Assembly (NCBI RefSeq): GCF_002115785.1
Contig: NZ_JFJY01000001.1
Coordinates: forward strand, 868,001 to 932,000
DNA from: Thalassospira sp. MCCC 1A03138
Lineage (GTDB): Bacteria > Pseudomonadota > Alphaproteobacteria > Rhodospirillales > Thalassospiraceae
Direction: 5' to 3'
DNA length: 64,000 nucleotides
Positions 1-64,000 of the stretch are shown one piece after another. How positions within the stretch are numbered: position 1 is the first letter of the stretch; the number at the start of each line of letters is the position of its first letter. Both the position numbers and the translations under genes were made by a program. The notes below the pieces were generated by a model, which saw only the letters and a list, made by a program, of their open reading frames with translations, was not told the DNA's origin and did no database searches.

Positions 1-815
1 ACGCGGTAGGCTTCTTCCTGACGGCTGGTTTCCTCGGCATGATGTATTACTTCATTCCGAAACGCGCCGAACGTCCGGTTTATTCCTATCGCCTGTCGAT
101 CATTCACTTCTGGGCGCTGATCTTCCTTTATATCTGGGCTGGTCCGCACCACCTGCACTACACGGCCCTTCCTGACTGGGCGCAGACCCTTGGCATGACC
201 TTCTCGATCATGTTGTGGATGCCGTCCTGGGGCGGGATGATCAACGGCCTGATGACGCTTTCGGGTGCCTGGGACAAACTGCGTACCGACCCTGTCCTGC
301 GCTTCATGGTTGCTGCCGTCGGTTTCTATGGCATGTCGACCTTCGAAGGCCCGGTCATGTCGATCAAGGCAGTCAACGGCCTGTCGCATTATACCGACTG
401 GACCATCGGACATGTTCATTCCGGCGCGCTTGGCTGGGTGGCTTTCGTTTCCTTCGGTGCGATCTATCACCTGATCCCGGTTCTGTGGCATCGTGAACGC
501 CTGTATTCGATGCGTCTGGTTGCCTATCACTTCTGGCTGGGTACCATCGGTATCGTTCTTTACATCACGTCGATGTGGGTTTCGGGGATCATGCAGGGCC
601 TGATGTGGCGTGCCTACGACGATCTTGGCTTCCTGCAGTATTCCTTCATCGAAACCGTTGAAGCAATGCACCCCTACTACATCATTCGTGCAACCGGTGG
701 CCTGCTCTTCCTGCTCGGATCGCTGATCATGGTCTGGAACGTCTACAAGACGATCAAGGGTGATCTGCGTCGCGAAGCACCGATCGGCACACCTGCTACC
801 GTAGCAGCCGAATAA
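1..815 (+). CDS. ccoN: cbb3-type cytochrome c oxidase subunit I, C-terminal part
   Basis: Partial gene: the reading frame is open from base 3 and enters from the left edge, leaving about 270 C-terminal residues of a subunit usually near 480. CcoN is the catalytic subunit of the high-affinity terminal oxidase in the inner membrane; it reduces oxygen at a haem b3-CuB centre. The fragment is a run of hydrophobic helices. It carries the GPHHLH motif (about bases 141-158), whose His pair is the usual CuB ligand pair, and the later GHVHSG motif (about bases 408-425), whose HxH supplies ligands of the two b haems. The stop is 14 bases before ccoO, so it is the first gene of the ccoNOQP operon. Its promoter lies outside the window, so an FNR box cannot be checked. 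Confidence 0.97.
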
Positions 816-829
816 GGGGGATGTGAAAA

Positions 830-1558
830 ATGCTTCTGAAAAAACACCACATTGTTGAGAAGAACGTCTTTGTTCTCATCCTCGGGATTTTCCTGACCAT
901 CATCATCGGTGGTATTGTCGAAATCGTGCCGTTGTTCACGATGGAACAGACCATCGAGAAGGTTGAAGGGGTCCGTCCCTATTCACCGCTCGAACAGGCG
1001 GGTCGCAACATCTATCTCCGCGAAGGGTGCTATAACTGCCATTCCCAGCAGATCCGTCCGTTCCGTGACGAGGTCGAACGTTATGGCCATTACAGCCTTG
1101 CCGCGGAATCGATGTATGACCATCCGTTCCAGTGGGGATCGAAACGTACCGGACCGGATCTTGCCCGCGTTGGTGCCAAATATTCCAACGACTGGCATGT
1201 TGCCCACCTGAAAGATCCGCGCTCTGTCGTGCCGGAATCGATCATGCCGGGCTATCCGTTCCTGGCGGAACGCGAATTGAAGTTCGATGACGCCCAGGCC
1301 CATCTTGAGACGCTTAAAATGGTTGGTGTTCCTTATACCGACGAGCAGATCGAGAATGCCAAGGCCGACCTGTATCTGCAGGCGATGGCGGACGAGGATT
1401 ACGATGAACTCCTTGCACGTTATCCGAATGCGGCAACCGGTGACTTTGACGGAAACCCCGCGAAACTGACCGAAATGGATGCACTGGTCGCGTATCTGCA
1501 GGTCCTGGGTCGCATGGTCGATTTCACCACCTACAACCCGCAACTGAACCTGCGCTAA
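830..1558 (+). CDS. ccoO: cbb3-type cytochrome c oxidase subunit II (mono-haem)
   Basis: Membrane-anchored c-type cytochrome that passes electrons within the cbb3 oxidase to CcoN. The 242-residue protein has one N-terminal membrane helix (about residues 12-36) and then a periplasmic domain with a single haem-binding motif, CYNCH, at residues 67-71. The QQIRPF stretch just after the motif is typical of CcoO. The start follows a GGGGGATGTG ribosome site and sits 14 bases after ccoN. Length and motif position match the family. Haem attachment should need the Ccm system, two genes of which lie at the right end of this window. Confidence 0.97.
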
Positions 1559-1574
1559 GGCGAAGGGGAACGTC

Positions 1575-1736
1575 ATGGAATTCTTTACGCAACTCGCTGA
1601 CTTTTTCCGACCCTTGTGGGGTCTGTGGCTAATGCTGCTTTTCGGGGCGATCATTGCCTGGGTCATGTGGCCCAGCAAAAAGCGCCGGAAAGACATGGAA
1701 GAGCATGCCCGGATTCCGCTTCGGGATGAGGAATAG
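1575..1736 (+). CDS. ccoQ: cbb3-type cytochrome c oxidase subunit CcoQ
   Basis: Small gene of 53 codons between ccoO and ccoP. The protein starts MEFFTQLADFFRPLWGLW, has one membrane helix (about residues 14-31), and ends in a charged cytoplasmic tail with KKRRKDMEEH. This is the standard form of CcoQ, a small subunit that helps stabilise the cbb3 complex. The start is preceded by GAAGGGGAACGTC. The stop lies 15 bases before ccoP. Assignment rests on position, size and topology, because CcoQ sequences vary widely. Confidence 0.9.
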   Translation: MEFFTQLADFFRPLWGLWLMLLFGAIIAWVMWPSKKRRKDMEEHARIPLRDEE

Positions 1737-1751
1737 GGGGAGAACCGAGCT

Positions 1752-2624
1752 ATGTCGACACATGTCGAAAAAGACCAGGTTTCGGGCCACGAAACCACCG
1801 GTCATGAATGGGATGGCATCAAAGAGCTGAATACACCGCTGCCGTCCTGGTGGGTCTATGTTTTCTGGGCCACGATCGTCTGGTCGGTCGGCTATTGGGT
1901 GGTTTATCCGTCCTGGCCGACGGCAACGAGCTACCTTACCGGTATGTTCGAAACCACCAACCGGACCCAACTGCATGAAACCATGGCCAATGTTGCCGCC
2001 GAACGCGCACCGTATATGGAGCGTCTGGCAGCACTGGATCTGGATGAAATCGTTAATGACAGCGAATTGCTGAACTTCTCGATGGCAGGTGGCAAGGCCG
2101 TGTTCGCAGAAAACTGCGCACCGTGTCATGGCACGGGCGGTTCGGGCAACCCGGGCTTCCCATCCCTTCAGGACGATGACTGGCTGTGGGGTGGTTCGCT
2201 TGAAACCATCAATGAAACGCTGCATGTCGGTGTCCGCTGGGATGCCAATGACGATACGCGTTTCAACGATATGCCTGCCTTTGGTCGTGACGAGATACTG
2301 GAACGCGAAGGCATCAATGATGTTGTTCAGTATGTCCTGTCCTTTACCGGACGCGAAACCGACAAGGCCGCAGCAACCCGCGGCATGGAAGTCTTCGCCG
2401 ATAACTGCGCATCCTGCCATGGCGAAGACGCCAAGGGTGTTCAGGAATTGGGGGCACCGAACCTGACGGATGCGATCTGGCTGTATGGTGGCGATGCCGC
2501 AACCATTACCGAAACCGTGACCAATTCGCGTGGTGGCGTCATGCCGGCATGGGGTGGTCGTCTTGACGAAGAAACCATCAAGATGCTGACGGTTTATGTC
2601 CACTCGCTTGGTGGCGGTCAGTAA
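1752..2624 (+). CDS. ccoP: cbb3-type cytochrome c oxidase subunit III (di-haem)
   Basis: Di-haem c-type cytochrome subunit that receives electrons from soluble or membrane cytochrome c and passes them to CcoO. The 290-residue protein has a membrane helix at about residues 32-52, a linker, and two cytochrome c domains with CAPCH at 122-126 and CASCH at 219-223. Each domain has a downstream Met in an MPAFG or MPAWG motif that can be the sixth haem ligand. It is the last gene of ccoNOQP, and a terminator-like hairpin follows 16 bases after the stop. Confidence 0.97.
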   Translation: MSTHVEKDQVSGHETTGHEWDGIKELNTPLPSWWVYVFWATIVWSVGYWVVYPSWPTATSYLTGMFETTNRTQLHETMANVAAERAPYMERLAALDLDEIVNDSELLNFSMAGGKAVFAENCAPCHGTGGSGNPGFPSLQDDDWLWGGSLETINETLHVGVRWDANDDTRFNDMPAFGRDEILEREGINDVVQYVLSFTGRETDKAAATRGMEVFADNCASCHGEDAKGVQELGAPNLTDAIWLYGGDAATITETVTNSRGGVMPAWGGRLDEETIKMLTVYVHSLGGGQ

Positions 2625-2640
2625 CCTTTAAAATCTTCTG

Positions 2641-2712
2641 CCCGCCGCACCTTTATACACTGTGATCTGATCAAAAATTGATTTGTGTCATGGTGGGGTG
2701 CGGCGGGTTTTT
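2641..2712 (+). terminator. Terminator-like hairpin after ccoP, long loop
   Basis: CCCGCCGCACC (2641-2651) pairs perfectly with GGTGCGGCGGG (2697-2707) and is followed by TTTTT. The stem fits an intrinsic terminator, but the loop is 45 bases, much longer than usual. The loop has internal pairing (ATCA with TGAT) and contains TTGATTTGTGTCAT, a partial match to an FNR box. The ccoG operon may therefore be transcribed separately. Confidence 0.65.
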
Positions 2713-2749
2713 CGTATGTTGGCACTGCAATTTGAATAATCCTAATCCG

Positions 2750-2772
2750 ACATGGCATGCCGCATGCCATGT
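2750..2772. promoter_or_regulatory. 23-bp perfect inverted repeat upstream of ccoG
   Basis: ACATGGCATGC (2750-2760) and GCATGCCATGT (2762-2772) are perfect inverted copies separated by a single C. The site lies about 85 bases before the preferred ccoG start. It could be an operator for a dimeric regulator or the stem of a leader hairpin. It does not resemble an FNR box. Confidence 0.5.
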
Positions 2773-2855
2773 TGTGCACCATGCAGATAACTGGTGGCCC
2801 CAAAGCCACAAGAGAGCAGTTATCGGCGATGCGGCCCAACAGTCAGGTAGCGACA

Positions 2856-4352
2856 ATGGCCATGCCCCATTTGCAACAGCCCGATCCCGCACATCCGATC
2901 CCGCAAAACGATACACTGCCGGAAGATGACCGCGACCAGCCACTCTATAAAACCCGCGACAAGGTCTATCCGAAACGGGTCTCGGGCCGTTTCCGTAACC
3001 TGAAATGGTTTGCGCTGGTCACTCTGCTTGCCATTTACTGGATTGTTCCCTGGCTGCGCTGGGACCGCGGACCTTCGGCACCGGACCAGGCCGTGCTGAT
3101 CGACATGGATCTTGGCCGCGCCTATTTCTTCTTTATCGAGATCTGGCCGCAGGAAGTCTATTACATCACCGGCCTTCTGATCCTTGCCGCGATCGGTCTG
3201 TTTCTGGCAACGTCGCTGTTTGGCCGCATCTGGTGCGGTTATGGCTGTCCGCAAACGGTGTGGACCGATCTTTTCATGCTGGTCGAACGTCATATCCAGG
3301 GGGATCGCAATGCGCGCATGCGTCTGGACAAATCGCCCTGGACATTCGAAAAAATCTGGAAAATCGGCGCAACCCATCTTTCATGGCTGGTGATTGCCGC
3401 GGCAACCGGCGGTGCGTTTGTGCTTTATTTCCACGATGCGCCGACGGTCATGGTCGATATCTTTACCGGTGATGCGTCACTGGGTGTTTATGTCACCATC
3501 GCGTTCCTGACTTTTTCGACCTATCTGCTGGCCGGGTGGGCGCGCGAACAGGTTTGCACCTATATGTGCCCATGGCCGCGTTTCCAGTCGGCGATGCTTG
3601 ATGACGAGTCGATGATCGTCACCTATGAAGGCTGGCGCGGCGAACCGCGTGGTCCGATCAAGCGCAAGAACCTTGTGCGCGGCGAAGTCCCGGAAGTTGG
3701 CCACTGCATTGATTGCTATGCCTGCTTTAACGTCTGCCCGACAGGGATCGATATCCGTGACGGATTGCAGATGGAATGCATCGGCTGTGGCCTGTGTATC
3801 GATGCCTGCAACGAAATGATGGACAAGGTCGGCTTCCCGCGTGATCTGGTCCGGTTTGATTCGGTGCAAAACAGCCAGTTGCGCGCGCATGGCAAGGCGA
3901 CCAAAATCCGCATCGTCCGGCCGCGTACCGTTTTCTATTCGATCATCGTGATGCTGGTCGCAGGCGTGATGGCCTTTGGCCTGTTCAATCGCTCGACGCT
4001 TGAAGTCAACGTTTTGCGGGATCGCAACCCGATATTCGTCCGACTGTCCGATGGTGATGTCCGAAATGGCTACACCTTAAAGGTCCTGAACAAGGAACAG
4101 GCTGCCAAAACCTATATCCTTACAATCGAAGGACTTGATGCCACCGATTTTCAGGTTATCGGTCTGACACCTAACCAAGATGGCACATTCAGCCTGGATG
4201 TTGCCCCGGACCGCGTTGGCAGTTTCCGTGTCTTTGTTGCGGCCGATCCAGAAGCACTGGACGGCGAAGCCACACCGTTCGAGTTCAGCGTGACCGATCC
4301 AAAGGACAATATTCGCGAAACTTATGATACCGTATTTGCCGGTCCGAAATAA
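2856..4352 (+). CDS. ccoG: Cytochrome c oxidase accessory protein CcoG (polyferredoxin)
   Basis: Membrane iron-sulfur protein needed for copper handling and assembly of the cbb3 oxidase; family members are described as Cu(II) reductases. I prefer the ATG at 2856 (498 residues). The frame is open back to 2757, but the extra 33 residues are unlike the family and cover the palindrome region. Membrane helices flank GRIWCGYGCPQ and CTYMCPW, followed by a ferredoxin-like region with CIDCYACFNVCP and CIGCGLCIDAC. The C-terminal part is an immunoglobulin-like periplasmic domain after the last helix. It is the first gene of ccoG-fixH-ccoI-ccoS. Confidence 0.95.
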   Translation: MAMPHLQQPDPAHPIPQNDTLPEDDRDQPLYKTRDKVYPKRVSGRFRNLKWFALVTLLAIYWIVPWLRWDRGPSAPDQAVLIDMDLGRAYFFFIEIWPQEVYYITGLLILAAIGLFLATSLFGRIWCGYGCPQTVWTDLFMLVERHIQGDRNARMRLDKSPWTFEKIWKIGATHLSWLVIAAATGGAFVLYFHDAPTVMVDIFTGDASLGVYVTIAFLTFSTYLLAGWAREQVCTYMCPWPRFQSAMLDDESMIVTYEGWRGEPRGPIKRKNLVRGEVPEVGHCIDCYACFNVCPTGIDIRDGLQMECIGCGLCIDACNEMMDKVGFPRDLVRFDSVQNSQLRAHGKATKIRIVRPRTVFYSIIVMLVAGVMAFGLFNRSTLEVNVLRDRNPIFVRLSDGDVRNGYTLKVLNKEQAAKTYILTIEGLDATDFQVIGLTPNQDGTFSLDVAPDRVGSFRVFVAADPEALDGEATPFEFSVTDPKDNIRETYDTVFAGPK

Positions 4353-4411
4353 CCGACACCCGCCTGACGATCCGGCCACCGACCCTATTGCGCCGGACAG
4401 GAGATAGAAAG

Positions 4412-4930
4412 ATGACGACCCAGACCACAACCTCACCATCCTCTGTTGCGGGTCCGCGCAAATCGGATCGTCTGATCCCGTGGTACTTTGTTGGCGGTTT
4501 TGCGATCATGCTGATCGCCAACATCTCGCTGATCACGTTTTCAATGACAAGCTGGAACGGACTTGTCACCAAACACGCCTTCGAAGAAGGCAACAATTAT
4601 AACGCCGCAATGTCGGGCGCGCAGCGTCAGGCCGAACTGGGATGGCGCAGCAAACTGTCGGTCGAGGGTCTGATCAATCAGTCTGCGACGGTTACTGTCC
4701 TGTTCCGGGATCGCGATTCCCAACCGATAAGCGGTGCCAAAATGGAAATCGTTTTGCGGCGTTCGGACCGTGACGATCTTGACCAGACCGTGCGAATGGC
4801 GGAAATCGCGCCCGGGGAATATCGGGCAAGTGCCGCGTTCCCGGTTTATGGCCGTTGGGAAATCCGGACCATCGCGCGCGCCCTTGGTGATGATTATCAG
4901 ACTGTCGAGACCGTTGTCGTAAAACCATGA
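4412..4930 (+). CDS. fixH: FixH/CcoH family protein
   Basis: Small membrane-anchored protein required for cbb3 oxidase assembly or stability. The start at 4412 follows GGAGATAGAAAG and gives 172 residues; an upstream TTG in frame (4388) is unlikely. There is one N-terminal membrane helix (about residues 30-52), then a motif region (GLVTKHAFEEGNNYN) and a beta-rich periplasmic domain ending in TVVVKP. The gene overlaps ccoI by four bases (ATGA), which suggests translational coupling. The family is known from fixGHIS and ccoGHIS operons, and this position is the usual one. Confidence 0.93.
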   Translation: MTTQTTTSPSSVAGPRKSDRLIPWYFVGGFAIMLIANISLITFSMTSWNGLVTKHAFEEGNNYNAAMSGAQRQAELGWRSKLSVEGLINQSATVTVLFRDRDSQPISGAKMEIVLRRSDRDDLDQTVRMAEIAPGEYRASAAFPVYGRWEIRTIARALGDDYQTVETVVVKP

Positions 4931-7359
4931 CCCCCCAAACCACCTGCCGCCATTGTGGAGATCCGGTGACCTCGATGTCACCGGTCGGGCCTGATTTTTG
5001 CTGTCGGGGATGTGCAGGTGCGTTTGAACTTCTGGGCGATCTGGGTCTTAAATCCTATTACAGCCGCCGAAGCATCGATCCCAAAGCCCGGCCATTGCGC
5101 CCCGATAGCGATGAAATCGCTGCGGTTAATTTCACCGATCTTGTCAGCACCGACGACGAAGGCGTTCATCATCTTAACCTGATGGTGGATGGCATACATT
5201 GTGCGGCCTGTGTCTGGCTGATCGAAACCCTGCTGCAAAAAAATCCGTCTGTCCTGCATGCGCGCGTCAATATGACCACCCGCCGGTTACGGCTGACATG
5301 GAACGGTGACATTGCCGATGTGGATGAACTGGTTAAACCGGTTCTGCAGATGGGATACCGGCTGATCCCGTTCGATCCCGCAGCGCTAGAACAGGCAACA
5401 CAGGCCCGCAACAGCGAATTGCTGCGCTGTCTGGCGGTTGCCGGATTTGCCGCGGGCAACGTCATGCTGCTGTCGGTTTCTGTCTGGGCCGGATATTTTC
5501 AGGGAATGGGCGGGGCAACCCGCGATCTTTTCCATTGGATATCGGCCCTGATTGCCCTTCCGGCAGCCGTCTATGCCGGAATGCCGTTTTACCGCTCCGC
5601 ATGGGGTGCCATCCGCAATCGCCGGGTCAATATGGATGTGCCGATCAGCCTGGGGGTCATTCTTGCCCTTGGCATGAGTCTGGCTGAAACCATGCGCGGC
5701 GGCCCCCATGCCTATTTCGATTCTGCCATAACGCTTTTGTTTTTCCTGCTGGTTGGCCGATATCTTGACAGCCGCGCCCGTGGTCAGGCCCGATCAGCCG
5801 CCGAACATCTGCTATCGCTGAATGCGCGCTCGGTCACGGTTCTGGGTGACGATGGCACCCGCCGACTGATCGCACCGGACAAGGCCAAACCGGGCATGAT
5901 CGTTCTGGTGGCAGCGGGGGAGCGGATCGGCATTGATGGTGAAATCCTTGATGGTCAATCGGATATCGATACCAGCCTGATCACGGGGGAAAGCATCCCG
6001 AACACCGCCAAACCAGGCACAACCGTTTTCGCCGGAACAACCAATATATCGGCTCCGTTGCGCATCCGCGTTACTGCGACCGGTCAAACAACGCTTCTGG
6101 CTGAAATTGTACGGTTAATGGAAAACGCCGAACAGGGACGCGCCCGATATGTCGCCCTTGCCGACCGTGTCGCCAAATCCTATGCCCCGGTGGTTCATCT
6201 TCTTTCGGGCACGACATTTCTCGGCTGGTGGCTGATTGGCGGGATTGGCTGGCAGGATGCCCTGATGAATGCGATTGCCGTTCTGATCATCACCTGCCCC
6301 TGTGCCCTTGCCCTTGCCGTGCCGGTTGTTCAGGTGATTGCGACCGGGCGGCTGTTGCGCGCTGGTATCTTGGTCAAATCAGCCACGGCCCTTGAAAGAC
6401 TGACCCGTATTCGCGGTGTCATTTTTGATAAGACCGGCACATTGACCACCGGCAAGCCCGAATTGATCTCCAATCCGGACGATGACACTGCGCTTGAACT
6501 GGCTGCATCCATCGCGGCCAATAGCACCCACCCACTGTCGCGTGCCCTTGTACGGGCCGCCGGAAATGTAACGCCAATCGCCAATGTTTCGGAACATCCC
6601 GGCCAGGGACTATCAGCAGAATTGCCCGCTGGCACGGTCCGATTGGGCAGCCGTGCATTTTGCGGCATTGCGGAAAATGCCGACCTGTCCAGCCACATTG
6701 CGGGCCCCGAAATGTGGTTGCAGGAACCGGGCCGGGCCGCAACCCGTTTTGTTTTCCACGATGCCCCGCGTCATGATGCCGAACAGGTAATTGAAACCCT
6801 GTCTTCGCGTGGTTTTGACATATCGCTGCTATCGGGGGACCGGGCCGTGACGGTTGCCCGGCTTGCGGAAACACTGGGCATTCGCGATTGGAAGGCGCAG
6901 CTTTCACCGGCGGACAAGGCAAACGAAATCGCCCGTCGCGCCGAAAATGGCAAATGTGACCTGATGGTCGGTGACGGTATTAATGATGCGCCGGCCCTTG
7001 CCGCAGCTTATGCATCCATGTCACCGGCAAGTGCAGCCGAAATCAGCCAGAATGTCGCCGATATCGTGTTTCAGGGTGACCGCCTTTCGGCCGTGATCGA
7101 GGCCATCGACGTTGCCAGGAAATCCGACCGGCTTGTCCGGCAGAATTTCACCCTGTCATTTGCCTATAACCTGATCACGATTCCATTGGCGGTATCGGGC
7201 ATGGTCACACCACTGATTGCCGCCATTGCGATGTCTTCATCCTCTTTGATTGTGATTGCCAACGCATTGCGCCTGCGATCTGGAAGAAACAAACAGCGGG
7301 CCGAAGATCCTTCCGCCCTCCCCGTACATGCCCAAGAGGCAGGAGCGCCGTCAGTATGA
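4927..7359 (+). CDS. ccoI: P1B-type copper-transporting ATPase for cbb3 assembly
   Basis: Copper-exporting P-type ATPase that supplies Cu to the cbb3 oxidase from the cytoplasmic side of the inner membrane. The 810-residue protein has an N-terminal cysteine-rich region (CRHC 7-10, CCRGC 25-29) and an HMA metal-binding domain with CAAC at 92-95. It then has the ion-channel motif CPC at 457-459, the phosphorylation motif DKTGTLT from residue 501, an HP motif (STHPLS) and the hinge GDGINDAP at about 682. All catalytic residues are present. The start overlaps fixH by four bases and the end overlaps ccoS by four. The cysteine-rich N-terminus and operon context separate it from general CopA. Confidence 0.97.
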   Translation: MTPQTTCRHCGDPVTSMSPVGPDFCCRGCAGAFELLGDLGLKSYYSRRSIDPKARPLRPDSDEIAAVNFTDLVSTDDEGVHHLNLMVDGIHCAACVWLIETLLQKNPSVLHARVNMTTRRLRLTWNGDIADVDELVKPVLQMGYRLIPFDPAALEQATQARNSELLRCLAVAGFAAGNVMLLSVSVWAGYFQGMGGATRDLFHWISALIALPAAVYAGMPFYRSAWGAIRNRRVNMDVPISLGVILALGMSLAETMRGGPHAYFDSAITLLFFLLVGRYLDSRARGQARSAAEHLLSLNARSVTVLGDDGTRRLIAPDKAKPGMIVLVAAGERIGIDGEILDGQSDIDTSLITGESIPNTAKPGTTVFAGTTNISAPLRIRVTATGQTTLLAEIVRLMENAEQGRARYVALADRVAKSYAPVVHLLSGTTFLGWWLIGGIGWQDALMNAIAVLIITCPCALALAVPVVQVIATGRLLRAGILVKSATALERLTRIRGVIFDKTGTLTTGKPELISNPDDDTALELAASIAANSTHPLSRALVRAAGNVTPIANVSEHPGQGLSAELPAGTVRLGSRAFCGIAENADLSSHIAGPEMWLQEPGRAATRFVFHDAPRHDAEQVIETLSSRGFDISLLSGDRAVTVARLAETLGIRDWKAQLSPADKANEIARRAENGKCDLMVGDGINDAPALAAAYASMSPASAAEISQNVADIVFQGDRLSAVIEAIDVARKSDRLVRQNFTLSFAYNLITIPLAVSGMVTPLIAAIAMSSSSLIVIANALRLRSGRNKQRAEDPSALPVHAQEAGAPSV

Positions 7360-7544
7360 GCAACCTATTACTTCTGATACCAATCGCCCTGTTTCTGGGA
7401 CTTCTCGGATTGGCAGCATTTCTGTGGTCGCTTAAATCAGGACAGTTCGATGACATGGAAGGAGCCGCCAATCGCATCCTTTTTGATGACGATGAACAGC
7501 AACCGCAGGACAGCCATACGAAAAACAACGGAGTCAAACGTTAG
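7356..7544 (+). CDS. ccoS: cbb3-type oxidase assembly protein CcoS
   Basis: A 62-residue protein with one membrane helix (about residues 4-26) containing IPIALFLGLLGLAAFLWSLK, then an acidic cytoplasmic tail with FDDMEGAANRILFDDDE. The SGQFDD motif after the helix is characteristic of CcoS/FixS, which is needed for insertion of haem and copper into the cbb3 oxidase. It overlaps ccoI by ATGA. The family is small and variable at the C-terminus, but the motif and position make the call firm. Confidence 0.95.
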   Translation: MSNLLLLIPIALFLGLLGLAAFLWSLKSGQFDDMEGAANRILFDDDEQQPQDSHTKNNGVKR

Positions 7545-7625
7545 TATCGCTTGAACTGATGCAGTCAGATCGCATAGATTAATTCCAATCTGACATCTTA
7601 AGTACATGTAGCTCCGGAGTTTGCC

Positions 7626-8324
7626 ATGTCTGTCCGTTCCCAGCTTTGTGAGGCCTGCGGAATCAAGGACCTGACCTTCTGCTCTTCTTTGCAGGGCACG
7701 GAGCATGATCGTTTGCGCCAGATGCTGACCCATGTTCAGTTCGACCCGCACAGCACGATTTTTCACGAAGCCGAAGATGCCGATTACGTGTTTAACGTCA
7801 CGTCGGGTTCGGTAAAACTATACAAACTTCTGGGCGACGGCCGCCGCCAGATCACCGGTTTCCTGTTCCCTGGTGATTTCCTTGGTCTGGCGCTGAACAC
7901 CACATACAGCTACACCGCCGAGGCAATCGAGCCGGTAACCGCCTGCCGTTTCCCGCGCGAGAAGCTTGAAAAGCTGTTTGACGAATTCCCGCGTCTTGAA
8001 AAACGCATGCTGGGCATGGCGGTTGACGAACTTGCCGCCGCACAGGATCAGATGCTGCTGTTGGGTCGCAAGACGGCCAAGGAAAAGGTTGCGTCCTTCC
8101 TTTTGATGCTGGCCCGCCGTCAGGAACATCGCGGCGAGGAAAGCGACACGATTCAGGTCCCGATGAGCCGCTCGGACATCGCCGATTACCTTGGCCTGAC
8201 CATTGAAACGGTTTCACGTACCCTGACGCAGCTGCGCAAGGAAGCAACGATCACGCTTAAGGATAATCGCCATATCGAAGCCGTCGGCATTGATATGCTT
8301 GAAGATCTTGCTGAAGGCTTGTGA
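7626..8324 (+). CDS. FNR-type oxygen-responsive transcriptional regulator (Crp/Fnr family)
   Basis: Cytoplasmic regulator of 232 residues with the Crp-type fold: an N-terminal cyclic-nucleotide-like beta barrel, a dimer helix, and a C-terminal helix-turn-helix at about 182-203. Cys8, Cys11 and Cys19 plus Cys107 give the C-x2-C-x7-C plus distant-Cys pattern seen in FNR/FnrN-type proteins that carry an oxygen-labile [4Fe-4S] cluster. The recognition helix contains ETVSR, as in FNR proteins that bind TTGAT-N4-ATCAA. It lies 81 bases after ccoS on the same strand, so it may be co-transcribed and may control the cco genes. I leave the symbol blank because fnr, fnrN, aadR and fixK naming cannot be settled here. 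Confidence 0.93.
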   Translation: MSVRSQLCEACGIKDLTFCSSLQGTEHDRLRQMLTHVQFDPHSTIFHEAEDADYVFNVTSGSVKLYKLLGDGRRQITGFLFPGDFLGLALNTTYSYTAEAIEPVTACRFPREKLEKLFDEFPRLEKRMLGMAVDELAAAQDQMLLLGRKTAKEKVASFLLMLARRQEHRGEESDTIQVPMSRSDIADYLGLTIETVSRTLTQLRKEATITLKDNRHIEAVGIDMLEDLAEGL

Positions 8325-8328
8325 TTGC

Positions 8329-8346
8329 GTTGTGCAATTGCACAAC
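8329..8346. promoter_or_regulatory. 18-bp perfect palindrome after the FNR-type gene
   Basis: GTTGTGCAATTGCACAAC is self-complementary over all 18 bases and begins four bases after the regulator's stop codon. No T-run follows, so it is not a normal terminator. Its lack of a loop favours a protein-binding site. A second imperfect repeat, TTTCGC-GATT-GCGAAA, lies near 8425-8442 before panB. Confidence 0.45.
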
Positions 8347-8536
8347 AAATCCCGAAATGGACAGAATATCCTGCGGCAACAATAGGGAACCCTTCCTGTT
8401 AAAGGCTATTCGACCAAAAGCCTGTTTCGCGATTGCGAAAAAACAGTTCCCGCAAATGGTCATCATATTGTAAACATGACGGCACGCCTGACATAGATCG
8501 GGCAGCCAAATCCGGTAACACCGGGGGAGAAACGTC

Positions 8537-9385
8537 ATGAGTGCCACCACCAGAAAACAGGGCCGCATCACGGTTCCTGCCATTCGTGCCCGCAAGGGTG
8601 CAGAACCGATTGTCTGCCTGACGGCCTATACCACGCCGATGGCGCAACGCCTTGACCCGCATTGCGATCTTCTTCTGGTCGGGGATTCACTGGGCATGGT
8701 TGTGTACGGCATGGAAAGCACGCTTGCCGTCACCGTCGACATGATGATCAACCACGGCAAGGCCGTCATGCGCGGCAGTTCCAACGCCTGCGTGATCGTC
8801 GATCTGCCGTTTGGCAGCTATCAGGAATCCAGAGAACAGGCTTTTCGCACGGCATCGCGCATTCTTGCCGAAACCGGATGCGCGGGGGTGAAACTCGAAG
8901 GTGGCGCCGAACTGGCTGACACCGTCGAATTCCTCAGCCAGCGGGGCATTCCCGTCATGGCCCATATTGGCCTGATGCCCCAGCAGGTCAACACCATGGG
9001 CGGTTTCAAAAGCCAGGGTCGCGGCGAAGAAGCTGCTGCCAAGGTGATTGCCGATGCCAAGGCTGTCGCCAAAGCCGGTGCATTTTCAGTGGTTGTCGAA
9101 GGCACGGTCGAGGCCGTTGCACGGCTTATCACCGCGGAAATCGACATTCCGACGATTGGCATCGGTGCATCTGTTGCCTGCGACGGGCAGGTGCTGGTGA
9201 CCGAGGATATCCTTGGCCTGTTTTCCGATTTCACCCCGAAATTCGTCAAACGCTATGCCGATCTGGGCGATCAGGTCTCCAAAGCGGTTGAAAACTATGC
9301 CACCGAAGTCCGGACCCGTCAGTTCCCGACCGACGATCATTGCTTTGGCGTGACCAAACCCGGCAAGTTGCGCGCCGTAAAATAA
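8537..9385 (+). CDS. panB: 3-methyl-2-oxobutanoate hydroxymethyltransferase
   Basis: First enzyme of the pantothenate branch: it transfers a hydroxymethyl group from methylene-tetrahydrofolate to 2-oxoisovalerate, giving ketopantoate in the cytoplasm. The 282 residues match the usual length. Recognisable family motifs include [20 protein letters not shown], an active-site region [20 protein letters not shown], and [13 protein letters not shown]. The start follows a strong CCGGGGGAGAAACGTC ribosome site. panC follows 42 bases later, so the two form one unit for pantothenate and coenzyme A synthesis. Confidence 0.97.
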
Positions 9386-9427
9386 CGGTGCCGCCTTTTT
9401 GCCCAACAGACGATCGACAAGACGAAC

Positions 9428-10297
9428 ATGACGCTTAAAACCGTTCACAGCGTTGCAGAACTGCGCGCGGTTGTTGCCGGGTGGCGCGCAGAAGGATTGC
9501 GCGTGGCACTGGTCCCGACGATGGGTGCCCTTCATGCCGGTCATATCAGCCTGACGGATCATGTCCGCAATCACGCCGACCGCGTCATTGTCAGCATTTT
9601 CGTCAATCCGACGCAATTCGGCCCGAACGAGGATTTCGGTGCCTATCCCCGTACACTGCCAGACGATCAGAAAATGCTTGATGCCGCCGGGGTGGAGCTG
9701 TGCTTTGCCCCCTCGGTCGAAGAAATGTATCCCGATGGCTTTGCCACCCGTGTCAGCGTCGATGGGTCATTTACCAACGTCCTGTGCGGTGCTTCCCGTC
9801 CCGGCCATTTCGACGGCGTTGCCCAGATCGTCACCAAACTTCTGCTGCAAGCCCTGCCCGATTGCGCGATATTTGGCCAGAAAGACTATCAGCAGCTGAT
9901 GGTCATCCGCCGTTTCACCACCGACCTGAACATCCCGGTCGAAATCATCGGCGCACCGATCCTGCGCGAAGATGACGGTCTGGCGATGTCATCGCGCAAC
10001 CGCTATCTGACACCGGAAGAACGCGCGATTGCCCCGACACTTGACCGGGTTTTGGGCGAAATCACCAAAGCCGCAGCAACAGGAGCGGAAATCGTCCCGC
10101 TTCTGGGCAAGGGGCGCGAAGATATTCTGAACGCCGGTTTCAAATCGATTGATTACCTTGAAATCCGCGATGCAGACACGCTTGAACGGGTCGAAGATCG
10201 GGTGCGCAAAAGTAGCCGCGTCTTTGTCGCCGCCCATCTTGGCAAAGCCCGCCTGATCGACAATCACGCCATCGACCCGATCAACATCACGGGTTAA
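9428..10297 (+). CDS. panC: Pantoate-beta-alanine ligase (pantothenate synthetase)
   Basis: Joins pantoate and beta-alanine using ATP to make pantothenate. The 289-residue sequence has the adenylate-forming HIGH-type motif as MGALHAGHISL near residues 31-41, followed by SIFVNPTQFGPNED, then FGQKDYQQL and the KMSK-like segment MSSRNRYL. Length and motif order match the family throughout. The ribosome site is weak (GACAAGACGAAC), consistent with coupling to panB upstream. A 199-base gap follows, holding a promoter and terminator before ffh. Confidence 0.97.
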   Translation: MTLKTVHSVAELRAVVAGWRAEGLRVALVPTMGALHAGHISLTDHVRNHADRVIVSIFVNPTQFGPNEDFGAYPRTLPDDQKMLDAAGVELCFAPSVEEMYPDGFATRVSVDGSFTNVLCGASRPGHFDGVAQIVTKLLLQALPDCAIFGQKDYQQLMVIRRFTTDLNIPVEIIGAPILREDDGLAMSSRNRYLTPEERAIAPTLDRVLGEITKAAATGAEIVPLLGKGREDILNAGFKSIDYLEIRDADTLERVEDRVRKSSRVFVAAHLGKARLIDNHAIDPINITG

Positions 10298-10383
10298 ACA
10301 GCGGCTTGGCCGCGATGAATCGCGGATTGCGATGCGATTGGCATCAAAAGCGCAGAACATCGCGCTTTTGCGCCTGATTGCGC

Positions 10384-10412
10384 TTGACTCTATCCCCCCT
10401 ATCGCATAAACC
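10384..10412 (+). promoter_or_regulatory. Candidate sigma-70 promoter between panC and ffh
   Basis: TTGACT (10384-10389) lies 17 bases before TAAACC (10407-10412). The -35 element is good for an alphaproteobacterium and the -10 is weak. Transcription from here would give a leader of about 70 bases that ends at the hairpin at 10446-10485. Confidence 0.4.
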
Positions 10413-10417
10413 CTGCG

Positions 10418-10486
10418 CAACAAAGGTCGCCCAAGGGGTGACTCCCCCAGTCCTCGAGTTGTCGAGCACTGGGTTTTAGTTTTTTG
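10418..10486 (+). ncRNA. Candidate small RNA or attenuated leader upstream of ffh
   Basis: The stretch between the candidate promoter and the ffh start has no open frame of note and ends in a clear intrinsic terminator. CCCAGT (10446-10451) pairs with ACTGGG (10468-10473), and CTCGA pairs with TCGAG inside around a short loop; TTTTAGTTTTTT follows. ffh begins only about 45 bases further on, so this is either a small RNA of about 70 bases or a terminator that sets read-through into ffh. It does not show the conserved bases of 4.5S/SRP RNA. The boundaries are estimates. Confidence 0.4.
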
Positions 10487-10529
10487 TGCGCACACAGTGG
10501 AAACACCGGAAACACAGACGGGATTTGGA

Positions 10530-12014
10530 ATGTTTGAAGGACTAAGCGATCGCCTTGGCGGGGTTCTTGATAAGCTGCGCAGACGTGGCGCGCTGAAAGA
10601 ATCCGACGTCAAGGAAGCCATGCGCGAAGTACGCGTCGCCCTGCTTGAGGCTGACGTGGCGCTGCCGGTCGTCAAATCATTCATCACCAATGCAACCGAA
10701 CGTGCGGTTGGTCAGGACGTTCTGCGTTCGGTCACACCGGGCCAAATGGTCGTCAAGATCGTTCATGACGAACTGAAAAACATGCTGGGCGAAGGCGAGG
10801 ATATCAACCTTGCGGCCACCCCGCCGGTCCCGATCCTGATGGTCGGTTTGCAGGGTTCGGGTAAAACCACGAGCTCGGCCAAGATCGCGCTGCATCTGAC
10901 CAAAAAGCGCAACAAGAAAGTCCTGCTGGCGTCGCTTGATATCTATCGCCCGGCCGCCCAGCAGCAGTTGAAAATTCTGGCCGACAATAACGGCCTGAAC
11001 GTTCTGCCGATCATTATGGGCGAAAAGCCGGTATCGATCGCAAAACGCGCAATGGATATGGGCCGCAAGGAAGGCTATGACGCCGTCATCCTCGATACCG
11101 CGGGGCGCCTGCATATCGATATGGAACTGATGAGCGAAGTCGCCCAGGTCCGTGACGCGGTCAACCCGGCCGAGACCCTTCTGGTCACCGATGCGATGAC
11201 CGGTCAGGACTCGGTCAATGTGGCCAAGGAATTCGCCGACAAGGTCGGCATCACCGGTATCGTTCTGACCCGTATAGACGGTGATGCACGTGGTGGTGCG
11301 GCCCTGTCGATGCGCCAGATCACCGGTTGCCCGATCAAGATGCTCGGTACCGGTGAAAAAATCGACGAGATGGAAGCCTTCCATCCGGATCGTATAGCCA
11401 ACCGTATCCTCGGGATGGGCGATGTCGTCAGCCTTGTCGAAAAGGCTGCCGAAACGATCAAGCAGGAAGACGCCGAGAAAATGGCGAAGAAGCTCGCAAA
11501 GGGTCAGTTTGACCTGAACGATCTTCTTTCCCAGCTCAAGCAGCTTCAGAAAATGGGTGATCTTTCCGGCATCATGGGGATGCTGCCGGGCATGGGCGCG
11601 CTGAAAAAACAGATGTCGCAGACCAAGCTTGATCCCAAACTTCTGACCCATCAGGAGGCGATCATCCTGTCGATGACGCCCAAGGAACGAGAAAACCCGG
11701 CCCTGATCAAGGCATCGCGCAAAAAGCGTATTGCCGCAGGTTGCGGTCTTTCGGTTCAGGATGTGAACAAGCTGCTCAAACAGTATCAGACCATGTCCAC
11801 CATGATCAAAAAGATGGGCAAGATGGGCAAAAAGGGACTGTTTGGCGGCATGCCGAAAATGGATTCCTCGATGCTCGAAGGCGGCGACATGCCCGACATG
11901 AGCAAGTTGCCAAAAGGATTTCCCGGTGCCGGGGGCGGATTACCGCCCGGGCTCCCGGGATTGGGCGGCGGTGGTTTGCCGCCGGGATTTCCGGGGTTCG
12001 GTAAAAAGAAATAG
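10530..12014 (+). CDS. ffh: Signal recognition particle protein
   Basis: GTPase that binds 4.5S RNA and signal sequences of nascent membrane proteins and hands them to FtsY. I choose the ATG at 10530 (494 residues), because MFEGLSDRLGGVLDKLRR is the usual start of Ffh; the frame opens 33 bases earlier at 10497. The order is the N domain, then the G domain with P-loop GLQGSGKTTS at about 106-115, DTAGRLH and TRIDGDARGG. The methionine-rich M domain follows, with MLPGMGALKKQM. The C-terminus is an unusually Gly/Pro-rich tail of GLPPG-type repeats. It begins the ffh-rpsP-rimM-trmD-rplS gene order common in Proteobacteria. Confidence 0.97.
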   Translation: MFEGLSDRLGGVLDKLRRRGALKESDVKEAMREVRVALLEADVALPVVKSFITNATERAVGQDVLRSVTPGQMVVKIVHDELKNMLGEGEDINLAATPPVPILMVGLQGSGKTTSSAKIALHLTKKRNKKVLLASLDIYRPAAQQQLKILADNNGLNVLPIIMGEKPVSIAKRAMDMGRKEGYDAVILDTAGRLHIDMELMSEVAQVRDAVNPAETLLVTDAMTGQDSVNVAKEFADKVGITGIVLTRIDGDARGGAALSMRQITGCPIKMLGTGEKIDEMEAFHPDRIANRILGMGDVVSLVEKAAETIKQEDAEKMAKKLAKGQFDLNDLLSQLKQLQKMGDLSGIMGMLPGMGALKKQMSQTKLDPKLLTHQEAIILSMTPKERENPALIKASRKKRIAAGCGLSVQDVNKLLKQYQTMSTMIKKMGKMGKKGLFGGMPKMDSSMLEGGDMPDMSKLPKGFPGAGGGLPPGLPGLGGGGLPPGFPGFGKKK

Positions 12015-12024
12015 CCAAGCCCCC

Positions 12025-12074
12025 GGTTCTCAAGATTTTTCGAAAGAACCAAACACCCCGGTTCCCTGAACCGG
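12025..12074 (+). promoter_or_regulatory. Tandem hairpins in the rpsP leader
   Basis: GGTTCT (12025-12030) can pair with AGAACC (12045-12050), and CCGGTTC (12058-12064) with GAACCGG (12068-12074). The alternating GGTTC/GAACC copies allow different pairings, as in an attenuator or a ribosomal-protein binding site. Neither hairpin has a long T-run, so a simple terminator is unlikely. Function is inferred only. Confidence 0.35.
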
Positions 12075-12140
12075 AATAAATTGATCCTCCGGGATCGTAA
12101 CTTGAAGACTACAAACCCAAGCTGAAAGGAACTTATCCGA

Positions 12141-12545
12141 ATGGCTGTCAAGATTCGTCTTTCCCGTGGCGGTGCCAAAAAGCGTCCGTACTACCGTATC
12201 GTAGTTGCAGATGCCCGTGCCCCGCGTGACGGCAGCTTCATCGAGAAAGTCGGTACCTATGATCCGATGCTCCCGAAGGATGCTGACAACCGCGTAACCT
12301 TCAAAGAAGAGCGCATCAAATATTGGCTGGGCGTTGGCGCACAGCCGACCGATCGTGTTGCACGTTTCCTGGGCAAAGCTGGCCTGGCTGACGCGTTCAA
12401 ACCGACCGAACAGCCCCAGAAGTCGGCTCCGAAAGCGAAAGCCCAGGAACGTCTTCGTGAGAAAGCTGAAAAAGCCGAAGCCGCTGCTGCTGCAGCTGCC
12501 GAAGCTGCTGCGGCTCCTGCTGAAGAAGCTGCCAGCGAAGAATAA
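12141..12545 (+). CDS. rpsP: 30S ribosomal protein S16
   Basis: Small-subunit ribosomal protein that binds 16S rRNA early in assembly. The first 80 or so residues are a clear S16, starting [20 protein letters not shown] and containing [11 protein letters not shown] and [14 protein letters not shown]. The protein is 134 residues because of a Lys/Glu/Ala-rich C-terminal tail with an alanine run, a feature of alphaproteobacterial S16. The start has an AAAGGAACTTATCCGA ribosome site. It leads rpsP-rimM-trmD-rplS, with tandem hairpins in its leader. Confidence 0.98.
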
Positions 12546-12590
12546 GCTTTTCGCACGCTTTGATCAGATACCGGAAATTTGTGAACCGAA

Positions 12591-13265
12591 ATGGCTGATA
12601 CCCGCAAATCCAAAACCGACGATGCATTTGTCTGCGTCGGCATGATCACCGCCCCGCACGGGGTGCGTGGTGCCGTGCGCGTCAAAAGCTATACCGTCGA
12701 TCCGGATAACCTTGTCGGTTACGGCCCGTTGTTCGACGCCAAGGGACAGGCGAAATTCAAACTGTCTCCTGTCGGACATGTTCGCGACCAGCTGATCGCC
12801 AAGATCGATGGTGTGAACGACCGGGACGCCGCCGAACGGCTGCGGGGAACCAAGCTTTACGTACCGCGGACGGCCCTGCCGGAAACGGAAGACGAAGACG
12901 AATTCTATCTTGCCGATCTTGTCGGCCTGAAAGCCCATCATGTTGATGGTTCGCTGTTCGGGACCGTACGGGGTGTGGCTGATTTTGGCGCGGGCGATGT
13001 GATCGAAATCGCGCTGGAAGAAGTCCGTGGCAAAGTCGTCGTCCTGCCGTTTACCAAGGAAGTCGTGCCCGATGTGGTGCTTTCGGAACGCAAGCTGGTG
13101 GTAAATCCGCCCGAGGGGCTTTTGCAGGAAGAAGAAGGACCGGGAAATCGTACCCGCCGTCCGGGCAGCTCCCGCAAGGACTCTCAGGCCGACCGCGATT
13201 CTGATGCCGTCACTGCCGATGCAGTAGGCGCAGAAACTGCGACCGGCAGCGGAAAGGAGGCCTGA
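12591..13265 (+). CDS. rimM: Ribosome maturation factor RimM
   Basis: Binds S19 in the 30S head and helps mature the 3' part of 16S rRNA. The N-terminal domain has VGMITAPHGVRGAVRVKS; the PRC-barrel domain has EFYLADLVGLKA and LPFTKEVVPDV. The 224 residues exceed the usual 170-180 because of a polar, low-complexity C-terminal tail after about residue 170, rich in Ser, Arg, Asp and Ala. No strong Shine-Dalgarno is seen, so translation may be coupled to rpsP. The stop is three bases before trmD. Confidence 0.96.
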   Translation: MADTRKSKTDDAFVCVGMITAPHGVRGAVRVKSYTVDPDNLVGYGPLFDAKGQAKFKLSPVGHVRDQLIAKIDGVNDRDAAERLRGTKLYVPRTALPETEDEDEFYLADLVGLKAHHVDGSLFGTVRGVADFGAGDVIEIALEEVRGKVVVLPFTKEVVPDVVLSERKLVVNPPEGLLQEEEGPGNRTRRPGSSRKDSQADRDSDAVTADAVGAETATGSGKEA

Positions 13266-13268
13266 TCG

Positions 13269-13985
13269 ATGTCTGTGTGGCAGGCCAAGGTTGCAACCCT
13301 GTTCCCGGAAATGTTCCCGGGCGCGCTCGGCCAGTCTCTGGCCGGACGGGCACTGGAAAACGGGATCTGGTCGCTGGATGTCAAAGACATCCGTGATCAT
13401 GCAACCGACCGTCACCGCACTGTTGACGACAATCCTTTCGGGGGTGGGGCCGGTATGGTCATGCGCCCGGATATTGTCGACGCCACCCTGCGTGAATTGC
13501 GTGCGGAAGCTCCGCAATTGCCGCTGATTTATCTCAGCCCGCGCGGGAAAATGCTGAACCAGAAACGTTGCCGCGAACTGGCAGCGGGACCGGGTGCCAT
13601 CCTGTTGTGCGGTCGTTACGAAGGTATCGACCAGCGCGTACTTGATGAACATCAGGTCGAGGAAATCAGCATTGGCGACTACATCCTCATGGGCGGCGAA
13701 CTGCCGGCCATGGTCCTGATTGAATCGTGCATTCGCCTTATCGAAGGTGTGGTCAACAAGACCGAATCCGTCGACGAGGAAAGCTTTGAAACCGGGTTGC
13801 TTGAATATCCGCATTACACGCGCCCGGCCAATTGGAACGGGCGTGACGTGCCGGAGATCTTGCTTTCCGGACATCATGCCAAGGTACAAGCCTGGCGGCA
13901 TGCTCAGGCAGAAGAAATTACCCGTGCTCGGCGTCCTGACCTTTGGGATCAGTATGTCGCACGCGGGCACATCAAAGAGGGTTAA
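13269..13985 (+). CDS. trmD: tRNA (guanine-N1-)-methyltransferase
   Basis: Methylates G37 of tRNAs next to the anticodon using S-adenosylmethionine, which prevents +1 frameshifting. The 238-residue protein shows the SPOUT trefoil-knot signature with [12 protein letters not shown] and [15 protein letters not shown], plus the N-terminal [12 protein letters not shown]. The later [13 protein letters not shown] segment is also typical. It lies between rimM and rplS with gaps of three bases on each side, so the three are surely co-translated. Confidence 0.98.
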
Positions 13986-13988
13986 ACC

Positions 13989-14393
13989 ATGACCAACGCA
14001 ATCATCCAGCAGATCGAAAAAGATCAGCTCGATAAAATCGCTGCAAAACGCGAAGTTCCGGAATTCGACGCAGGCGACACCGTCCGTGTTCACCTGAAAG
14101 TCGTTGAAGGCACCCGCGAGCGTATCCAGCAGTTCGAAGGCGTCTGCATCGCCAAGAAAAACCGCGGCCTGAACTCGTCCTTCACCCTGCGTAAAATCGC
14201 ATCGGGCGAAGGTGTCGAGCGTATCTTCCAGAACTACTCCCCGGCGATCGACAAAATCGAAGTCGTCCGTCGCGGTGACGTTCGTCGCGCAAAACTTTAC
14301 TACCTGCGTGGCCGTACCGGTAAATCGGCGCGTATCGCCGAACAGACCACCGGTCACAAAGGCAAACTGACGGCTGCAGAACGCAAGAAATAA
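13989..14393 (+). CDS. rplS: 50S ribosomal protein L19
   Basis: Large-subunit protein at the 30S-50S interface. The first 115 residues match L19 throughout: [52 protein letters not shown] and [17 protein letters not shown]. The protein is 134 residues, slightly longer than the E. coli form because of a short basic C-terminal extension. It ends the operon and is followed at once by a strong intrinsic terminator. Confidence 0.98.
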
Positions 14394-14422
14394 TCTGCGT
14401 TCCGCATTGTCGGAATGATTGG

Positions 14423-14456
14423 CGGGCTCACCTTCGGGTGGGCCCGTTTCTTTTGG
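14423..14456 (+). terminator. Intrinsic terminator after rplS
   Basis: CGGGCTCACC (14423-14432), loop TTCG, then GGTGGGCCCG (14437-14446) with one G-T wobble, followed by TTTCTTTT. It closes the ffh/rpsP-rplS group. Confidence 0.9.
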
Positions 14457-14974
14457 GCTGTTTCCATTGCCTGTGGTTTCGGGCGACAAACAACCGGCAA
14501 ATACACTTTATGCGTGCATCATATCGAATCGCCGGTTTTCATGCCTGATCGATGTAACGCGCGGAAACCTTGCGAATAACATATAACTTTATTTTATATC
14601 AGCTATCCCTGCTTTGGCTGCCTCACCCCGGAATATGGTAGTTTTGGCTACCACAAGATGCTCAATTTTCCCCGAATCTACTTTAAGATGCAGTAGCGTA
14701 AAAAAACACGCGCCGGGTTGCTTGCGATTTGGAAGCTTGAGTGTATAAAGGCACTCCCGCGGCAAAAATGATCAAGTCCGTGCGGTTCTGGATAATAAAA
14801 TTTCGCATATCGGGACAAACCCGGATGCCCGGAGGAACAGGCGACGCCGTGCGCCACATGACATCGCAATCCCAGGATTGCCGTCGTAAAAAAACATCCC
14901 CGGTTTAATGTCCTTTGCCGGCACTACTGTCTGGTCGTCGCTGCATAAAAGATCGATTTTAAGAGGAGGTCGAG
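14457..14974. other. 518-base non-coding stretch before leuC
   Basis: No convincing gene is seen. The left half is A+T-rich around 14575-14605. TGGTAG-N6-CTACCA (14636-14653) is an inverted repeat that may be an operator, and GAGTG...CACTC near 14739 is a weaker one. A 46-codon frame at 14768-14908 has no leucine codons and an Arg-rich, unlikely composition. The leuC ribosome site AGAGGAGGTCGAG is at the right end. The leuC promoter should lie here but I cannot place it. Confidence 0.5.
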
Positions 14975-16381
14975 ATGGGTGCGCCTAAAACCCTTTTTGA
15001 CAAGATTTGGGAAAGTCACGTGGTTGATACGCAGGATGATGGTACCTGCCTGATTTATATTGACCGCCATCTCGTTCATGAAGTGACCAGCCCGCAGGCT
15101 TTCGAAGGCCTTCGCAATTCTGGCCGCAAAGTGCGCCACCCGGAACTGACCCTTGCGGTTCCGGATCATAACGTTCCGACCACGGACCGTTCCGAAGGCA
15201 TCAAGGAAGAAGACAGCCGTATCCAGGTCAACACCCTTGACCAGAACGCCAAGGATACCGGTATCCATTACTTCCCGATGAATGACCTGCGTCAGGGCAT
15301 CGTCCACATTGTCGGCCCGGAAGAAGGTTTCACCCTGCCGGGTGTCACCATGGTCTGCGGCGATTCGCACACCTCGACCCACGGTGCATTCGGCACCCTG
15401 GCATTTGGCATCGGCACGTCCGAAGTCGAACATGTTCTGGCCACCCAGACGCTGGTTCAGAAACCTGCAAAAAACATGCTGGTCAAAGTCGAAGGCGATC
15501 TGCATCCGGGCGTTACTGCCAAGGACATCACCCTTGCCATCATCGGACGCATCGGCACGGCTGGCGGCACCGGTTATGTGATCGAATATGCCGGTTCGGC
15601 CATTCGTTCGCTGTCGATGGAAGGCCGCATGACCGTCTGCAATATGTCGATCGAAGGCGGCGCACGCGCAGGCCTGATCGCACCGGACGAAAAAACCTTT
15701 GAATATATCAAGGGCCGCCCGATGGCACCCAAAGGTGCCGCATTCGAACAGGCCGTCGAATACTGGAAGACCCTTCCGTCTGACGAAGGCGCGCATTACG
15801 ACAAGATCGTCGAAATCAATGCTGCCGACATCATCCCGCAGGTCACCTGGGGCACCAGCCCGGAAGACGTCGTACCGGTTAACGGCAAAGTCCCGGCACC
15901 GTCCGACGCCAAGGATCCCGGCAAACAGAAAGCCATCGCCCGTTCGCTCGAATATATGGGCCTGACGGCTGGCACCAACATCGAAGACATCAGGATTGAT
16001 CGCGTCTTTATCGGTTCCTGCACCAATGGTCGTATCGAAGACCTGCGCGCCGCGGCGGTTATCGCCAAGGGTCGCAAGGTTGCCGATCACGTCAGTGCCA
16101 TGGTCGTTCCGGGTTCCGGTCTGGTCAAGGAACAGGCCGAGGCCGAAGGCCTGCACGAGATTTTCCTCGAAGCCGGTTTTGAATGGCGTGAACCGGGCTG
16201 CTCGATGTGCCTGGCGATGAACCCGGACCGACTGGAGCCGGGCGAGCGTTGCGCATCGACCTCCAACCGTAACTTCGAAGGCCGTCAGGGCCGTGGTGGC
16301 CGTACCCACCTGCTCAGCCCGGCGATGGCCGTGGCCGCAGCAGTCACCGGTCATCTGACTGACGTCCGCAAACTCGGTTAA
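14975..16381 (+). CDS. leuC: 3-isopropylmalate dehydratase large subunit
   Basis: With LeuD it forms isopropylmalate isomerase, which converts 2- to 3-isopropylmalate in leucine synthesis through a [4Fe-4S] cluster. The 468-residue protein has the aconitase-family motif [13 protein letters not shown] and the three cluster ligands Cys349 (GSCTNGR), Cys409 and Cys412 (GCSMCLAMN). Near the C-terminus [19 protein letters not shown] is fully conserved. The start follows a very strong AGGAGGTCGAG site. It heads leuC, a small unknown gene, and leuD. Confidence 0.98.
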
Positions 16382-16392
16382 GGCAGAAACCC

Positions 16393-16581
16393 ATGGCAGA
16401 AAGAGCATTCATCAGTTTCCGTGACGGCGCAGCGCGCTGCGGCCGGGCACCGATCCTTGAACAGCTGCTCCCGCAGCTGACCGGGATCAACCTGCCCGAA
16501 TTCGTAGCGAAGGATATCGACGCAACCGAGGAACTGATCGAGGCCCTCGGTCTTGCCTGGGAAACTGGAAGCAAGGGATAA
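16393..16581 (+). CDS. Small hypothetical protein between leuC and leuD
   Basis: A 62-codon frame starting 11 bases after leuC and ending five bases before leuD, so it is in the same transcript. The protein begins [19 protein letters not shown] and then has the amphipathic, acidic segment [20 protein letters not shown]. There is no signal peptide or membrane helix. The tight packing and normal codon use (Ctg, Gaa, Cgt/Cgc) favour a real gene. I do not recognise a family. A role in isomerase assembly would be only a guess from position. Confidence 0.65.
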
Positions 16582-16586
16582 GATTA

Positions 16587-17198
16587 ATGGATAAGTTCAC
16601 GACCCTCACCGGTGTGGCAGCACCGCTGCCGATGATCAATGTAGATACCGACATGATCATCCCGAAACAGTTCCTTAAAACCATCAAACGTTCGGGCCTT
16701 GGCAAGAACCTGTTTGATGAAATGCGCTATGACGACAAGGGCAACGAAATCCCGGATTTCGTCCTGAACAAACCGGCCTATCGCAATGCCAAGATCATCG
16801 TATCAGGTGACAACTTTGGCTGTGGTTCATCGCGCGAACATGCGCCGTGGTCGCTGCTTGATTTCGGCATTCGCTGCATCATCGCGCCAAGCTTTGCCGA
16901 CATTTTCTATAACAACTGCTTCAAGAACGGCATTCTGCCGATCCGTCTGCCGCAGGAAGATGTCGACAAGCTGATGGATGACGCCGAACGCGGCGAAAAC
17001 GCCACCATCACAATTGATCTTGAAAAACAGGAAATCCATGGTCCGGATGGCGGTTGCATCACGTTTGATGTCGAACCGTTCCGCAAACATTGCCTGTTGA
17101 ACGGCCTTGATGACATCGGTCTGACCCTGCAGAAGGGCGACGCGATCAACGATTTCGAAGCCAAGCGCGCTGCGTCCCAGCCCTGGCTGTCGCTGTAA
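16587..17198 (+). CDS. leuD: 3-isopropylmalate dehydratase small subunit
   Basis: Swivelling-domain subunit of isopropylmalate isomerase, partner of LeuC. The 203-residue protein has [14 protein letters not shown] near the start, the substrate-loop motif [15 protein letters not shown] and [16 protein letters not shown]. All match LeuD of the bacterial 200-residue type. The start codon is five bases after the small upstream gene. A terminator follows nine bases after the stop, separating it from leuB. Confidence 0.98.
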
Positions 17199-17206
17199 TT
17201 CAAAGT

Positions 17207-17239
17207 GGCGGCAGGCCAGATCGGTCTGCCGCCCTTTTT
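17207..17239 (+). terminator. Intrinsic terminator after leuD
   Basis: GGCGGCAG (17207-17214) pairs with CTGCCGCC (17226-17233), followed by CTTTTT. The loop is 11 bases. leuB may be made from read-through or from its own promoter in the 48 bases beyond. Confidence 0.8.
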
Positions 17240-17287
17240 GTCGATATGGGGTGAACGACCCCGATAATATCTGGGAAGGATTGTTTG

Positions 17288-18391
17288 ATGAGCACCACCA
17301 AAAAAGTTCTGATGCTGCCCGGCGACGGCATTGGCCCCGAAGTCATGCGCCAGGTTCAGCGCGTCATGGACTGGATGGCCAAGAAGCGTAACGTCAATTT
17401 CGAAATCACCGAAGGTCTGATCGGCGGCGCATCAATTGATGCGCACAACAACCCGCTGACCGACGAAACGCTTGCCGATGCCATGGCGGCCGATGCGGTT
17501 CTTCTTGGTGCTGTCGGTGGTCCGAAATGGGACAACCTTCCCTTCGATATCAAACCGGAACGCGGGTTGCTTAAAATCCGCAAGGAAATGGGCCTGTTTG
17601 CCAACCTGCGTCCGGCCCTTGTGTTTGATGCGCTTGTCGGTGCCTCGACGCTGAAGGAAGACGTCGTTAAGGGTCTGGATATCATGATCCTGCGCGAATT
17701 GACCGGCGGCATCTATTTCGGTCAGCCGCGCGGCATCGAAGAACGCGACGGTGTGCGTTTTGGCTTCAACACGCTGGTTTATTCCGAGCCGGAAGTTGAA
17801 CGTATCGCCCGTGTCGCCTTTGACATGGCCATGAAACGCAACAAACGCCTGTGTTCGGTCGATAAGGCCAACGTTCTGGAATCAACCGTTCTGTGGCGCG
17901 AAGTTGTTGAACGCGTTGCCAAGGACTTCCCGGAAGTCGAAGTCAGCCACATGTATGTCGATAACGCATCCATGCAGCTGGTCCGTAATCCGAAACAGTT
18001 TGACGTGATGGTCACCACCAACATGTTTGGCGACATCCTTTCCGATTGTGCCGCCATGCTGACCGGATCTCTTGGCATGCTGCCGTCCGCATCGCTGGGT
18101 GCTGCCGATGCAAGCGGTGCGCGCAAGGCGCTTTACGAGCCGGTGCACGGCTCCGCCCCGGACATCGCAGGTCAGGACATCGCAAACCCGCTGGCAACCA
18201 TCCTGTCCTTCGCCATGATGCTGCGTTATTCGTTCGACATGGGCGATGATGCAACCATGATCGAAACCGCCGTTCAGAACGTTCTGAAAGGCGGGCTTCG
18301 CACCGCTGATATCATGCAGCCGGGCATGGCAAAGGTTTCGACCACCGTCATGGGCGAATCCCTGATCAACGAACTCGACAAGATCGCCTGA
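17288..18391 (+). CDS. leuB: 3-isopropylmalate dehydrogenase
   Basis: NAD-dependent oxidative decarboxylation of 3-isopropylmalate to 2-oxoisocaproate, the third step of leucine synthesis. I use the ATG at 17288 (367 residues); a TTG directly before it is in frame but is unlikely. Motifs are [11 protein letters not shown] near residue 9, [34 protein letters not shown], and [18 protein letters not shown]. All are typical of LeuB rather than isocitrate dehydrogenase. A GGGAAGGA ribosome site precedes it and a hairpin follows. Confidence 0.98.
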
Positions 18392-18414
18392 TCTTTCCGA
18401 TCACGCTTCAAAAA

Positions 18415-18447
18415 GACAAAGGCCGGGTCAATGATCCGGCCTTTGTC
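18415..18447. terminator. Strong hairpin after leuB
   Basis: GACAAAGGCCGG (18415-18426) pairs perfectly with CCGGCCTTTGTC (18436-18447) around a nine-base loop that can itself add pairs. There is no long T-run on the plus strand, so it is a likely but not classic terminator. Confidence 0.65.
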
Positions 18448-18549
18448 ATAAGCACGTTTCCTTGACTTGTTGCGCGACAACAAAGATGTTGCCCAGGCAA
18501 CTACTGTCTGCATCCCATACGTGCAGAAACATAATAAAAGCTGGATAAC

Positions 18550-20589
18550 ATGAGCAAAAAAACAGTTCTTCTTGTCGGTGGCCTTGCCGTTCTGGCCGCC
18601 GCGGGTGCCGGTCTTCACTACAAGGCGCCTGCCTATCTAGAAAACCGGTTCCGCACGATCCTCAGCAGCCCGGACTCAGACCTTCGCGGCGAATTTTCCA
18701 ATTTCGAAATGTCGCTTCTAGGTCGCACATTGGCCGCCAAGAACGTCAAACTGATCGATCCTAACGGTGTGACCTACACCATCGGATCAATGCATCTCAA
18801 GCAGGTCAACTGGCTGACCCTGATCGGGGCAAACCCGTTTGGCAACGGCATTGCCGGTCAGGCCGATCTCGAAGAACTGGCAATTGCCTATGATGCCTAT
18901 GGCATCACCACCCCGAAGGCGGAACTTGGCGATCTTGCGATGGACCTGGCTTCGCGCAATTTCGACATCGCCACCGGTCGTGCTGATCTGCAAAACCTGA
19001 CCATTTCGGATGGCGACATCCGCCGCATCAATATTGATCACCTGCTGGCGGAAAATGCCGGTTCGGCCAATATCGATGCCCTGAACATCACCGGTTGGAA
19101 AATGGATGATCAGGAAACAAAAATCACCAGCAGCATCAACAATATGACCTTTGCCGGCTGTGCCGGACCGGCCGATCTGATCGCCAGTTTCGATCCCGAC
19201 ATTGCCCGCGATTTCGCCATCTGTGACGATATTTCGGCCACCACCTTGTCGTTTACCGATGACGCAGGCCTGGAAATGTCGGTTGATGCAATTGCCCTGT
19301 CGGGTCTGGAATCCCGGGTGATCAAATCCGGCACGCTGACCGGTCTGTCGATGCAGCAGCCAGACAATCCTGCCAGGCTTGCCATTGGCGAAATCTCACT
19401 TGCTGATTTCCGCGTCGATCTGACGGGTGACATGATTGATCTTGATACAAGGCTCAGCATGGCGGACGCCAGGAAGATGGTCGAAAACACCTCCTTCCAG
19501 ACAATCATCGTCAAAAACCCGGTAATTTCCGACGAGGAAGTCGAAATCGCGCTCGATAATGTCACATTACGCGACATGCGTGATGGCAGGCTTGCCGGGA
19601 TCGACATCACCGGAAGCCACATCACGCAGAAAACCCCGGACGGGCCCGCCAATTTCGGTCTGGACGGACTTTCCGTCACCGATCTGGATTTAATGGCAAT
19701 CACCGGCTTTGGCGAAATTTACGACGTTGCCGATGAAATGGTTGGTCAACATATCGACCAGTTCGAAGATTTCACACTGGGTCAGATGAACCTGCCGCTC
19801 AGTCAGGCGCTTTACGGTGCGTTTTCCATAAATGGCCTCTCATTCTCGGGCGCGCCGGACGGTGAAAAGGTCGAAATCCGGCTCGACAGCTTCAAAAGCG
19901 CCCTTGAAAAGCCTTTCACCCCTGAAAACAGCGCACTGACATTTGTCAAAATCAACAACAGCACCCTCGAAGGGCTGCATGCCACCCTTGATGACAGCAT
20001 TACCGGTGGCAACGATACCGCAATCTATCTTGGTATCAACAGCTTCGATGATCTTGTGCTGGATGTCTCCAACAGCATTATCTGGGATGAGACGGCTGGC
20101 GATTTTGTTTACAGCATCGACAAGGTTGCCCTGCGCGATATCGGTCAGATCGGCCTTTCGGTCACGGTCACCGGGATCAACGATGACGTCATGACCCGTC
20201 TTCTGAAAACCCGGATCGGCGATGACGCTGCACTCGAACAGGCCCTGACGGTTGACACGGCCTTCCGCGGTGCACGCCTTGAAATTTCAGGTGAAAAAAT
20301 GTTGCCTTTTGCCCTGGGCGTTGCCTCCCTGCTTAATGGCAACACCGCCGAAGACATGAAAATGCTGGTCACCATGAACCTGATGCAGGCGCAGGAACAA
20401 TTTGCCGACGACGCAACGCTTTATGATGCGTTTGGCGAATTGCTGGCATGGGTTGATGATCCGCGCCACCTGCTGATCGAACTGGCACCGCAGGAACCGG
20501 TTGCGATGGGCATGGCGGCCGGTGGCCTGATGTTCCCCCAGATGGGGGCGCAAATGCTGGGCCTTCGTATTACCGCCAACGGCCAATGA
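18550..20589 (+). CDS. Large anchored envelope protein of unknown function
   Basis: A 679-residue protein I cannot assign. It starts MSKKTVLLVGGLAVLAAAGA, an N-terminal hydrophobic segment (about residues 5-22) that would anchor it in the inner membrane or act as a signal peptide. The rest is probably periplasmic. It has many short beta-type segments with recurring forms such as LRDMRDGRLAGIDITGSH and ALRDIGQIGLSVTVTG, about 20% acidic residues and few cysteines. The pattern of an N-terminal anchor, an early GRTLAAKNVKLIDPNGVTY segment and long repeating beta stretches recalls AsmA-like or DUF945-type envelope proteins, but this is only an impression. It stands alone between two terminators. 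Confidence 0.85.
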   Translation: MSKKTVLLVGGLAVLAAAGAGLHYKAPAYLENRFRTILSSPDSDLRGEFSNFEMSLLGRTLAAKNVKLIDPNGVTYTIGSMHLKQVNWLTLIGANPFGNGIAGQADLEELAIAYDAYGITTPKAELGDLAMDLASRNFDIATGRADLQNLTISDGDIRRINIDHLLAENAGSANIDALNITGWKMDDQETKITSSINNMTFAGCAGPADLIASFDPDIARDFAICDDISATTLSFTDDAGLEMSVDAIALSGLESRVIKSGTLTGLSMQQPDNPARLAIGEISLADFRVDLTGDMIDLDTRLSMADARKMVENTSFQTIIVKNPVISDEEVEIALDNVTLRDMRDGRLAGIDITGSHITQKTPDGPANFGLDGLSVTDLDLMAITGFGEIYDVADEMVGQHIDQFEDFTLGQMNLPLSQALYGAFSINGLSFSGAPDGEKVEIRLDSFKSALEKPFTPENSALTFVKINNSTLEGLHATLDDSITGGNDTAIYLGINSFDDLVLDVSNSIIWDETAGDFVYSIDKVALRDIGQIGLSVTVTGINDDVMTRLLKTRIGDDAALEQALTVDTAFRGARLEISGEKMLPFALGVASLLNGNTAEDMKMLVTMNLMQAQEQFADDATLYDAFGELLAWVDDPRHLLIELAPQEPVAMGMAAGGLMFPQMGAQMLGLRITANGQ

Positions 20590-20608
20590 CAGCCGCAGAA
20601 TAAAAATA

Positions 20609-20641
20609 ACGGGCCGGATCGTGATGATCCGGCCCGTTTTC
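20609..20641. terminator. Intrinsic terminator after the 679-residue protein gene
   Basis: ACGGGCCGGATC (20609-20620), loop GTGAT, then GATCCGGCCCGT (20626-20637), a perfect 12-base-pair stem followed by TTTT. It lies between convergent genes and could serve both strands. Confidence 0.88.
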
Positions 20642-20645
20642 ATGT

Positions 20646-21527
20646 TCACGATCCAAGATCATCGAAACGCGCCAGTTTGTCGGGGTTTCGGTGGATGAAA
20701 ACATCCGTTATTGCGTTTTGGTGCATGGCCATACTGATGGCGGTCGCCACCCGGTCGCCTTCACGCACAAGCACCCAGTATTCCTGCCCGTCAACGGTCC
20801 TGAATTCAATGTCTTGCACCGGATTCTTGCGCCAGAGACCGACAAAGAACCGCGCAACCTTATCTGCACCGAATATCGGATTAACTGCGGCACTTGCCTT
20901 GCCTCCGCCATCGGAATGCATGATCACGTTCGGGGCCAGTTGCCCGATCAACGCGTTCAGATCACCGTGGATCAGGGCATCGACAAAGGCTGTGACCTGT
21001 TCCCTGTTTGCGGTCTCGCTATCTGGAACGGGGGTTGGATCACGGTCGTCTTCGCGGTTCACCCTGCGGCGTGCGCGAAACAGGATCTGGCGGGTATTGT
21101 TTTCGGTCCGCTCGATCACCGGGGCGATATCTTCGTGTGACCAGTCAAAAACGTCGTGCAGAACAAGTGCCACCCGTTCAACCGGTCCCAACCGTTCCAG
21201 CATCATGACATAGGCCTGCCCCAGGCCATCCCGTTCGATCAGGTTGTTTTCCGCTTCAGGAAAAACTGGCGGCACCCAGGGTTCGGGCAACCATTGCCCG
21301 ACATAATGTTCACGCCTGCGACGTGCCGATTTCAGAACATCAAGGCAGATATTGCTGCAGACCCGCACCAGCCAGCCGGTCGCATCGCGGATGTCATCCT
21401 TTGCCGCCGCCCGCCAGCGTAACCAGACATCCTGCACGGCATCTTCGGCATCGGCATGGCTGCCCAGCATACGATAAGCAAGGGCATGCAGCCGCCCGCG
21501 ATGGGTTTCGAAAACCTGATCTGCCAT
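20646..21527 (-). CDS. ECF41-type RNA polymerase sigma factor with fused C-terminal domain
   Basis: Extracytoplasmic-function sigma factor of 293 residues. I choose the ATG at 21527, preceded by GACGGGGATCGC; the frame is open 53 codons further upstream, but that part is unlike sigma factors. Region 2 covers residues 8-70 (AYRMLGSHADAEDAVQDVW) and region 4 about 105-155. The C-terminal SnoaL-like extension is the regulatory domain of group ECF41. All three signature motifs of that group are present: WLPEP at 79-83, DGGGK at 206-210 and NPDKL at 281-285. ECF41 factors usually have no anti-sigma gene and control a neighbouring carboxymuconolactone decarboxylase or oxidoreductase gene, which matches the AhpD-like gene upstream. 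Confidence 0.95.
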   Translation of the reverse strand: MADQVFETHRGRLHALAYRMLGSHADAEDAVQDVWLRWRAAAKDDIRDATGWLVRVCSNICLDVLKSARRRREHYVGQWLPEPWVPPVFPEAENNLIERDGLGQAYVMMLERLGPVERVALVLHDVFDWSHEDIAPVIERTENNTRQILFRARRRVNREDDRDPTPVPDSETANREQVTAFVDALIHGDLNALIGQLAPNVIMHSDGGGKASAAVNPIFGADKVARFFVGLWRKNPVQDIEFRTVDGQEYWVLVREGDRVATAISMAMHQNAITDVFIHRNPDKLARFDDLGS

Positions 21528-21641
21528 GCGATCCCCGTCAAACACATGAAGCGATACGGGACAGGCCCGTATCGCCGATTTGGAGGTCATCCTGCCCGAT
21601 AGGTCTGACGAAGCAAAGACCCTATCGGATCGGGGATTGCG

Positions 21642-22080
21642 ATCAGGCAAACTCATGCTGCGCAATACCAAGACGGTTCCAGGCATTCATCGTTGAAATG
21701 ATGCAGGTCAGCTCGGAAATGGCGTCTTTTTCGAAATGATCGACAAGATTGCGATAGCTTTGCGAAATACGGTCCTGATCCACCGCCTCGGTCAGGCATT
21801 CGGCCCAGTCAAGTGCTGCCCGTTCGGCTTCGTCATATCCCTTGGCCGCGCGCCAGACCGCCAGCATGGTCACCTTGATCGCATCGCCGCCGTGATCGGC
21901 ATGACTTTTGGAATGCATGCGCAGGCAATGCGAACATCCATTGATTTGCGACACTCGGCATTCCAGCAGATCGCGCAGGACACGCGGGATCTGCGGGTTA
22001 TCTTCAAGGCTGCTGGCAAGACCCAGCATCGCTTCAAAAATTTTCGGGCTCGATTTCGGAACGTCAAAACGGCTCATCAT
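21642..22080 (-). CDS. AhpD-like carboxymuconolactone decarboxylase family protein
   Basis: All-helical protein of 145 residues with the AhpD-type active site Cys49-Ser-His-Cys52 followed by His56 (NGCSHCLRMH), and a conserved Glu about nine residues earlier. Members are small thiol peroxidases or disulfide reductants; carboxymuconolactone decarboxylases proper lack the CxxC. The ATG at 22080 follows GGAGAAAC. The frame runs 14 codons further upstream without a better start. It is the likely target of the adjacent ECF41 sigma factor. The annotated right boundary is the start; the stop is at 21643-21645. Confidence 0.93.
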
Positions 22081-22126
22081 GTTTCTCCGTGATTGCAAAC
22101 CGGGGGGAATCTCCCTCTGCAATCAG

Positions 22127-22153
22127 GACGAAACAGCTATGGTCCGCGTTACA
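22127..22153 (-). promoter_or_regulatory. Candidate ECF41-dependent promoter for the AhpD-like gene
   Basis: On the minus strand TGTAACG (22153-22147) lies exactly 16 bases before CGTC (22130-22127). The consensus I recall for ECF41 target promoters is TGTCACA in the -35 region and CGTC in the -10 region with this spacing, so the site matches 5 of 7 and 4 of 4. It is about 47 bases before the ATG of the AhpD-like gene. Confidence 0.55.
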
Positions 22154-22187
22154 TATCTGGCAAAAAAATTTTATCGCGCCCGAAATT

Positions 22188-22613
22188 CTATACGATGCGG
22201 GTCTTTTTCAAGGCTTCGACGACCTCTTCATGCATGACCCAATGCCAGTCTTCGCTATTTTGCTGTTCACCATCTGCCAGCGTAAAGACCGCCGCCAGAT
22301 AATCGCTGACATCGGATTTGCACATCGGCAATTCGGCCGCGAGGGCGATTTTTTGCGCCAATTTGCCGTATTTCCTGTTCCCGATCCGGGACCCGAAATG
22401 ACCAATCGTATTTGCCAGTTGATTACCGGTAATTTCGCGCCCCGGTGCCTTGGCATGGGCGCGCAGCATGTCGCGTTCGCAACTTGACATATCAATGGAT
22501 CGAAGCGCCCGGACATAGTCCTCAACGCGGCCGATATGGGGGCCGGTGCGATGGGTGATCTGGGTGGAATATGCACGTGCGCCCGGGGTTTCCCGGTGAG
22601 TCATGTTCTGCAT
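22188..22613 (-). CDS. Hypothetical protein, 141 residues
   Basis: Starts at 22613 with an excellent GGGAGGAAACAAC site. The protein has no signal or membrane segment. The middle (about residues 52-90) contains LRAHAKAPGREITGNQLANT followed by RKYGKLAQKIA, which looks like a compact helix-turn-helix or winged-helix unit. I recall similar APGR-x-ITxxQLA...YGKLA segments in HNH-endonuclease-associated and other uncharacterised proteins, but cannot confirm a family. It reads toward the AhpD-like gene, with about 107 bases between. Confidence 0.75.
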   Translation of the reverse strand: MQNMTHRETPGARAYSTQITHRTGPHIGRVEDYVRALRSIDMSSCERDMLRAHAKAPGREITGNQLANTIGHFGSRIGNRKYGKLAQKIALAAELPMCKSDVSDYLAAVFTLADGEQQNSEDWHWVMHEEVVEALKKTRIV

Positions 22614-22759
22614 GTTGTTTCCTCCCGAAGGAACAACCGGATGGTCGCGTTCTACACCGTGCCGGTTGTTTCACGGTTCACGCTGTCCGGGCTCTTTGGC
22701 CCGTTAATAATGTTATATGGGTCGGACTGCCGCAAAACGACAGCCCGACCGATGCGTTT

Positions 22760-23995
22760 TTACGTAAAACGATAACCGGGTTTGGTGAAAACAAACTGCC
22801 CGACCCGCATCCCCCCACCGCCTTCACGCTCGTCAAAGGCATTGATGCAGCCCGCCAGATAAAACTCCCACATCCGTTTGAATTCGGTGTCGTATTTTTC
22901 CGGGTCAAGCTGATCGGCAATCTCGCGGAACCGGTCGCGCCACGCGACCAAAGTTCGGGCATAGTTCAGTCCGGCATGGAAATGCGATGCTTCGACTTTA
23001 AGGTCGGCGTTTTCCGCAGCCTCGATCACTTCATGCACCGCCGGAATATAACCACCGGGGAAAATATAGCGATCAATCCACGGCGATGTGAATTCCGGGC
23101 GCGGCTTGATGATCGTATGGATCACCGCCCGCCCCCCGGCTTTCAGCAATTTGCCGACCTTCTCGAAATAGGTTTTGAACTGCGGCCGCCCGACATGTTC
23201 AAACATGCCAACCGAAACAACCCGGTCGTATTTCCCTTCATTCGCATCGGCAAACAACCGGTAATCCAGAAGATGATATCCAAGACCTTCGTGGAAGTTA
23301 TCTGGCAGTTCCGCCTTGCGTTCGAGCGCCCAGTTATATTGTTCGGTCGACAGGGTGATCCCGTGCACCTCCGCCCCGGTGGTCCGCCGGATAAAGCGGC
23401 TAAGCCCGCCCCAGCCGCACCCGACATCAACCACCCGAAGGCCCGGCTGGTCAATCTTCAGCCGCTGGGTGGTCAAAGTCATTTTGCGGTTCTGCGCCTC
23501 TTCCAGCGTCTGGGCACCATCGTCCCAGAATGCGCAGGAATACTGCATTTCCGGATCAAGGAAACGGGTATAAAGGTCATTCCCGATATCATAATGATGG
23601 CGCACGCGCCGGGACGCGGCCTTGACCGAGGTAAATTGCGCGATCTGGAATTTAAGCGATTGCAGCTTTTCGATAAACAGGCCAAATCCGTTTGCCGAAT
23701 GGCCGCCTTCGAAATTAAGCCGCAAGACCCTGATCAGGTCTTCCATCTCGCCCGATATCACTTCAAAACCGCCACGCATATAAGACTCGCCAAATCCCGG
23801 ATCGGGACTTAGCGCCATTTTCAATGTGTCGGTCCAGTTCGGTACAGTCATTGTTGCCCTGGGAGCGCTGCCATCCCCCAGAACAATCTCGTGTCTATCG
23901 TCCGCCCGGAATACCAGTGTTCCGCGCGTGACATGTTCCCGAAAAAAGTCGAGAACCTTTTTCTGTGTCCAGTCCAGTGTCATCGGGTACGTCAT
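22760..23995 (-). CDS. cfa: Cyclopropane-fatty-acyl-phospholipid synthase family methyltransferase
   Basis: Transfers a methylene group from S-adenosylmethionine to the double bond of unsaturated acyl chains in membrane phospholipids. The 411-residue protein has the family N-terminal lipid-binding region, then HHYDIGNDLYTRFLDPEMQY, the SAM motif VVDVGCGWGGLS, GITLSTEQ, VSVGMFEHVG and the C-terminal FHAGLNYARTLVAWRDRF. The start at 23995 follows AAAGGACGGCAG. Divergent from asd across a 418-base gap. The family also includes related fatty-acid modifying enzymes, so the exact product is not certain. Confidence 0.92.
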   Translation of the reverse strand: MTYPMTLDWTQKKVLDFFREHVTRGTLVFRADDRHEIVLGDGSAPRATMTVPNWTDTLKMALSPDPGFGESYMRGGFEVISGEMEDLIRVLRLNFEGGHSANGFGLFIEKLQSLKFQIAQFTSVKAASRRVRHHYDIGNDLYTRFLDPEMQYSCAFWDDGAQTLEEAQNRKMTLTTQRLKIDQPGLRVVDVGCGWGGLSRFIRRTTGAEVHGITLSTEQYNWALERKAELPDNFHEGLGYHLLDYRLFADANEGKYDRVVSVGMFEHVGRPQFKTYFEKVGKLLKAGGRAVIHTIIKPRPEFTSPWIDRYIFPGGYIPAVHEVIEAAENADLKVEASHFHAGLNYARTLVAWRDRFREIADQLDPEKYDTEFKRMWEFYLAGCINAFDEREGGGGMRVGQFVFTKPGYRFT

Positions 23996-24413
23996 CTGCC
24001 GTCCTTTTTAAGCCGGAAATGCCATCGCCCCACGTAAAACCCGTCGCCGGATTTCACATAAGTACCGGACCCTAAATCAGGATCGTCTGGTCAATCGTTC
24101 GAAAAGGAAATGCTGAAACGGCTACTTGGTGCGCCGCGTACCCGCAGACAGTGAAAACAGAAAACTCAAAGCCGGGGCCGAACGATTCTGATTTAGGGTT
24201 CGGTACTCGAACCCCGTGGGTAATTCTGCCAGAATTTTTTGCAATCTCAAGAGGTAAAAGCCAACGAACTCCTTGCGTGGTACTCCATAAAACCTTACAT
24301 CTCGCCCCATACTGTACAGACGATTATCCACAGGCATATGCAAATCACGACGCCCCATACCAAAGAGGGGCAACGCGTATAAGCAATGCCAGAAAGACTG
24401 AAAGAGGCTCCTG
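23996..24413. other. 418-base gap between cfa and asd
   Basis: No gene is seen. The gap holds a 147-bp stretch bounded by 27-base inverted repeats (24061-24207), listed separately. Right of it, GGGTTCGGTACTCGAACCC (24196-24214) is a short hairpin and AATTC-TGCCA-GAATT (24222-24236) is followed by T4. The last 120 bases should hold the asd promoter; the asd start has an AAAGAGGCTCCTG site. Confidence 0.6.
24061..24207. repeat. 147-bp element with 27-base terminal inverted repeats
   Basis: Bases 24061-24087 (starting AGTACCGGACCCTAAATCAG) and 24181-24207 (ending GGGTTCGGTACT) are inverted copies that match at 24 of 27 positions. An inner AATCGTTCG near 24094 can also pair with the second arm. 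The ends and size recall a non-autonomous mobile element, but I find no clear target-site duplication and no transposase. It could equally be a structured intergenic region. Confidence 0.5.
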
Positions 24414-25433
24414 ATGGGCTATAAAATCGCCGTTGTCGGCGCGACCGGAAATGTCGGGCGCGAGATGCTCAATACGCTTGAAGAACGCCAATTTCCGGCC
24501 GATGAAATTTTCGCACTCGCCTCCTCGCGTTCGGTCGGCCGCGAACTGGATTACGGTGACAAGGAAATCAAGGTCGTAGATGCCGCAACCTTCGATTTTT
24601 CCAAGGTCGATATCGCGCTGTTCTCTGCCGGTGGCGCAACGGCCAGAACGCTGGCGCCCAAGGCTGCTGCTGCGGGTTGCGTTGTCATCGACAATTCCAG
24701 CTACTGGCGAATGGAACCCGGTGTACCGCTGGTCGTGCCAGAAGTAAATGGTGCCGCGCTGGCCGGTTACGCCAAGAAAAACATCATCGCCAATCCGAAC
24801 TGCTCGACCATTCAGATGGTCATGGCGCTTAAACCCCTGCACGACCTGCAACCGATCAAACGCGTTGTCGTTGCAACCTATCAGTCGGTTTCTGGTGCCG
24901 GTCGGTTGGCGATGGATGAACTGTTCAATCAGACCAAGGGCATTTACGTCAACGATCTGCCGGTCAAAGAACAGTTCACCAAACAGATCGCCTTTAACGT
25001 CATCCCGCATATCGACGAATTCATGGATGACGGTGCGACCCGCGAAGAATGGAAAATGACCGCCGAAACCCGCAAGATCCTTGATCCGGATATCGCGGTC
25101 CATGCGACCTGCGTGCGGGTGCCGGTCTTTGTCGGCCATGCCGAAGCCATCAATATCGAATTCGAACAGCCGGTCACCGTCGAAGAAGCCCGCAAGGCAA
25201 TGAAAGCTTTCCCCGGTGTTTCCGTGGTGGATTACCGCCAGGACGAGGGATATGTCACACCGCAGGAAGTCCAGGGCGAAGATAATGTTTTCGTCTCGCG
25301 CGTGCGCAAGGACCCGACGGTCGAAAACGGTCTTTCGCTGTGGTGTGTGGGCGACAACCTGCGCAAAGGGGCCGCCCTTAACGCGGTTCAGATCGCCGAA
25401 ATGCTGGTCGCGGAATATCTGCCAAAGAAATAA
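24414..25433 (+). CDS. asd: Aspartate-semialdehyde dehydrogenase
   Basis: Reduces aspartyl phosphate to aspartate semialdehyde with NADPH, the branch point to lysine, diaminopimelate, threonine and methionine. The 339-residue protein begins with the nucleotide-binding motif VVGATGNVGREML and carries the catalytic Cys130 in NPNCSTIQM. Further motifs are YQSVSGAGR and the C-terminal RVPVFVGHAEAINIEF with the acid-base His. The sequence is of the form common in alphaproteobacteria. It stands alone, followed by a strong terminator. Confidence 0.98.
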   Translation: MGYKIAVVGATGNVGREMLNTLEERQFPADEIFALASSRSVGRELDYGDKEIKVVDAATFDFSKVDIALFSAGGATARTLAPKAAAAGCVVIDNSSYWRMEPGVPLVVPEVNGAALAGYAKKNIIANPNCSTIQMVMALKPLHDLQPIKRVVVATYQSVSGAGRLAMDELFNQTKGIYVNDLPVKEQFTKQIAFNVIPHIDEFMDDGATREEWKMTAETRKILDPDIAVHATCVRVPVFVGHAEAINIEFEQPVTVEEARKAMKAFPGVSVVDYRQDEGYVTPQEVQGEDNVFVSRVRKDPTVENGLSLWCVGDNLRKGAALNAVQIAEMLVAEYLPKK

Positions 25434-25457
25434 TCGCGCCCCTAATAAACGTCTTCG

Positions 25458-25488
25458 AAACCCGCCGGGATCGGCGGGTTTCTTTTTG
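25458..25488 (+). terminator. Intrinsic terminator after asd
   Basis: AAACCCGCCG (25458-25467), loop GGAT, CGGCGGGTTT (25472-25481), then CTTTTTG. A perfect ten-base-pair stem. Confidence 0.92.
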
Positions 25489-25605
25489 CCCGGATCATTC
25501 CCGCTGGTCAGAACCGCAAAAAAACGATAGGGAATTTATATCGATTAACCGGCGCTCCCGCCATCAGCGCTGCGATCCATAAAGAAAAATAAATCGAGGA
25601 CAGGG

Positions 25606-26559
25606 ATGGTAAAACGAACACGCAAAGAAGCTGCAAGGCTTGACGAAGCCGCCCGCGCGGGTTGGCTTTATTATTGCGCCGGCAACACGCAGGACGAAAT
25701 CGCCACCAAACTTGGCGTTTCACGCCCCACCGCACAGCGTCTGGTGTCTGCCGCCATTAGCGAAGGTCTGGTCAAAGTCCGCCTTGATCATCCGATTGCG
25801 CGCTGCATGGAACTGGCTGCATCGCTGTGCGAGCAATTTGGCCTAGCCAACTGCGAAGTGGTGCCGACCGATCCCGCCGCCCCCGATGCCATGTTTGGCA
25901 TGGCGCAGACGGCCGCGACCTATCTTGAACGCGTTCTGCAATCCCCCAATCCCAAGATCATTGCGATTGGCACGGGGCGTGCGATGCGCGGCATGGTCGA
26001 TGAAGTTCAACGCGTCGATGCCCGCCATCACAAGATCGTATCCCTTGTCGGGACCATTGCCCATGACGGGGCTGCAAGTTTCTATGATGCGGTCACCGAT
26101 CTGGCGGATCGCACCCGCGCGCCTCACTATCCATTGCCGATCCCGGTAATTGTCGAAAGTGCCGATGTGCGCGCCCAGATGCAGCAACAACCGCCGATGG
26201 ACAATATCATGCATCTTGCCGCCAAGGCCGATGTGCGTTTTGTCGGGGTGGGTGATCTTGGCGCCGATGCACCGCTTTATATCGATGGCTTCATCAGCAG
26301 GGATGAATTGCAATCCCTGCAAAAAAACGGCGGTATCGGCGAAGTCGTCAGCTGGTCATTTGATGAAAATGGCGCGATCCTTGATCACGATGTCAATCAC
26401 CGCGTCACCAGTGCGCCAATCCATATTCCCGCGCAAAACACGATTGCCGTCGCCAAGGGGGCCAAAAAGGTCGCCGCGATTCGCGGGGCAATGCGCGGCA
26501 AACTGATCACCACACTGATCACCGACGAAGCCACCGCCGAAGCTTTGCTGCAAAGCTAG
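25606..26559 (+). CDS. SorC-family transcriptional regulator
   Basis: Sugar-responsive regulator of 317 residues. The N-terminal helix-turn-helix lies near residues 27-50 (NTQDEIATKLGVSRPTAQRL). The C-terminal three-quarters is the SorC/DeoR sugar-binding domain with IAIGTGRAMRGMV, KIVSLVGTIAHDG and the C-terminal NTIAVAKGAKKVAAIRGAM. It sits before a polyol-type ABC transporter operon on the same strand, separated by a terminator, and most likely controls it in response to a phosphorylated or free sugar. Start chosen from GAGGACAGGG upstream of ATG. Confidence 0.93.
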   Translation: MVKRTRKEAARLDEAARAGWLYYCAGNTQDEIATKLGVSRPTAQRLVSAAISEGLVKVRLDHPIARCMELAASLCEQFGLANCEVVPTDPAAPDAMFGMAQTAATYLERVLQSPNPKIIAIGTGRAMRGMVDEVQRVDARHHKIVSLVGTIAHDGAASFYDAVTDLADRTRAPHYPLPIPVIVESADVRAQMQQQPPMDNIMHLAAKADVRFVGVGDLGADAPLYIDGFISRDELQSLQKNGGIGEVVSWSFDENGAILDHDVNHRVTSAPIHIPAQNTIAVAKGAKKVAAIRGAMRGKLITTLITDEATAEALLQS

Positions 26560-26595
26560 GCACCGCAAAACACGTTTTGAATCAATACAGAAATC

Positions 26596-26626
26596 AACCC
26601 CGCCAAAGCTTTTGGCGGGGTTTTCT
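26596..26626 (+). terminator. Intrinsic terminator after the SorC regulator gene
   Basis: AACCCCGCCAAA (26596-26607) pairs with TTTGGCGGGGTT (26611-26622) around GCT, followed by TTCTTGTT. It separates the regulator gene from the transporter operon. Confidence 0.88.
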
Positions 26627-26651
26627 TGTTGCAGCGCAAAAACGATTTCGT

Positions 26652-26704
26652 TTGACAAGGCATCCTTAAATTGAGTGAATGCTCATTACCTGAACAAATG
26701 ATCA
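26652..26704 (+). promoter_or_regulatory. Candidate promoter and tandem operators of the polyol ABC operon
   Basis: TTGACA (26652-26657) is 17 bases before GTGAAT (26675-26680), a plausible sigma-70 promoter. Two related 14-base motifs overlap or follow it: TGAGTGAATGCTCA (26672-26685) and TGAACAAATGATCA (26691-26704). They share TGA-N3-AATG-N-TCA and lie 19 bases apart. Their position fits repression by the upstream SorC-family protein. Confidence 0.45.
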
Positions 26705-26754
26705 AACGGGCAAGATAATTTGCCCATCGGGTACACAGTCCTTTGGGAGGAACT

Positions 26755-28068
26755 ATGAAACGCGTAACGGGAGCAGCGCTTTGCGCGCTGTTGGCAGGCG
26801 GTGTCGCATTCTCCGCCAATGCCGAAACAAAACTTACCATTGCTACCGTGAACAACGGTGACATGATCCGCATGCAAAAGCTGACGGATGACTTCACCTC
26901 CAAAAACCCCGACATTTCCCTTGAATGGGTTACGCTCGAAGAAAACACCCTGCGTCAGCGTGTTACCACCGACATCGCCACCAAGGGCGGTCAGTATGAC
27001 ATCATGACCATCGGCACCTACGAGGTTCCGATCTGGGCCGAAAAGGGCTGGCTGGCACCGCTCGATAACCTTGGTGCCGATTACGATACCGATGACATCA
27101 TGCCCGCCATCCGTTCCGCCGTAAGCAACGATGGCAAGCTTTATGCGGCACCTTTCTATGCCGAAAGCTCGATGATGATGTACCGCACCGATCTGTTTGA
27201 AAAAGCAGGCATCACCATCAATGGTCGCCTGACCTGGGACCAGACTCTCGACATCGCCAAAAAGCTTCATGACCCGGATAACGGTGTTTATGGCATCTGC
27301 CTGCGCGGCAAGGCCGGCTGGGGCGAAAACATGGCGCTGATCACCACCATGGGCAATGCCTATGGCGCACGCCTGTTTGACGAGAACTGGAACCCGACCT
27401 TCGACAGTGCCGAATGGAAAAACGCCCTCGACATGTATGTCGAAATTCTCGGCAAATATGGTCCTCCGGGCGCAACCTCGAACGGCTTTAACGAAAACCT
27501 TTCGCTGTTCAACTCGGGCAAATGCGGCATGTGGATTGATGCAACCGTTGCAGCATCCTTTGTCAGCAACCCCAAAGAATCGACCGTTGCCGACAAGGTC
27601 GGCTTCACCGAAGCCCCCTGTGCTGAGACCTGCACTGGTGCCAACTGGCTCTGGGCATGGAACCTTGGCATTCCGACCGGCTCCCAGAAAGTCGAAGCCG
27701 CCCAGAAATTCATCGCTTGGGCAACCTCGAAAGACTATCTCGAACTCGTAGCCTCCAAAGAAGGCTGGGCCAACGTTCCGCCGGGTACCCGTATGTCCCT
27801 GTACGAAAACCCGAAATATCTGGAAGCCGCACCTTTCGCTGACGAAACCCTTCTCGCCATCGACAGTGCCGATCCGATCAATTCGACCATGAAGCCGAAG
27901 CCCTATGTCGGCGTTCAGTTTGCCGCGATCCCTGAATTCCAGGGTATCGGCACCACGGTAGGCCAGCAGTTCTCTGCCGCATTGGCCGGTTCCTCGACTG
28001 TTGAAGATGCGCTTGCATCCGCACAGTCAAGCACCGACCGCACCATGCGCAAGGCTGGTTACTACTGA
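26755..28068 (+). CDS. Polyol/sugar ABC transporter substrate-binding protein
   Basis: Periplasmic binding protein of the family 1 (maltose-type) class, 437 residues from the ATG at 26755, which follows GGGAGGAACT; an in-frame TTG 12 bases upstream is not the start. The signal peptide MKRVTGAALCALLAGGVAFS probably ends at ANA. The mature part starts ETKLTIATVNNGDM and has typical RQRVTTDIATKGGQYDIM and FYAESSMMMYRTDLFEKAG segments. Its order with two permeases, an ATPase and a short-chain dehydrogenase resembles sorbitol/mannitol smo-type operons, so a polyol is the likely ligand. The exact substrate cannot be read from the sequence. Confidence 0.92.
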   Translation: MKRVTGAALCALLAGGVAFSANAETKLTIATVNNGDMIRMQKLTDDFTSKNPDISLEWVTLEENTLRQRVTTDIATKGGQYDIMTIGTYEVPIWAEKGWLAPLDNLGADYDTDDIMPAIRSAVSNDGKLYAAPFYAESSMMMYRTDLFEKAGITINGRLTWDQTLDIAKKLHDPDNGVYGICLRGKAGWGENMALITTMGNAYGARLFDENWNPTFDSAEWKNALDMYVEILGKYGPPGATSNGFNENLSLFNSGKCGMWIDATVAASFVSNPKESTVADKVGFTEAPCAETCTGANWLWAWNLGIPTGSQKVEAAQKFIAWATSKDYLELVASKEGWANVPPGTRMSLYENPKYLEAAPFADETLLAIDSADPINSTMKPKPYVGVQFAAIPEFQGIGTTVGQQFSAALAGSSTVEDALASAQSSTDRTMRKAGYY

Positions 28069-28140
28069 TGCATGACGGGCCAGGATGCCGCACCTAGTGC
28101 AATGAATTCTGGCCTGTGCCTCCTTGACCTGATGAACTTG

Positions 28141-28172
28141 GGGTGGCGGCACTTCTGACCGCCACCCTCTTT
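28141..28172 (+). terminator. Partial terminator between binding-protein and permease genes
   Basis: GGGTGGCGG (28141-28149) pairs with CCGCCACCC (28159-28167), followed by TCTTT. Such an intergenic hairpin commonly lowers transcription of the permease genes relative to the binding protein or protects the upstream mRNA. Confidence 0.6.
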
Positions 28173-28216
28173 CCATCCGGATCGAGGCAACAGGGACTTC
28201 AAACAGGGAGCACATC

Positions 28217-29089
28217 ATGTCGACACGGTCCTCTACCCTGACCGGGCGCATTATGTCTGCACCGTCGATCATCGCCTTGTTTTTGTGGATGATCGTGCCG
28301 TTGGGCATGACAATTTATTTTTCGTTCCTGCGTTACAACCTTCTTTCGCCCGGTATGGAAGAATGGGTTGGTACGCTGAACTATGAATTCTTCCTGACCG
28401 ACCCGGCGTTCTTTGCGTCGCTGGCCAATACGCTTCTGCTTGTCGGATCGGTACTTGTGATCACGGTGGTCGGCGGTGTTCTGCTGGGCCTGATGCTTGA
28501 TCAGCCGATTTTCGGCCGCGGTATCCTGCGCCTGCTGGTGATTGCCCCCTTCTTCATCATGCCGACCGTGAATGCGCTGGTTTGGAAAAACCTTCTGATG
28601 CATCCGGTGTCGGGCATGTTTGCCTGGATTGCCAATTCGCTTGGCTTCCAGTCAATCGACTGGTTTTCCGAAGCCCCGCTAACGGCCATCATCATCATGG
28701 TATCGTGGCAATGGCTGCCCTTTGCCGTGCTGATCCTGCTGACCGCCCTTCAATCGCTTGACCGCGACCAAAAGGAAGCCGCCCAGATGGATGGTGCCGG
28801 CCCGGTTTCGATTTTCTTCTATATCACGCTACCCCACCTCAGCCGTGCGATCACGGTGGTCGTGCTGATCGAAACGATCTTCCTGCTGACCGTGTTTGCC
28901 GAGATTTTCGTGACAACCGGTGGCGGTCCCGGGCTTGCAACCACCAATATCGCCTTCCTCGTCTATACGCAGGCCCTGCTGCAATACGACATTGGCGGCG
29001 CATCGGCGGGCGGTATCGTTGCTGTCGTTCTGGCAAATATCGTGGCGATCTTCCTGATCCGCCTCATTGGCAAGAACCTGGACAGGTAG
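28217..29089 (+). CDS. Polyol/sugar ABC transporter permease, MalF type
   Basis: Inner-membrane permease of 290 residues with about six helices. The cytoplasmic EAA loop is present near residue 190 (EAAQMDGAGPVSIFFYITLP), which contacts the ATPase. The N-terminal ALFLWMIVPLGMTIYFSFLR is the usual first helix of this class. It begins 148 bases after the binding-protein gene and is followed directly by the second permease gene. The two form the heterodimeric channel of the importer. Confidence 0.93.
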   Translation: MSTRSSTLTGRIMSAPSIIALFLWMIVPLGMTIYFSFLRYNLLSPGMEEWVGTLNYEFFLTDPAFFASLANTLLLVGSVLVITVVGGVLLGLMLDQPIFGRGILRLLVIAPFFIMPTVNALVWKNLLMHPVSGMFAWIANSLGFQSIDWFSEAPLTAIIIMVSWQWLPFAVLILLTALQSLDRDQKEAAQMDGAGPVSIFFYITLPHLSRAITVVVLIETIFLLTVFAEIFVTTGGGPGLATTNIAFLVYTQALLQYDIGGASAGGIVAVVLANIVAIFLIRLIGKNLDR

Positions 29090-29099
29090 GGGACACGAG

Positions 29100-29930
29100 A
29101 TGGAAAACAAACAAACAGCCCTTGGCCATATCGGTTTTTCGATCTTTGCCTGGATTGTCGGGCTTCTGATTTTCTTCCCGATTTTCTGGATGGTCCTGAC
29201 CAGCTTCAAGACCGAGCTTGAAGCCGTATCGATCCCGCCAAGCTTCATGTCGTTCGACTGGACGCTGGAAAACTACGCCGAGGTACAGGCACGGTCCGAT
29301 TATTTCCGCTTTGCCATGAATTCGGTCATCCTCTCGGTTGGCTCCACCCTGGTGGGTCTGCTTTTTGCCGTGCCCTGTGCATGGGCGATGGCATTCAATC
29401 CGACCAAACGGACCAAGGATGCCCTGCTCTGGATGCTGTCGACCAAGATGATGCCGCCGGTTGGCGTATTGGTCCCGATCTATCTGGTGTTTCGCGACTG
29501 GGGCCTGCTCGATACCCGGTTCGGTCTGATCATGGTTCTGTTCCTGATGAACCTGCCGATCATGGTCTGGATGCTTTACACCTATTTCAAGGAAATCCCG
29601 TCCGACATCCTTGAAGCCGCCCGCATGGATGGGGCCACTTTGCCCAAGGAAATCATCTTTGTGCTGTTGCCAATGGCGGTTCCGGGCATTGCATCGACCA
29701 TGCTGCTCAACATCATCCTGGCCTGGAACGAAGCTTTCTGGACCCTGAATCTGACCACCGCCGATGCTGCCCCGCTGACCGCTTTCATTGCCTCCTATTC
29801 CAGTCCCGAAGGGCTGTTCTGGGCAAAGCTTTCAGCCGCATCGACGATGGCGGTTGCACCGATTCTGATCATCGGCTGGTTCTCGCAGAAACAGCTTGTT
29901 CGTGGCCTGACATTTGGCGCGGTCAAGTAA
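29100..29930 (+). CDS. Polyol/sugar ABC transporter permease, MalG type
   Basis: Second permease of the importer, 276 residues from ATG 29100, which is preceded by TAGGGGACACGAG; the frame also runs from 29067 inside the previous gene but that start is less likely. About six membrane helices. The EAA loop reads LEAARMDGATLPKEIIFVLL. The early PIFWMVLTSFKTELEAVSIP and the middle KMMPPVGVLVPIYL segments are typical of MalG/SmoG-like proteins. Confidence 0.93.
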   Translation: MENKQTALGHIGFSIFAWIVGLLIFFPIFWMVLTSFKTELEAVSIPPSFMSFDWTLENYAEVQARSDYFRFAMNSVILSVGSTLVGLLFAVPCAWAMAFNPTKRTKDALLWMLSTKMMPPVGVLVPIYLVFRDWGLLDTRFGLIMVLFLMNLPIMVWMLYTYFKEIPSDILEAARMDGATLPKEIIFVLLPMAVPGIASTMLLNIILAWNEAFWTLNLTTADAAPLTAFIASYSSPEGLFWAKLSAASTMAVAPILIIGWFSQKQLVRGLTFGAVK

Positions 29931-29969
29931 CCGCCGCCTGATCGAAATTCAACAAGAAGGAACACCGAA

Positions 29970-30977
29970 ATGGGTGCTATCCGACTGGAAAAAGTCAAGA
30001 AAACCTTTGGAACGCTGGATGTTATTCCGGGTGTTGATCTTGATATCAATGATGGTGAATTTGTTGTCTTTGTCGGCCCATCAGGCTGTGGCAAATCCAC
30101 TTTGCTGCGCCTGATCGCCGGTCTTGAAGACGTCACTGATGGCAAAATCCTGATCAACGGTACTGACGTCGCCAACGAGGCACCGGCAAAACGCGGTCTT
30201 TCGATGGTGTTTCAGTCCTACGCGCTTTATCCGCACATGACGGTCTATAACAACATTGCCTTTGGCCTGAAAATGGCCGGGGAAAGCAAGGCTGTCATCG
30301 ACGAAAAGGTCCAGAACGCGGCCAAAATCCTTAACCTGACAGACTATCTGGAACGCCGCCCCGGCGCGCTTTCCGGGGGGCAGCGCCAGCGTGTCGCAAT
30401 CGGTCGTGCGATTGTGCGTAACCCGGCGGCCTTTCTGTTTGATGAACCGCTCTCAAACCTTGATGCAGCCCTTCGCGTCAATATGCGCCTTGAAATCACC
30501 GGCCTTCATCAGGAACTGAAAACCACGATGATCTATGTGACCCACGATCAGGTCGAAGCCATGACCATGGCCGACAAGATTGTTGTGTTGCAGGCAGGTC
30601 GGGTGGAGCAGGTCGGCAAACCGATGGAACTGTATAACAATCCCGCCAACAAGTTTGTCGCGGGCTTTATCGGGTCGCCGAAAATGAACTTCCTCGGTGG
30701 CGACTACGCCCGAAAATATGACTGCCACGAAGTCGGCATTCGCCCCGAACATGTCGCCGTCAGTACCGAAAGCGGCGATCTTCCCGCAACCGTCAAGATT
30801 GCCGAACATCTTGGTGCCGAAACCTATCTGCACGTCAATGCAGACGGCTTTGGGCCGATGACCGTGCGTGCAACCGGCGAAGTTCCGCTGGGCGAACATG
30901 ACAAGATCTGGCTGACCCCGGAACGGGACCGCATCCATCGTTTTGACGCGAACGGCATCGCACTGGGCAAGCTCTAG
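29970..30977 (+). CDS. ABC transporter ATP-binding protein, MalK/UgpC type
   Basis: Drives the polyol importer by ATP hydrolysis at the cytoplasmic face. The 335-residue protein has Walker [10 protein letters not shown] at 36-44, the Q-loop [12 protein letters not shown], the signature LSGGQ at 134-138, Walker B FLFDEP at 155-160 with LSNLD after it, and the switch His in [10 protein letters not shown]. The C-terminal TOBE/OB domain (about 235-335) contains GIRPEHV. Start follows AAGAAGGAACACCGAA. All catalytic residues are intact. Confidence 0.95.
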
Positions 30978-31054
30978 GATTTCCAAACAACCGGGCCGCA
31001 TTACCCCACACGCCGTGCGACCCCGCCTGACCACCACAAGAATGTGAGACCAAA

Positions 31055-31825
31055 ATGTACCTTAAAAAGTTCGATCTTACCGGACGCCGCGCCTATGTCA
31101 CCGGGGGCGGTCGCGCAATTGGCCTGTCATGCTGCGAGGCACTGGCCGAAGCAGGCGCGCATGTCATTATCGGTGACATCAGCGAAGGTGTGGCCGAAGA
31201 AGGCCGTGATTACCTGAAATCAAAGGGCTACACCGCCGATATCGACATCATGGATGTCACCAACACCGATCAGGTCCGCACCAGTGCCGAAAAAATGGGC
31301 CGTGAAGGCGGCGTGGACATTCTGGTCAACAATGCCGGTATCGCACGTTCCGAAACCCCGGCTGAAACCGTGACCGATGAACATTGGCTTAACGTCATTG
31401 ACGTCAACCTGAACGGCACATTCTGGTGCTGCCGCGAATTTGGCAAACAGATGCTGGCCAAGAAAAACGGTGTGATCGTCAATGTCGGCTCCATGTCGGG
31501 CTTCATCGTCAACAAGCCGCAGGAACAGGCCTATTACAATGCATCCAAGGCCGCCGTGCATCATCTGACCAAATCGCTGGCTGCCGAATGGGGCGGACGC
31601 GGCGTGCGCGTCAATGCGGTTGCACCGACCTATATCGCAACACCGCTAAATGAATTCGTGAAATCCAAGCCGGACATGTATGACGCCTGGATCAATGGTA
31701 CCCCGATGGCCCGCCTTGGCCTGACCGAGGAAATCGGATCGGTTGTGCTGTTCCTGGCATCCGACGCGTCCAGCCTGATGACCGGCTCCATTGTCCTGGC
31801 TGATGGGGGTTATACCTGCTGGTAA
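31055..31825 (+). CDS. Short-chain dehydrogenase, probable polyol dehydrogenase
   Basis: Classical SDR of 256 residues. The NAD(P)-binding motif is TGGGRAIG at 16-23 and NNAG follows at 92-95. The catalytic triad is Ser146 or 148, Tyr161 and Lys165 (YYNASK). The C-terminal SLMTGSIVLADGGYTCW is the usual end. It is the last gene of the ABC operon, 77 bases after the ATPase gene, so it probably oxidises the imported polyol to a ketose. Candidates are sorbitol, mannitol, arabinitol or xylitol. A terminator follows. Confidence 0.9.
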   Translation: MYLKKFDLTGRRAYVTGGGRAIGLSCCEALAEAGAHVIIGDISEGVAEEGRDYLKSKGYTADIDIMDVTNTDQVRTSAEKMGREGGVDILVNNAGIARSETPAETVTDEHWLNVIDVNLNGTFWCCREFGKQMLAKKNGVIVNVGSMSGFIVNKPQEQAYYNASKAAVHHLTKSLAAEWGGRGVRVNAVAPTYIATPLNEFVKSKPDMYDAWINGTPMARLGLTEEIGSVVLFLASDASSLMTGSIVLADGGYTCW

Positions 31826-31889
31826 GGCACAGGTAAAACTGTTGATCGCATTGTCCTGAAGCTTCTGCGATCAGGTCAGGACCGTGGTG

Positions 31890-31932
31890 GAACGGGGCGT
31901 GGTTGTGGGACCTACGCCCCGTTCACCTTTTT
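31890..31932 (+). terminator. Intrinsic terminator after the polyol operon
   Basis: GAACGGGGCGT (31890-31900) pairs with ACGCCCCGTTC (31914-31924) around a 13-base loop, followed by ACCTTTTT. It sits at the meeting point with the convergent glycosylase gene. Confidence 0.85.
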
Positions 31933-33154
31933 AGCCTTGATGCTGACCGGCAAGATACACCGAAAACGGATTGCACGGGACAACCGCGACACCCGAAAGC
32001 CCCAAAAACCGCGCCAGTCGCGACAGATGCACCATCAGATCGCCCGCAACGGTGGCCGCATCACAAGCGTCTTCCAGATGCGCGCTCTGCACCCGAAGAA
32101 CCCCTTCCTGCCGATCTGATTTCAGATCAACTCGCGCAACAAATTCCCCCTTCTGCATGAACGGCAGAACGTAATAGCCATATTGCCGTTTTTCCGCCGG
32201 GACATAAATTTCGATCCGGTAATTGAAACCGAAAATCCGTTCCACCCGGTCGCGTTCCCACATGATCGGATCAAACGGCACCATCAGGGCGGTTGGCTTT
32301 GCCCGGCAGCGCGGATTGACATGCGGGCACAAATATCCCGGCTGTTTCCAGCCCTCGACATCCGCCTGCAACAAAGTGCCGTCTTCGACCATTTCGGCAA
32401 CCCGTGCCTTGGCATCCTCTGTCGGCAGGCGGAAATACTTCCGAAGATCAGCCTCGGTCGCGATGCCCATCGCAGCAATCCCGTTGCGGATCAGGGCACG
32501 CTGGGCTTCGGCACGCGGCATGGCAGGTTCAAGCGCCTCCGGGCCGATGATCCGTTCGGGCAGATCATAGACCCGCTCGAAACTGGTGCGCCGTTTGCGC
32601 GCCATCACCTGCCCGCTCCAGAACAGGAATTCCATCGCGGTTTTGGTTTTCGACCATCCCCACCATTTCGAACTTGATGCGCCTTCCTGTTCCAGATCAC
32701 TGGCGGCAAGTGCCCCTTCCTTTTCGATCCGATCCAGAATGCTGCGCACAAATTCAGGATGATCACGGATCATTTTGGCGATCTGCCCCCAGGTGCCTTT
32801 GCCCTCGGCGGCATCCGCCATGCGCCAGCGATAAAACCCGTAATCCTCGACCGGGATCATCGATGCCTCATGGCCCCAATATTCAAACAACCGCCGCTGC
32901 CGGGCGTTGCCCCAGCTCAGTTGATCAAGGTCCGCCGGGTCATAAACGCCAAGCCGCGAAAAAACCGGCATATAATGCGCACGCGTCAGAACATTGACAC
33001 TGTCGACCTGTAACATGCCGGTCTGGCGAATGGCTTTCATGATCCGGCGCTTGGTCACCGGGCGGCTTTCGTCCTGATCAAACCCCTGCGCGGCAAGGGC
33101 CAGATTGCGCGCCTGTCGGGCGGACACGGAAATCGCGGCTTTGTCGTTAATCAT
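31931..33154 (-). CDS. YcaQ/AlkX-type DNA glycosylase family protein
   Basis: A 407-residue protein of the HTH_42 (AlkZ/YcaQ) superfamily built of winged-helix units. In the N-terminal part TGMLQVDSVNVL holds the catalytic QxD motif (Gln49-Val-Asp51); the AlkZ branch has QxQ, so this belongs to the AlkX/YcaQ branch, which unhooks interstrand crosslinks and some N-alkylated bases. Other family segments are FEYWGHEASMIP, MVPFDPIMWERDRVERIFGF and the C-terminal DLKSDRQEGVLRVQ. Its activity is known from family members and not tested here. It is convergent with the polyol operon. Confidence 0.9.
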   Translation of the reverse strand: MINDKAAISVSARQARNLALAAQGFDQDESRPVTKRRIMKAIRQTGMLQVDSVNVLTRAHYMPVFSRLGVYDPADLDQLSWGNARQRRLFEYWGHEASMIPVEDYGFYRWRMADAAEGKGTWGQIAKMIRDHPEFVRSILDRIEKEGALAASDLEQEGASSSKWWGWSKTKTAMEFLFWSGQVMARKRRTSFERVYDLPERIIGPEALEPAMPRAEAQRALIRNGIAAMGIATEADLRKYFRLPTEDAKARVAEMVEDGTLLQADVEGWKQPGYLCPHVNPRCRAKPTALMVPFDPIMWERDRVERIFGFNYRIEIYVPAEKRQYGYYVLPFMQKGEFVARVDLKSDRQEGVLRVQSAHLEDACDAATVAGDLMVHLSRLARFLGLSGVAVVPCNPFSVYLAGQHQG

Positions 33155-33370
33155 GGTGGCCTTTGAAAAATCGCAAAGAAAAACAGTGTGATGGTATCAT
33201 ACCCTCCTGACAATTATGTCAGTAGATTGCAGGAACATTTCGGTGGGTCGGATCGTTTCCTATGGCCGGTTTCTATTCCCCGCGGTTTCTATGCCTTGTG
33301 GCATCTATGTTTCTGCCATCTTTGATCCTGACCATGTTTTCAACCCGATGAAGCAACCAAACAGGCATCC

Positions 33371-35299
33371 ATGGAACTCAAACAAATCCTGATCCTTGCC
33401 ATTCTTGTCGGAACGGTCGTCATGTTCCTGTGGGGGCGCTGGCGTCATGACATGGTTGCGATGGCATCCCTGCTCTGCTGCGTGGTCGCGGGGCTAGTGC
33501 CGGTTGATGGGGCCTTTCAGGGTTTCGGTCATCCGGCGGTGATCACGGTTGCCTGTATCCTGATCCTGTCATCGGCACTTCAGCAATCAGGCGCGGTCGA
33601 TAACCTGACCCGCATGGTTCTACCGCAATCCGCCGGTCCGGTCGTGACCATGGCTGCCCTCAGCCTGCTGGCCGCCATCCTGTCGGCCTTCATGAACAAT
33701 GTCGGCGCGCTGGCCCTTCTGATGCCCGTCGCCCTGCAAATCGCCGCCAAACAGAACCTGCCACCGGGCAAAATCCTTATGCCTCTGGCCTTCGGATCTA
33801 TCCTAGGCGGCATGACCACCCTGATCGGGACCCCGCCCAACCTGATCGTTGCCGGTTTCCGCGCCGAGGCCGGCGAGGGCGGCTTTACGATGTTTGACTA
33901 CACTCCGGTCGGGATTGTTGTTGCCGCCGCCGGTCTGGTTTTCGTAATGGTGTTTGGCCGCTGGCTTGTTCCCACCCGCGAACGCGCAGGGGCCGAGGGC
34001 TTTGAAACCGGCTCCTACCTGACCGAGGCGCGTATTGCCGCGGGCAGCAAGGCGATCGGCATGATGCTGCGCGATGTAAACCGCGAACTTGAAAAGGGCG
34101 ACGCGCAGGTCATCGGCCTGATCCGCAACGAAAAACGCATTCCCGCCCCCAACCCTTATCGCGAACTTTATGAAAACGACATCCTGATCATCGAGGCCGA
34201 CCCCGAAGCACTTGCCGTAGCTCTTTCCGCCCTTGATCTGAAACTCGAAGAAGAATTACGCGACCTCGAAGCGCAGGAAAAGGAAGCTAAACAACTCGAA
34301 AAAGCCGAAAATTCGAATGAAAAAGCCGATTCTGATGCAAAATCTACGGCCACAGCGTCTTCGAAGACCGAAAAACATGCCAAAACACCCCAAACAGATG
34401 CGGAAAACCCGGATAACAGCCGACGCGGCGCGATCCAGTCCGATGACATTGCGCTCATGGAACTGGCGATTTTGCCGAACTCCGGCTTTATCGGCCGGTC
34501 CGCCACCGATATCCATCTGCGCACCCGGTATGGCGTAAACCTTTTGGCGGTGTCGCGGCAGGGGCAACGCTCGATGGCGCGGTTGCGTACCATGTCAATG
34601 AAGGCCGGCGACGTGCTTTTGATGCAAGGTCCGCCCGAAGCCATTCATGATTTTGCATCGCGCCTTGGCTGTGTGCCGCTGGCGCAACGCGCGCTTCGCA
34701 TCCCCGACAATGCTCAGGCGCTAAAGGCCACGGGCATCATGGCCGCGGCCATCGGTGCTGCCGCCTTTGGCGTCATGCCCGCTGCCGTTGCCTTTGCCAT
34801 CGGGGTTCTGATCGCCATGGTGGCGCGCGTGGTGGCACCGCGCAATGTCTATGACGCGGTGGACTGGCCGGTGATTGTCCTGCTTGCCGCCCTGATCCCG
34901 GTGGCAAATGCCATGGAAACCACCGGCACGGCCGATCTGGTTGCCCGCTTCCTGTTAAACTGGGTCGCACAGGGGAATGCCATCATCGCCCTTGGCCTGA
35001 TCCTGATCATCACCATGACACTCTCGGATTTCATGAACAATGCCGCCACGGCGGCCGTCATGTGCCCGATTGCAATTGGCAGTGCCGCACAACTCGACGC
35101 CAATCCTGACGCCTTCCTGATGGCGGTCGCCATCGGCGCATCCTGCGCCTTCCTGACCCCGATTGGCCACCAGAACAACACACTCATCCTCGGCCCCGGC
35201 GGCTTCCGCTTTGGTGATTACTGGCGGCTCGGCCTGCCGATTGAAATCATCGTGGTGGCGGTTGGGGTGCCTATGCTTCTATGGGTTTGGCCGCTGTAA
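33371..35299 (+). CDS. SLC13-family (divalent anion) transporter with two RCK_C domains
   Basis: Membrane protein of 642 residues. N-terminal and C-terminal groups of helices (about 1-205 and 450-642) carry the repeated motifs of this family: NNVGALALLMPVA with GTPPNLIVAGF, and DFMNNAATAAVM with GHQNNTLILGPGG. Between them are two TrkA-C (RCK_C) regulatory domains at about 207-285 and 355-430. They are joined by a very polar Lys/Glu/Ala/Ser linker (about 290-353) that begins EEELRDLEAQEKEAK. Such transporters move sulfate, dicarboxylates or related anions. The substrate is not identified. No partner gene lies beside it. Confidence 0.93.
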   Translation: MELKQILILAILVGTVVMFLWGRWRHDMVAMASLLCCVVAGLVPVDGAFQGFGHPAVITVACILILSSALQQSGAVDNLTRMVLPQSAGPVVTMAALSLLAAILSAFMNNVGALALLMPVALQIAAKQNLPPGKILMPLAFGSILGGMTTLIGTPPNLIVAGFRAEAGEGGFTMFDYTPVGIVVAAAGLVFVMVFGRWLVPTRERAGAEGFETGSYLTEARIAAGSKAIGMMLRDVNRELEKGDAQVIGLIRNEKRIPAPNPYRELYENDILIIEADPEALAVALSALDLKLEEELRDLEAQEKEAKQLEKAENSNEKADSDAKSTATASSKTEKHAKTPQTDAENPDNSRRGAIQSDDIALMELAILPNSGFIGRSATDIHLRTRYGVNLLAVSRQGQRSMARLRTMSMKAGDVLLMQGPPEAIHDFASRLGCVPLAQRALRIPDNAQALKATGIMAAAIGAAAFGVMPAAVAFAIGVLIAMVARVVAPRNVYDAVDWPVIVLLAALIPVANAMETTGTADLVARFLLNWVAQGNAIIALGLILIITMTLSDFMNNAATAAVMCPIAIGSAAQLDANPDAFLMAVAIGASCAFLTPIGHQNNTLILGPGGFRFGDYWRLGLPIEIIVVAVGVPMLLWVWPL

Positions 35300-35310
35300 C
35301 GGAATGCGGG

Positions 35311-36222
35311 CTAAGGTTCAATACGGCCTTGATACTCAAGCACCTCGGGTAAATGTCGGACAAAAGCATCGGTTATTCTTGGGGCGGTCACACGCGAAGG
35401 CGTTATGGCGGCAAATTCTTGGGTAACCGCCGGACTGAACGGGCGGATCACTGTACGCCCTTCGGGAGCCATACGTGCTGAGATCGTATTCAGAATGGCA
35501 ATTCCCAGACCCTCAGCCACAAAACTGGCGCAAGAAGACGCATGAAGAACCTCACCAGCGATTTTCAACTCGACTTGGGCTTTTTCAAAAATCTCATTGA
35601 TCTGGGGTCTTATTGCGCCACTGCGTCCTAAGACAAAGATATTCTCACCATCGAGATCAAATTCATTGATTGTCGATTTGGACGCCAGCGGGTGATCTGA
35701 TGGTATCAGGGCAACGGATCCGATCACTGCACGATACATAACCCTGATATCTTGCGTAACAGGACCCAATGTGCAGAAACCCAAATCATGTTCGCCGCGC
35801 GAAATCTGATCGGCAATGGCATGCGAATCATCCGTATGAAGACTGATGGTCAATTCCGGAATTTCCTTGACCACGCTAGCAACAAGATGAGCGACAAATG
35901 TATGCGATAGGAAAGGCGGAGCTGCAATGCGGAAGGGATCCATTGGAAAACGGCGTATACGCCTTGCCGCCTCTTCTACAAAGTCGAGCCCCACAAAGAC
36001 ACGATTAACCTCCCCCACCAGACGTGATGCGGCAGGAGTAGCCTGAAGCCGCGGACCGGAACGCTCAAAAAGCCGCATGTCCAGCGTTGCTTCAAGATCG
36101 GAAATCAGGCGGCTGACAGCAGGCTGAGAGATCGACATCCTCTCGGCCGCTTCGGTCATCGTCCCGCTGGTCATCAAAAGGCGAAATGCCTCAACTTGTC
36201 GAATGGTGATACGTGACGCCAT
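35311..36222 (-). CDS. LysR-family transcriptional regulator
   Basis: A 303-residue regulator with the N-terminal helix-turn-helix at about 4-62 (TMTEAAERMSISQPAVSRLI) and the periplasmic-binding-like effector domain after it. It is transcribed divergently from a TRAP transporter operon, the standard arrangement for a LysR regulator that controls its neighbour. The C-terminus is ordinary. The gene lies inside a stretch with lower G+C than its surroundings, as do the transporter genes. Confidence 0.95.
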   Translation of the reverse strand: MASRITIRQVEAFRLLMTSGTMTEAAERMSISQPAVSRLISDLEATLDMRLFERSGPRLQATPAASRLVGEVNRVFVGLDFVEEAARRIRRFPMDPFRIAAPPFLSHTFVAHLVASVVKEIPELTISLHTDDSHAIADQISRGEHDLGFCTLGPVTQDIRVMYRAVIGSVALIPSDHPLASKSTINEFDLDGENIFVLGRSGAIRPQINEIFEKAQVELKIAGEVLHASSCASFVAEGLGIAILNTISARMAPEGRTVIRPFSPAVTQEFAAITPSRVTAPRITDAFVRHLPEVLEYQGRIEP

Positions 36223-36376
36223 ATTTCCTGCTACCTAGTATAACATGAAATCATAATGGCATATAAAATCGCTATTGGACATTATTTTAAATTTTACTCA
36301 CTCTTGGTTCATGCTCGATGGAACGACCTTCAGAGCACAAGAAAACTTGCTACTTGAAATCAGGGAGACCAACCCG
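36223..36376. promoter_or_regulatory. Divergent promoter region between lysR and dctP
   Basis: An A+T-rich 154-base region. ATGAAATCAT near 36245-36254 and neighbouring ATAAC/ATAAT units give dyad-like sequence of the T-N11-A type bound by LysR proteins. No exact site can be defined by eye. It must serve both genes. Confidence 0.35.
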
Positions 36377-37360
36377 ATGAGATATCTTATGCTCGCGCTT
36401 GCGGCATGCGTTCTTACTACGACCACGTTCGCCGCCGACGCGCAAACCCTGCGTTTATCCACTCAGGGCAATCCGCCTCATCCTTGGCTTGATGCCGCTG
36501 AAACCCTCAAATCCGAAGTCGAAACCGCGACCAACGGTCGGGTTAAAATCGAAATCTTTGGTGGCGCCACTCTTGGGCGCGATGCAACTGCCCTTGACGA
36601 AATGCGATTAGGCACAATCGACCTGCTGATCGGCGGCACTCAGGAAGCAACACCGTTCTTCCCCGAATTTCAGCTTTTCAGCATCAGTTATCTGTTCCCA
36701 AATATCGACATTTTCCGTAAGGCAATGGCTCCCGATAGCGAGGTTGTCTCGTATTTTAACCGTGTCTACGAGCAAAGCGAAAATGGCCTGAAATTGCTGG
36801 CTCTGACCGGTGGCGGCATCCGCAACCTGTCGAACAACCAGCACGAAGTCGCAAATCTCGAAGATCTTTCTGGCCTTAAAATGCGAGTTCCAGGGTCGCG
36901 TCTGGATGCCGTGATGTGGGAAACCAGCGGAGCACAGCCAGTCTCGCTGCCCTTCACCGAACTCTACACCGCACTGCAAACCGGTGTCGCAAACGCCTTC
37001 GAAAGCTCTATTAGTGCCTATGTAGGAAACAAGCTTTATGAAGTTGCGCCCTATCACTCAAAGACCCAGCATCAGTTCCTGGTCAGTCACATCACAATCA
37101 GCAGCATCGCATGGAACCGACTTTCCAATGATGACAAAGAAATCTTCCGGGCTGCTGCTGCCAAAGCCGCCGTCGTAGGGATTGACAAGGGCATCGAATA
37201 TGACAGCTCGCTGCTGCAGCCCCTTATCGATTCAGGCAAAGTGACCGTAACCGAAGTTGACAAGACTCCCTTCATTGAAGTGGTTCGACCGCTGCACGAC
37301 GAAGTCGCCAAGGAAATCGGCGCGACCGAGGTCTTAAACGCCATTCGTGCACTGAAATGA
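36377..37360 (+). CDS. dctP: TRAP transporter solute-binding protein (DctP type)
   Basis: Periplasmic solute-binding protein, 327 residues from the ATG at 36377, after a CAGGGAGACCAACCCG site. An upstream TTG at 36275 is in frame but is inconsistent with a signal peptide. The signal peptide MRYLMLALAACVLTTTTFAA ends near ADA. The mature part has SGLKMRVPGSRLD, with the arginine that binds carboxylate ligands, and LPFTELYTALQTGVANAFE. The ligand is therefore a carboxylate-type small molecule. The neighbouring opine-type dehydrogenase suggests an opine-like or amino-acid-derived acid. Confidence 0.93.
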   Translation: MRYLMLALAACVLTTTTFAADAQTLRLSTQGNPPHPWLDAAETLKSEVETATNGRVKIEIFGGATLGRDATALDEMRLGTIDLLIGGTQEATPFFPEFQLFSISYLFPNIDIFRKAMAPDSEVVSYFNRVYEQSENGLKLLALTGGGIRNLSNNQHEVANLEDLSGLKMRVPGSRLDAVMWETSGAQPVSLPFTELYTALQTGVANAFESSISAYVGNKLYEVAPYHSKTQHQFLVSHITISSIAWNRLSNDDKEIFRAAAAKAAVVGIDKGIEYDSSLLQPLIDSGKVTVTEVDKTPFIEVVRPLHDEVAKEIGATEVLNAIRALK

Positions 37361-37420
37361 TCTCTTGTTGCGGCGGTCGACAATGATCCGCACCGCCGCA
37401 ACAAAATCTGGGAGACCGTT

Positions 37421-37900
37421 ATGCTTCACAAATTCAACTCTGTTGTCGAGCGGGTTTACTTTATCGCTGGTGGCCTGTTCTTTCTTGCCTTCATCGCTTG
37501 TGTCCTGTTCCAAATTGCCTCGCGAAACTTTCTGCCCGGCAGCTTTATCTGGACCGATGAAATCGCGATGTTCTGTTTTATATGGAGCGTTTTTCTGGGG
37601 GCGACCGTGGGTTTCCGAAGAGGCGCTCACTACGTGGTGGAAATTTTCCCGGTGCATTTCGTGCGGTCCAATCTGGCACTCACGCTTCTTGCCTTGGTAC
37701 TCTGCCTGCCCCTGATCTACGTACTCGCTACAGACGGTCTGACCTATGCCGAAATGAGCTGGAGACGCTTCTCATTTTCGCTCGGTTATCCGATGTTTTT
37801 CCAGAATATCGTTGTCACCGTCTCTGGTGCGGCCATGGCATTTTTTGCGATTGAACTCGTCGCAGACACCTGGTGCCGCCTTTTCCCCAAACATTCCTAA
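37421..37900 (+). CDS. dctQ: TRAP transporter small permease (DctQ type)
   Basis: Membrane protein of 159 residues with four helices. It contains FQIASRNFLPGSFIWTDEIA and FLGATVGFRRGAHY, the usual DctQ signature (RN...W.DE...R). It pairs with the large permease and helps dock the solute-binding protein. The start has a GGGAGACCGTT site 60 bases after the dctP stop, and the gene ends ten bases before dctM. Confidence 0.93.
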   Translation: MLHKFNSVVERVYFIAGGLFFLAFIACVLFQIASRNFLPGSFIWTDEIAMFCFIWSVFLGATVGFRRGAHYVVEIFPVHFVRSNLALTLLALVLCLPLIYVLATDGLTYAEMSWRRFSFSLGYPMFFQNIVVTVSGAAMAFFAIELVADTWCRLFPKHS

Positions 37901-37910
37901 GGCTGCCGAA

Positions 37911-39200
37911 ATGACTCCGATCCTTATCCTGATCGCTGGCTTTTTGTCCCTCATTCTTCTGCGGGTGCCAATTGCATTTGCCATAGGGCTGTCCTCGCTA
38001 GCGACCGTACTATATCTGGGTCTGCCGACTGTATCGGTCGTAAACCAGATGCTTTCAAACCTGAATTCCTTTGCGCTACTTGCAGTCCCGTTCTTTCTGC
38101 TGTTGGGACGCCTGATGAATGACAGCGGAATTACCGATCGTCTCATGGTTTTTGCTCAATCCATGGTCGGGCACATCAAAGGCGGATTGGGGCACATCAA
38201 CGTGCTCGTCAGCATGATGTTTGCCAGCATGTCGGGATCGGCCGCGGCCGATACCGCCAGTGTCGGCGCCATTATGATCCCGGCGATGAAAAAGGCTGGC
38301 TATCCTGCCCCATTTGCGGTCGCCCTGACCGCCACATCTTCGACACTGGGCGTCATCATTCCCCCGTCCATTCTTTTCGTCATCTATGGGGCGTTTGGGA
38401 ATGTTTCTATCGCAGGACTGTTCATGGCCGGCATCCTTCCCGGAATCCTTATTGGTCTTGGCCAGATGGGCTACACCTATTTCGTGGCCTCGCGTCACGG
38501 GGTGGTAAACACCGTCAAAATGCCATGGAAAGAACGCGGAAAATCAACGCGCCGCGCTGCACCTGCCCTTCTTATTCCGCTGATTATTCTTGGCGGGATT
38601 ACAAGCGGCGTCTTTACCGCCACCGAAGCATCGGCAATCGCTGCACTCGTGGGACTGGTTTTAGCGGTGATCGTATATCGCACCATTCGGCCCAGTGCCC
38701 TCTTCACCATTTTATGTGAAACCGTGGTTGCCTATTCCTTGCCGATGTTTGCAGTCGCTGCAGCCGGGATAATGGGGTGGCTTATTTCCTATCTGGGCGT
38801 CGCACGGGATGTCGCTGAGTTAATCGCCTCCGTGTCCCATCAAGACTGGGGGGTACTGATCATGCTGATGATTTTCTCCCTGGTCGTCGGAACCGTCCTA
38901 AGCCCGATGACAGCAGTGATTATTTTCCTGCCGATCATCAAAGAGCTGGGTGTCATCGCACAAATTCCCGACATCCATCTTGCACTCGTGGTCTGCCTGT
39001 CGCTTGCCATTGGCCTTACCACACCACCCTACGGCATATGTCTGCTCATCGCAGCACAAATTGGCGAAGTAGATATGCCACGTGCTTTCCTCGCAGTGTT
39101 GCCCATCGTCGCAATAACGATCTCGATCATCATGTTCGTGATCTTTCTCCCGGAAATATTCTTGTACCTGCCAAAGACATTTTTCCCGGAAGCCTTTTGA
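37911..39200 (+). CDS. dctM: TRAP transporter large permease (DctM type)
   Basis: Large permease of 429 residues with about 12 helices. The ATG at 37911 gives MTPILILIAGFLSLILLRVP; a longer frame from 37812 lies inside dctQ. Family segments are FALLAVPFFLLLGRLMNDSG, MSGSAAADTASVGAIMIPAM, TATSSTLGVIIPPSI, EASAIAALVG and, near the end, LTTPPYGICLLIAAQI. It imports the substrate using a sodium or proton gradient. It is followed 38 bases later by the opine-dehydrogenase-family gene. Confidence 0.95.
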   Translation: MTPILILIAGFLSLILLRVPIAFAIGLSSLATVLYLGLPTVSVVNQMLSNLNSFALLAVPFFLLLGRLMNDSGITDRLMVFAQSMVGHIKGGLGHINVLVSMMFASMSGSAAADTASVGAIMIPAMKKAGYPAPFAVALTATSSTLGVIIPPSILFVIYGAFGNVSIAGLFMAGILPGILIGLGQMGYTYFVASRHGVVNTVKMPWKERGKSTRRAAPALLIPLIILGGITSGVFTATEASAIAALVGLVLAVIVYRTIRPSALFTILCETVVAYSLPMFAVAAAGIMGWLISYLGVARDVAELIASVSHQDWGVLIMLMIFSLVVGTVLSPMTAVIIFLPIIKELGVIAQIPDIHLALVVCLSLAIGLTTPPYGICLLIAAQIGEVDMPRAFLAVLPIVAITISIIMFVIFLPEIFLYLPKTFFPEAF

Positions 39201-39238
39201 CATTCTGCGCCGAACAGCGTCGTACCTAAGGAGTTATC

Positions 39239-40273
39239 ATGAAAGTAACAGTGATCGGCGGCGGTCCCGTCGGGCTGACTTATTGTGCCTTGCTTATGAA
39301 GGCAGGGCACGAGGTCAGATTATGGTCCGAAAGCCATCCTGACGAAAAAAAATGGCACTTTACAGGGTGCCTCGAAGAAAGCAGGGACATCCCGACGGCG
39401 AACTCCGCAGAGCAGGCTGTTGCATTCGCAGATACGCTTGTGCTCACACGATGTGCAACAGGCACGCAGTCCACAATAGAGGCACTGGCTCCTCTCTTGC
39501 ATAATGACCAAGTGGTTATCTTTAGTGCGGAACTGTCCTTTGCTTCTCTCTATCTGTCTTCCGCGCTTAGAATGGCGAGCCGACAGGCAAAAAGCATCTC
39601 GTGGTCTACCACCGTTGCAACCGCACAGAGAAAAACCAACGATATCCGTATCGGTACAATACGCGATACAATTGACATGGCATCGGCCGGATTTGATGAT
39701 CCGGCCAAGGCATTGGAATTATGCAAAACACTGTTTGGAGATCGCTTCCGAATGGTGGCGCATCCGGCAATGATCGGGTTTAGCAACCTGAACCCGCCGA
39801 TCCATCTGGCAAATTCACTAGCCAACCTGACGCGCATCGAGCGGGGCGAGGACTGGGAGAATTACCAGTGTATCACCCCTGTCGTGGGTCGCATGATCGA
39901 ACAGCTCGATCTCGAACGAACTGCATTGGCAAAATGCCTTGGTTACGAAGTGCGCGACGTGTTCGCACATTATCTCATGACCTTTCCTGGTATCGTACCG
40001 GGCAGCGTTTCGGAAATGGCACAACAGGTATACGCCCGTGCACCCGGAACGAAAGGACCGATCTCGCTCGATACACGATACATCACCGAAGATGTACCGT
40101 TCGGTTTGGTTCCCCTGTGCGCACTCGCACGTCGGATAGGAAAACCGCTAACATTGCACGAAGCGGGAATTCAGGTCCTGTCAACCTATCTCGGCCGCGA
40201 CCTCTGGGAAGGAAACAACATGATGAATCAAGTTCTGATGGAACTTGATTCTGTGCTCGACCATGCAGCCTAA
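39239..40273 (+). CDS. Octopine/nopaline (opine) dehydrogenase-family protein
   Basis: A 344-residue cytoplasmic oxidoreductase. The N-terminal Rossmann fold begins VTVIGGGPVGLTYCALLMKA with a GGGPVG dinucleotide motif. The C-terminal half (about residues 180-330) resembles the octopine_DH helical domain, with GFSNLNPPIHLANSLANLTR and ERTALAKCLGYEVRDVF. Family members reversibly oxidise N-(carboxyalkyl) amino acids to an amino acid plus a 2-oxo acid. It has a strong AAGGAGTTATC site and is the last gene after dctPQM, so it probably acts on the imported compound. Several AGA/AGG arginine codons are unlike the neighbouring chromosome. Related ketopantoate reductase-like enzymes cannot be excluded. 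Confidence 0.82.
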   Translation: MKVTVIGGGPVGLTYCALLMKAGHEVRLWSESHPDEKKWHFTGCLEESRDIPTANSAEQAVAFADTLVLTRCATGTQSTIEALAPLLHNDQVVIFSAELSFASLYLSSALRMASRQAKSISWSTTVATAQRKTNDIRIGTIRDTIDMASAGFDDPAKALELCKTLFGDRFRMVAHPAMIGFSNLNPPIHLANSLANLTRIERGEDWENYQCITPVVGRMIEQLDLERTALAKCLGYEVRDVFAHYLMTFPGIVPGSVSEMAQQVYARAPGTKGPISLDTRYITEDVPFGLVPLCALARRIGKPLTLHEAGIQVLSTYLGRDLWEGNNMMNQVLMELDSVLDHAA

Positions 40274-40315
40274 GCCTCCCGGACGATCAGGTTTGTTACC
40301 AATATAAACAAAACG

Positions 40316-40343
40316 AAAAAGGCGACCCGCTCGGGTCGCCTTT
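40316..40343. terminator. Bidirectional terminator between opine-type gene and folD
   Basis: AAAGGCGACCCG (40318-40329), loop CT, CGGGTCGCCTTT (40332-40343), perfect. A-rich sequence on the left gives a T-run for the minus strand, so it terminates folD; the plus strand has only a short T-run. Confidence 0.85.
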
Positions 40344-40370
40344 CATGCTTGTGTCATGAGCTTGCAAACG

Positions 40371-41270
40371 TTAGCTATCAAAACCAAGGTTCGGCACCGC
40401 AAGGCCATTGGCACGACATGCCGAAATCAGGGTATTGTTGAGCAAACACGCGATCGTCATCGGGCCGACACCGCCCGGAACCGGGGTAATAGCCCCGGCG
40501 ACTTTGGATGCGGTTTCGAACTCGACATCCCCGACCAGCTTCATTTTGCCCTCGGCACCTTCAACGCGGTTGATACCAACATCAATCACGGTGGCCCCCG
40601 GCGCGATCCAGTCGCCCTTGATCATATTCGGGCGCCCCACCGCGGCAACGACGATATCGGCACGGCGGACTTCTTCGGGCAGGTCACGGGTACGCGAATG
40701 GGCGATGGTCACCGTGCAGCTTTCTTTCAGAAGCAACTGCGCCATCGGCTTGCCAACGATGTTGGACCGGCCCACCACCACCGCGCGCATCCCCGACAGA
40801 TCACCAAGCGTGTCTTTGAGCAGCATCAGGCAGCCATAAGGCGTGCAGGGGGCAAAGCCCTCGCCCCCGGTTGCCAGCGCACCGGCATTAACGACATGGA
40901 AGCCGTCAACATCCTTGGCCGGATCAATCGCGGCAAGGATCGCCTGATCGTCGATATGTTTGGGCACCGGCAACTGGCACAGGATGCCATGAACCTTGGG
41001 ATCGGCATTCAGCTTTGCGATCAGCGCCAGAAGATCTTCCTGCGACGTATCGGCGGAAAGCTTGTGCTCATACGAATTCATGCCGCATTCGAGGGTCTGC
41101 TTGCCCTTGTTACGGACATAAACCTGGCTTGCCGGGTCTTCACCGACCAGAATAACCGCAAGGCCCGGCGTAACGCCGTGCGCATCTTTGATCTTGGCCA
41201 CTTCTGCTGCGATATCGCCGCGCAATTTGGCCGCGAATGCTTTGCCGTCGATGATTTTTGCGTCGCTCAT
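40371..41270 (-). CDS. folD: Methylenetetrahydrofolate dehydrogenase / methenyl-THF cyclohydrolase
   Basis: Bifunctional cytoplasmic enzyme of one-carbon metabolism that converts 5,10-methylene-THF to 10-formyl-THF using NADP. The 299 residues have [16 protein letters not shown] with the catalytic Tyr51/Lys55, [39 protein letters not shown] and [12 protein letters not shown], all standard. The start overlaps the stop of the upstream yggU gene by four bases (ATGA), so the two are translationally coupled. Confidence 0.98.
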
Positions 41271-41599
41271 ATGTCTTGTCCGCCCGTCAATTCATGAAGT
41301 TGCGCAATGAGTGCGTCCGGATCGCCTGAAATTTCCAGCACCTTGTTGCGGTCCGTATGTCCGGCAACAATTTCGACTGACGATTTAGGCCATTTGGCCG
41401 TTTTTGCCAAAAGCTTTATCAGGGCGATGTTCGCCTTGCCATTTTCAGGCACCGCCGTAACCGTCGCCCTGATCTGCTGCTGCCCGTTGCCATCAACGCC
41501 CACACCGGCAATCGCATTTCGCGAAGCCTTTGGCGTCAGCCGCAAAAACACCTTGATGCCGGTGCCATCCGAAAGCTTCTCGCAGAACGGTTTACCCAT
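41267..41599 (-). CDS. DUF167 (YggU) family protein
   Basis: A 110-residue soluble protein with [10 protein letters not shown] near residue 22 and [20 protein letters not shown], followed by [20 protein letters not shown]. This is the YggU/UPF0235 signature, whose function is unknown. Lies between yggT and folD, and the yggT-yggU neighbourhood is widespread in Proteobacteria. It overlaps folD by four bases. Confidence 0.93.
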
Positions 41600-41607
41600 C
41601 TGCGGGC

Positions 41608-41904
41608 TTAGTAACCCAGCAACGCCGCGCGCACGTCTGTCTGGATCAGCATATTGGCAAACTGCAGGATCAGGATCAGGATGATCGGCGAAATATCGAT
41701 GCCGCCCAGATTCGGAATGATCCGGCGGATCGGTCGTAATGCCGGTTCGGTAATCCGATAGAGGAAATCGCCAACCATATAAACGAACCGGTTGCTGGAA
41801 TTGATCACGTCAAATGCCACAAGCCATGACAGGATTGCCGACGCAATCAGCATGAAAATGTAGATACCGATAACGGTGTCAATAAGCCAAAAAATCGCCA
41901 GCAT
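41608..41904 (-). CDS. YggT family membrane protein
   Basis: A 98-residue protein with two hydrophobic helices: [20 protein letters not shown] near the start and [13 protein letters not shown] near the end. The middle [20 protein letters not shown] is the conserved YggT motif, which lies between the helices. Family members are linked to membrane integrity, osmotic tolerance or cell division, but the biochemical role is unknown. It has a strong AAGGAGCGGCG site and starts the yggT-yggU-folD unit. Confidence 0.93.
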
Positions 41905-42232
41905 CGCCGCTCCTTGTAGCAGTCGGTCCAGATCGGGCCGATCTGATCGGAATTACAGTTAACACGCTGCAAAACCTAGTCGGCCTTGGCTCCGGGCGCA
42001 AGCACAGAGCACCTATTTTCCGATGCTTTCATCAAGTTTTCCACATGATGTGACATGCTTCACCAGACATTGCGCGATTTTGGCATGACCTTTTCGCCAA
42101 AATAGTTCACAGAACATCCCCGCCCCGACAGTTTTTGTCAGGAGAAATGTCAGGATAAAGTCATCAGGCTTGCCAGCCCCGCCGATCCCATCCAAAAATG
42201 CGCAGCCATCAAACGACAAAGAAGGATCGATC
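41905..42232. other. 328-base gap between yggT and tag
   Basis: No gene is seen. Several inverted repeats are present, the clearest ATTTTGGC (42077-42084) with GCCAAAAT (42096-42103); others are GATCGG copies near 41934-41951 and GACA-GTTTT-TGTC near 42127. Both divergent genes should have promoters here. No intrinsic terminator is seen. Confidence 0.5.
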
Positions 42233-42829
42233 ATGTCGGCGAATACGCTCCCCCGTTGCAAATGGGCCGAAACCCATCTCGACAAGCCGTTTTACGTCGA
42301 TTACCACGATCAGGAATGGGGCGTTCCGGTTCATGATGACCGGCACTTCTTCGAAATGCTGATCCTCGAAGGTGCGCAGGCCGGTTTAAGCTGGCTGACG
42401 ATCCTTGCGCGGCGCGATACCTATCGCGCGGCTTACGATAATTTCGATGTCCAGAAGATCGCCAGGTATGACGAGGCCAAACAACAGGCCCTTCTGGCCG
42501 ATCCCGGCATCATCCGCAACCGGGCCAAGGTCGCGGCAAGCATCCTTAATGCCAACTCCTTCATCGAAATCCAGAAGGAATTTGGCAGCTTCGATGCCTA
42601 TATCTGGGATTTCATCGGCGGCAAACCGGTCATCAACCACTGGAAAGCCATCTCTGACGTCCCCGTATCCACCGCACTTAGCGACGCCCTGTCCAAGGAG
42701 CTCAAAAAACGCGGCATGAAGTTTGTCGGCACGACAATCATGTATTCCTTCATGCAGGCCACCGGCCTTGTGATGGACCACACCACCGATTGCCACTGCT
42801 ACGCGGCCCTTTCGGGTAAATCGGCTTAG
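42233..42829 (+). CDS. tag: DNA-3-methyladenine glycosylase I
   Basis: Base-excision repair enzyme that removes 3-methyladenine from alkylated DNA. I use the ATG at 42233, after GAAGGATCGATC (198 residues); the frame is open to 42170. Zinc-binding residues are Cys9 (PRCKWA), His25 (YHDQEWG), and the C-terminal His and Cys of DHTTDCHCY. The catalytic-pocket segment LEGAQAGLSW and FVGTTIMYSFMQATGLVMDH are typical. The end is convergent with, and overlaps by four bases, the lacI-family gene. Confidence 0.96.
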   Translation: MSANTLPRCKWAETHLDKPFYVDYHDQEWGVPVHDDRHFFEMLILEGAQAGLSWLTILARRDTYRAAYDNFDVQKIARYDEAKQQALLADPGIIRNRAKVAASILNANSFIEIQKEFGSFDAYIWDFIGGKPVINHWKAISDVPVSTALSDALSKELKKRGMKFVGTTIMYSFMQATGLVMDHTTDCHCYAALSGKSA

Positions 42830-43866
42830 GCCGTCGATCCACGGACAAGCAGGCTGGTTTCAAGTACGCGGCTGTCGCTTTCCGCCTCGCCAAGCGCCAT
42901 TTCGGCCGCCAAACGCCCCTTTTCAACGGAATCCTGGCGGATGCTCGACAATGGCGGGTCGGTGCGTTCGCCCTCCGCAATGCCATCAAAGCCGATGACC
43001 TTAAGATCCTCGGGGATTTTTCGGCCACTTGCGCGCGCACCATCAAGAGCACCAATGGCAATCACATCGGACATCGCCAGAATACCGTCGACTTCCGGAT
43101 GATCGCGCAACATGGTTTCGACCATTTCGGCACTGTGCGATGACATGTTTTCGCATTCGATATGGACGATATCCTCAATCGCGATCCCAGCCTTTTTAAG
43201 GGCCGCGTGATATCCGCCAAGCCGTTCGCGCACCACACGGTGGCTAACCGCCCCGCGGCGCTTGGCATTCATCGGGCCGAAATTTTCCGCCTTGTTGGCC
43301 TGCAGGGACAGGATGGCGAATTTGCGCGCGCCGCAATCAATCAAATGCTGGGCCGCCATTTCCGCCCCGGCAAAATCATCCAGCACCACGGTTCCCGCCG
43401 CCCCGGCAATATCGGTATCAATGCAGACCAATGGCTGGTTGCGGCGCTGAATGGCGGAAATGATGTCATTGTCATCGGAATAGCAATGCACCAGAAAGGC
43501 ATCAACGGCGGCATTGTTGATCGCGGTAATCGCCTGTTCGGGGTTTTCGGCGGAAATGATCATCATATTGACCGCCTGACGGGCACATTCCCGCCCGACA
43601 CCGCGCAGAAGCTCAATCGCCACCGGATCACTGAACGCATATTCAAGGTTATCGGGAAACACCACGCCAAGCGCCCCGGCCTTACCGGTGCGGAGCATCC
43701 GCGCCATCACATGCGGCCCGCGATAACCAAGCTCTCTGGCAACTTCCAGAATGCGTTCCCGGACTTCCTTGCGAACCAGATCAGGCTTGCCAAAGGCATT
43801 TGATGCCGTGCCCTGCGATACCCCGGCCGCCTTGGCCACATCCAGAAGACGTACCCGTTTTGCCAT
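42826..43866 (-). CDS. LacI-family transcriptional regulator
   Basis: A 346-residue regulator with an N-terminal helix-turn-helix and hinge helix at about residues 6-60 (RLLDVAKAAGVSQGTASNAF, then MARMLRTGKAGALGVVFPD). The C-terminal two-thirds is a sugar-binding domain with VLDDFAGAEMAAQHLID, GILAMSDVIAIGALDGA and IGFDGIAEGERTDPPLSS. Two near-identical palindromes upstream (TGAATCGNTTCA) are its likely operators. No sugar-use gene is beside it, so the target is unclear. Its neighbours tag and alkB are repair genes and are probably unrelated in function. Confidence 0.95.
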   Translation of the reverse strand: MAKRVRLLDVAKAAGVSQGTASNAFGKPDLVRKEVRERILEVARELGYRGPHVMARMLRTGKAGALGVVFPDNLEYAFSDPVAIELLRGVGRECARQAVNMMIISAENPEQAITAINNAAVDAFLVHCYSDDNDIISAIQRRNQPLVCIDTDIAGAAGTVVLDDFAGAEMAAQHLIDCGARKFAILSLQANKAENFGPMNAKRRGAVSHRVVRERLGGYHAALKKAGIAIEDIVHIECENMSSHSAEMVETMLRDHPEVDGILAMSDVIAIGALDGARASGRKIPEDLKVIGFDGIAEGERTDPPLSSIRQDSVEKGRLAAEMALGEAESDSRVLETSLLVRGSTA

Positions 43867-43932
43867 GCTTGCGATGTCTCCCCTTTATTCACCCCGGCTT
43901 GCGGATTAACCGGCAATCACGCGACATTTTTT

Positions 43933-43944
43933 TGAATCGGTTCA
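43933..43944. promoter_or_regulatory. LacI-type operator 1
   Basis: TGAATCGGTTCA, a CG-centred near-palindrome (one mismatch) 67 bases upstream of the lacI-family start. Together with the second copy 58 bases further on, it suggests autoregulation and possibly looping. Confidence 0.65.
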
Positions 43945-43990
43945 TCCCGATATTGACAGAACCCCTTTCGGACCGCCACACTGCATTCAT

Positions 43991-44002
43991 TGAATCGATT
44001 CA
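43991..44002. promoter_or_regulatory. LacI-type operator 2
   Basis: TGAATCGATTCA, a perfect 12-base palindrome of the same form as operator 1. A TTGACA element lies at 43953-43958, so a plus-strand promoter between or overlapping the operators is possible. Confidence 0.65.
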
Positions 44003-44004
44003 TT

Positions 44005-44125
44005 ATTGTACGCACCGATTGCGCAACAGCCGATATGTTTGTCCGTTTGCACCCCGGTGTTGACGGTTTTCCCGGCAATCTCGAATTGCTGACTTCAAGC
44101 CGCCCTGACCGGGGCGGCTTTTTTT
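44005..44125 (+). ncRNA. Candidate small RNA ending in an intrinsic terminator
   Basis: AAGCCGCCC (44097-44105), loop of six, GGGCGGCTT (44112-44120), then T7 in total (44119-44125), is a strong terminator reading on the plus strand. No plus-strand gene precedes it; the nearest plus-strand feature is the pair of LacI operators. The stop of alkB on the minus strand is downstream (44141). The simplest reading is a short transcript of about 100 bases starting near operator 2. The 5' end is a guess. Confidence 0.35.
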
Positions 44126-44140
44126 CAGAGCCCCCCGAAA

Positions 44141-44764
44141 TCATCGGTCGCGCACCTTGTTTTCCGGTGCGGTATGACGGAATGTCAGGTTGATCCGGGG
44201 CCCGATCTGGCGCGCGGTTTTGGGAATCTGATGTAACCAGTGATGCTGTGTCGCACCCCGCATGATCAGCAACGAATTATGCGGCAGATCGACACTGACC
44301 CGATCCCCGGTTTTCTTGTGCCGAAAATGGAACCGGCGTTCTTCACCAAATGACAGGCTGGCAATAACCGGATTTTCGCCCAGCACATCCTCGTCATCGG
44401 CATGCCATGCAACGCTGTCGCGCCCGTCGCGATACTGGTTCAGCAAAACCGTGTTAAACGACGCATCGGATTTTTCTTCGACCAGTTCACGAAGTGGCAC
44501 GACAATTTTCGGAAATGGTGATGCCGGGTGATAAACACCGCTATAACGATAGGCCACGTCACCATACCATGCCGTCAATCGCGGCACGGCAATCTCGCGC
44601 CCCATCAGCCTGGCAATTTCCTGCTGCCAGACAATGCCGCTTAACAGCCGTTCAAACGCACGATCCGCATCACCTGCCGCCATGACTTCACGCAGCAGCA
44701 ATGCCTCCCCGTCAAAGGGCAGCAGATTGTGTGGTGGCTCATTGGCAAACAGATCGCCCGTCAT
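44141..44764 (-). CDS. alkB: AlkB-like 2-oxoglutarate/Fe(II) dioxygenase
   Basis: Oxidative demethylase of alkylated DNA or RNA bases. The 207-residue protein has the iron ligands His121 and Asp123 (WHADDED) and His178, and the 2-oxoglutarate arginines in IGPRINLTFRHT near residue 190. LNQYRDGRDSVAWHADDE and SFGEERRFHFRHK match the AlkB family of the ALKBH2/3 type. Divergent from the operator region. The tag glycosylase gene is 1.3 kb away, but they are not co-transcribed. Confidence 0.94.
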   Translation of the reverse strand: MTGDLFANEPPHNLLPFDGEALLLREVMAAGDADRAFERLLSGIVWQQEIARLMGREIAVPRLTAWYGDVAYRYSGVYHPASPFPKIVVPLRELVEEKSDASFNTVLLNQYRDGRDSVAWHADDEDVLGENPVIASLSFGEERRFHFRHKKTGDRVSVDLPHNSLLIMRGATQHHWLHQIPKTARQIGPRINLTFRHTAPENKVRDR

Positions 44765-44864
44765 TTTCTTCCCCGGTTCACGATACCCAAGACCTAGGCC
44801 GAACTGACGGCGAAAACAAGCAACAGCTTATGGAAATCAGCGTTATTACAGATGTTTGGCGGCG

Positions 44865-46316
44865 TTAGCCATTATTCATGTCAATCCCAGCCTTATCGGC
44901 ATAACGTTCGACATCATCAACGCTCAGCCCGACAGCGGCATAAAGATTGATGGTTTCCAGTTCCAGATCGGTTTCCGCATCCGCCAGGTCCTGTTGGGAC
45001 TGCGTCAGGGTGCGTTGCGAATCAAGAACATCAAGGAAGTTTGAAAGCCCCTGAACATACCGCACCCGCGACTGCTCGAACGCCTGACGGTGATACTGCA
45101 CCGATGAAATCAGGGAATCGCGCTGCTGAACCGCCCCGACATAGCCGTAAATCGCACTTTCAACATCCTGAATGGCGACCAGAAGCGTCTGCTGATAGCT
45201 GTAAAATGCCTGCTGCGCCTGTTGTTCGGCAACATCGATATCGGCCTGCCGGGCACCGCCATCATAAAGCGTCGCATCAATCAGCGCCCCGATGGCGGCC
45301 ATGGCGGTTCGCACAATCGGGCCAGAGCCATACCCCGTTGCCCCAAGCGCGAGTGACCCGTCCAGCGTCAATTCAGGATAAAGATCGGCGGTCTGAACCC
45401 CGATTTCGGCGGTGGCGGAAATCAATGAAAGCTCGGCCGCGCGGACATCAGGGCGACGGCGCAAAAGGTCGGCTGGAATGCCAATCGGCGGCGCACTGTC
45501 AAATTCCGGCAGGGGCTGCACATCGACCAGACGGTCGCGATAGCTTCCCGGCTGCGCCCCCAGAAGAATGGCAATCGCATTGATTGACCGGTCAATATCG
45601 GTCTGCAATGTCGGCAATGTCGCCTCGATATCGGAAACCTCGGCACGTGCACGCGAAAGATCAAGTTCGGACGCCAGCCCCGTCTGCATCCGGACCTGCA
45701 CGATGTTGCTGGTCTGGCGTTGCAGATCAAGCGAACTGCGCAGCAATTCCTGCCGTTTCTGCGTACCGCGCAGCTCGATATAGTTGCGCACGATATCGGC
45801 AATCACCGTCAGGTAAACGTCTTCGCGCAGATACACCTGTTCCAGATAATCCGCCAACGCGACTTCGTCCTCGCGCTGCTGCCCGCCCCAGACATCCGCC
45901 GTCCATGAAAAATCAATCCCGGCCCGGTATCCGATATCGGTGGTCTGGCTGCCACGTTCGCGCGACGATGTGCCGCGTTCGGCATCGCCGTTAACACTGG
46001 CGCCGACCTCGATGCCATTTGCCCCCGAAACACCGCGCGCCACCGCCCGGGCTTCCTCAATCCGGCTGGCCGCGATCCGCAAATCAAGGTTATTGGCAAG
46101 TCCAAGCGCAATCAGCTCAGAAAGAACCGGATCACGCGTACTTTCCCACCAACGGCCATGATCGGCCTGATTGGCGGCAATCACCGGTACTGCCGGGGTA
46201 TAGGCCCCGACAAGATCAAATTTCGGCGCAACATAATCAGGCCCGACCGTCTGACAGGCCGAAAGTCCGATCATAAGCGGCAGGGCACAACAGATTGAAA
46301 GACGTTTTACAGACAT
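44865..46316 (-). CDS. RND efflux outer-membrane lipoprotein (OprM/NodT family)
   Basis: Outer-membrane channel of a tripartite efflux system. I choose the ATG at 46316 (483 residues), which gives a lipoprotein signal MSVKRLSICCALPLMIGLSA with lipobox LSAC at residues 19-22. The frame extends 30 codons further, but that lies inside the pump gene. The body has two outer-membrane efflux protein repeats, with long helices and PDVRAAELSLISATAEIGVQ and FEQSRVRYVQGLSNFLDVLD. It starts one base after the RND pump stop, so the two are coupled. A GGAAG site lies within the pump gene end. Confidence 0.93.
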   Translation of the reverse strand: MSVKRLSICCALPLMIGLSACQTVGPDYVAPKFDLVGAYTPAVPVIAANQADHGRWWESTRDPVLSELIALGLANNLDLRIAASRIEEARAVARGVSGANGIEVGASVNGDAERGTSSRERGSQTTDIGYRAGIDFSWTADVWGGQQREDEVALADYLEQVYLREDVYLTVIADIVRNYIELRGTQKRQELLRSSLDLQRQTSNIVQVRMQTGLASELDLSRARAEVSDIEATLPTLQTDIDRSINAIAILLGAQPGSYRDRLVDVQPLPEFDSAPPIGIPADLLRRRPDVRAAELSLISATAEIGVQTADLYPELTLDGSLALGATGYGSGPIVRTAMAAIGALIDATLYDGGARQADIDVAEQQAQQAFYSYQQTLLVAIQDVESAIYGYVGAVQQRDSLISSVQYHRQAFEQSRVRYVQGLSNFLDVLDSQRTLTQSQQDLADAETDLELETINLYAAVGLSVDDVERYADKAGIDMNNG

Positions 46317-46317
46317 T

Positions 46318-49300
46318 CTAGCTGGCACTTCCTTCAATCTCGCCCTTGTCCGGGATGCTTTCCGCAGCCCGCAACTGGCTTTGCAGTTTCTTGCCGCCAT
46401 CGGCACGGGCTGAAACCAGCGGTGCCAGCAAAAGGTATAAAACCGGTGTCAGGAACAGGGTAAAGACCGTTGCAAAACCAAGCCCGCCAAACACCACCCA
46501 GCCAATCGCGGCACGCGCCTCCGCCCCGGCCCCGGTGCCAAGCACAAGCGGCAAACCACCCAGAACGGTTGAAATCATTGTCATCATGATCGGGCGCAGG
46601 CGGATCATCGCCGCATCATGCACCGCTTCGCGTACTGATTTCCCGGCATCGCGCAACTGATCGGCAAATTCGACAACAAGAATACCGTTCTTGGCCATAA
46701 GCCCGACCAGCATCACCAACCCGATCTGGCTGTAGATATTGATCGATGTGCCACTGATGCCCAGCGCATAAATCGCCGCAGCCAGACCGAATGGAACGGT
46801 CAGAACCACGACAAGGGCAGACATGAAGCTTTCAAACTGTGCCGCCAGAACCAGCAACACCACAAGAACCGCAATCAGGAAGGTGATCTGCACATCATGC
46901 GATGTTTCGCCCAGTGTCGCCGCATCGCCCAGGAACAGAACATTCACCCCGGGCGGCAGGACCTTGTCACCGACCTGATCAATATCGACCACTGCCTGCT
47001 GCAACGTATATCCCGGCGCAAGGTTGCCCGAAATCTTGACCGCGCGCTGCTGTCCCTCGCGATCCAGTTCCGATGCCACCGCCTCTTCGCTCAGATTGAT
47101 CACCGAAGATAGCGGTAAAATACGACCATCCCGGTTGCTGACAAACAGATTCTCCAGATCCGACGGATCATTGATGCTGCCCGCACTGCTGCGCAGTTTG
47201 ACCGGGATGTTTTCATCATCGACCGTAATCTCGGTAACTTCATATCCTTCGATCATCGCACGCAGCGTCGTATCAAGGCTTTCGATCGGAATGCCAAGGT
47301 CGGATGCCCGCTGCCGGTCAATATTCACCAGCAATTGCGGCTGTGTCGTCTGATAGGAAACCCGAAGCCCGACAAACTGCGGATAATTCGCCTCAAGCTC
47401 CTGCTGCATGGCGCGCGCATTCGCCGCCAGTGTGCGGTAATTCGTCCCCGTAAGGGCAAACTCAAATCCCTCGCCGGTACCGCCACGCAAACCAAGGCTG
47501 TTGGGCTGATAGACAAAGGCCTGCACACCGGGCAGTGCATCAAGCGCCCCACGGATCGAACCGGTGATTTCCTGCTGGCTGCGGCTGCGTTCATCCCACG
47601 GCACCAGGGGCGCAATCACCAGCGCACGGTTCGGGTCCCAAAGACCGACAATCGTATAGATGTTATAGGCATCCCCGGCTTCGACAATCGGACGCAGGAT
47701 GTTTTCAACCGTTTCGACCTGCCGGTCCATGTAATCAATGCCAACCCCGTCCGGCCCGCGCAGCGACACCAGAATACGGCCGCGATCCTCGTCGGGCAGA
47801 AGTTCCTGCGTGACGCTGTTATAAACCCCAAAGGCCAGCACACCGGCAAAGATCGACACGATCAGGGTAATCAGCGGGAACCGCAAAACCCATTCAAGAA
47901 TGTTTTTGTAAATCCCCGAACAGTAAAACCCGACCCGTTCCAGAAAGTTCGGCTTGGCATCCTTGTCCCCGTCATGCGGGTCAATATGCTTTAAACGCGA
48001 CGCCAGCATCGGACACAGCGACAGTGCCACAAACGACGACACCGCCACCGAAAACGCCAGCACGAAACCGAATTCCCTGAAAAGCCGCCCCGCCGTGCTT
48101 GGCAAAAACGAAATCGGCACAAACACCGACACCAGCGTCAGGGTGGTGGCAATCACCGCAAAAAACACCTGCCGCGTCCCCAGAACCGCGGCCGCCATCG
48201 ATCCCAATCCCTGATGACGGCGGCGCTGGATGTTTTCCAGCACCACAATCGCATCATCAACAATCATCCCCGTCGCCAGAACAAGCGCCAGCAACGTCAG
48301 GATATTGATCGAAAAACCCATCATCCAGATCGCGGCCACCGTCCCGACAAGCGCGATCGGAATGGTCACTGTCGGGATCAGGGTCGCGGTAAAGGACCGC
48401 AGGAAAAGATACAGAACCCCGATCACGATAATGATCGCCAGCGCCAGACTGTTCAGAACCTCCCAAAGCGCGCCTTCGATAAACACCGCATCGTCCGAGT
48501 TCACGAAAACATCGATATCGTCGTACTGGCTGTTCAGCCGTTCGGCCACCTCGCGAATGCCATCCGATATCGCAATGGTGTTTGACTGCGCCTGCCTGAC
48601 AACCCCAAGCCCGATCACGGTCCGGCCATCAAGGCGCACATAGGATGTCGCATCATCGGGCCCGTAATAGACATCCGCCACATCACCCAGCCGCACCTGA
48701 TTGCGGATGAACATCTGTTTGACGTCCTCGACCTCCCAGACCGACGCATCCGCCCGGACAAAAAGCTTCTGATCGCTGGAATCAAAACTGCCGGCGGGAA
48801 TGTCGAACTTGGCGGTTTTCAGGACATCCGCAACGTCCTGAACCGAAAAGCCGTAACTCGCCAGTCGCAGCGGATCGACCCGGACATGCAGAACCTTTTC
48901 GCGTTCGCCATTGATCGTGATTTCGGCCACACCGGGCACGGAAAGCAGCGCCGGGCTGATCTGGTCATCAACGATATTGGCAAGCTCTTCCTCGGTCAGG
49001 CGGTTGCTGACCACCGCAAGCCGCATGATCGCACTGGCATCGGCATCGGCCTTGACCACGCGGACATCCTCGACCTCATCGGGAAGGGTTCTTGACGCGC
49101 GGCTGACCGCCTCGCGAATGTCATTGGCGGCGTCATTGATTTCAATGTCAGGATAAAATTCGACGCGAACCCGCGACGTGCCTTCTTCGCTGTTTGAACT
49201 GATGCGTTTGACACCACTGACGCGCGACGCTGCCCCTTCAAGAAGGCTTGTGACCTCGGCATCAACCGTTTCGGGCGATGCCCCGTCATAGGTCGCATAA

Positions 49301-49470
49301 ACCGTGACCGTCGGCTGATCAACGTTGGGCAGCTCGCGGATTTCAACACCCAGCATGGCGGCAAGACCCGCCAGAATGATCAAAAGCGACACCACGGAAA
49401 TAAGAACAGGGCGACGGATGCTGAGTGACGCCAGATCATTCTGGTTTTCGTTCTGATTCCCGTCCTGCAT
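46318..49470 (-). CDS. RND multidrug efflux permease (AcrB/MexB-like)
   Basis: Proton-driven inner-membrane pump of 1050 residues, using the ATG at 49470 (MQDGNQNENQNDLASLSIRR). It has the usual two halves, each with a membrane helix group and a large periplasmic loop. Family segments include RRPVLISVVSLLIILAGLAA, LPDEVEDVRVVKADADASAI, ATGMIVDDAIVVLENIQRR, GTRQVFFAVIATTLTLV and LVGLMAKNGILVVEFADQL. The exported substrate cannot be inferred. It lies one base after the adaptor gene and one base before the outer-membrane gene, a single tripartite operon. Confidence 0.95.
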   Translation of the reverse strand: MQDGNQNENQNDLASLSIRRPVLISVVSLLIILAGLAAMLGVEIRELPNVDQPTVTVYATYDGASPETVDAEVTSLLEGAASRVSGVKRISSNSEEGTSRVRVEFYPDIEINDAANDIREAVSRASRTLPDEVEDVRVVKADADASAIMRLAVVSNRLTEEELANIVDDQISPALLSVPGVAEITINGEREKVLHVRVDPLRLASYGFSVQDVADVLKTAKFDIPAGSFDSSDQKLFVRADASVWEVEDVKQMFIRNQVRLGDVADVYYGPDDATSYVRLDGRTVIGLGVVRQAQSNTIAISDGIREVAERLNSQYDDIDVFVNSDDAVFIEGALWEVLNSLALAIIIVIGVLYLFLRSFTATLIPTVTIPIALVGTVAAIWMMGFSINILTLLALVLATGMIVDDAIVVLENIQRRRHQGLGSMAAAVLGTRQVFFAVIATTLTLVSVFVPISFLPSTAGRLFREFGFVLAFSVAVSSFVALSLCPMLASRLKHIDPHDGDKDAKPNFLERVGFYCSGIYKNILEWVLRFPLITLIVSIFAGVLAFGVYNSVTQELLPDEDRGRILVSLRGPDGVGIDYMDRQVETVENILRPIVEAGDAYNIYTIVGLWDPNRALVIAPLVPWDERSRSQQEITGSIRGALDALPGVQAFVYQPNSLGLRGGTGEGFEFALTGTNYRTLAANARAMQQELEANYPQFVGLRVSYQTTQPQLLVNIDRQRASDLGIPIESLDTTLRAMIEGYEVTEITVDDENIPVKLRSSAGSINDPSDLENLFVSNRDGRILPLSSVINLSEEAVASELDREGQQRAVKISGNLAPGYTLQQAVVDIDQVGDKVLPPGVNVLFLGDAATLGETSHDVQITFLIAVLVVLLVLAAQFESFMSALVVVLTVPFGLAAAIYALGISGTSINIYSQIGLVMLVGLMAKNGILVVEFADQLRDAGKSVREAVHDAAMIRLRPIMMTMISTVLGGLPLVLGTGAGAEARAAIGWVVFGGLGFATVFTLFLTPVLYLLLAPLVSARADGGKKLQSQLRAAESIPDKGEIEGSAS

Positions 49471-49471
49471 C

Positions 49472-50605
49472 TTACGACCCTTCGCCGGTGTCGTTGCGCT
49501 GGGCAACACCGGTTTCATCACCGCCGCGGATGGTTGCCGCCACATCACGGCCCGGCCGCAGGCGAAGCACGCCTTCAACGACCACAAGGTCACCCTTGTC
49601 AATCGGCCCATCAAGCAGGATACGTCCCTGTGTCCGCTTTACGACCCGGACCGGAACACGTTCGACCTTGTCATCCTTGATCCGCCAGATATAGGTCCCG
49701 CCATCACCCCACAGAACCGAAATTTCCGGCACCGACGGATAGGTCTTGCCTTCGATATCGACATAAACCGCAAACGACATCCCCGACAAAAGCCGCCCGG
49801 TCGGGTTCGGAATGCGTGCACGCACTTTAAATGTCCGGCTTTCGGGATCAATGCGGCTGGCAATGGAATCAACCGTCCCTTCAAACCATTCCCCCGGAAG
49901 GCTCCATGTCTCCACCCGAAGCGACTGACCGATCTTCACATTGTCAAACCGGGTTTCGGGAACCTCGAAATCCACCAGAACACTTTCAACATTATCCAGT
50001 GTCGCAATCAATGTGGAACTGTCCACACGGTCGCCCGGCTCCACCTGCGGAATGCCAACCGTGCCATTGAACGGTGCCAGAATGGTGCGGTCCGCAAGGT
50101 CAACCTCGGCCTGATCCAGCCTTATGCGCGCCTCGGCAAGGGCGGTGCGTGCCGCATCCACCTCGCTTGCCGATACCGCGCCAAGCGGCCTTGCCTGCTC
50201 GTAACGATCCAGAAGCTGCTTGGCATCCTTGACCTGAACCGATGCCAGATCCCGCGCCAGCCGTTCCCGATCCGAATCAAGGATCAAAAGAACCTGACCG
50301 CGCGCGACTTTTTCACCGGCATGAAACAGAACATCACTGACTTCGCCCGAAACCGCCGGATAAATCGAAACACCCAATGTTGACCGGCCGGTGCCGACCG
50401 CCTCAACAACCGTCTTTTCTTCCATCACGCTGGCATATTCGGCAATCACTGGCAGCGCCGGGTTGCCCGTGCGCGTTGCACCGTCCGCATCCGACGGGCC
50501 GTTTGACGCAACAAAGGGCAGCATGCCCCTGTCATAGGCAAACCAGCCGCCCCCAACTGCGGCAATGATCAAAAGAAATACGACTAGCCTACCTGTGCGT
50601 GACAT
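49472..50605 (-). CDS. RND efflux periplasmic adaptor (membrane fusion protein)
   Basis: Adaptor that links pump and outer-membrane channel, 377 residues from ATG 50605. The N-terminal anchor is MSRTGRLVVFLLIIAAVGGG. The barrel-sandwich and hairpin follow with VSGEVSDVLFHAGEKVARGQ, and the beta-barrel region includes FNGTVGIPQVEPGDRV. The C-terminal KRTQGRILLDGPIDKGDLVV is the membrane-proximal domain. A start at 50647 is also open; neither has a strong ribosome site. No TetR-type regulator sits next to the operon. Confidence 0.9.
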   Translation of the reverse strand: MSRTGRLVVFLLIIAAVGGGWFAYDRGMLPFVASNGPSDADGATRTGNPALPVIAEYASVMEEKTVVEAVGTGRSTLGVSIYPAVSGEVSDVLFHAGEKVARGQVLLILDSDRERLARDLASVQVKDAKQLLDRYEQARPLGAVSASEVDAARTALAEARIRLDQAEVDLADRTILAPFNGTVGIPQVEPGDRVDSSTLIATLDNVESVLVDFEVPETRFDNVKIGQSLRVETWSLPGEWFEGTVDSIASRIDPESRTFKVRARIPNPTGRLLSGMSFAVYVDIEGKTYPSVPEISVLWGDGGTYIWRIKDDKVERVPVRVVKRTQGRILLDGPIDKGDLVVVEGVLRLRPGRDVAATIRGGDETGVAQRNDTGEGS

Positions 50606-50801
50606 CGAATGCCCGTTCTTGTGTGTTCTGAAATGATGCAAAGACATCGCTGAAAATGTCTTAATGTCAGTACCATAGACATTACGTTAGTTCCCGAAGG
50701 GCAGCGACCGGAAAATTGTATCAGAAATGTCGCAACTTGTACTGATCAGGTAATACGCAAGGATGCCCCGGTCCGATTGATAAACCAGATTTTCGCACAA
50801 A

Positions 50802-50828
50802 AAAGCCCGCACATTTTTGCGCGGGCTT
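50802..50828 (-). terminator. Intrinsic terminator after the chemoreceptor gene
   Basis: On the minus strand, AAGCCCGC (50828-50821) pairs with GCGGGCTT (50810-50803) around ten bases, then T-rich TTTTTTGTG follows. It ends the chemoreceptor transcript between it and the efflux operon promoter. Confidence 0.82.
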
Positions 50829-50889
50829 CTAAGGTTCTTCTGAGCTTCTTCTGGGGTGCTTCTGACCGGACCGGAAACCGGATATCCTG

Positions 50890-52998
50890 TCAGGCAGCAC
50901 CGCGAATATACATCCCCGGAAAATCGACAAGATTGGATCGCCCATCCTTTGCCGTGACGGGCACATCACCGTCATCATCCTCTGTGCCATCACTGGCCGC
51001 CGATTCCACCGCCCGGTCAAGCGACCCCGAAAGTTCCGTCACATTACGGTCAACCTCATCGGCACGACGTGTCAGATCGATGCTCAGTTTCCGCGTCACC
51101 TCAATATCGCGCGATACCTCGTGGATGGCATTGCTGACATGAAGGGCGGCATCACTGGCCGATGCAATCGCAAGGCTGATTTCCTCGGTCTCGCGGCGCT
51201 GATGTTCAACATCACCTGCCACTTCTTCGGAAATCGACATCATGTCGCGCACGGTCACACCGACATCTTCCATCGACCGAACACAACGATCCGTCACATT
51301 GCCCATCGCACTGACATGGGCTGTGATCTGCTCGGTTGCCTGCGCGGTTTGACCTGCAAGGTTCTTGACCTCGGCTGCGACCACGGCAAAGCCTTTGCCC
51401 GCCTCGCCCGCGCGTGCCGCCTCGATGGTCGCGTTAAGCGCCAGAAGGTTGGTCTGCCCCGCAATCCCGCGGATCAGATCGACAATCTGCTCAATGCTGG
51501 TCGCCACTTCGCGAAGGTCATCGACCGCCTCGGCGGATTGCTGGGTCGATCCCACCGCGTTCTGAGCAATGGCGCGCTGCCGGTCAACACGGTTGGCAAT
51601 CGACCCGATGGCATCGGAAAGCCGCGTTGCCGCCTCGCTGATCGAATGGGCGTGCGACTGGCTTTGTTCGGCCGCATTGGTCGCCATTTCGGTCTGGCCG
51701 GTCACACGTTCGGCGGCAGCGGCAACTTCGCCCACCGCTTCGCGCATCCGGGTCACCTGATGGGTGACGGATTGCACAAGACCTGCGGTTTCGCCTTCGA
51801 TGGTTTCGGCCATCGCCCCCAGTGATGCGCGCCGTTTTTCTTCTTCCTCGCGCTGAAGGGCAATGCGTTCCTCGGCCATCTGTTCGATCTTAAGCGCATT
51901 TTCGCGGAAGATCGCAACCGTGCGCGACATCGCGCCAAATTCATCGCCGCGATTGAAATCGACCAGATCGATATCGGTGTTGTTTTCGCTCAACCGCGTC
52001 ATATCGCCATTCACCCGGCGTAGCGGCCTCAGGATGCTAAGCGCAATCGTGATCGCCAGACCAAAGGCAATCAGCGCGCCGATCCCGGCCACCACCATAT
52101 TGGTGATCGCTTTGTTTTCAGATTCACTATGCGCCGCCTCAACCAGCATGTTCTGGCCCGCTACCGCTTCCTCGCGGATATTCTGGGTAATCGCCTGCAC
52201 TTCGCGGACGGCTGACTTGAAATCATCCATCGACTGACGGAAGCCACCGATTGACCCCTCAAGCTGGTTCGCGCCCTGCTTCAATAGGTCATTGTCGCGC
52301 ACCGCATAGGAAAACAGCTTCTTGTCCGCGCGTTTCAGCCCGCCTATGGCGTTTTTGATTTCTTCCTGAAGGTCGGTCAGGGTCGAGGTTTCCGTGCGTG
52401 CCGCATCAAGCGCTTCCGGGGTACGCAAAATGGCATATTGCAAACTGTTGACGATGGCACTCAGGTTGGCCGAACCAAGCTTGTCGACATATTTTTCGGC
52501 AAGGGCAGGATCGCGTTTGGTGATGAAATCAACCAGTTCGCCCGCCGATTTGCCAAGCTGATGCGCCCCAAGCAGCATGGTATCGGACGCCGCCGTCAGG
52601 TTTTCCGCCCGCAGAACAAGCGGCTCCAACGTCGCGATATATTCTGCATTAAGGCTTTCCAGCGCATCGGCCTTTGCCACGTCGCCTTCGGCACGAAGCT
52701 GATTGATCAGCCTGTTACCGCTGGCCTCGGCACTTTCGCGCAATGTTGCAATCCCGTCACGATCCAGCGGATCAACCGTCTGGGCAAACAGCAGAACCTG
52801 GTTCGACAACCGTTCAAGCTTCAACGCATATTCGTTTGCAAGCCCGACAAGCTGCGTACTTTTGGCAATACGGTCCGCATGACCACCAAAACCCAGCAGA
52901 TACCATGATGAAAGGGCGCTTAACCCGATCAGCATGATGACAAGCGCAAGAAACCCCGCAAAAATGCGGTAACCGATACGAATACGGTCAAGAAACAT
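50890..52998 (-). CDS. Methyl-accepting chemotaxis protein
   Basis: Chemoreceptor of 702 residues, from ATG 52998 (MFLDRIRIGYRIFAGFLALV); a GGAGATCCC site precedes it. The longer frame from 53169 is not supported. A first membrane helix lies at about 10-32, a long helical periplasmic sensor domain at about 40-305, then a second helix (VVAGIGALIAFGLAITIALS) and a HAMP domain. The signalling domain has the conserved tip IRGIAGQTNLLALNATIEAA and AGEAGKGFAVVAAEVKNLA. It ends with a polar tail (NLVDFPGMYIRGAA). The helical bundle ligand domain is not assigned to a signal. Confidence 0.95.
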   Translation of the reverse strand: MFLDRIRIGYRIFAGFLALVIMLIGLSALSSWYLLGFGGHADRIAKSTQLVGLANEYALKLERLSNQVLLFAQTVDPLDRDGIATLRESAEASGNRLINQLRAEGDVAKADALESLNAEYIATLEPLVLRAENLTAASDTMLLGAHQLGKSAGELVDFITKRDPALAEKYVDKLGSANLSAIVNSLQYAILRTPEALDAARTETSTLTDLQEEIKNAIGGLKRADKKLFSYAVRDNDLLKQGANQLEGSIGGFRQSMDDFKSAVREVQAITQNIREEAVAGQNMLVEAAHSESENKAITNMVVAGIGALIAFGLAITIALSILRPLRRVNGDMTRLSENNTDIDLVDFNRGDEFGAMSRTVAIFRENALKIEQMAEERIALQREEEEKRRASLGAMAETIEGETAGLVQSVTHQVTRMREAVGEVAAAAERVTGQTEMATNAAEQSQSHAHSISEAATRLSDAIGSIANRVDRQRAIAQNAVGSTQQSAEAVDDLREVATSIEQIVDLIRGIAGQTNLLALNATIEAARAGEAGKGFAVVAAEVKNLAGQTAQATEQITAHVSAMGNVTDRCVRSMEDVGVTVRDMMSISEEVAGDVEHQRRETEEISLAIASASDAALHVSNAIHEVSRDIEVTRKLSIDLTRRADEVDRNVTELSGSLDRAVESAASDGTEDDDGDVPVTAKDGRSNLVDFPGMYIRGAA

Positions 52999-53347
52999 GG
53001 GATCTCCAATGATCCGGAATGGGGGACATATTTCCCGTGTCTCTAACCCGAGTTTCCCGTCGTTTTTGTAACAGTTAGATGAAATCCGCATTTGTCTATG
53101 ACAACACGGACAGATGGGGACTTTTGAATGTTCATTCGAACATTTGCCGCGCCGCAAAATCCCCGACACGAAAGCACTCTATACCATCGTTCAGGCGCAC
53201 CATATCCCTATGTCCGCGGCCCTTTCGGGCAAAATTTACACTCTGTTTACCGATTCGCTTCTGGTCGATCAAACCGGCAAAACCGGTAAATGTATCGGTG
53301 ACAATATTGTCCAAGCCGAAAGGCCATCGGATGTTTATACTTGCGCC
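52999..53347. other. 349-base divergent region between chemoreceptor and AraC regulator
   Basis: Contains start regions of both genes. The araC-family frame is open through it but lacks family-like sequence, and codon use is poor, so I treat it as non-coding. No clear terminator or operator can be defined. Confidence 0.45.
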
Positions 53348-54247
53348 ATGGCGCATTCACTTCGACATGATCCGTCGCGCGGCGCACGGAAATCAAATCC
53401 CTCCCGCGAAGTCGCCCGTCACTGGCGGGCGGCAGACGGCATTGATCTGTTCGAAGCCGATTACAAACGCTTTTCCTTTCCCAAACACAGTCATGATTAT
53501 TATGCGTTCGGCACCATCCTGAACGGGGCCGAACAATTCATGACCGGCGGCACCAACTATGTCGCCCGGCGGGGTCAGTTGCTGATGATGAACCCGATGC
53601 AGGTCCATGACGGCGGCCCGGCCTGTGATGACGGCTACCAGTATCAGATCATGTTCATCGCGCACGAAATCTTTGGCGATCTGGTGGCTGAACTGTCCCC
53701 CAAAAGCACCGGCCTGCCGTTTTTTGGCAATCATGTGGTCGATGATCCGGAACTGCATCTGCAACTGCAATCCCTGCACCGCATGTTCCGACCTGATCTT
53801 CACCAGACAACAACCCTACTCGAACGCGATAGCCAGCTTTTATACAGTGCCGCGCGGCTTGCGCTCCGCCATGCCGATGCACCGCCCTTTTCCTATCAAC
53901 CGGGCTCCGAAGACAAACGTGTGCGCGCCGTCATCGACTATATGGCCGACCATCTTGATGCCAATATATCGCTTGATGAACTGGCAAGCCTGACCGGGCT
54001 CAGCCGCTTTCACCTGCTGCGCGTTTTCCGTCACGCCACCGGATTGCCACCGCACACCTATTTCAATCACATGCGCCTGCGCCGGGCAAAACGCATGCTG
54101 TTTGACGGCTTTGGCATTGCCGATGTCGCGGCTGCCACCGGCTATGCCGATCAAAGCCACCTGAACCGGCATTTCAAAACCATGTGGGGTGTCAGCCCCG
54201 GTGCCTTTATCGCGGGCCTCGCCCCAGCAGCCAAAAAATCCCGCTAG
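53348..54247 (+). CDS. AraC-family transcriptional regulator
   Basis: A 299-residue regulator, starting at ATG 53348 (MAHSLRHDPSRG); the longer frame from 53114 adds 78 unsupported residues. The N-terminal cupin-like ligand domain (about 20-170) contains FSFPKHSHDYYAFGTILNGA. The C-terminal pair of helix-turn-helix units (about 190-290) has ISLDELASLTGLSRFHLLRV and GIADVAAATGYADQSHLNRH. Lies directly before azlC and azlD on the same strand. AraC regulators of this type are common partners of AzlCD exporters, so it probably activates them. Confidence 0.94.
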   Translation: MAHSLRHDPSRGARKSNPSREVARHWRAADGIDLFEADYKRFSFPKHSHDYYAFGTILNGAEQFMTGGTNYVARRGQLLMMNPMQVHDGGPACDDGYQYQIMFIAHEIFGDLVAELSPKSTGLPFFGNHVVDDPELHLQLQSLHRMFRPDLHQTTTLLERDSQLLYSAARLALRHADAPPFSYQPGSEDKRVRAVIDYMADHLDANISLDELASLTGLSRFHLLRVFRHATGLPPHTYFNHMRLRRAKRMLFDGFGIADVAAATGYADQSHLNRHFKTMWGVSPGAFIAGLAPAAKKSR

Positions 54248-54280
54248 GCCCTGCTTCACCCCGGAACCGACCCAGCCACG

Positions 54281-54296
54281 ATTGCGAAATAGCAAT
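54281..54296. promoter_or_regulatory. Inverted repeat upstream of azlC
   Basis: ATTGC-N6-GCAAT (54281-54296), about 105 bases before azlC, is a candidate AraC-family or Lrp-type site. CCAATATTCC nearby is A+T-rich. Assignment to the adjacent AraC protein is inference. Confidence 0.35.
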
Positions 54297-54401
54297 ATCG
54301 TCCAATATTCCTGTTTGGAACTGTCTTAAATTACGGGCAGGCTCCTCGCTCACCACCAGTCAAAATACAAAAATCAAACGGCTGAAACGGAAACGCACAA
54401 G

Positions 54402-55190
54402 ATGTCTCGCCCCCAATCCGCCCCTACCCGGCATTTTGATGCCGACACCATAAGACGCGGTGCCATCGCCTGTCTGCCCCTGTTGCCCAGCACCATGATC
54501 TTTGGTGCAGTGCTGGGCGTGCTCGCCACCCAGCGCGGCCTGTCGCTGGGTGAACTTCTGTTCATGAGCCTCACGGTCTTTGCCGGATCGGCACAGTTTG
54601 TGTCCGTCGATCTGTGGCGCGAAACCATCCCTGCTGCCACCATCATTGTCGCAACCGCGGTGATCAATCTGCGCTATGTCCTGATCGGCGCATCCCTGCG
54701 CCCGGTGTTTCGTGGCCGTCCGCTCTGGGTCAAAATCTGCGGCATGCATATGGTGGCCGATGAAAACTGGGCCGTCACCATGACACAGGAAAACCTTGCC
54801 AATCCGGGCTTCCTGCTGGGTGGCGGGATTTTCCTTGGCATTGTCTGGGCGACGGGCAACACCATCGGCTATCTGCTGGGCGGGGGCATACCCGACCCGA
54901 ATGTCTATGCGCTTGATTTCGCCTTTACCGCGGTCTTTGCCGCACTCACCGTCGGCATGTGGAAGGGCCGGGTTGATCTTCTGCCGTGGCTGGCCGCCGC
55001 CATCGGATCATTGATCGGACATTACACCCTGCCTGGCACATGGTCGATCCTTGCCGGGGCCGGGGCCGGGGTGATTGTTGCCGCCCTGACATGGCGCGAG
55101 GACATGGACGACACCGCACCCGAAACTGAAATAGCAGCAGATGCTTATGGCGCCCCCGAAGGCACCTATTCGACGGAGGCCGGCAAATGA
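54402..55190 (+). CDS. azlC: AzlC-family branched-chain amino acid exporter, large subunit
   Basis: Inner-membrane protein of 262 residues with about seven helices. It has RGAIACLPLLPSTMIFGAVL at the start of the family region, MSLTVFAGSAQFVSVDLW and AVINLRYVLIGASL, which are typical AzlC segments. With AzlD it exports branched-chain amino acids or related compounds (for example 4-azaleucine). It overlaps azlD by four bases (ATGA). The extended polar C-terminus (from about residue 230) is acidic. Confidence 0.94.
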   Translation: MSRPQSAPTRHFDADTIRRGAIACLPLLPSTMIFGAVLGVLATQRGLSLGELLFMSLTVFAGSAQFVSVDLWRETIPAATIIVATAVINLRYVLIGASLRPVFRGRPLWVKICGMHMVADENWAVTMTQENLANPGFLLGGGIFLGIVWATGNTIGYLLGGGIPDPNVYALDFAFTAVFAALTVGMWKGRVDLLPWLAAAIGSLIGHYTLPGTWSILAGAGAGVIVAALTWREDMDDTAPETEIAADAYGAPEGTYSTEAGK

Positions 55191-55513
55191 TGAGTTTCCC
55201 TGATCTGACCACCTTCAGCACCGCCTCGGTCCTAACCATTCTTGGCATGGCCGCCGTGACTTACGGTATGCGCCTTGGCGGTCTTCTGATGGCCGACCGC
55301 CTGCCGCAACAGGGCCGCTGGGCGCATGTACTTGAACGCCTTCCGGGTGCGGTCCTGATTTCCGTCTGGGTGCCAAGCGCCCTGTCCGCCGGGCCCATCG
55401 GCATCGCCGGTGCCGCCGCCACCGTGATTACGATGATTGTCGTGCGCAACCTGTTTGCCGCGATGGTCGCGGGCATGGTTCTTGTCGCGGCGGGGCGGTA
55501 TTTCCTCGGCTAA
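55187..55513 (+). CDS. azlD: AzlD-family branched-chain amino acid exporter, small subunit
   Basis: Membrane protein of 108 residues with about four helices. GMAAVTYGMRLGGLLM and ERLPGAVLISVWVPSAL are family segments. It overlaps azlC by four bases; a second ATG three bases later is equally possible. The C-terminal AAGRYFLG is a usual end. It is followed by a bidirectional terminator. Confidence 0.93.
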   Translation: MMSFPDLTTFSTASVLTILGMAAVTYGMRLGGLLMADRLPQQGRWAHVLERLPGAVLISVWVPSALSAGPIGIAGAAATVITMIVVRNLFAAMVAGMVLVAAGRYFLG

Positions 55514-55534
55514 AGACACAACACGCAAACATGC

Positions 55535-55570
55535 AAAAAGGCCGCCCCGAAAATTCCGGGCGGCCTTTTT
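55535..55570. terminator. Bidirectional terminator between azlD and prfC
   Basis: AAAAAGGCCGCCC (55535-55547) pairs with GGGCGGCCTTTTT (55558-55570) around a ten-base loop. T-runs exist on both strands. Confidence 0.92.
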
Positions 55571-55587
55571 CGTGATCGTGGTTGGCT

Positions 55588-57183
55588 TTACGCCGCAACC
55601 ATATTCTGCTCGCGCGTGGCTTCGAATTTCAGGTTCGGCCAATCGCGTTGCGTGGTTTCAAGATGCCAGGCATTGCGCGCGATAAAGACCAGCGTTTCGT
55701 CGTGATCCTCGAACAGGGCTGACTGGTTGGCATCGCGGAATTTCTTGATTTCCAGCGGATCGCTGCCCATCACCCAGCGCGCGGCATAGGCCGGTGTCGG
55801 TTCGAAATGGACCTTGATGCCGTATTCGGCCGCGATGCGTTCTTTCAGAACCTCGAACTGAAGCTGCCCGACCACACCAACGATCCAGTCCGCACCCATC
55901 ATCGGCTTGAACACCTGTGATGCGCCTTCTTCGGCAAGCTGTTCAAGCGCGCGCTGAAGATGTTTGCCCTTCAGCGGATCATCAAGGCGCACCTTCTGCA
56001 ACAATTCCGGGGCAAAGGCCGGAACCCCCCGGAAACGAAGGTCTTCGCCCTCGGTCAGGGTATCGCCGATGCGCAATGTGCCGTGGTTCGGAATGCCGAT
56101 GATATCGCCCGGCCATGCTTCTTCGGCAATGTCACGTTCATTGGCAAAGAACAGCATCGGGTTATGCACCGCCATCTGTTTGCCCGCGCGCACGTGCTTC
56201 AATTTCATGCCGCGTTTGAAATGGCCGGAACACAGGCGGATGAACGCGATACGGTCACGATGGTTCGGGTCGATATTGGCCTGCACCTTGAACACAAAGC
56301 CCGAAACCTTTGTCTCGTTGGCCTCAACCAGCCGCGTTGCCGCTTCCTGCGGGCGCGGGGTCGGTGCGATATCGCCAAGTCCGCGCAGCAATTCACGCAC
56401 CCCAAAGTTATTGACCGCCGAGCCAAAAAATACCGGCGTCAGATGCCCCTCGCGATAGCTTTGCAAATCAAATGGCGGGCAGATTTCGCGCACCATTTCG
56501 ACTTCTTCGCGCAATTTCTCCAGAAGATAATCCGGGATCAGTTCATCAAGCTTCGGATCATCAAGCCCCTTGATCGGAATGGCTTCCTTGACGACATTGC
56601 CGCCTTTTTCCATGAACAGAAGCTGATCATTGACCAGATCGTAACAGCCATGGAAATCCCGGCCCGATCCAATCGGCCATGTCACCGGCGACACATCAAG
56701 CGCAAGGTCACGTTCGATCTGATCGATCAGCTCAAAGAAATCACGTGATTCACGGTCAAGCTTGTTAACAAAGGTCGTGATCGGCACATCGCGCAGACGG
56801 CAGACCTCAAACAGCTTGCGCGTCTGGGCCTCGATCCCCTTGGCACCATCAATCACCATGACGGCGGAATCAACTGCGGTCAGAACGCGGTATGTATCTT
56901 CGGAAAAGTCTTCGTGGCCCGGCGTGTCAAGCAGGTTGAAGATGTTCTTTTCAAACTCGAACGTCATGACCGCGGACGAAACCGAAATACCGCGGTCCTG
57001 TTCGATCTTCATAAAGTCCGAACGCGCGCCACGCTGTTCCTTTTTTGCCTTCACCGCACCGGCCATCTGAATGGCACCCCCGAAAAGCAGCAGCTTCTCG
57101 GTCAGCGTCGTTTTACCCGCATCCGGGTGGGCAATGATGGCAAAGGTACGGCGGCGCGATACCTGCTCGTCGATCGTCGGCAT
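55588..57183 (-). CDS. prfC: Peptide chain release factor 3
   Basis: GTPase that recycles release factors RF1/RF2 from the ribosome after termination. The 531-residue protein has the G1 motif AHPDAGKTTLTEK at about 18-30, DTPGHEDFSEDTYR for G3, and NKLDRESRDFFEL for G4. EQDRGISVSSAVMTF is the switch-1 region, and the C-terminal part has IVGVVGQLQFEVL. The order and length fit RF3, not EF-G. Convergent with azlCD through a shared terminator. Confidence 0.97.
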   Translation of the reverse strand: MPTIDEQVSRRRTFAIIAHPDAGKTTLTEKLLLFGGAIQMAGAVKAKKEQRGARSDFMKIEQDRGISVSSAVMTFEFEKNIFNLLDTPGHEDFSEDTYRVLTAVDSAVMVIDGAKGIEAQTRKLFEVCRLRDVPITTFVNKLDRESRDFFELIDQIERDLALDVSPVTWPIGSGRDFHGCYDLVNDQLLFMEKGGNVVKEAIPIKGLDDPKLDELIPDYLLEKLREEVEMVREICPPFDLQSYREGHLTPVFFGSAVNNFGVRELLRGLGDIAPTPRPQEAATRLVEANETKVSGFVFKVQANIDPNHRDRIAFIRLCSGHFKRGMKLKHVRAGKQMAVHNPMLFFANERDIAEEAWPGDIIGIPNHGTLRIGDTLTEGEDLRFRGVPAFAPELLQKVRLDDPLKGKHLQRALEQLAEEGASQVFKPMMGADWIVGVVGQLQFEVLKERIAAEYGIKVHFEPTPAYAARWVMGSDPLEIKKFRDANQSALFEDHDETLVFIARNAWHLETTQRDWPNLKFEATREQNMVAA

Positions 57184-57679
57184 GGTTCATCCATTGATCA
57201 TGATTTCGGGTTGGCGCGCACTGTACTGATTTTTGGCGCGCATGCCACCGTGAAATCGTCATATCGGGCATGTAATCGGCAGATTGCCATGCCCGATATG
57301 CTGTCTGGTGGCATCTTGTCGGCTTCCGAGCGGCTGCATTAGAAAAAAGTTATCTCGCAGATGCGGCATAAATCTCTGAAAAGACTCACTTTCCGATTTC
57401 ATTTAAATTTCATCAGATAAAAAACAGTGACAAAACACAGGATGTAGGGGTACGATTCTGTTGTACGGTCAAGAACTGGACCGAAGGAGGGGTTCCCGAG
57501 TGACGCGAGAGCACGTTGTAAAACGGAATTTTTCGCCCCCCGGATCGCAGATGCAACATGTTGCTGCGAACGGCGGTGAACCCACCCGCCACTTCCATCG
57601 CAAGATGAAAATTGAATGCGCGCCTTTCCATGATGGAATGGCGCGTTTTGCTTTATTGGCACAATTGATGAGGTGACTT
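57184..57679. other. 496-base divergent gap between prfC and the phoH-like gene
   Basis: The left 250 bases are A+T-rich in parts (57395-57425) and should hold both promoters. From about 57430 the sequence becomes rich in short inverted repeats and ends in a hairpin; this is listed separately as a leader candidate. No established gene is seen. Confidence 0.5.
57430..57676 (+). promoter_or_regulatory. Structured leader of the phoH-like gene
   Basis: Contains GGTC-AAGAACTG-GACC (57467-57482), the palindrome GCAACATGTTGC (57553-57564) inside CGCA...TGCG, and a terminator-like hairpin CGCGCC...GGCGCG (57619-57645, one mismatch inside, loop ATGAT) followed by TTTTGCTTTATT. phoH starts 35 bases later. 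A 58-codon GTG-start frame (57500-57676) with GGAGGGG ahead of it also spans this stretch, but its codon use (CGA, CCC, GTA, TTA) is unlike the neighbours. A regulatory RNA or attenuator is the preferred reading. Confidence 0.35.
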
Positions 57680-58444
57680 ATGGGTAAGCGCGCAGCACGC
57701 CGTCGTAGCCGTCCGCAGCAGGCAGATACCAACGTTCACGAGCTGTTTGACGGTGACAAGTCAAACTGGCATCCCCTGAACGGTCAGGGTGACGCCCCCC
57801 AGAACGGCCAACGCGATCAAAGCTTCCGCCGCCACATTCGCCCCAAAAGCGAAAATCAGGCGGCCCTGATGGAAGCAATCGACGCCTTCAACCTCATCCT
57901 TGCACTCGGCCCGGCTGGAACCGGGAAAACCTTTATCGCTGTTTCCAAAGCCGTCGAAGCCCTTGATAACGGCGAAATCGGCCGCATCGTCCTGGCCCGT
58001 CCCGCGGTCGAGGCGGGGGAAAATATCGGCTTCCTGCCCGGCGACGTCGAAGCCAAAATGGCCCCCTACCTTCGCCCGCTTTATGACGCGCTCAATGACC
58101 GCCTCGGCGCCAAACGCCTGCGGCAGTATCTGTCGGACGGCACGATTGAAATCGCACCAATCGGCTATATGCGTGGCCGCACGCTCAACAATGCCTTCGT
58201 CGTGATCGACGAGGCCCAGAACTGCACCTATGGGCAGCTCAAGATGCTGGTCACCCGCCTTGGCTGGAATTCCACCATGATCCTGACCGGCGACCCGGAT
58301 CAGACCGACCTTCTGCCGGAAATGTCCGGTCTGTCTGAAATGTCGGACCGTCTTGAAAATGTCGAAGACATCGCCTGCGTCAAACTCGCGGACAAGGACA
58401 TCGTCCGTCATCCGCTGGTCGCAAGCATGCTGACCGTCCTTTAA
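57680..58444 (+). CDS. PhoH-like ATPase
   Basis: Cytoplasmic P-loop ATPase of 254 residues. The Walker A motif is GPAGTGKT near residue 77, Walker B is VVIDEAQN near 173, and ARPAVEAGENIGFLPGD and ILTGDPDQTDL are PhoH segments. The N-terminal 55 residues are polar, rich in Arg and Gln, and not part of the core. The gene starts with GATGAGGTGACTT ahead of ATG. It is alone, not next to ybeY and miaB where PhoH is often found. The RNA or nucleic-acid role of the family is not settled. Confidence 0.92.
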   Translation: MGKRAARRRSRPQQADTNVHELFDGDKSNWHPLNGQGDAPQNGQRDQSFRRHIRPKSENQAALMEAIDAFNLILALGPAGTGKTFIAVSKAVEALDNGEIGRIVLARPAVEAGENIGFLPGDVEAKMAPYLRPLYDALNDRLGAKRLRQYLSDGTIEIAPIGYMRGRTLNNAFVVIDEAQNCTYGQLKMLVTRLGWNSTMILTGDPDQTDLLPEMSGLSEMSDRLENVEDIACVKLADKDIVRHPLVASMLTVL

Positions 58445-58473
58445 CCTTTCGGCACGGCAAACTAAAAGAAGAA

Positions 58474-58503
58474 GGCGGGTCCGTCACCGGGCCCGCCATT
58501 TTC
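58474..58503. terminator. Terminator between phoH-like gene and thiC
   Basis: GGCGGGTCCG (58474-58483), loop TCAC, CGGGCCCGCC (58488-58497) with one T-G pair, followed by ATTTTCG. It lies between convergent genes. Confidence 0.8.
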
Positions 58504-58508
58504 GTGGT

Positions 58509-60573
<2,065 letters not shown>

Positions 60574-60640
60574 TCGATTGCAGGGTTACAAGTTATGCGG
60601 GGGATGTCAATCGGCGGGCGCGGCCCGACGTGCCAAAAGA

Positions 60641-61651
60641 TCAACGCCCCGTTGCAAGCTCGCCATTTGACGCCGGAATACTGTCCTGACCGGCCTTGCG
60701 TGCCCGGCCCGTATGCCAGAATTCCGGGTCTTCGGTATAACCACTGAATTCATCAAGATGGATGTCTTCGGGCGGTTCGGGATGGATCGTGATATCCAGA
60801 TCGGGATATTCCGCCCGGATGCTGTCCATCACCTGATGGCAGATGGTGTGCGATTCCCGCATCAGCATCCCGCCATCCATGATCAGTTCGATCTCGGCAA
60901 AGCGATGCACGCCCGATGACCGGGTGCGCAGACGGTGAATGCCGATCACGGACGCGTTTTTCATCGTCAGTTCGATGATCCGCTGGCTATCGGATTCCGG
61001 CAATTCCTGATCCATCAGGACCGAAACCGAATTGCGCCCGACCTTGACCGCGGAATAAAGCAGGAAAAGCGCCACCATGCCGCCTATCGCCGGATCGGCC
61101 CAGTTCAGGCCGGAAAAACCGGCAACAAGGGCAACAATCACCGCCAGATTGGACAGGATGTCGCTGGTGTAATGCATCGAATCGGCGTCAACCGCCAACG
61201 ACCCGGACATCCGCACCGCTTTTCGTTGCAGCAACACAAGCCCGACGGTCATGACAAGCGAGATCGACATGATCCACACGCCTTCAACCGCAAACCGGAT
61301 CGGCTGTGGTTCGGCAAGCCGTGATCCGGCCTCCGCCAGAACCAGAATGGCCGCGCCGATCATGAAGGCGGACTGGAAAAGTCCCGCCAGCGGTTCGGCC
61401 TTGCCATGGCCAAAACGGTGATCATGATCGGCCGGGCGCCAGGCACTGCGGACCGCCATGAAGTTGATCACAGACGTCCCGACATCAAGCATGCTATCAA
61501 TCATCGAAGACAGAAGACTGACGGAATCGGTCATGAACCAGCCAGCGGCCTTGATCGCAATCAGCGTCGCAGCAATGACAATAGAGGCCGTGGTTGCCCG
61601 ACGTGCCCATATTTCCCTTTGCGCGATGTCAATGACAGGACATTGACTCAT
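60641..61651 (-). CDS. Cation diffusion facilitator (FieF-like metal exporter)
   Basis: Inner-membrane proton/divalent-metal antiporter of 336 residues, with about six helices and a cytoplasmic C-terminal domain. Helix II carries SSMIDSMLDVG and helix V HYTSDILSN, giving the D-x3-D and H-x3-D metal site of the zinc/iron-type CDF group. DHDHRFGHGKAEPLAG is also diagnostic. The C-terminal domain (about 215-305) has HRLRTRSSGVHRFAEIELIM. Either Zn or Fe is possible. No metal-responsive regulator is adjacent. Confidence 0.93.
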   Translation of the reverse strand: MSQCPVIDIAQREIWARRATTASIVIAATLIAIKAAGWFMTDSVSLLSSMIDSMLDVGTSVINFMAVRSAWRPADHDHRFGHGKAEPLAGLFQSAFMIGAAILVLAEAGSRLAEPQPIRFAVEGVWIMSISLVMTVGLVLLQRKAVRMSGSLAVDADSMHYTSDILSNLAVIVALVAGFSGLNWADPAIGGMVALFLLYSAVKVGRNSVSVLMDQELPESDSQRIIELTMKNASVIGIHRLRTRSSGVHRFAEIELIMDGGMLMRESHTICHQVMDSIRAEYPDLDITIHPEPPEDIHLDEFSGYTEDPEFWHTGRARKAGQDSIPASNGELATGR

Positions 61652-61859
61652 GTTCTACAGACCCTTGGTCTTCAATTTTCCGCTCGCTGATTGCGGTTTT
61701 ATATCGTGAATTGGCGTAATATGTAATGACTATTGCCATATTTTGACCTTCGCCTGTGCAGCAAATAGCGCATATTTGATATTCCGCAAGGTTTTCAAAC
61801 CAGACCGAAGCGACTATATCAGCCCGGCAGGCGGATAAGAGCAAACAACAGGCCCACTT

Positions 61860-63839
61860 ATGATTGTTGAAATCGGACATTATGCCTTGGTGCTGTCACT
61901 GGTGGTGGCAATGGCACAGTCGACTATCCCGTTTCTGGCTGCGTCCCGGCGTGATGCCGCGCTTCTGAAAATCGCACCCCGGCTGTCGATTGCCTGTTTC
62001 CTCCTTGTCGGCGCAAGCTTTGCCGCCCTGACATATGCCTATGTCACATCCGATTTCTCGGTCCTGAACGTGGTCGCCAACAGCCATACCTCAAAACCGC
62101 TGATCTATAAAATCACCGGTGTCTGGGCCAACCACGAAGGCTCGATGCTGCTCTGGGTGATGATCCTGACCCTGTTTTCGGCCGCGGTCGCGGGCTTTGG
62201 CCAGAACCTGCCGCCAAGCCTTCTGGCGCGCGTCGTTGGCGTCATGGGGCTGATTGCGCTCGGCTTTCTGCTGTTCATCCTTCTGACGTCTAACCCGTTC
62301 GAGCGCGTGATTAATCCGCCGCTCAACGGCGAAGGCATGAACCCGCTGCTTCAGGACCCTGGCATCGCCATTCATCCGCCGTTCCTTTATCTCGGCTATG
62401 TCGGTTTCTCGGTGGCCTTTGCCTTTGCGGTTGCCGCACTCATCGAAGGCCGGGTTGATCCGGCATGGGCACGCTGGGTTCGTCCCTGGACCCTGGCCGC
62501 ATGGATGTTCCTGACCGCCGGGATCGGGCTTGGCTCCTGGTGGGCCTATTACGAACTCGGCTGGGGCGGCTGGTGGTTCTGGGACCCGGTTGAAAACGCA
62601 TCCTTCATGCCGTGGCTGGCGGGAACCGCGCTTTTGCATTCGGCTATTGTCGTTGAAAAACGCGACGCGCTCAAAAGCTGGACGATCTTCCTGTCGATTC
62701 TTGCCTTTTCCTTCTCGCTGCTCGGCACCTTCCTTGTGCGGTCGGGCGCACTGACATCGGTTCATGCCTTTGCCACCGATCCGACGCGCGGGGTGTTTAT
62801 CCTGTTCCTGCTGTGCCTGACGGTGGGCGGGTCTCTCGCCCTTTATGCGTGGCGCGCCCCGACCCTGAAGGGCGGCGGTCTGTTTCAGCCGATCTCGCGC
62901 GAAGGCGCACTTGTTTTCAACAACGTGCTGCTCTCGATTGCCGCGGCCATGGTGCTGCTCGGCACCCTTTATCCGCTGCTGCTTGAAACCCTGACCGGTG
63001 AAAAGATTTCGGTCGGCGCGCCGTTCTTCAATTCCACCTTCGTTCCAATCATGACGCCCCTGATCATTGCCATGGCATTCGGGCCGATGATGCCGTGGAA
63101 ACGTGCCGATCTGTTTGCGGTTCTGGGCAAGCTCAAAATCGCCATCGCCGCGGTGATCCTCGTTCTGATCGTCACCTACTGGCTTGCCGGTGGTCCGGCC
63201 TTTGCCCTGTTTGGCATGGGGCTGGCGATCTGGCTGTTTGTTGGAACGATGCTGGAATGGGCCGGACGGATCAAGCTTTTCCGCGAACCGCTCACGACCA
63301 GCTTCCGCCGGATGCGCAATCTGCCACGCTCGGCACACGGCACCATGCTGGCCCATGCCGGGATGGCGATTGTCATTGCCGGGATCACCGGATCACAGGC
63401 ATGGACCGAAGAATCGGTTCAATCGCTTGCCATCGGTGAAAGCACGGTTGTTTCGGGCCATACCTTCACACTCAGCGGCCTTCGCGAATATCAGGGGCCG
63501 AACTTCTTTGCCCGCGAGGCCACCATCACCATCGCAACCCCGGGCGAACGCACCATAACGCTTACCCCGGAAAAGCGCGTCTACACCGTCGAAGGCATGC
63601 CCACGACCGAGGCCGGAATCCGGTCCGGTTTCACCGGCGATATCTATGCGGTCATCGGTGATGAAGACGCCAGCGGCAAATGGGTGACGCGCTTCTATGT
63701 CAAACCGATGATCCCGTGGATGTGGGCCGGTGGCATCATCATGGTGCTCGGCGGTCTGATGTCGCTCTCCGATCGTCGTTATCGCGTCGGTGCCCCTGCC
63801 CGCTCCACCAAAACGGTTCACACCGTACCCGCCGAATAG
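61860..63839 (+). CDS. ccmF: Cytochrome c-type biogenesis protein CcmF
   Basis: Core membrane subunit of the haem ligase that attaches haem to the CxxCH motif of c-type cytochromes in the periplasm. The 659-residue protein has about 15 helices. It contains VWANHEGSMLLWV near residue 90, the haem-handling WWD region GWGGWWFWDPVENASFMPW and a periplasmic His region typical of the family. The C-terminal segment (from about 510) is a long periplasmic loop followed by a last helix. A weak ribosome site precedes it; the next gene starts eight bases after the stop. Confidence 0.97.
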   Translation: MIVEIGHYALVLSLVVAMAQSTIPFLAASRRDAALLKIAPRLSIACFLLVGASFAALTYAYVTSDFSVLNVVANSHTSKPLIYKITGVWANHEGSMLLWVMILTLFSAAVAGFGQNLPPSLLARVVGVMGLIALGFLLFILLTSNPFERVINPPLNGEGMNPLLQDPGIAIHPPFLYLGYVGFSVAFAFAVAALIEGRVDPAWARWVRPWTLAAWMFLTAGIGLGSWWAYYELGWGGWWFWDPVENASFMPWLAGTALLHSAIVVEKRDALKSWTIFLSILAFSFSLLGTFLVRSGALTSVHAFATDPTRGVFILFLLCLTVGGSLALYAWRAPTLKGGGLFQPISREGALVFNNVLLSIAAAMVLLGTLYPLLLETLTGEKISVGAPFFNSTFVPIMTPLIIAMAFGPMMPWKRADLFAVLGKLKIAIAAVILVLIVTYWLAGGPAFALFGMGLAIWLFVGTMLEWAGRIKLFREPLTTSFRRMRNLPRSAHGTMLAHAGMAIVIAGITGSQAWTEESVQSLAIGESTVVSGHTFTLSGLREYQGPNFFAREATITIATPGERTITLTPEKRVYTVEGMPTTEAGIRSGFTGDIYAVIGDEDASGKWVTRFYVKPMIPWMWAGGIIMVLGGLMSLSDRRYRVGAPARSTKTVHTVPAE

Positions 63840-63847
63840 GATTCTCA

Positions 63848-64000
63848 ATGACCATCTGGATTGTTCTTGGCGCCTTGACGGCTCTGGTGGCGGGTTATGT
63901 CCTCTGGCCGATCTTGCGAAATGCGCGTTCCGCCAGTGCCGATGCGGGTGATGATCACCTTGCCGACATGGATGAAGATGAACTGCAACGCGATCTTGCG
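63848..64000 (+). CDS. ccmI: Cytochrome c biogenesis protein, CcmI-like, N-terminal part
   Basis: Partial: the first 51 codons, cut by the window edge. The protein starts MTIWIVLGALTALVAGYVLW, one membrane helix followed by a charged segment (ADAGDDHLADMDEDELQRDL). That form matches the N-terminus of CcmI/CycH, the chaperone that holds apocytochrome c for haem attachment. The position right after ccmF fits a ccm operon. With only the first helix visible, CcmH is a weaker alternative. Confidence 0.7.
   Translation, partial: MTIWIVLGALTALVAGYVLWPILRNARSASADAGDDHLADMDEDELQRDLA

Follow-up and report, generated by a model that had tools for sequence, protein, structure and literature searches.

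An ECF41 sigma factor of Thalassospira with an altered recognition helix and an accompanying change in the -35 box before its carboxymuconolactone decarboxylase gene

Introduction

ECF41 is a widespread group of sigma factors for which one promoter consensus, TGTCACA-N16-CGTC, has been described (PMC3426412). The window analyzed here, a stretch of 64,000 nucleotides from Thalassospira sp. MCCC 1A03138, contains an ECF41 gene whose candidate promoter departs from this consensus at two of its 11 defined bases. This raises the question of whether such a departure is a tolerable imperfection, as an earlier note on this DNA had treated it, or whether the sigma factor and its promoter have changed specificity together. 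In addition, the bases that follow the promoter are complementary to the ribosome-binding site of the gene that it precedes, raising the further question of what the promoter DNA does when it is transcribed from elsewhere.

The ECF41 sigma factor and its operon

The sigma factor gene (20646..21527, minus strand) encodes a 293-aa protein composed of sigma2, a WLPEP linker, sigma4, and a SnoaL-like C-terminal extension; its open reading frame spans 20646-21686 (-), with the conserved part starting from 21527. The protein scores 303.5 bits against the NCBIfam SigJ model (cut-off 271) and matches the Pfam families of sigma regions 2 and 4_2 (r2 and r4_2), and its SnoaL_2 match, at 26.8 bits, lies slightly below the cut-off of 27. 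The genome of Thalassospira sp. MCCC 1A03138 (G000, 4.56 Mb) contains nine matches to the SigJ model, of which the sigma factor of the window is the sole one above the cut-off. The assignment to ECF41 made in the earlier note is borne out by the SigJ score, the sigma2 and sigma4 domains, and the extension of approximately 100 aa with its SnoaL-like domain, and the protein contains each of the three motifs on which that note had drawn (WLPEP, DGGGK, and NPDKL). WLPEP follows PMC3426412, and the names DGGGK and NPDKL, which are absent from the available text of that paper, are those of the earlier note. Orthologues of this ECF41 protein were found in 29/29 genus genomes searched, with WLPEP conserved in 29/29, DGGGK in 26/29, and NPDKL in 27/29; the corresponding counts outside the genus are 98/127, 74/127, and 76/127. 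As in characterized ECF41 proteins, the SnoaL-like extension would restrain the sigma factor. No anti-sigma family was recognized with Pfam and NCBIfam among the four neighbors tested, and the genes at 22188-22613 and 18550-20589 match no family in these collections. Between the sigma gene (-) and the convergent gene 18550-20589 (+) lies a long GC-rich stem (20608-20638) with a T-rich tail on the minus strand, which is a probable terminator.

Read along the minus strand, the locus consists of a gene without a known family (22188-22613), the promoter (22153-22127), a gene of the AhpD-like carboxymuconolactone decarboxylase (CMD) family (21643-22077), and the sigma factor gene (20646-21527). The CMD protein (21643..22077, minus strand; 144 aa from the conserved start MSRF) has a Pfam CMD match and the motif NGCSHC, confirming that an AhpD-like CxxC protein is encoded directly upstream of the sigma factor. 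The redox function that had been attached to the pair has this CxxC motif as its whole basis and should be read as a suggestion. A CMD-like open reading frame is located immediately upstream of ECF41 on the same strand in 29/29 genus genomes. The window thereby has the commonest of the paired ECF41 arrangements, that with an upstream same-strand target, which accounts for 107/373 (PMC3426412).

Between the CMD stop and the sigma start, an intercistronic hairpin (21550..21576, minus strand) forms an 11-bp stem that covaries within the genus. A simple search recovered a stem of 10-15 bp at this place in 28/29 genomes, and in the fold of G014 the stem is closed by a larger loop. Across 28 sequences (20 distinct), 99.1% of cells pair, sliding the arms destroys the pairing, and 21 two-sided changes were counted vs 6.8 in shuffles; two of the five measures are not clearly above the shuffles, namely the pairs with two-sided changes (26/500) and further pair types (260/500). 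The likeliest organization is one CMD-sigma operon, in which an internal RNA element would allow different amounts of CMD and sigma factor to be made.

The promoter before the CMD gene

The promoter consists of the -35 box TGTAACG (22147..22153, minus strand), which carries a genus-specific A at -33, and the -10 box CGTC (22127..22130, minus strand). As had been reported, the resulting TGTAACG-N16-CGTC at 22153-22127 (-) agrees with TGTCACA-N16-CGTC at 9/11 bases (PMC3426412). The published sequence is not matched in full, and because it is a consensus and not an absolute criterion, the system is classed here as a variant of ECF41.

The occurrence of the motif by itself carries little information. 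A search of the genome for TGTMACR-N16-CGTC, which had been proposed as a check, returned 6 sites, as did a backward control (6), placing the motif alone at chance level. Over the 29 genus genomes, TGTAACR-N16-CGTC was found 93 times vs 153 for the control, and TGTCACR sites 108 times vs 89. With TGTAACR at or below the control and TGTCACR near it, genome-wide counts were rejected as evidence. The position before the CMD gene, unlike the motif alone, exceeds chance: TGTAAC[AG]-N16-CGTC precedes the CMD gene in 28/29 congeners, and the 29th (G003) has CGTAACG. The view of the two mismatches as tolerable imperfections does not hold for -33, which is fixed genus-wide and is accompanied by a changed helix; the seventh base, in contrast, is A in some loci and G in others, both inside and outside the genus.

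Changes in the -35 box and the recognition helix

All 28 perfect CMD sites of the genus read TGTAAC, and none reads TGTCAC there, whereas the 124 ECF41 loci outside this lineage comprise 81 with TGTCAC, 0 with TGTAAC, and 43 with no perfect site. The pattern used for these counts left the fourth base open (TGTNAC, spacer 15-17, CGTC); it gives TGTAAC in 28 and nothing in 1 of the genus loci. The outside sample was drawn from ECF41 hits in the order, class, and phylum and from 19 non-Thalassospira loci of named organisms, and covers 2 of the 24 class hits without a locus and all but 8 of the non-genus phylum hits; it contains 124 sequences after removal of three duplicates, two of the 124 being the second ECF41 of Thalassospira genomes.

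The other side of the contact has changed as well. The sigma4.2 recognition helix is encoded at 21063..21101 (minus strand) and corresponds to residues 143-155 (NNTRQILFRARRR). Phe150 is found in 29/29 genus proteins and in 0/124 outside, and the same holds for Asn143 (29/29 vs 0/124). A total of 17 positions of the sigma factor separate the genus from 77 outside sequences; 12 lie outside the helix, and five lie within its 13 residues (Asn143, Asn144, Leu149, Phe150, and Lys155), with Asn144 and Lys155 present in 28/29 genus sigma factors. Alignment of E. coli sigmaE (GTVRSRIFRAR) with the Thalassospira helix (NNTRQILFRAR) places Phe150 at Phe175 of sigmaE, and the changed base falls at -33 when the -35 boxes are lined up by their AC. 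In the known complexes, Phe175 of sigmaE contacts T'-33 and His174 of sigmaW contacts T'-32/T'-33, these being the template Ts opposite A-33/A-32 (PMC6713349). In a tree built without the helix columns by a quick method, and rooted at the midpoint for drawing, the genus forms one clade (SH-aLRT 100) beside or among TGTCAC lineages; the change therefore appears to be derived and to have occurred once.

In the ancestry of Thalassospira, the sigma4.2 helix would have changed from roughly AA.RQLA.RAR to NN.RQILFRAR, and the -35 box of the main target would have changed in step from TGTCAC to TGTAAC. Like Phe175 of E. coli sigmaE, Phe150 probably lies packed against the T that faces A-33. Phe150 and its neighbors may be the cause of the changed preference, and the sigma factor itself would transcribe TGTAAC promoters. 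The preferred reading, to which we assign a probability of about 70%, is that the CMD-sigma operon is autoregulated and driven by its own ECF41, and that the helix and the -35 box of the main target changed together in the Thalassospira lineage. At the level of sequence, this reading draws on two fixed changes that are confined to the genus within the sample, and on an NmrA-like promoter (see below) whose -33 base fits the helix present. The imperfect promoter match would then represent a fixed, helix-matched change of specificity at the main target.

Some considerations weigh against a coupling of helix and -35 box. The helix change happened once, which leaves one event from which to judge the coupling, and the genus is also set apart by 12 positions that are not in the helix. 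In addition, 15 outside proteins have His at position 150, and the 12 of them with a detected site all have TGTCAC; therefore, an aromatic residue at position 150 alone is not enough.

The NmrA-like gene and a second ECF41

A further case is offered by an NmrA-like gene, which is present in 6/29 genus genomes. In G007, G008, and G028, it heads an NmrA-CMD-ECF41b cluster, and these genomes contain two ECF41 types each (L040, L041, L225-L227, L258). Their ECF41b has an ordinary helix, and the NmrA-like promoter beside it has TGTCAC in G007 and G028 and CGTCAC in G008, as read from the printed sequence. In G010 and G011 the promoter of the NmrA-like gene has TGTAAC, and in G019 it has TATAAC; no ECF41b was found in these three genomes, which have the variant sigma factor only. 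The -33 base at the NmrA-like gene follows the helix of the sigma factor present in 6/6 genomes, and as these six cases form two groups of close relatives, they amount to approximately one more event. No perfect site immediately precedes the CMD gene of the second ECF41 (L040, L041), a point against the preferred reading; in this cluster the site stands before the NmrA-like gene. Compared with its counterpart in G007, the second ECF41 of G028 (L258, 2114-2845) lacks 49 residues inside the C-terminal extension with no frame break, and is possibly an unregulated or dead regulator.

Pairing of the leader with the Shine-Dalgarno sequence

The bases that follow the -10 box form the 5' arm TCCTGATTGCA (22118..22128, minus strand), which runs from the end of that box to the predicted start A22118. 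It pairs with the 3' arm TGCAATCACGGA (22086..22097, minus strand), which overlaps the Shine-Dalgarno sequence CGGAG of the CMD gene (22085-22089). The start is predicted from other species. For the ECF41 systems of R. sphaeroides and B. licheniformis, PMC3426412 describes a leader of 22/23 bases after the mapped start, whereas its Table 5 gives 32 and 31; the difference of 9 is read as the number of bases by which the start is separated from CGTC. The promoter string of S. meliloti RpoE9 ends 9 bases after CGTC; its start mark is lost in the plain text, and another entry of the same table marks the last letter in lower case (PMC6180224). A start at A22118, approximately 9 bases after CGTC, is accordingly a prediction for the window. 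With such a start, most of the 5' arm would be untranscribed from the ECF41 promoter and would occur only in read-through RNA.

The promoter may consequently double as an RNA insulator. In read-through RNA, the 5' arm would mask the Shine-Dalgarno sequence and block translation of CMD, whereas transcripts from the ECF41 promoter would start beyond that arm, leaving their Shine-Dalgarno sequence more accessible. Such an insulator would complement the autoregulated operon proposed above; it is attractive but unproved, and we place its probability a little short of even. A possible source of read-through RNA is the codirectional upstream gene (22188..22613, minus strand; 141 aa, no Pfam or NCBIfam match), the stop of which lies 34 bases before the -35 box. 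By tblastn, homologues of this 141-aa protein are encoded in the same direction immediately upstream of the operon in 26/29 congeners and about 1 kb further up, also in the same direction, in G003 and G014 (28/29 with a homologue upstream, two of them about 1 kb away); in G025, the codirectional gene immediately upstream of the operon is a cyclopropane synthase, so that a codirectional gene directly adjoins the CMD promoter in 27/29. Within the genus, tblastn replaced the automatic reading of upstream orientation, which long antisense frames make unreliable there; outside the genus, the automatic reading was used.

Several comparisons favor base pairing of the two arms. The post-CGTC bases pair with the Shine-Dalgarno segment over 9-12 bp in 29/29 genomes, and duplexes of an organism's own arms have a mean of -14.6 kcal/mol vs -9.8 kcal/mol with partners from other clades. 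The own pair is better than the cross mean in 28/29, the exception being G018, whose own pair is no better. In an exact permutation over 8 clade representatives, 6/40320 arrangements do as well as the own arms, with clades that had been defined by visual comparison of the leaders. This arm-swap test took the place of pair counting in a MAFFT alignment of the leaders, in which arms and loops misalign. Scored against shuffles, arm pairing has a mean z of -4.0 in the genus and -0.98 at control loci of other taxa (n=50). An arm permutation on 61 outside loci (0/5000) was discarded, as it was probably inflated by shared base composition, and the shuffle mean z of -0.68 was kept for these. Two single outside loci, L126 from the class and L100 from the order, display strong pairing between the post-CGTC bases and the Shine-Dalgarno sequence (z about -3 to -4.7).

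The energetics are less uniform. The ribosome site takes 17.6 kcal/mol to open in read-through RNA, compared with 8.2 kcal/mol in the short RNA and 11.5 kcal/mol with the arm shuffled, and read-through RNA is the harder to open in 29/29; however, longer RNA opens less easily in general, and the read-through value was reached by none of 40 arm shuffles in 15/29 genomes only, with 27/40 reaching it in G006. The probability that the Shine-Dalgarno sequence is unpaired is higher for the short RNA in only 20/29, and the order is reversed in the window's own clade (0.22 in read-through RNA vs 0.14). Outside the genus, pairing is slightly stronger where the upstream frame is codirectional (z -0.99, n 25) than where it is opposed (z -0.42, n 35), a weak effect (one-sided p=0.036) obtained with a crude reading of orientation. 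The insulator further relies on a start that in Thalassospira is a predicted one, with which the RpoE9 string ending 9 bases after CGTC agrees, and it has a precedent in phage T4 late genes such as I-TevI (PMC2988022).

Other candidate sites and the extent of the regulon

The description of the CMD-sigma pair as self-contained is doubtful, because TGTAACA-N16-CGTC also occurs before a PadR-RND operon (20/29) and, in two other genomes, before the NmrA-like gene. The former operon encodes a PadR regulator, an HlyD-like protein, and an RND pump, and is preceded by a perfect site in 20/29, a site with one mismatch in 2, and none in 7; in the window's genome, the site lies outside the window at G000:C1:334054-334080 (L090, L219). 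Across the genus, the spacers of this site have diverged and its boxes have been kept. More than 100 bases separate the site from the PadR gene, and a TTGACT judged by eye to be sigma70-like is nearer, so ECF41 control of the PadR-RND operon is put forward as a prediction.

The window's genome also contains, beyond the window itself, a perfect TGTCACA-N16-CGTC at G000:C1:325821-325847 (L089); a 324-aa open reading frame begins 48 bases downstream. Like sites are present in G001, G007, G008, and G027, with a comparable frame 58-64 bases downstream in G001 and G027. This recurrent TGTCACA site counts against a full re-wiring, as some candidate sites appear to be unchanged. By eye, a divergent frame adjoining the site at G000:C1:325821 resembles Cu/Zn superoxide dismutase. 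For the three remaining TGTMACR sites of this genome, no open reading frame of at least 80 aa starts within 300 bases downstream. A different TGTCACA sequence that recurs unchanged in many congeners was set aside; in G004, the genome examined, it lies inside a 527-codon open frame.

These sites bear on whether TGTAAC-N16-CGTC belongs to ECF41 at all or to another ECF sigma factor of the genome, an attribution that we regard as improbable. AAC and CGT are general ECF features (PMC3426412), and TGTAAC also stands before rpoE7 (ECF16) in S. meliloti. The genome has 8 weaker sigma matches to the SigJ model and may have ECF factors beyond these, but 0/6 own-genome sites lie within 100 kb of these 8, and the site adjoins the ECF41 operon in 28/29 genomes. 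A different sigma factor would also suit the TGTCACA site, which has been kept in five genomes of the window's clade, among them three without a second ECF41; at the NmrA-like gene, however, it is the ECF41 helix that the -33 base follows.

Alternative readings of the leader hairpin

If transcription started further upstream than at other ECF41 promoters, the whole hairpin would lie within the normal transcript and could act as a thermometer or riboswitch of CMD. A covarying stem over a Shine-Dalgarno sequence is the usual form of such elements, but ECF41 starts of other species appear to fall some 9 bases downstream of CGTC, beyond the greater part of the 5' arm, the loop shows no sequence conservation, and no Rfam match at the gathering score was found in the window between 20500 and 22800, making this reading quite improbable. 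The inverted repeat is very unlikely to be the DNA operator of some repressor overlapping the start site: dyad symmetry surrounds the start region, and a second inverted repeat surrounds the -35 box in many congeners, yet the arms differ between clades while remaining complementary and the distance between them varies, which fits base pairing better than protein binding. The second repeat is GC-rich, forms a strong hairpin with the TGTAAC box in its loop (L017, L018, L019, L025, L030, and others), and is perhaps a terminator of the upstream gene; this hairpin is absent in the window itself (z +0.9) and was therefore unused as evidence.

Significance and comparison with known systems

A wider picture would combine a genus-wide re-wiring of helix and promoters, two orthogonal ECF41 circuits where both kinds have been kept, and promoter DNA that serves as a read-through lock; taken together, these claims are doubtful, and the preferred reading stays with the autoregulated operon and its jointly changed helix and -35 box. 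Within the open-licence ECF41 literature, no report of the TGTAAC/helix variant was seen among the matches listed, which do not include the 2021 ECF re-classification, and the variant may correspond to a described subgroup. Among the literature matches listed, none concerned this variant under sigma/-35 co-evolution or read-through masking at sigma promoters. With both sides of the sigma4/-35 contact changed and an NmrA-like gene available in either version, the determinants of -35 recognition become testable by a few swaps. In addition, the Thalassospira ECF41 and its promoter may offer an orthogonal sigma/promoter pair, and the read-through lock, if true, would give a bacterium a simple means of silencing a stress gene that is surrounded by active genes.

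Among solved structures, the top sequence match of the window's sigma factor is M. tuberculosis SigJ (PDB 5xe7, E 1.2e-40), which, unlike the window's protein, has an ordinary ECF41 helix (RQLASRAR). S. meliloti RpoE9, another ECF41 protein, likewise has a CMD gene upstream, likely in one operon, but its -35 box is TGTCAC, and the available text gives the CMD gene as its only detected target (PMC6180224). The layout proposed for the leader resembles that of phage T4 I-TevI, for which the late promoter's own transcripts cannot form the masking hairpin; I-TevI is one of several T4 genes with hairpin-masked ribosome sites, soc, e, and others being named as well (PMC2988022). The T4 case involves a phage promoter, whereas Thalassospira would have an ECF promoter on a bacterial chromosome, with a layout deduced purely from sequence. 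The closest counterparts are the ECF41 systems of R. sphaeroides and B. licheniformis (Wecke et al. 2012, PMC3426412), which share with Thalassospira the domain plan, the WLPEP linker, the C-terminal extension, the CMD target, the N16 spacing, and the CGTC -10 box. Thalassospira differs from them in having TGTAAC in place of TGTCAC at -35, an altered recognition helix, a longer leader with Shine-Dalgarno pairing, an intercistronic hairpin, and a probable extra target.
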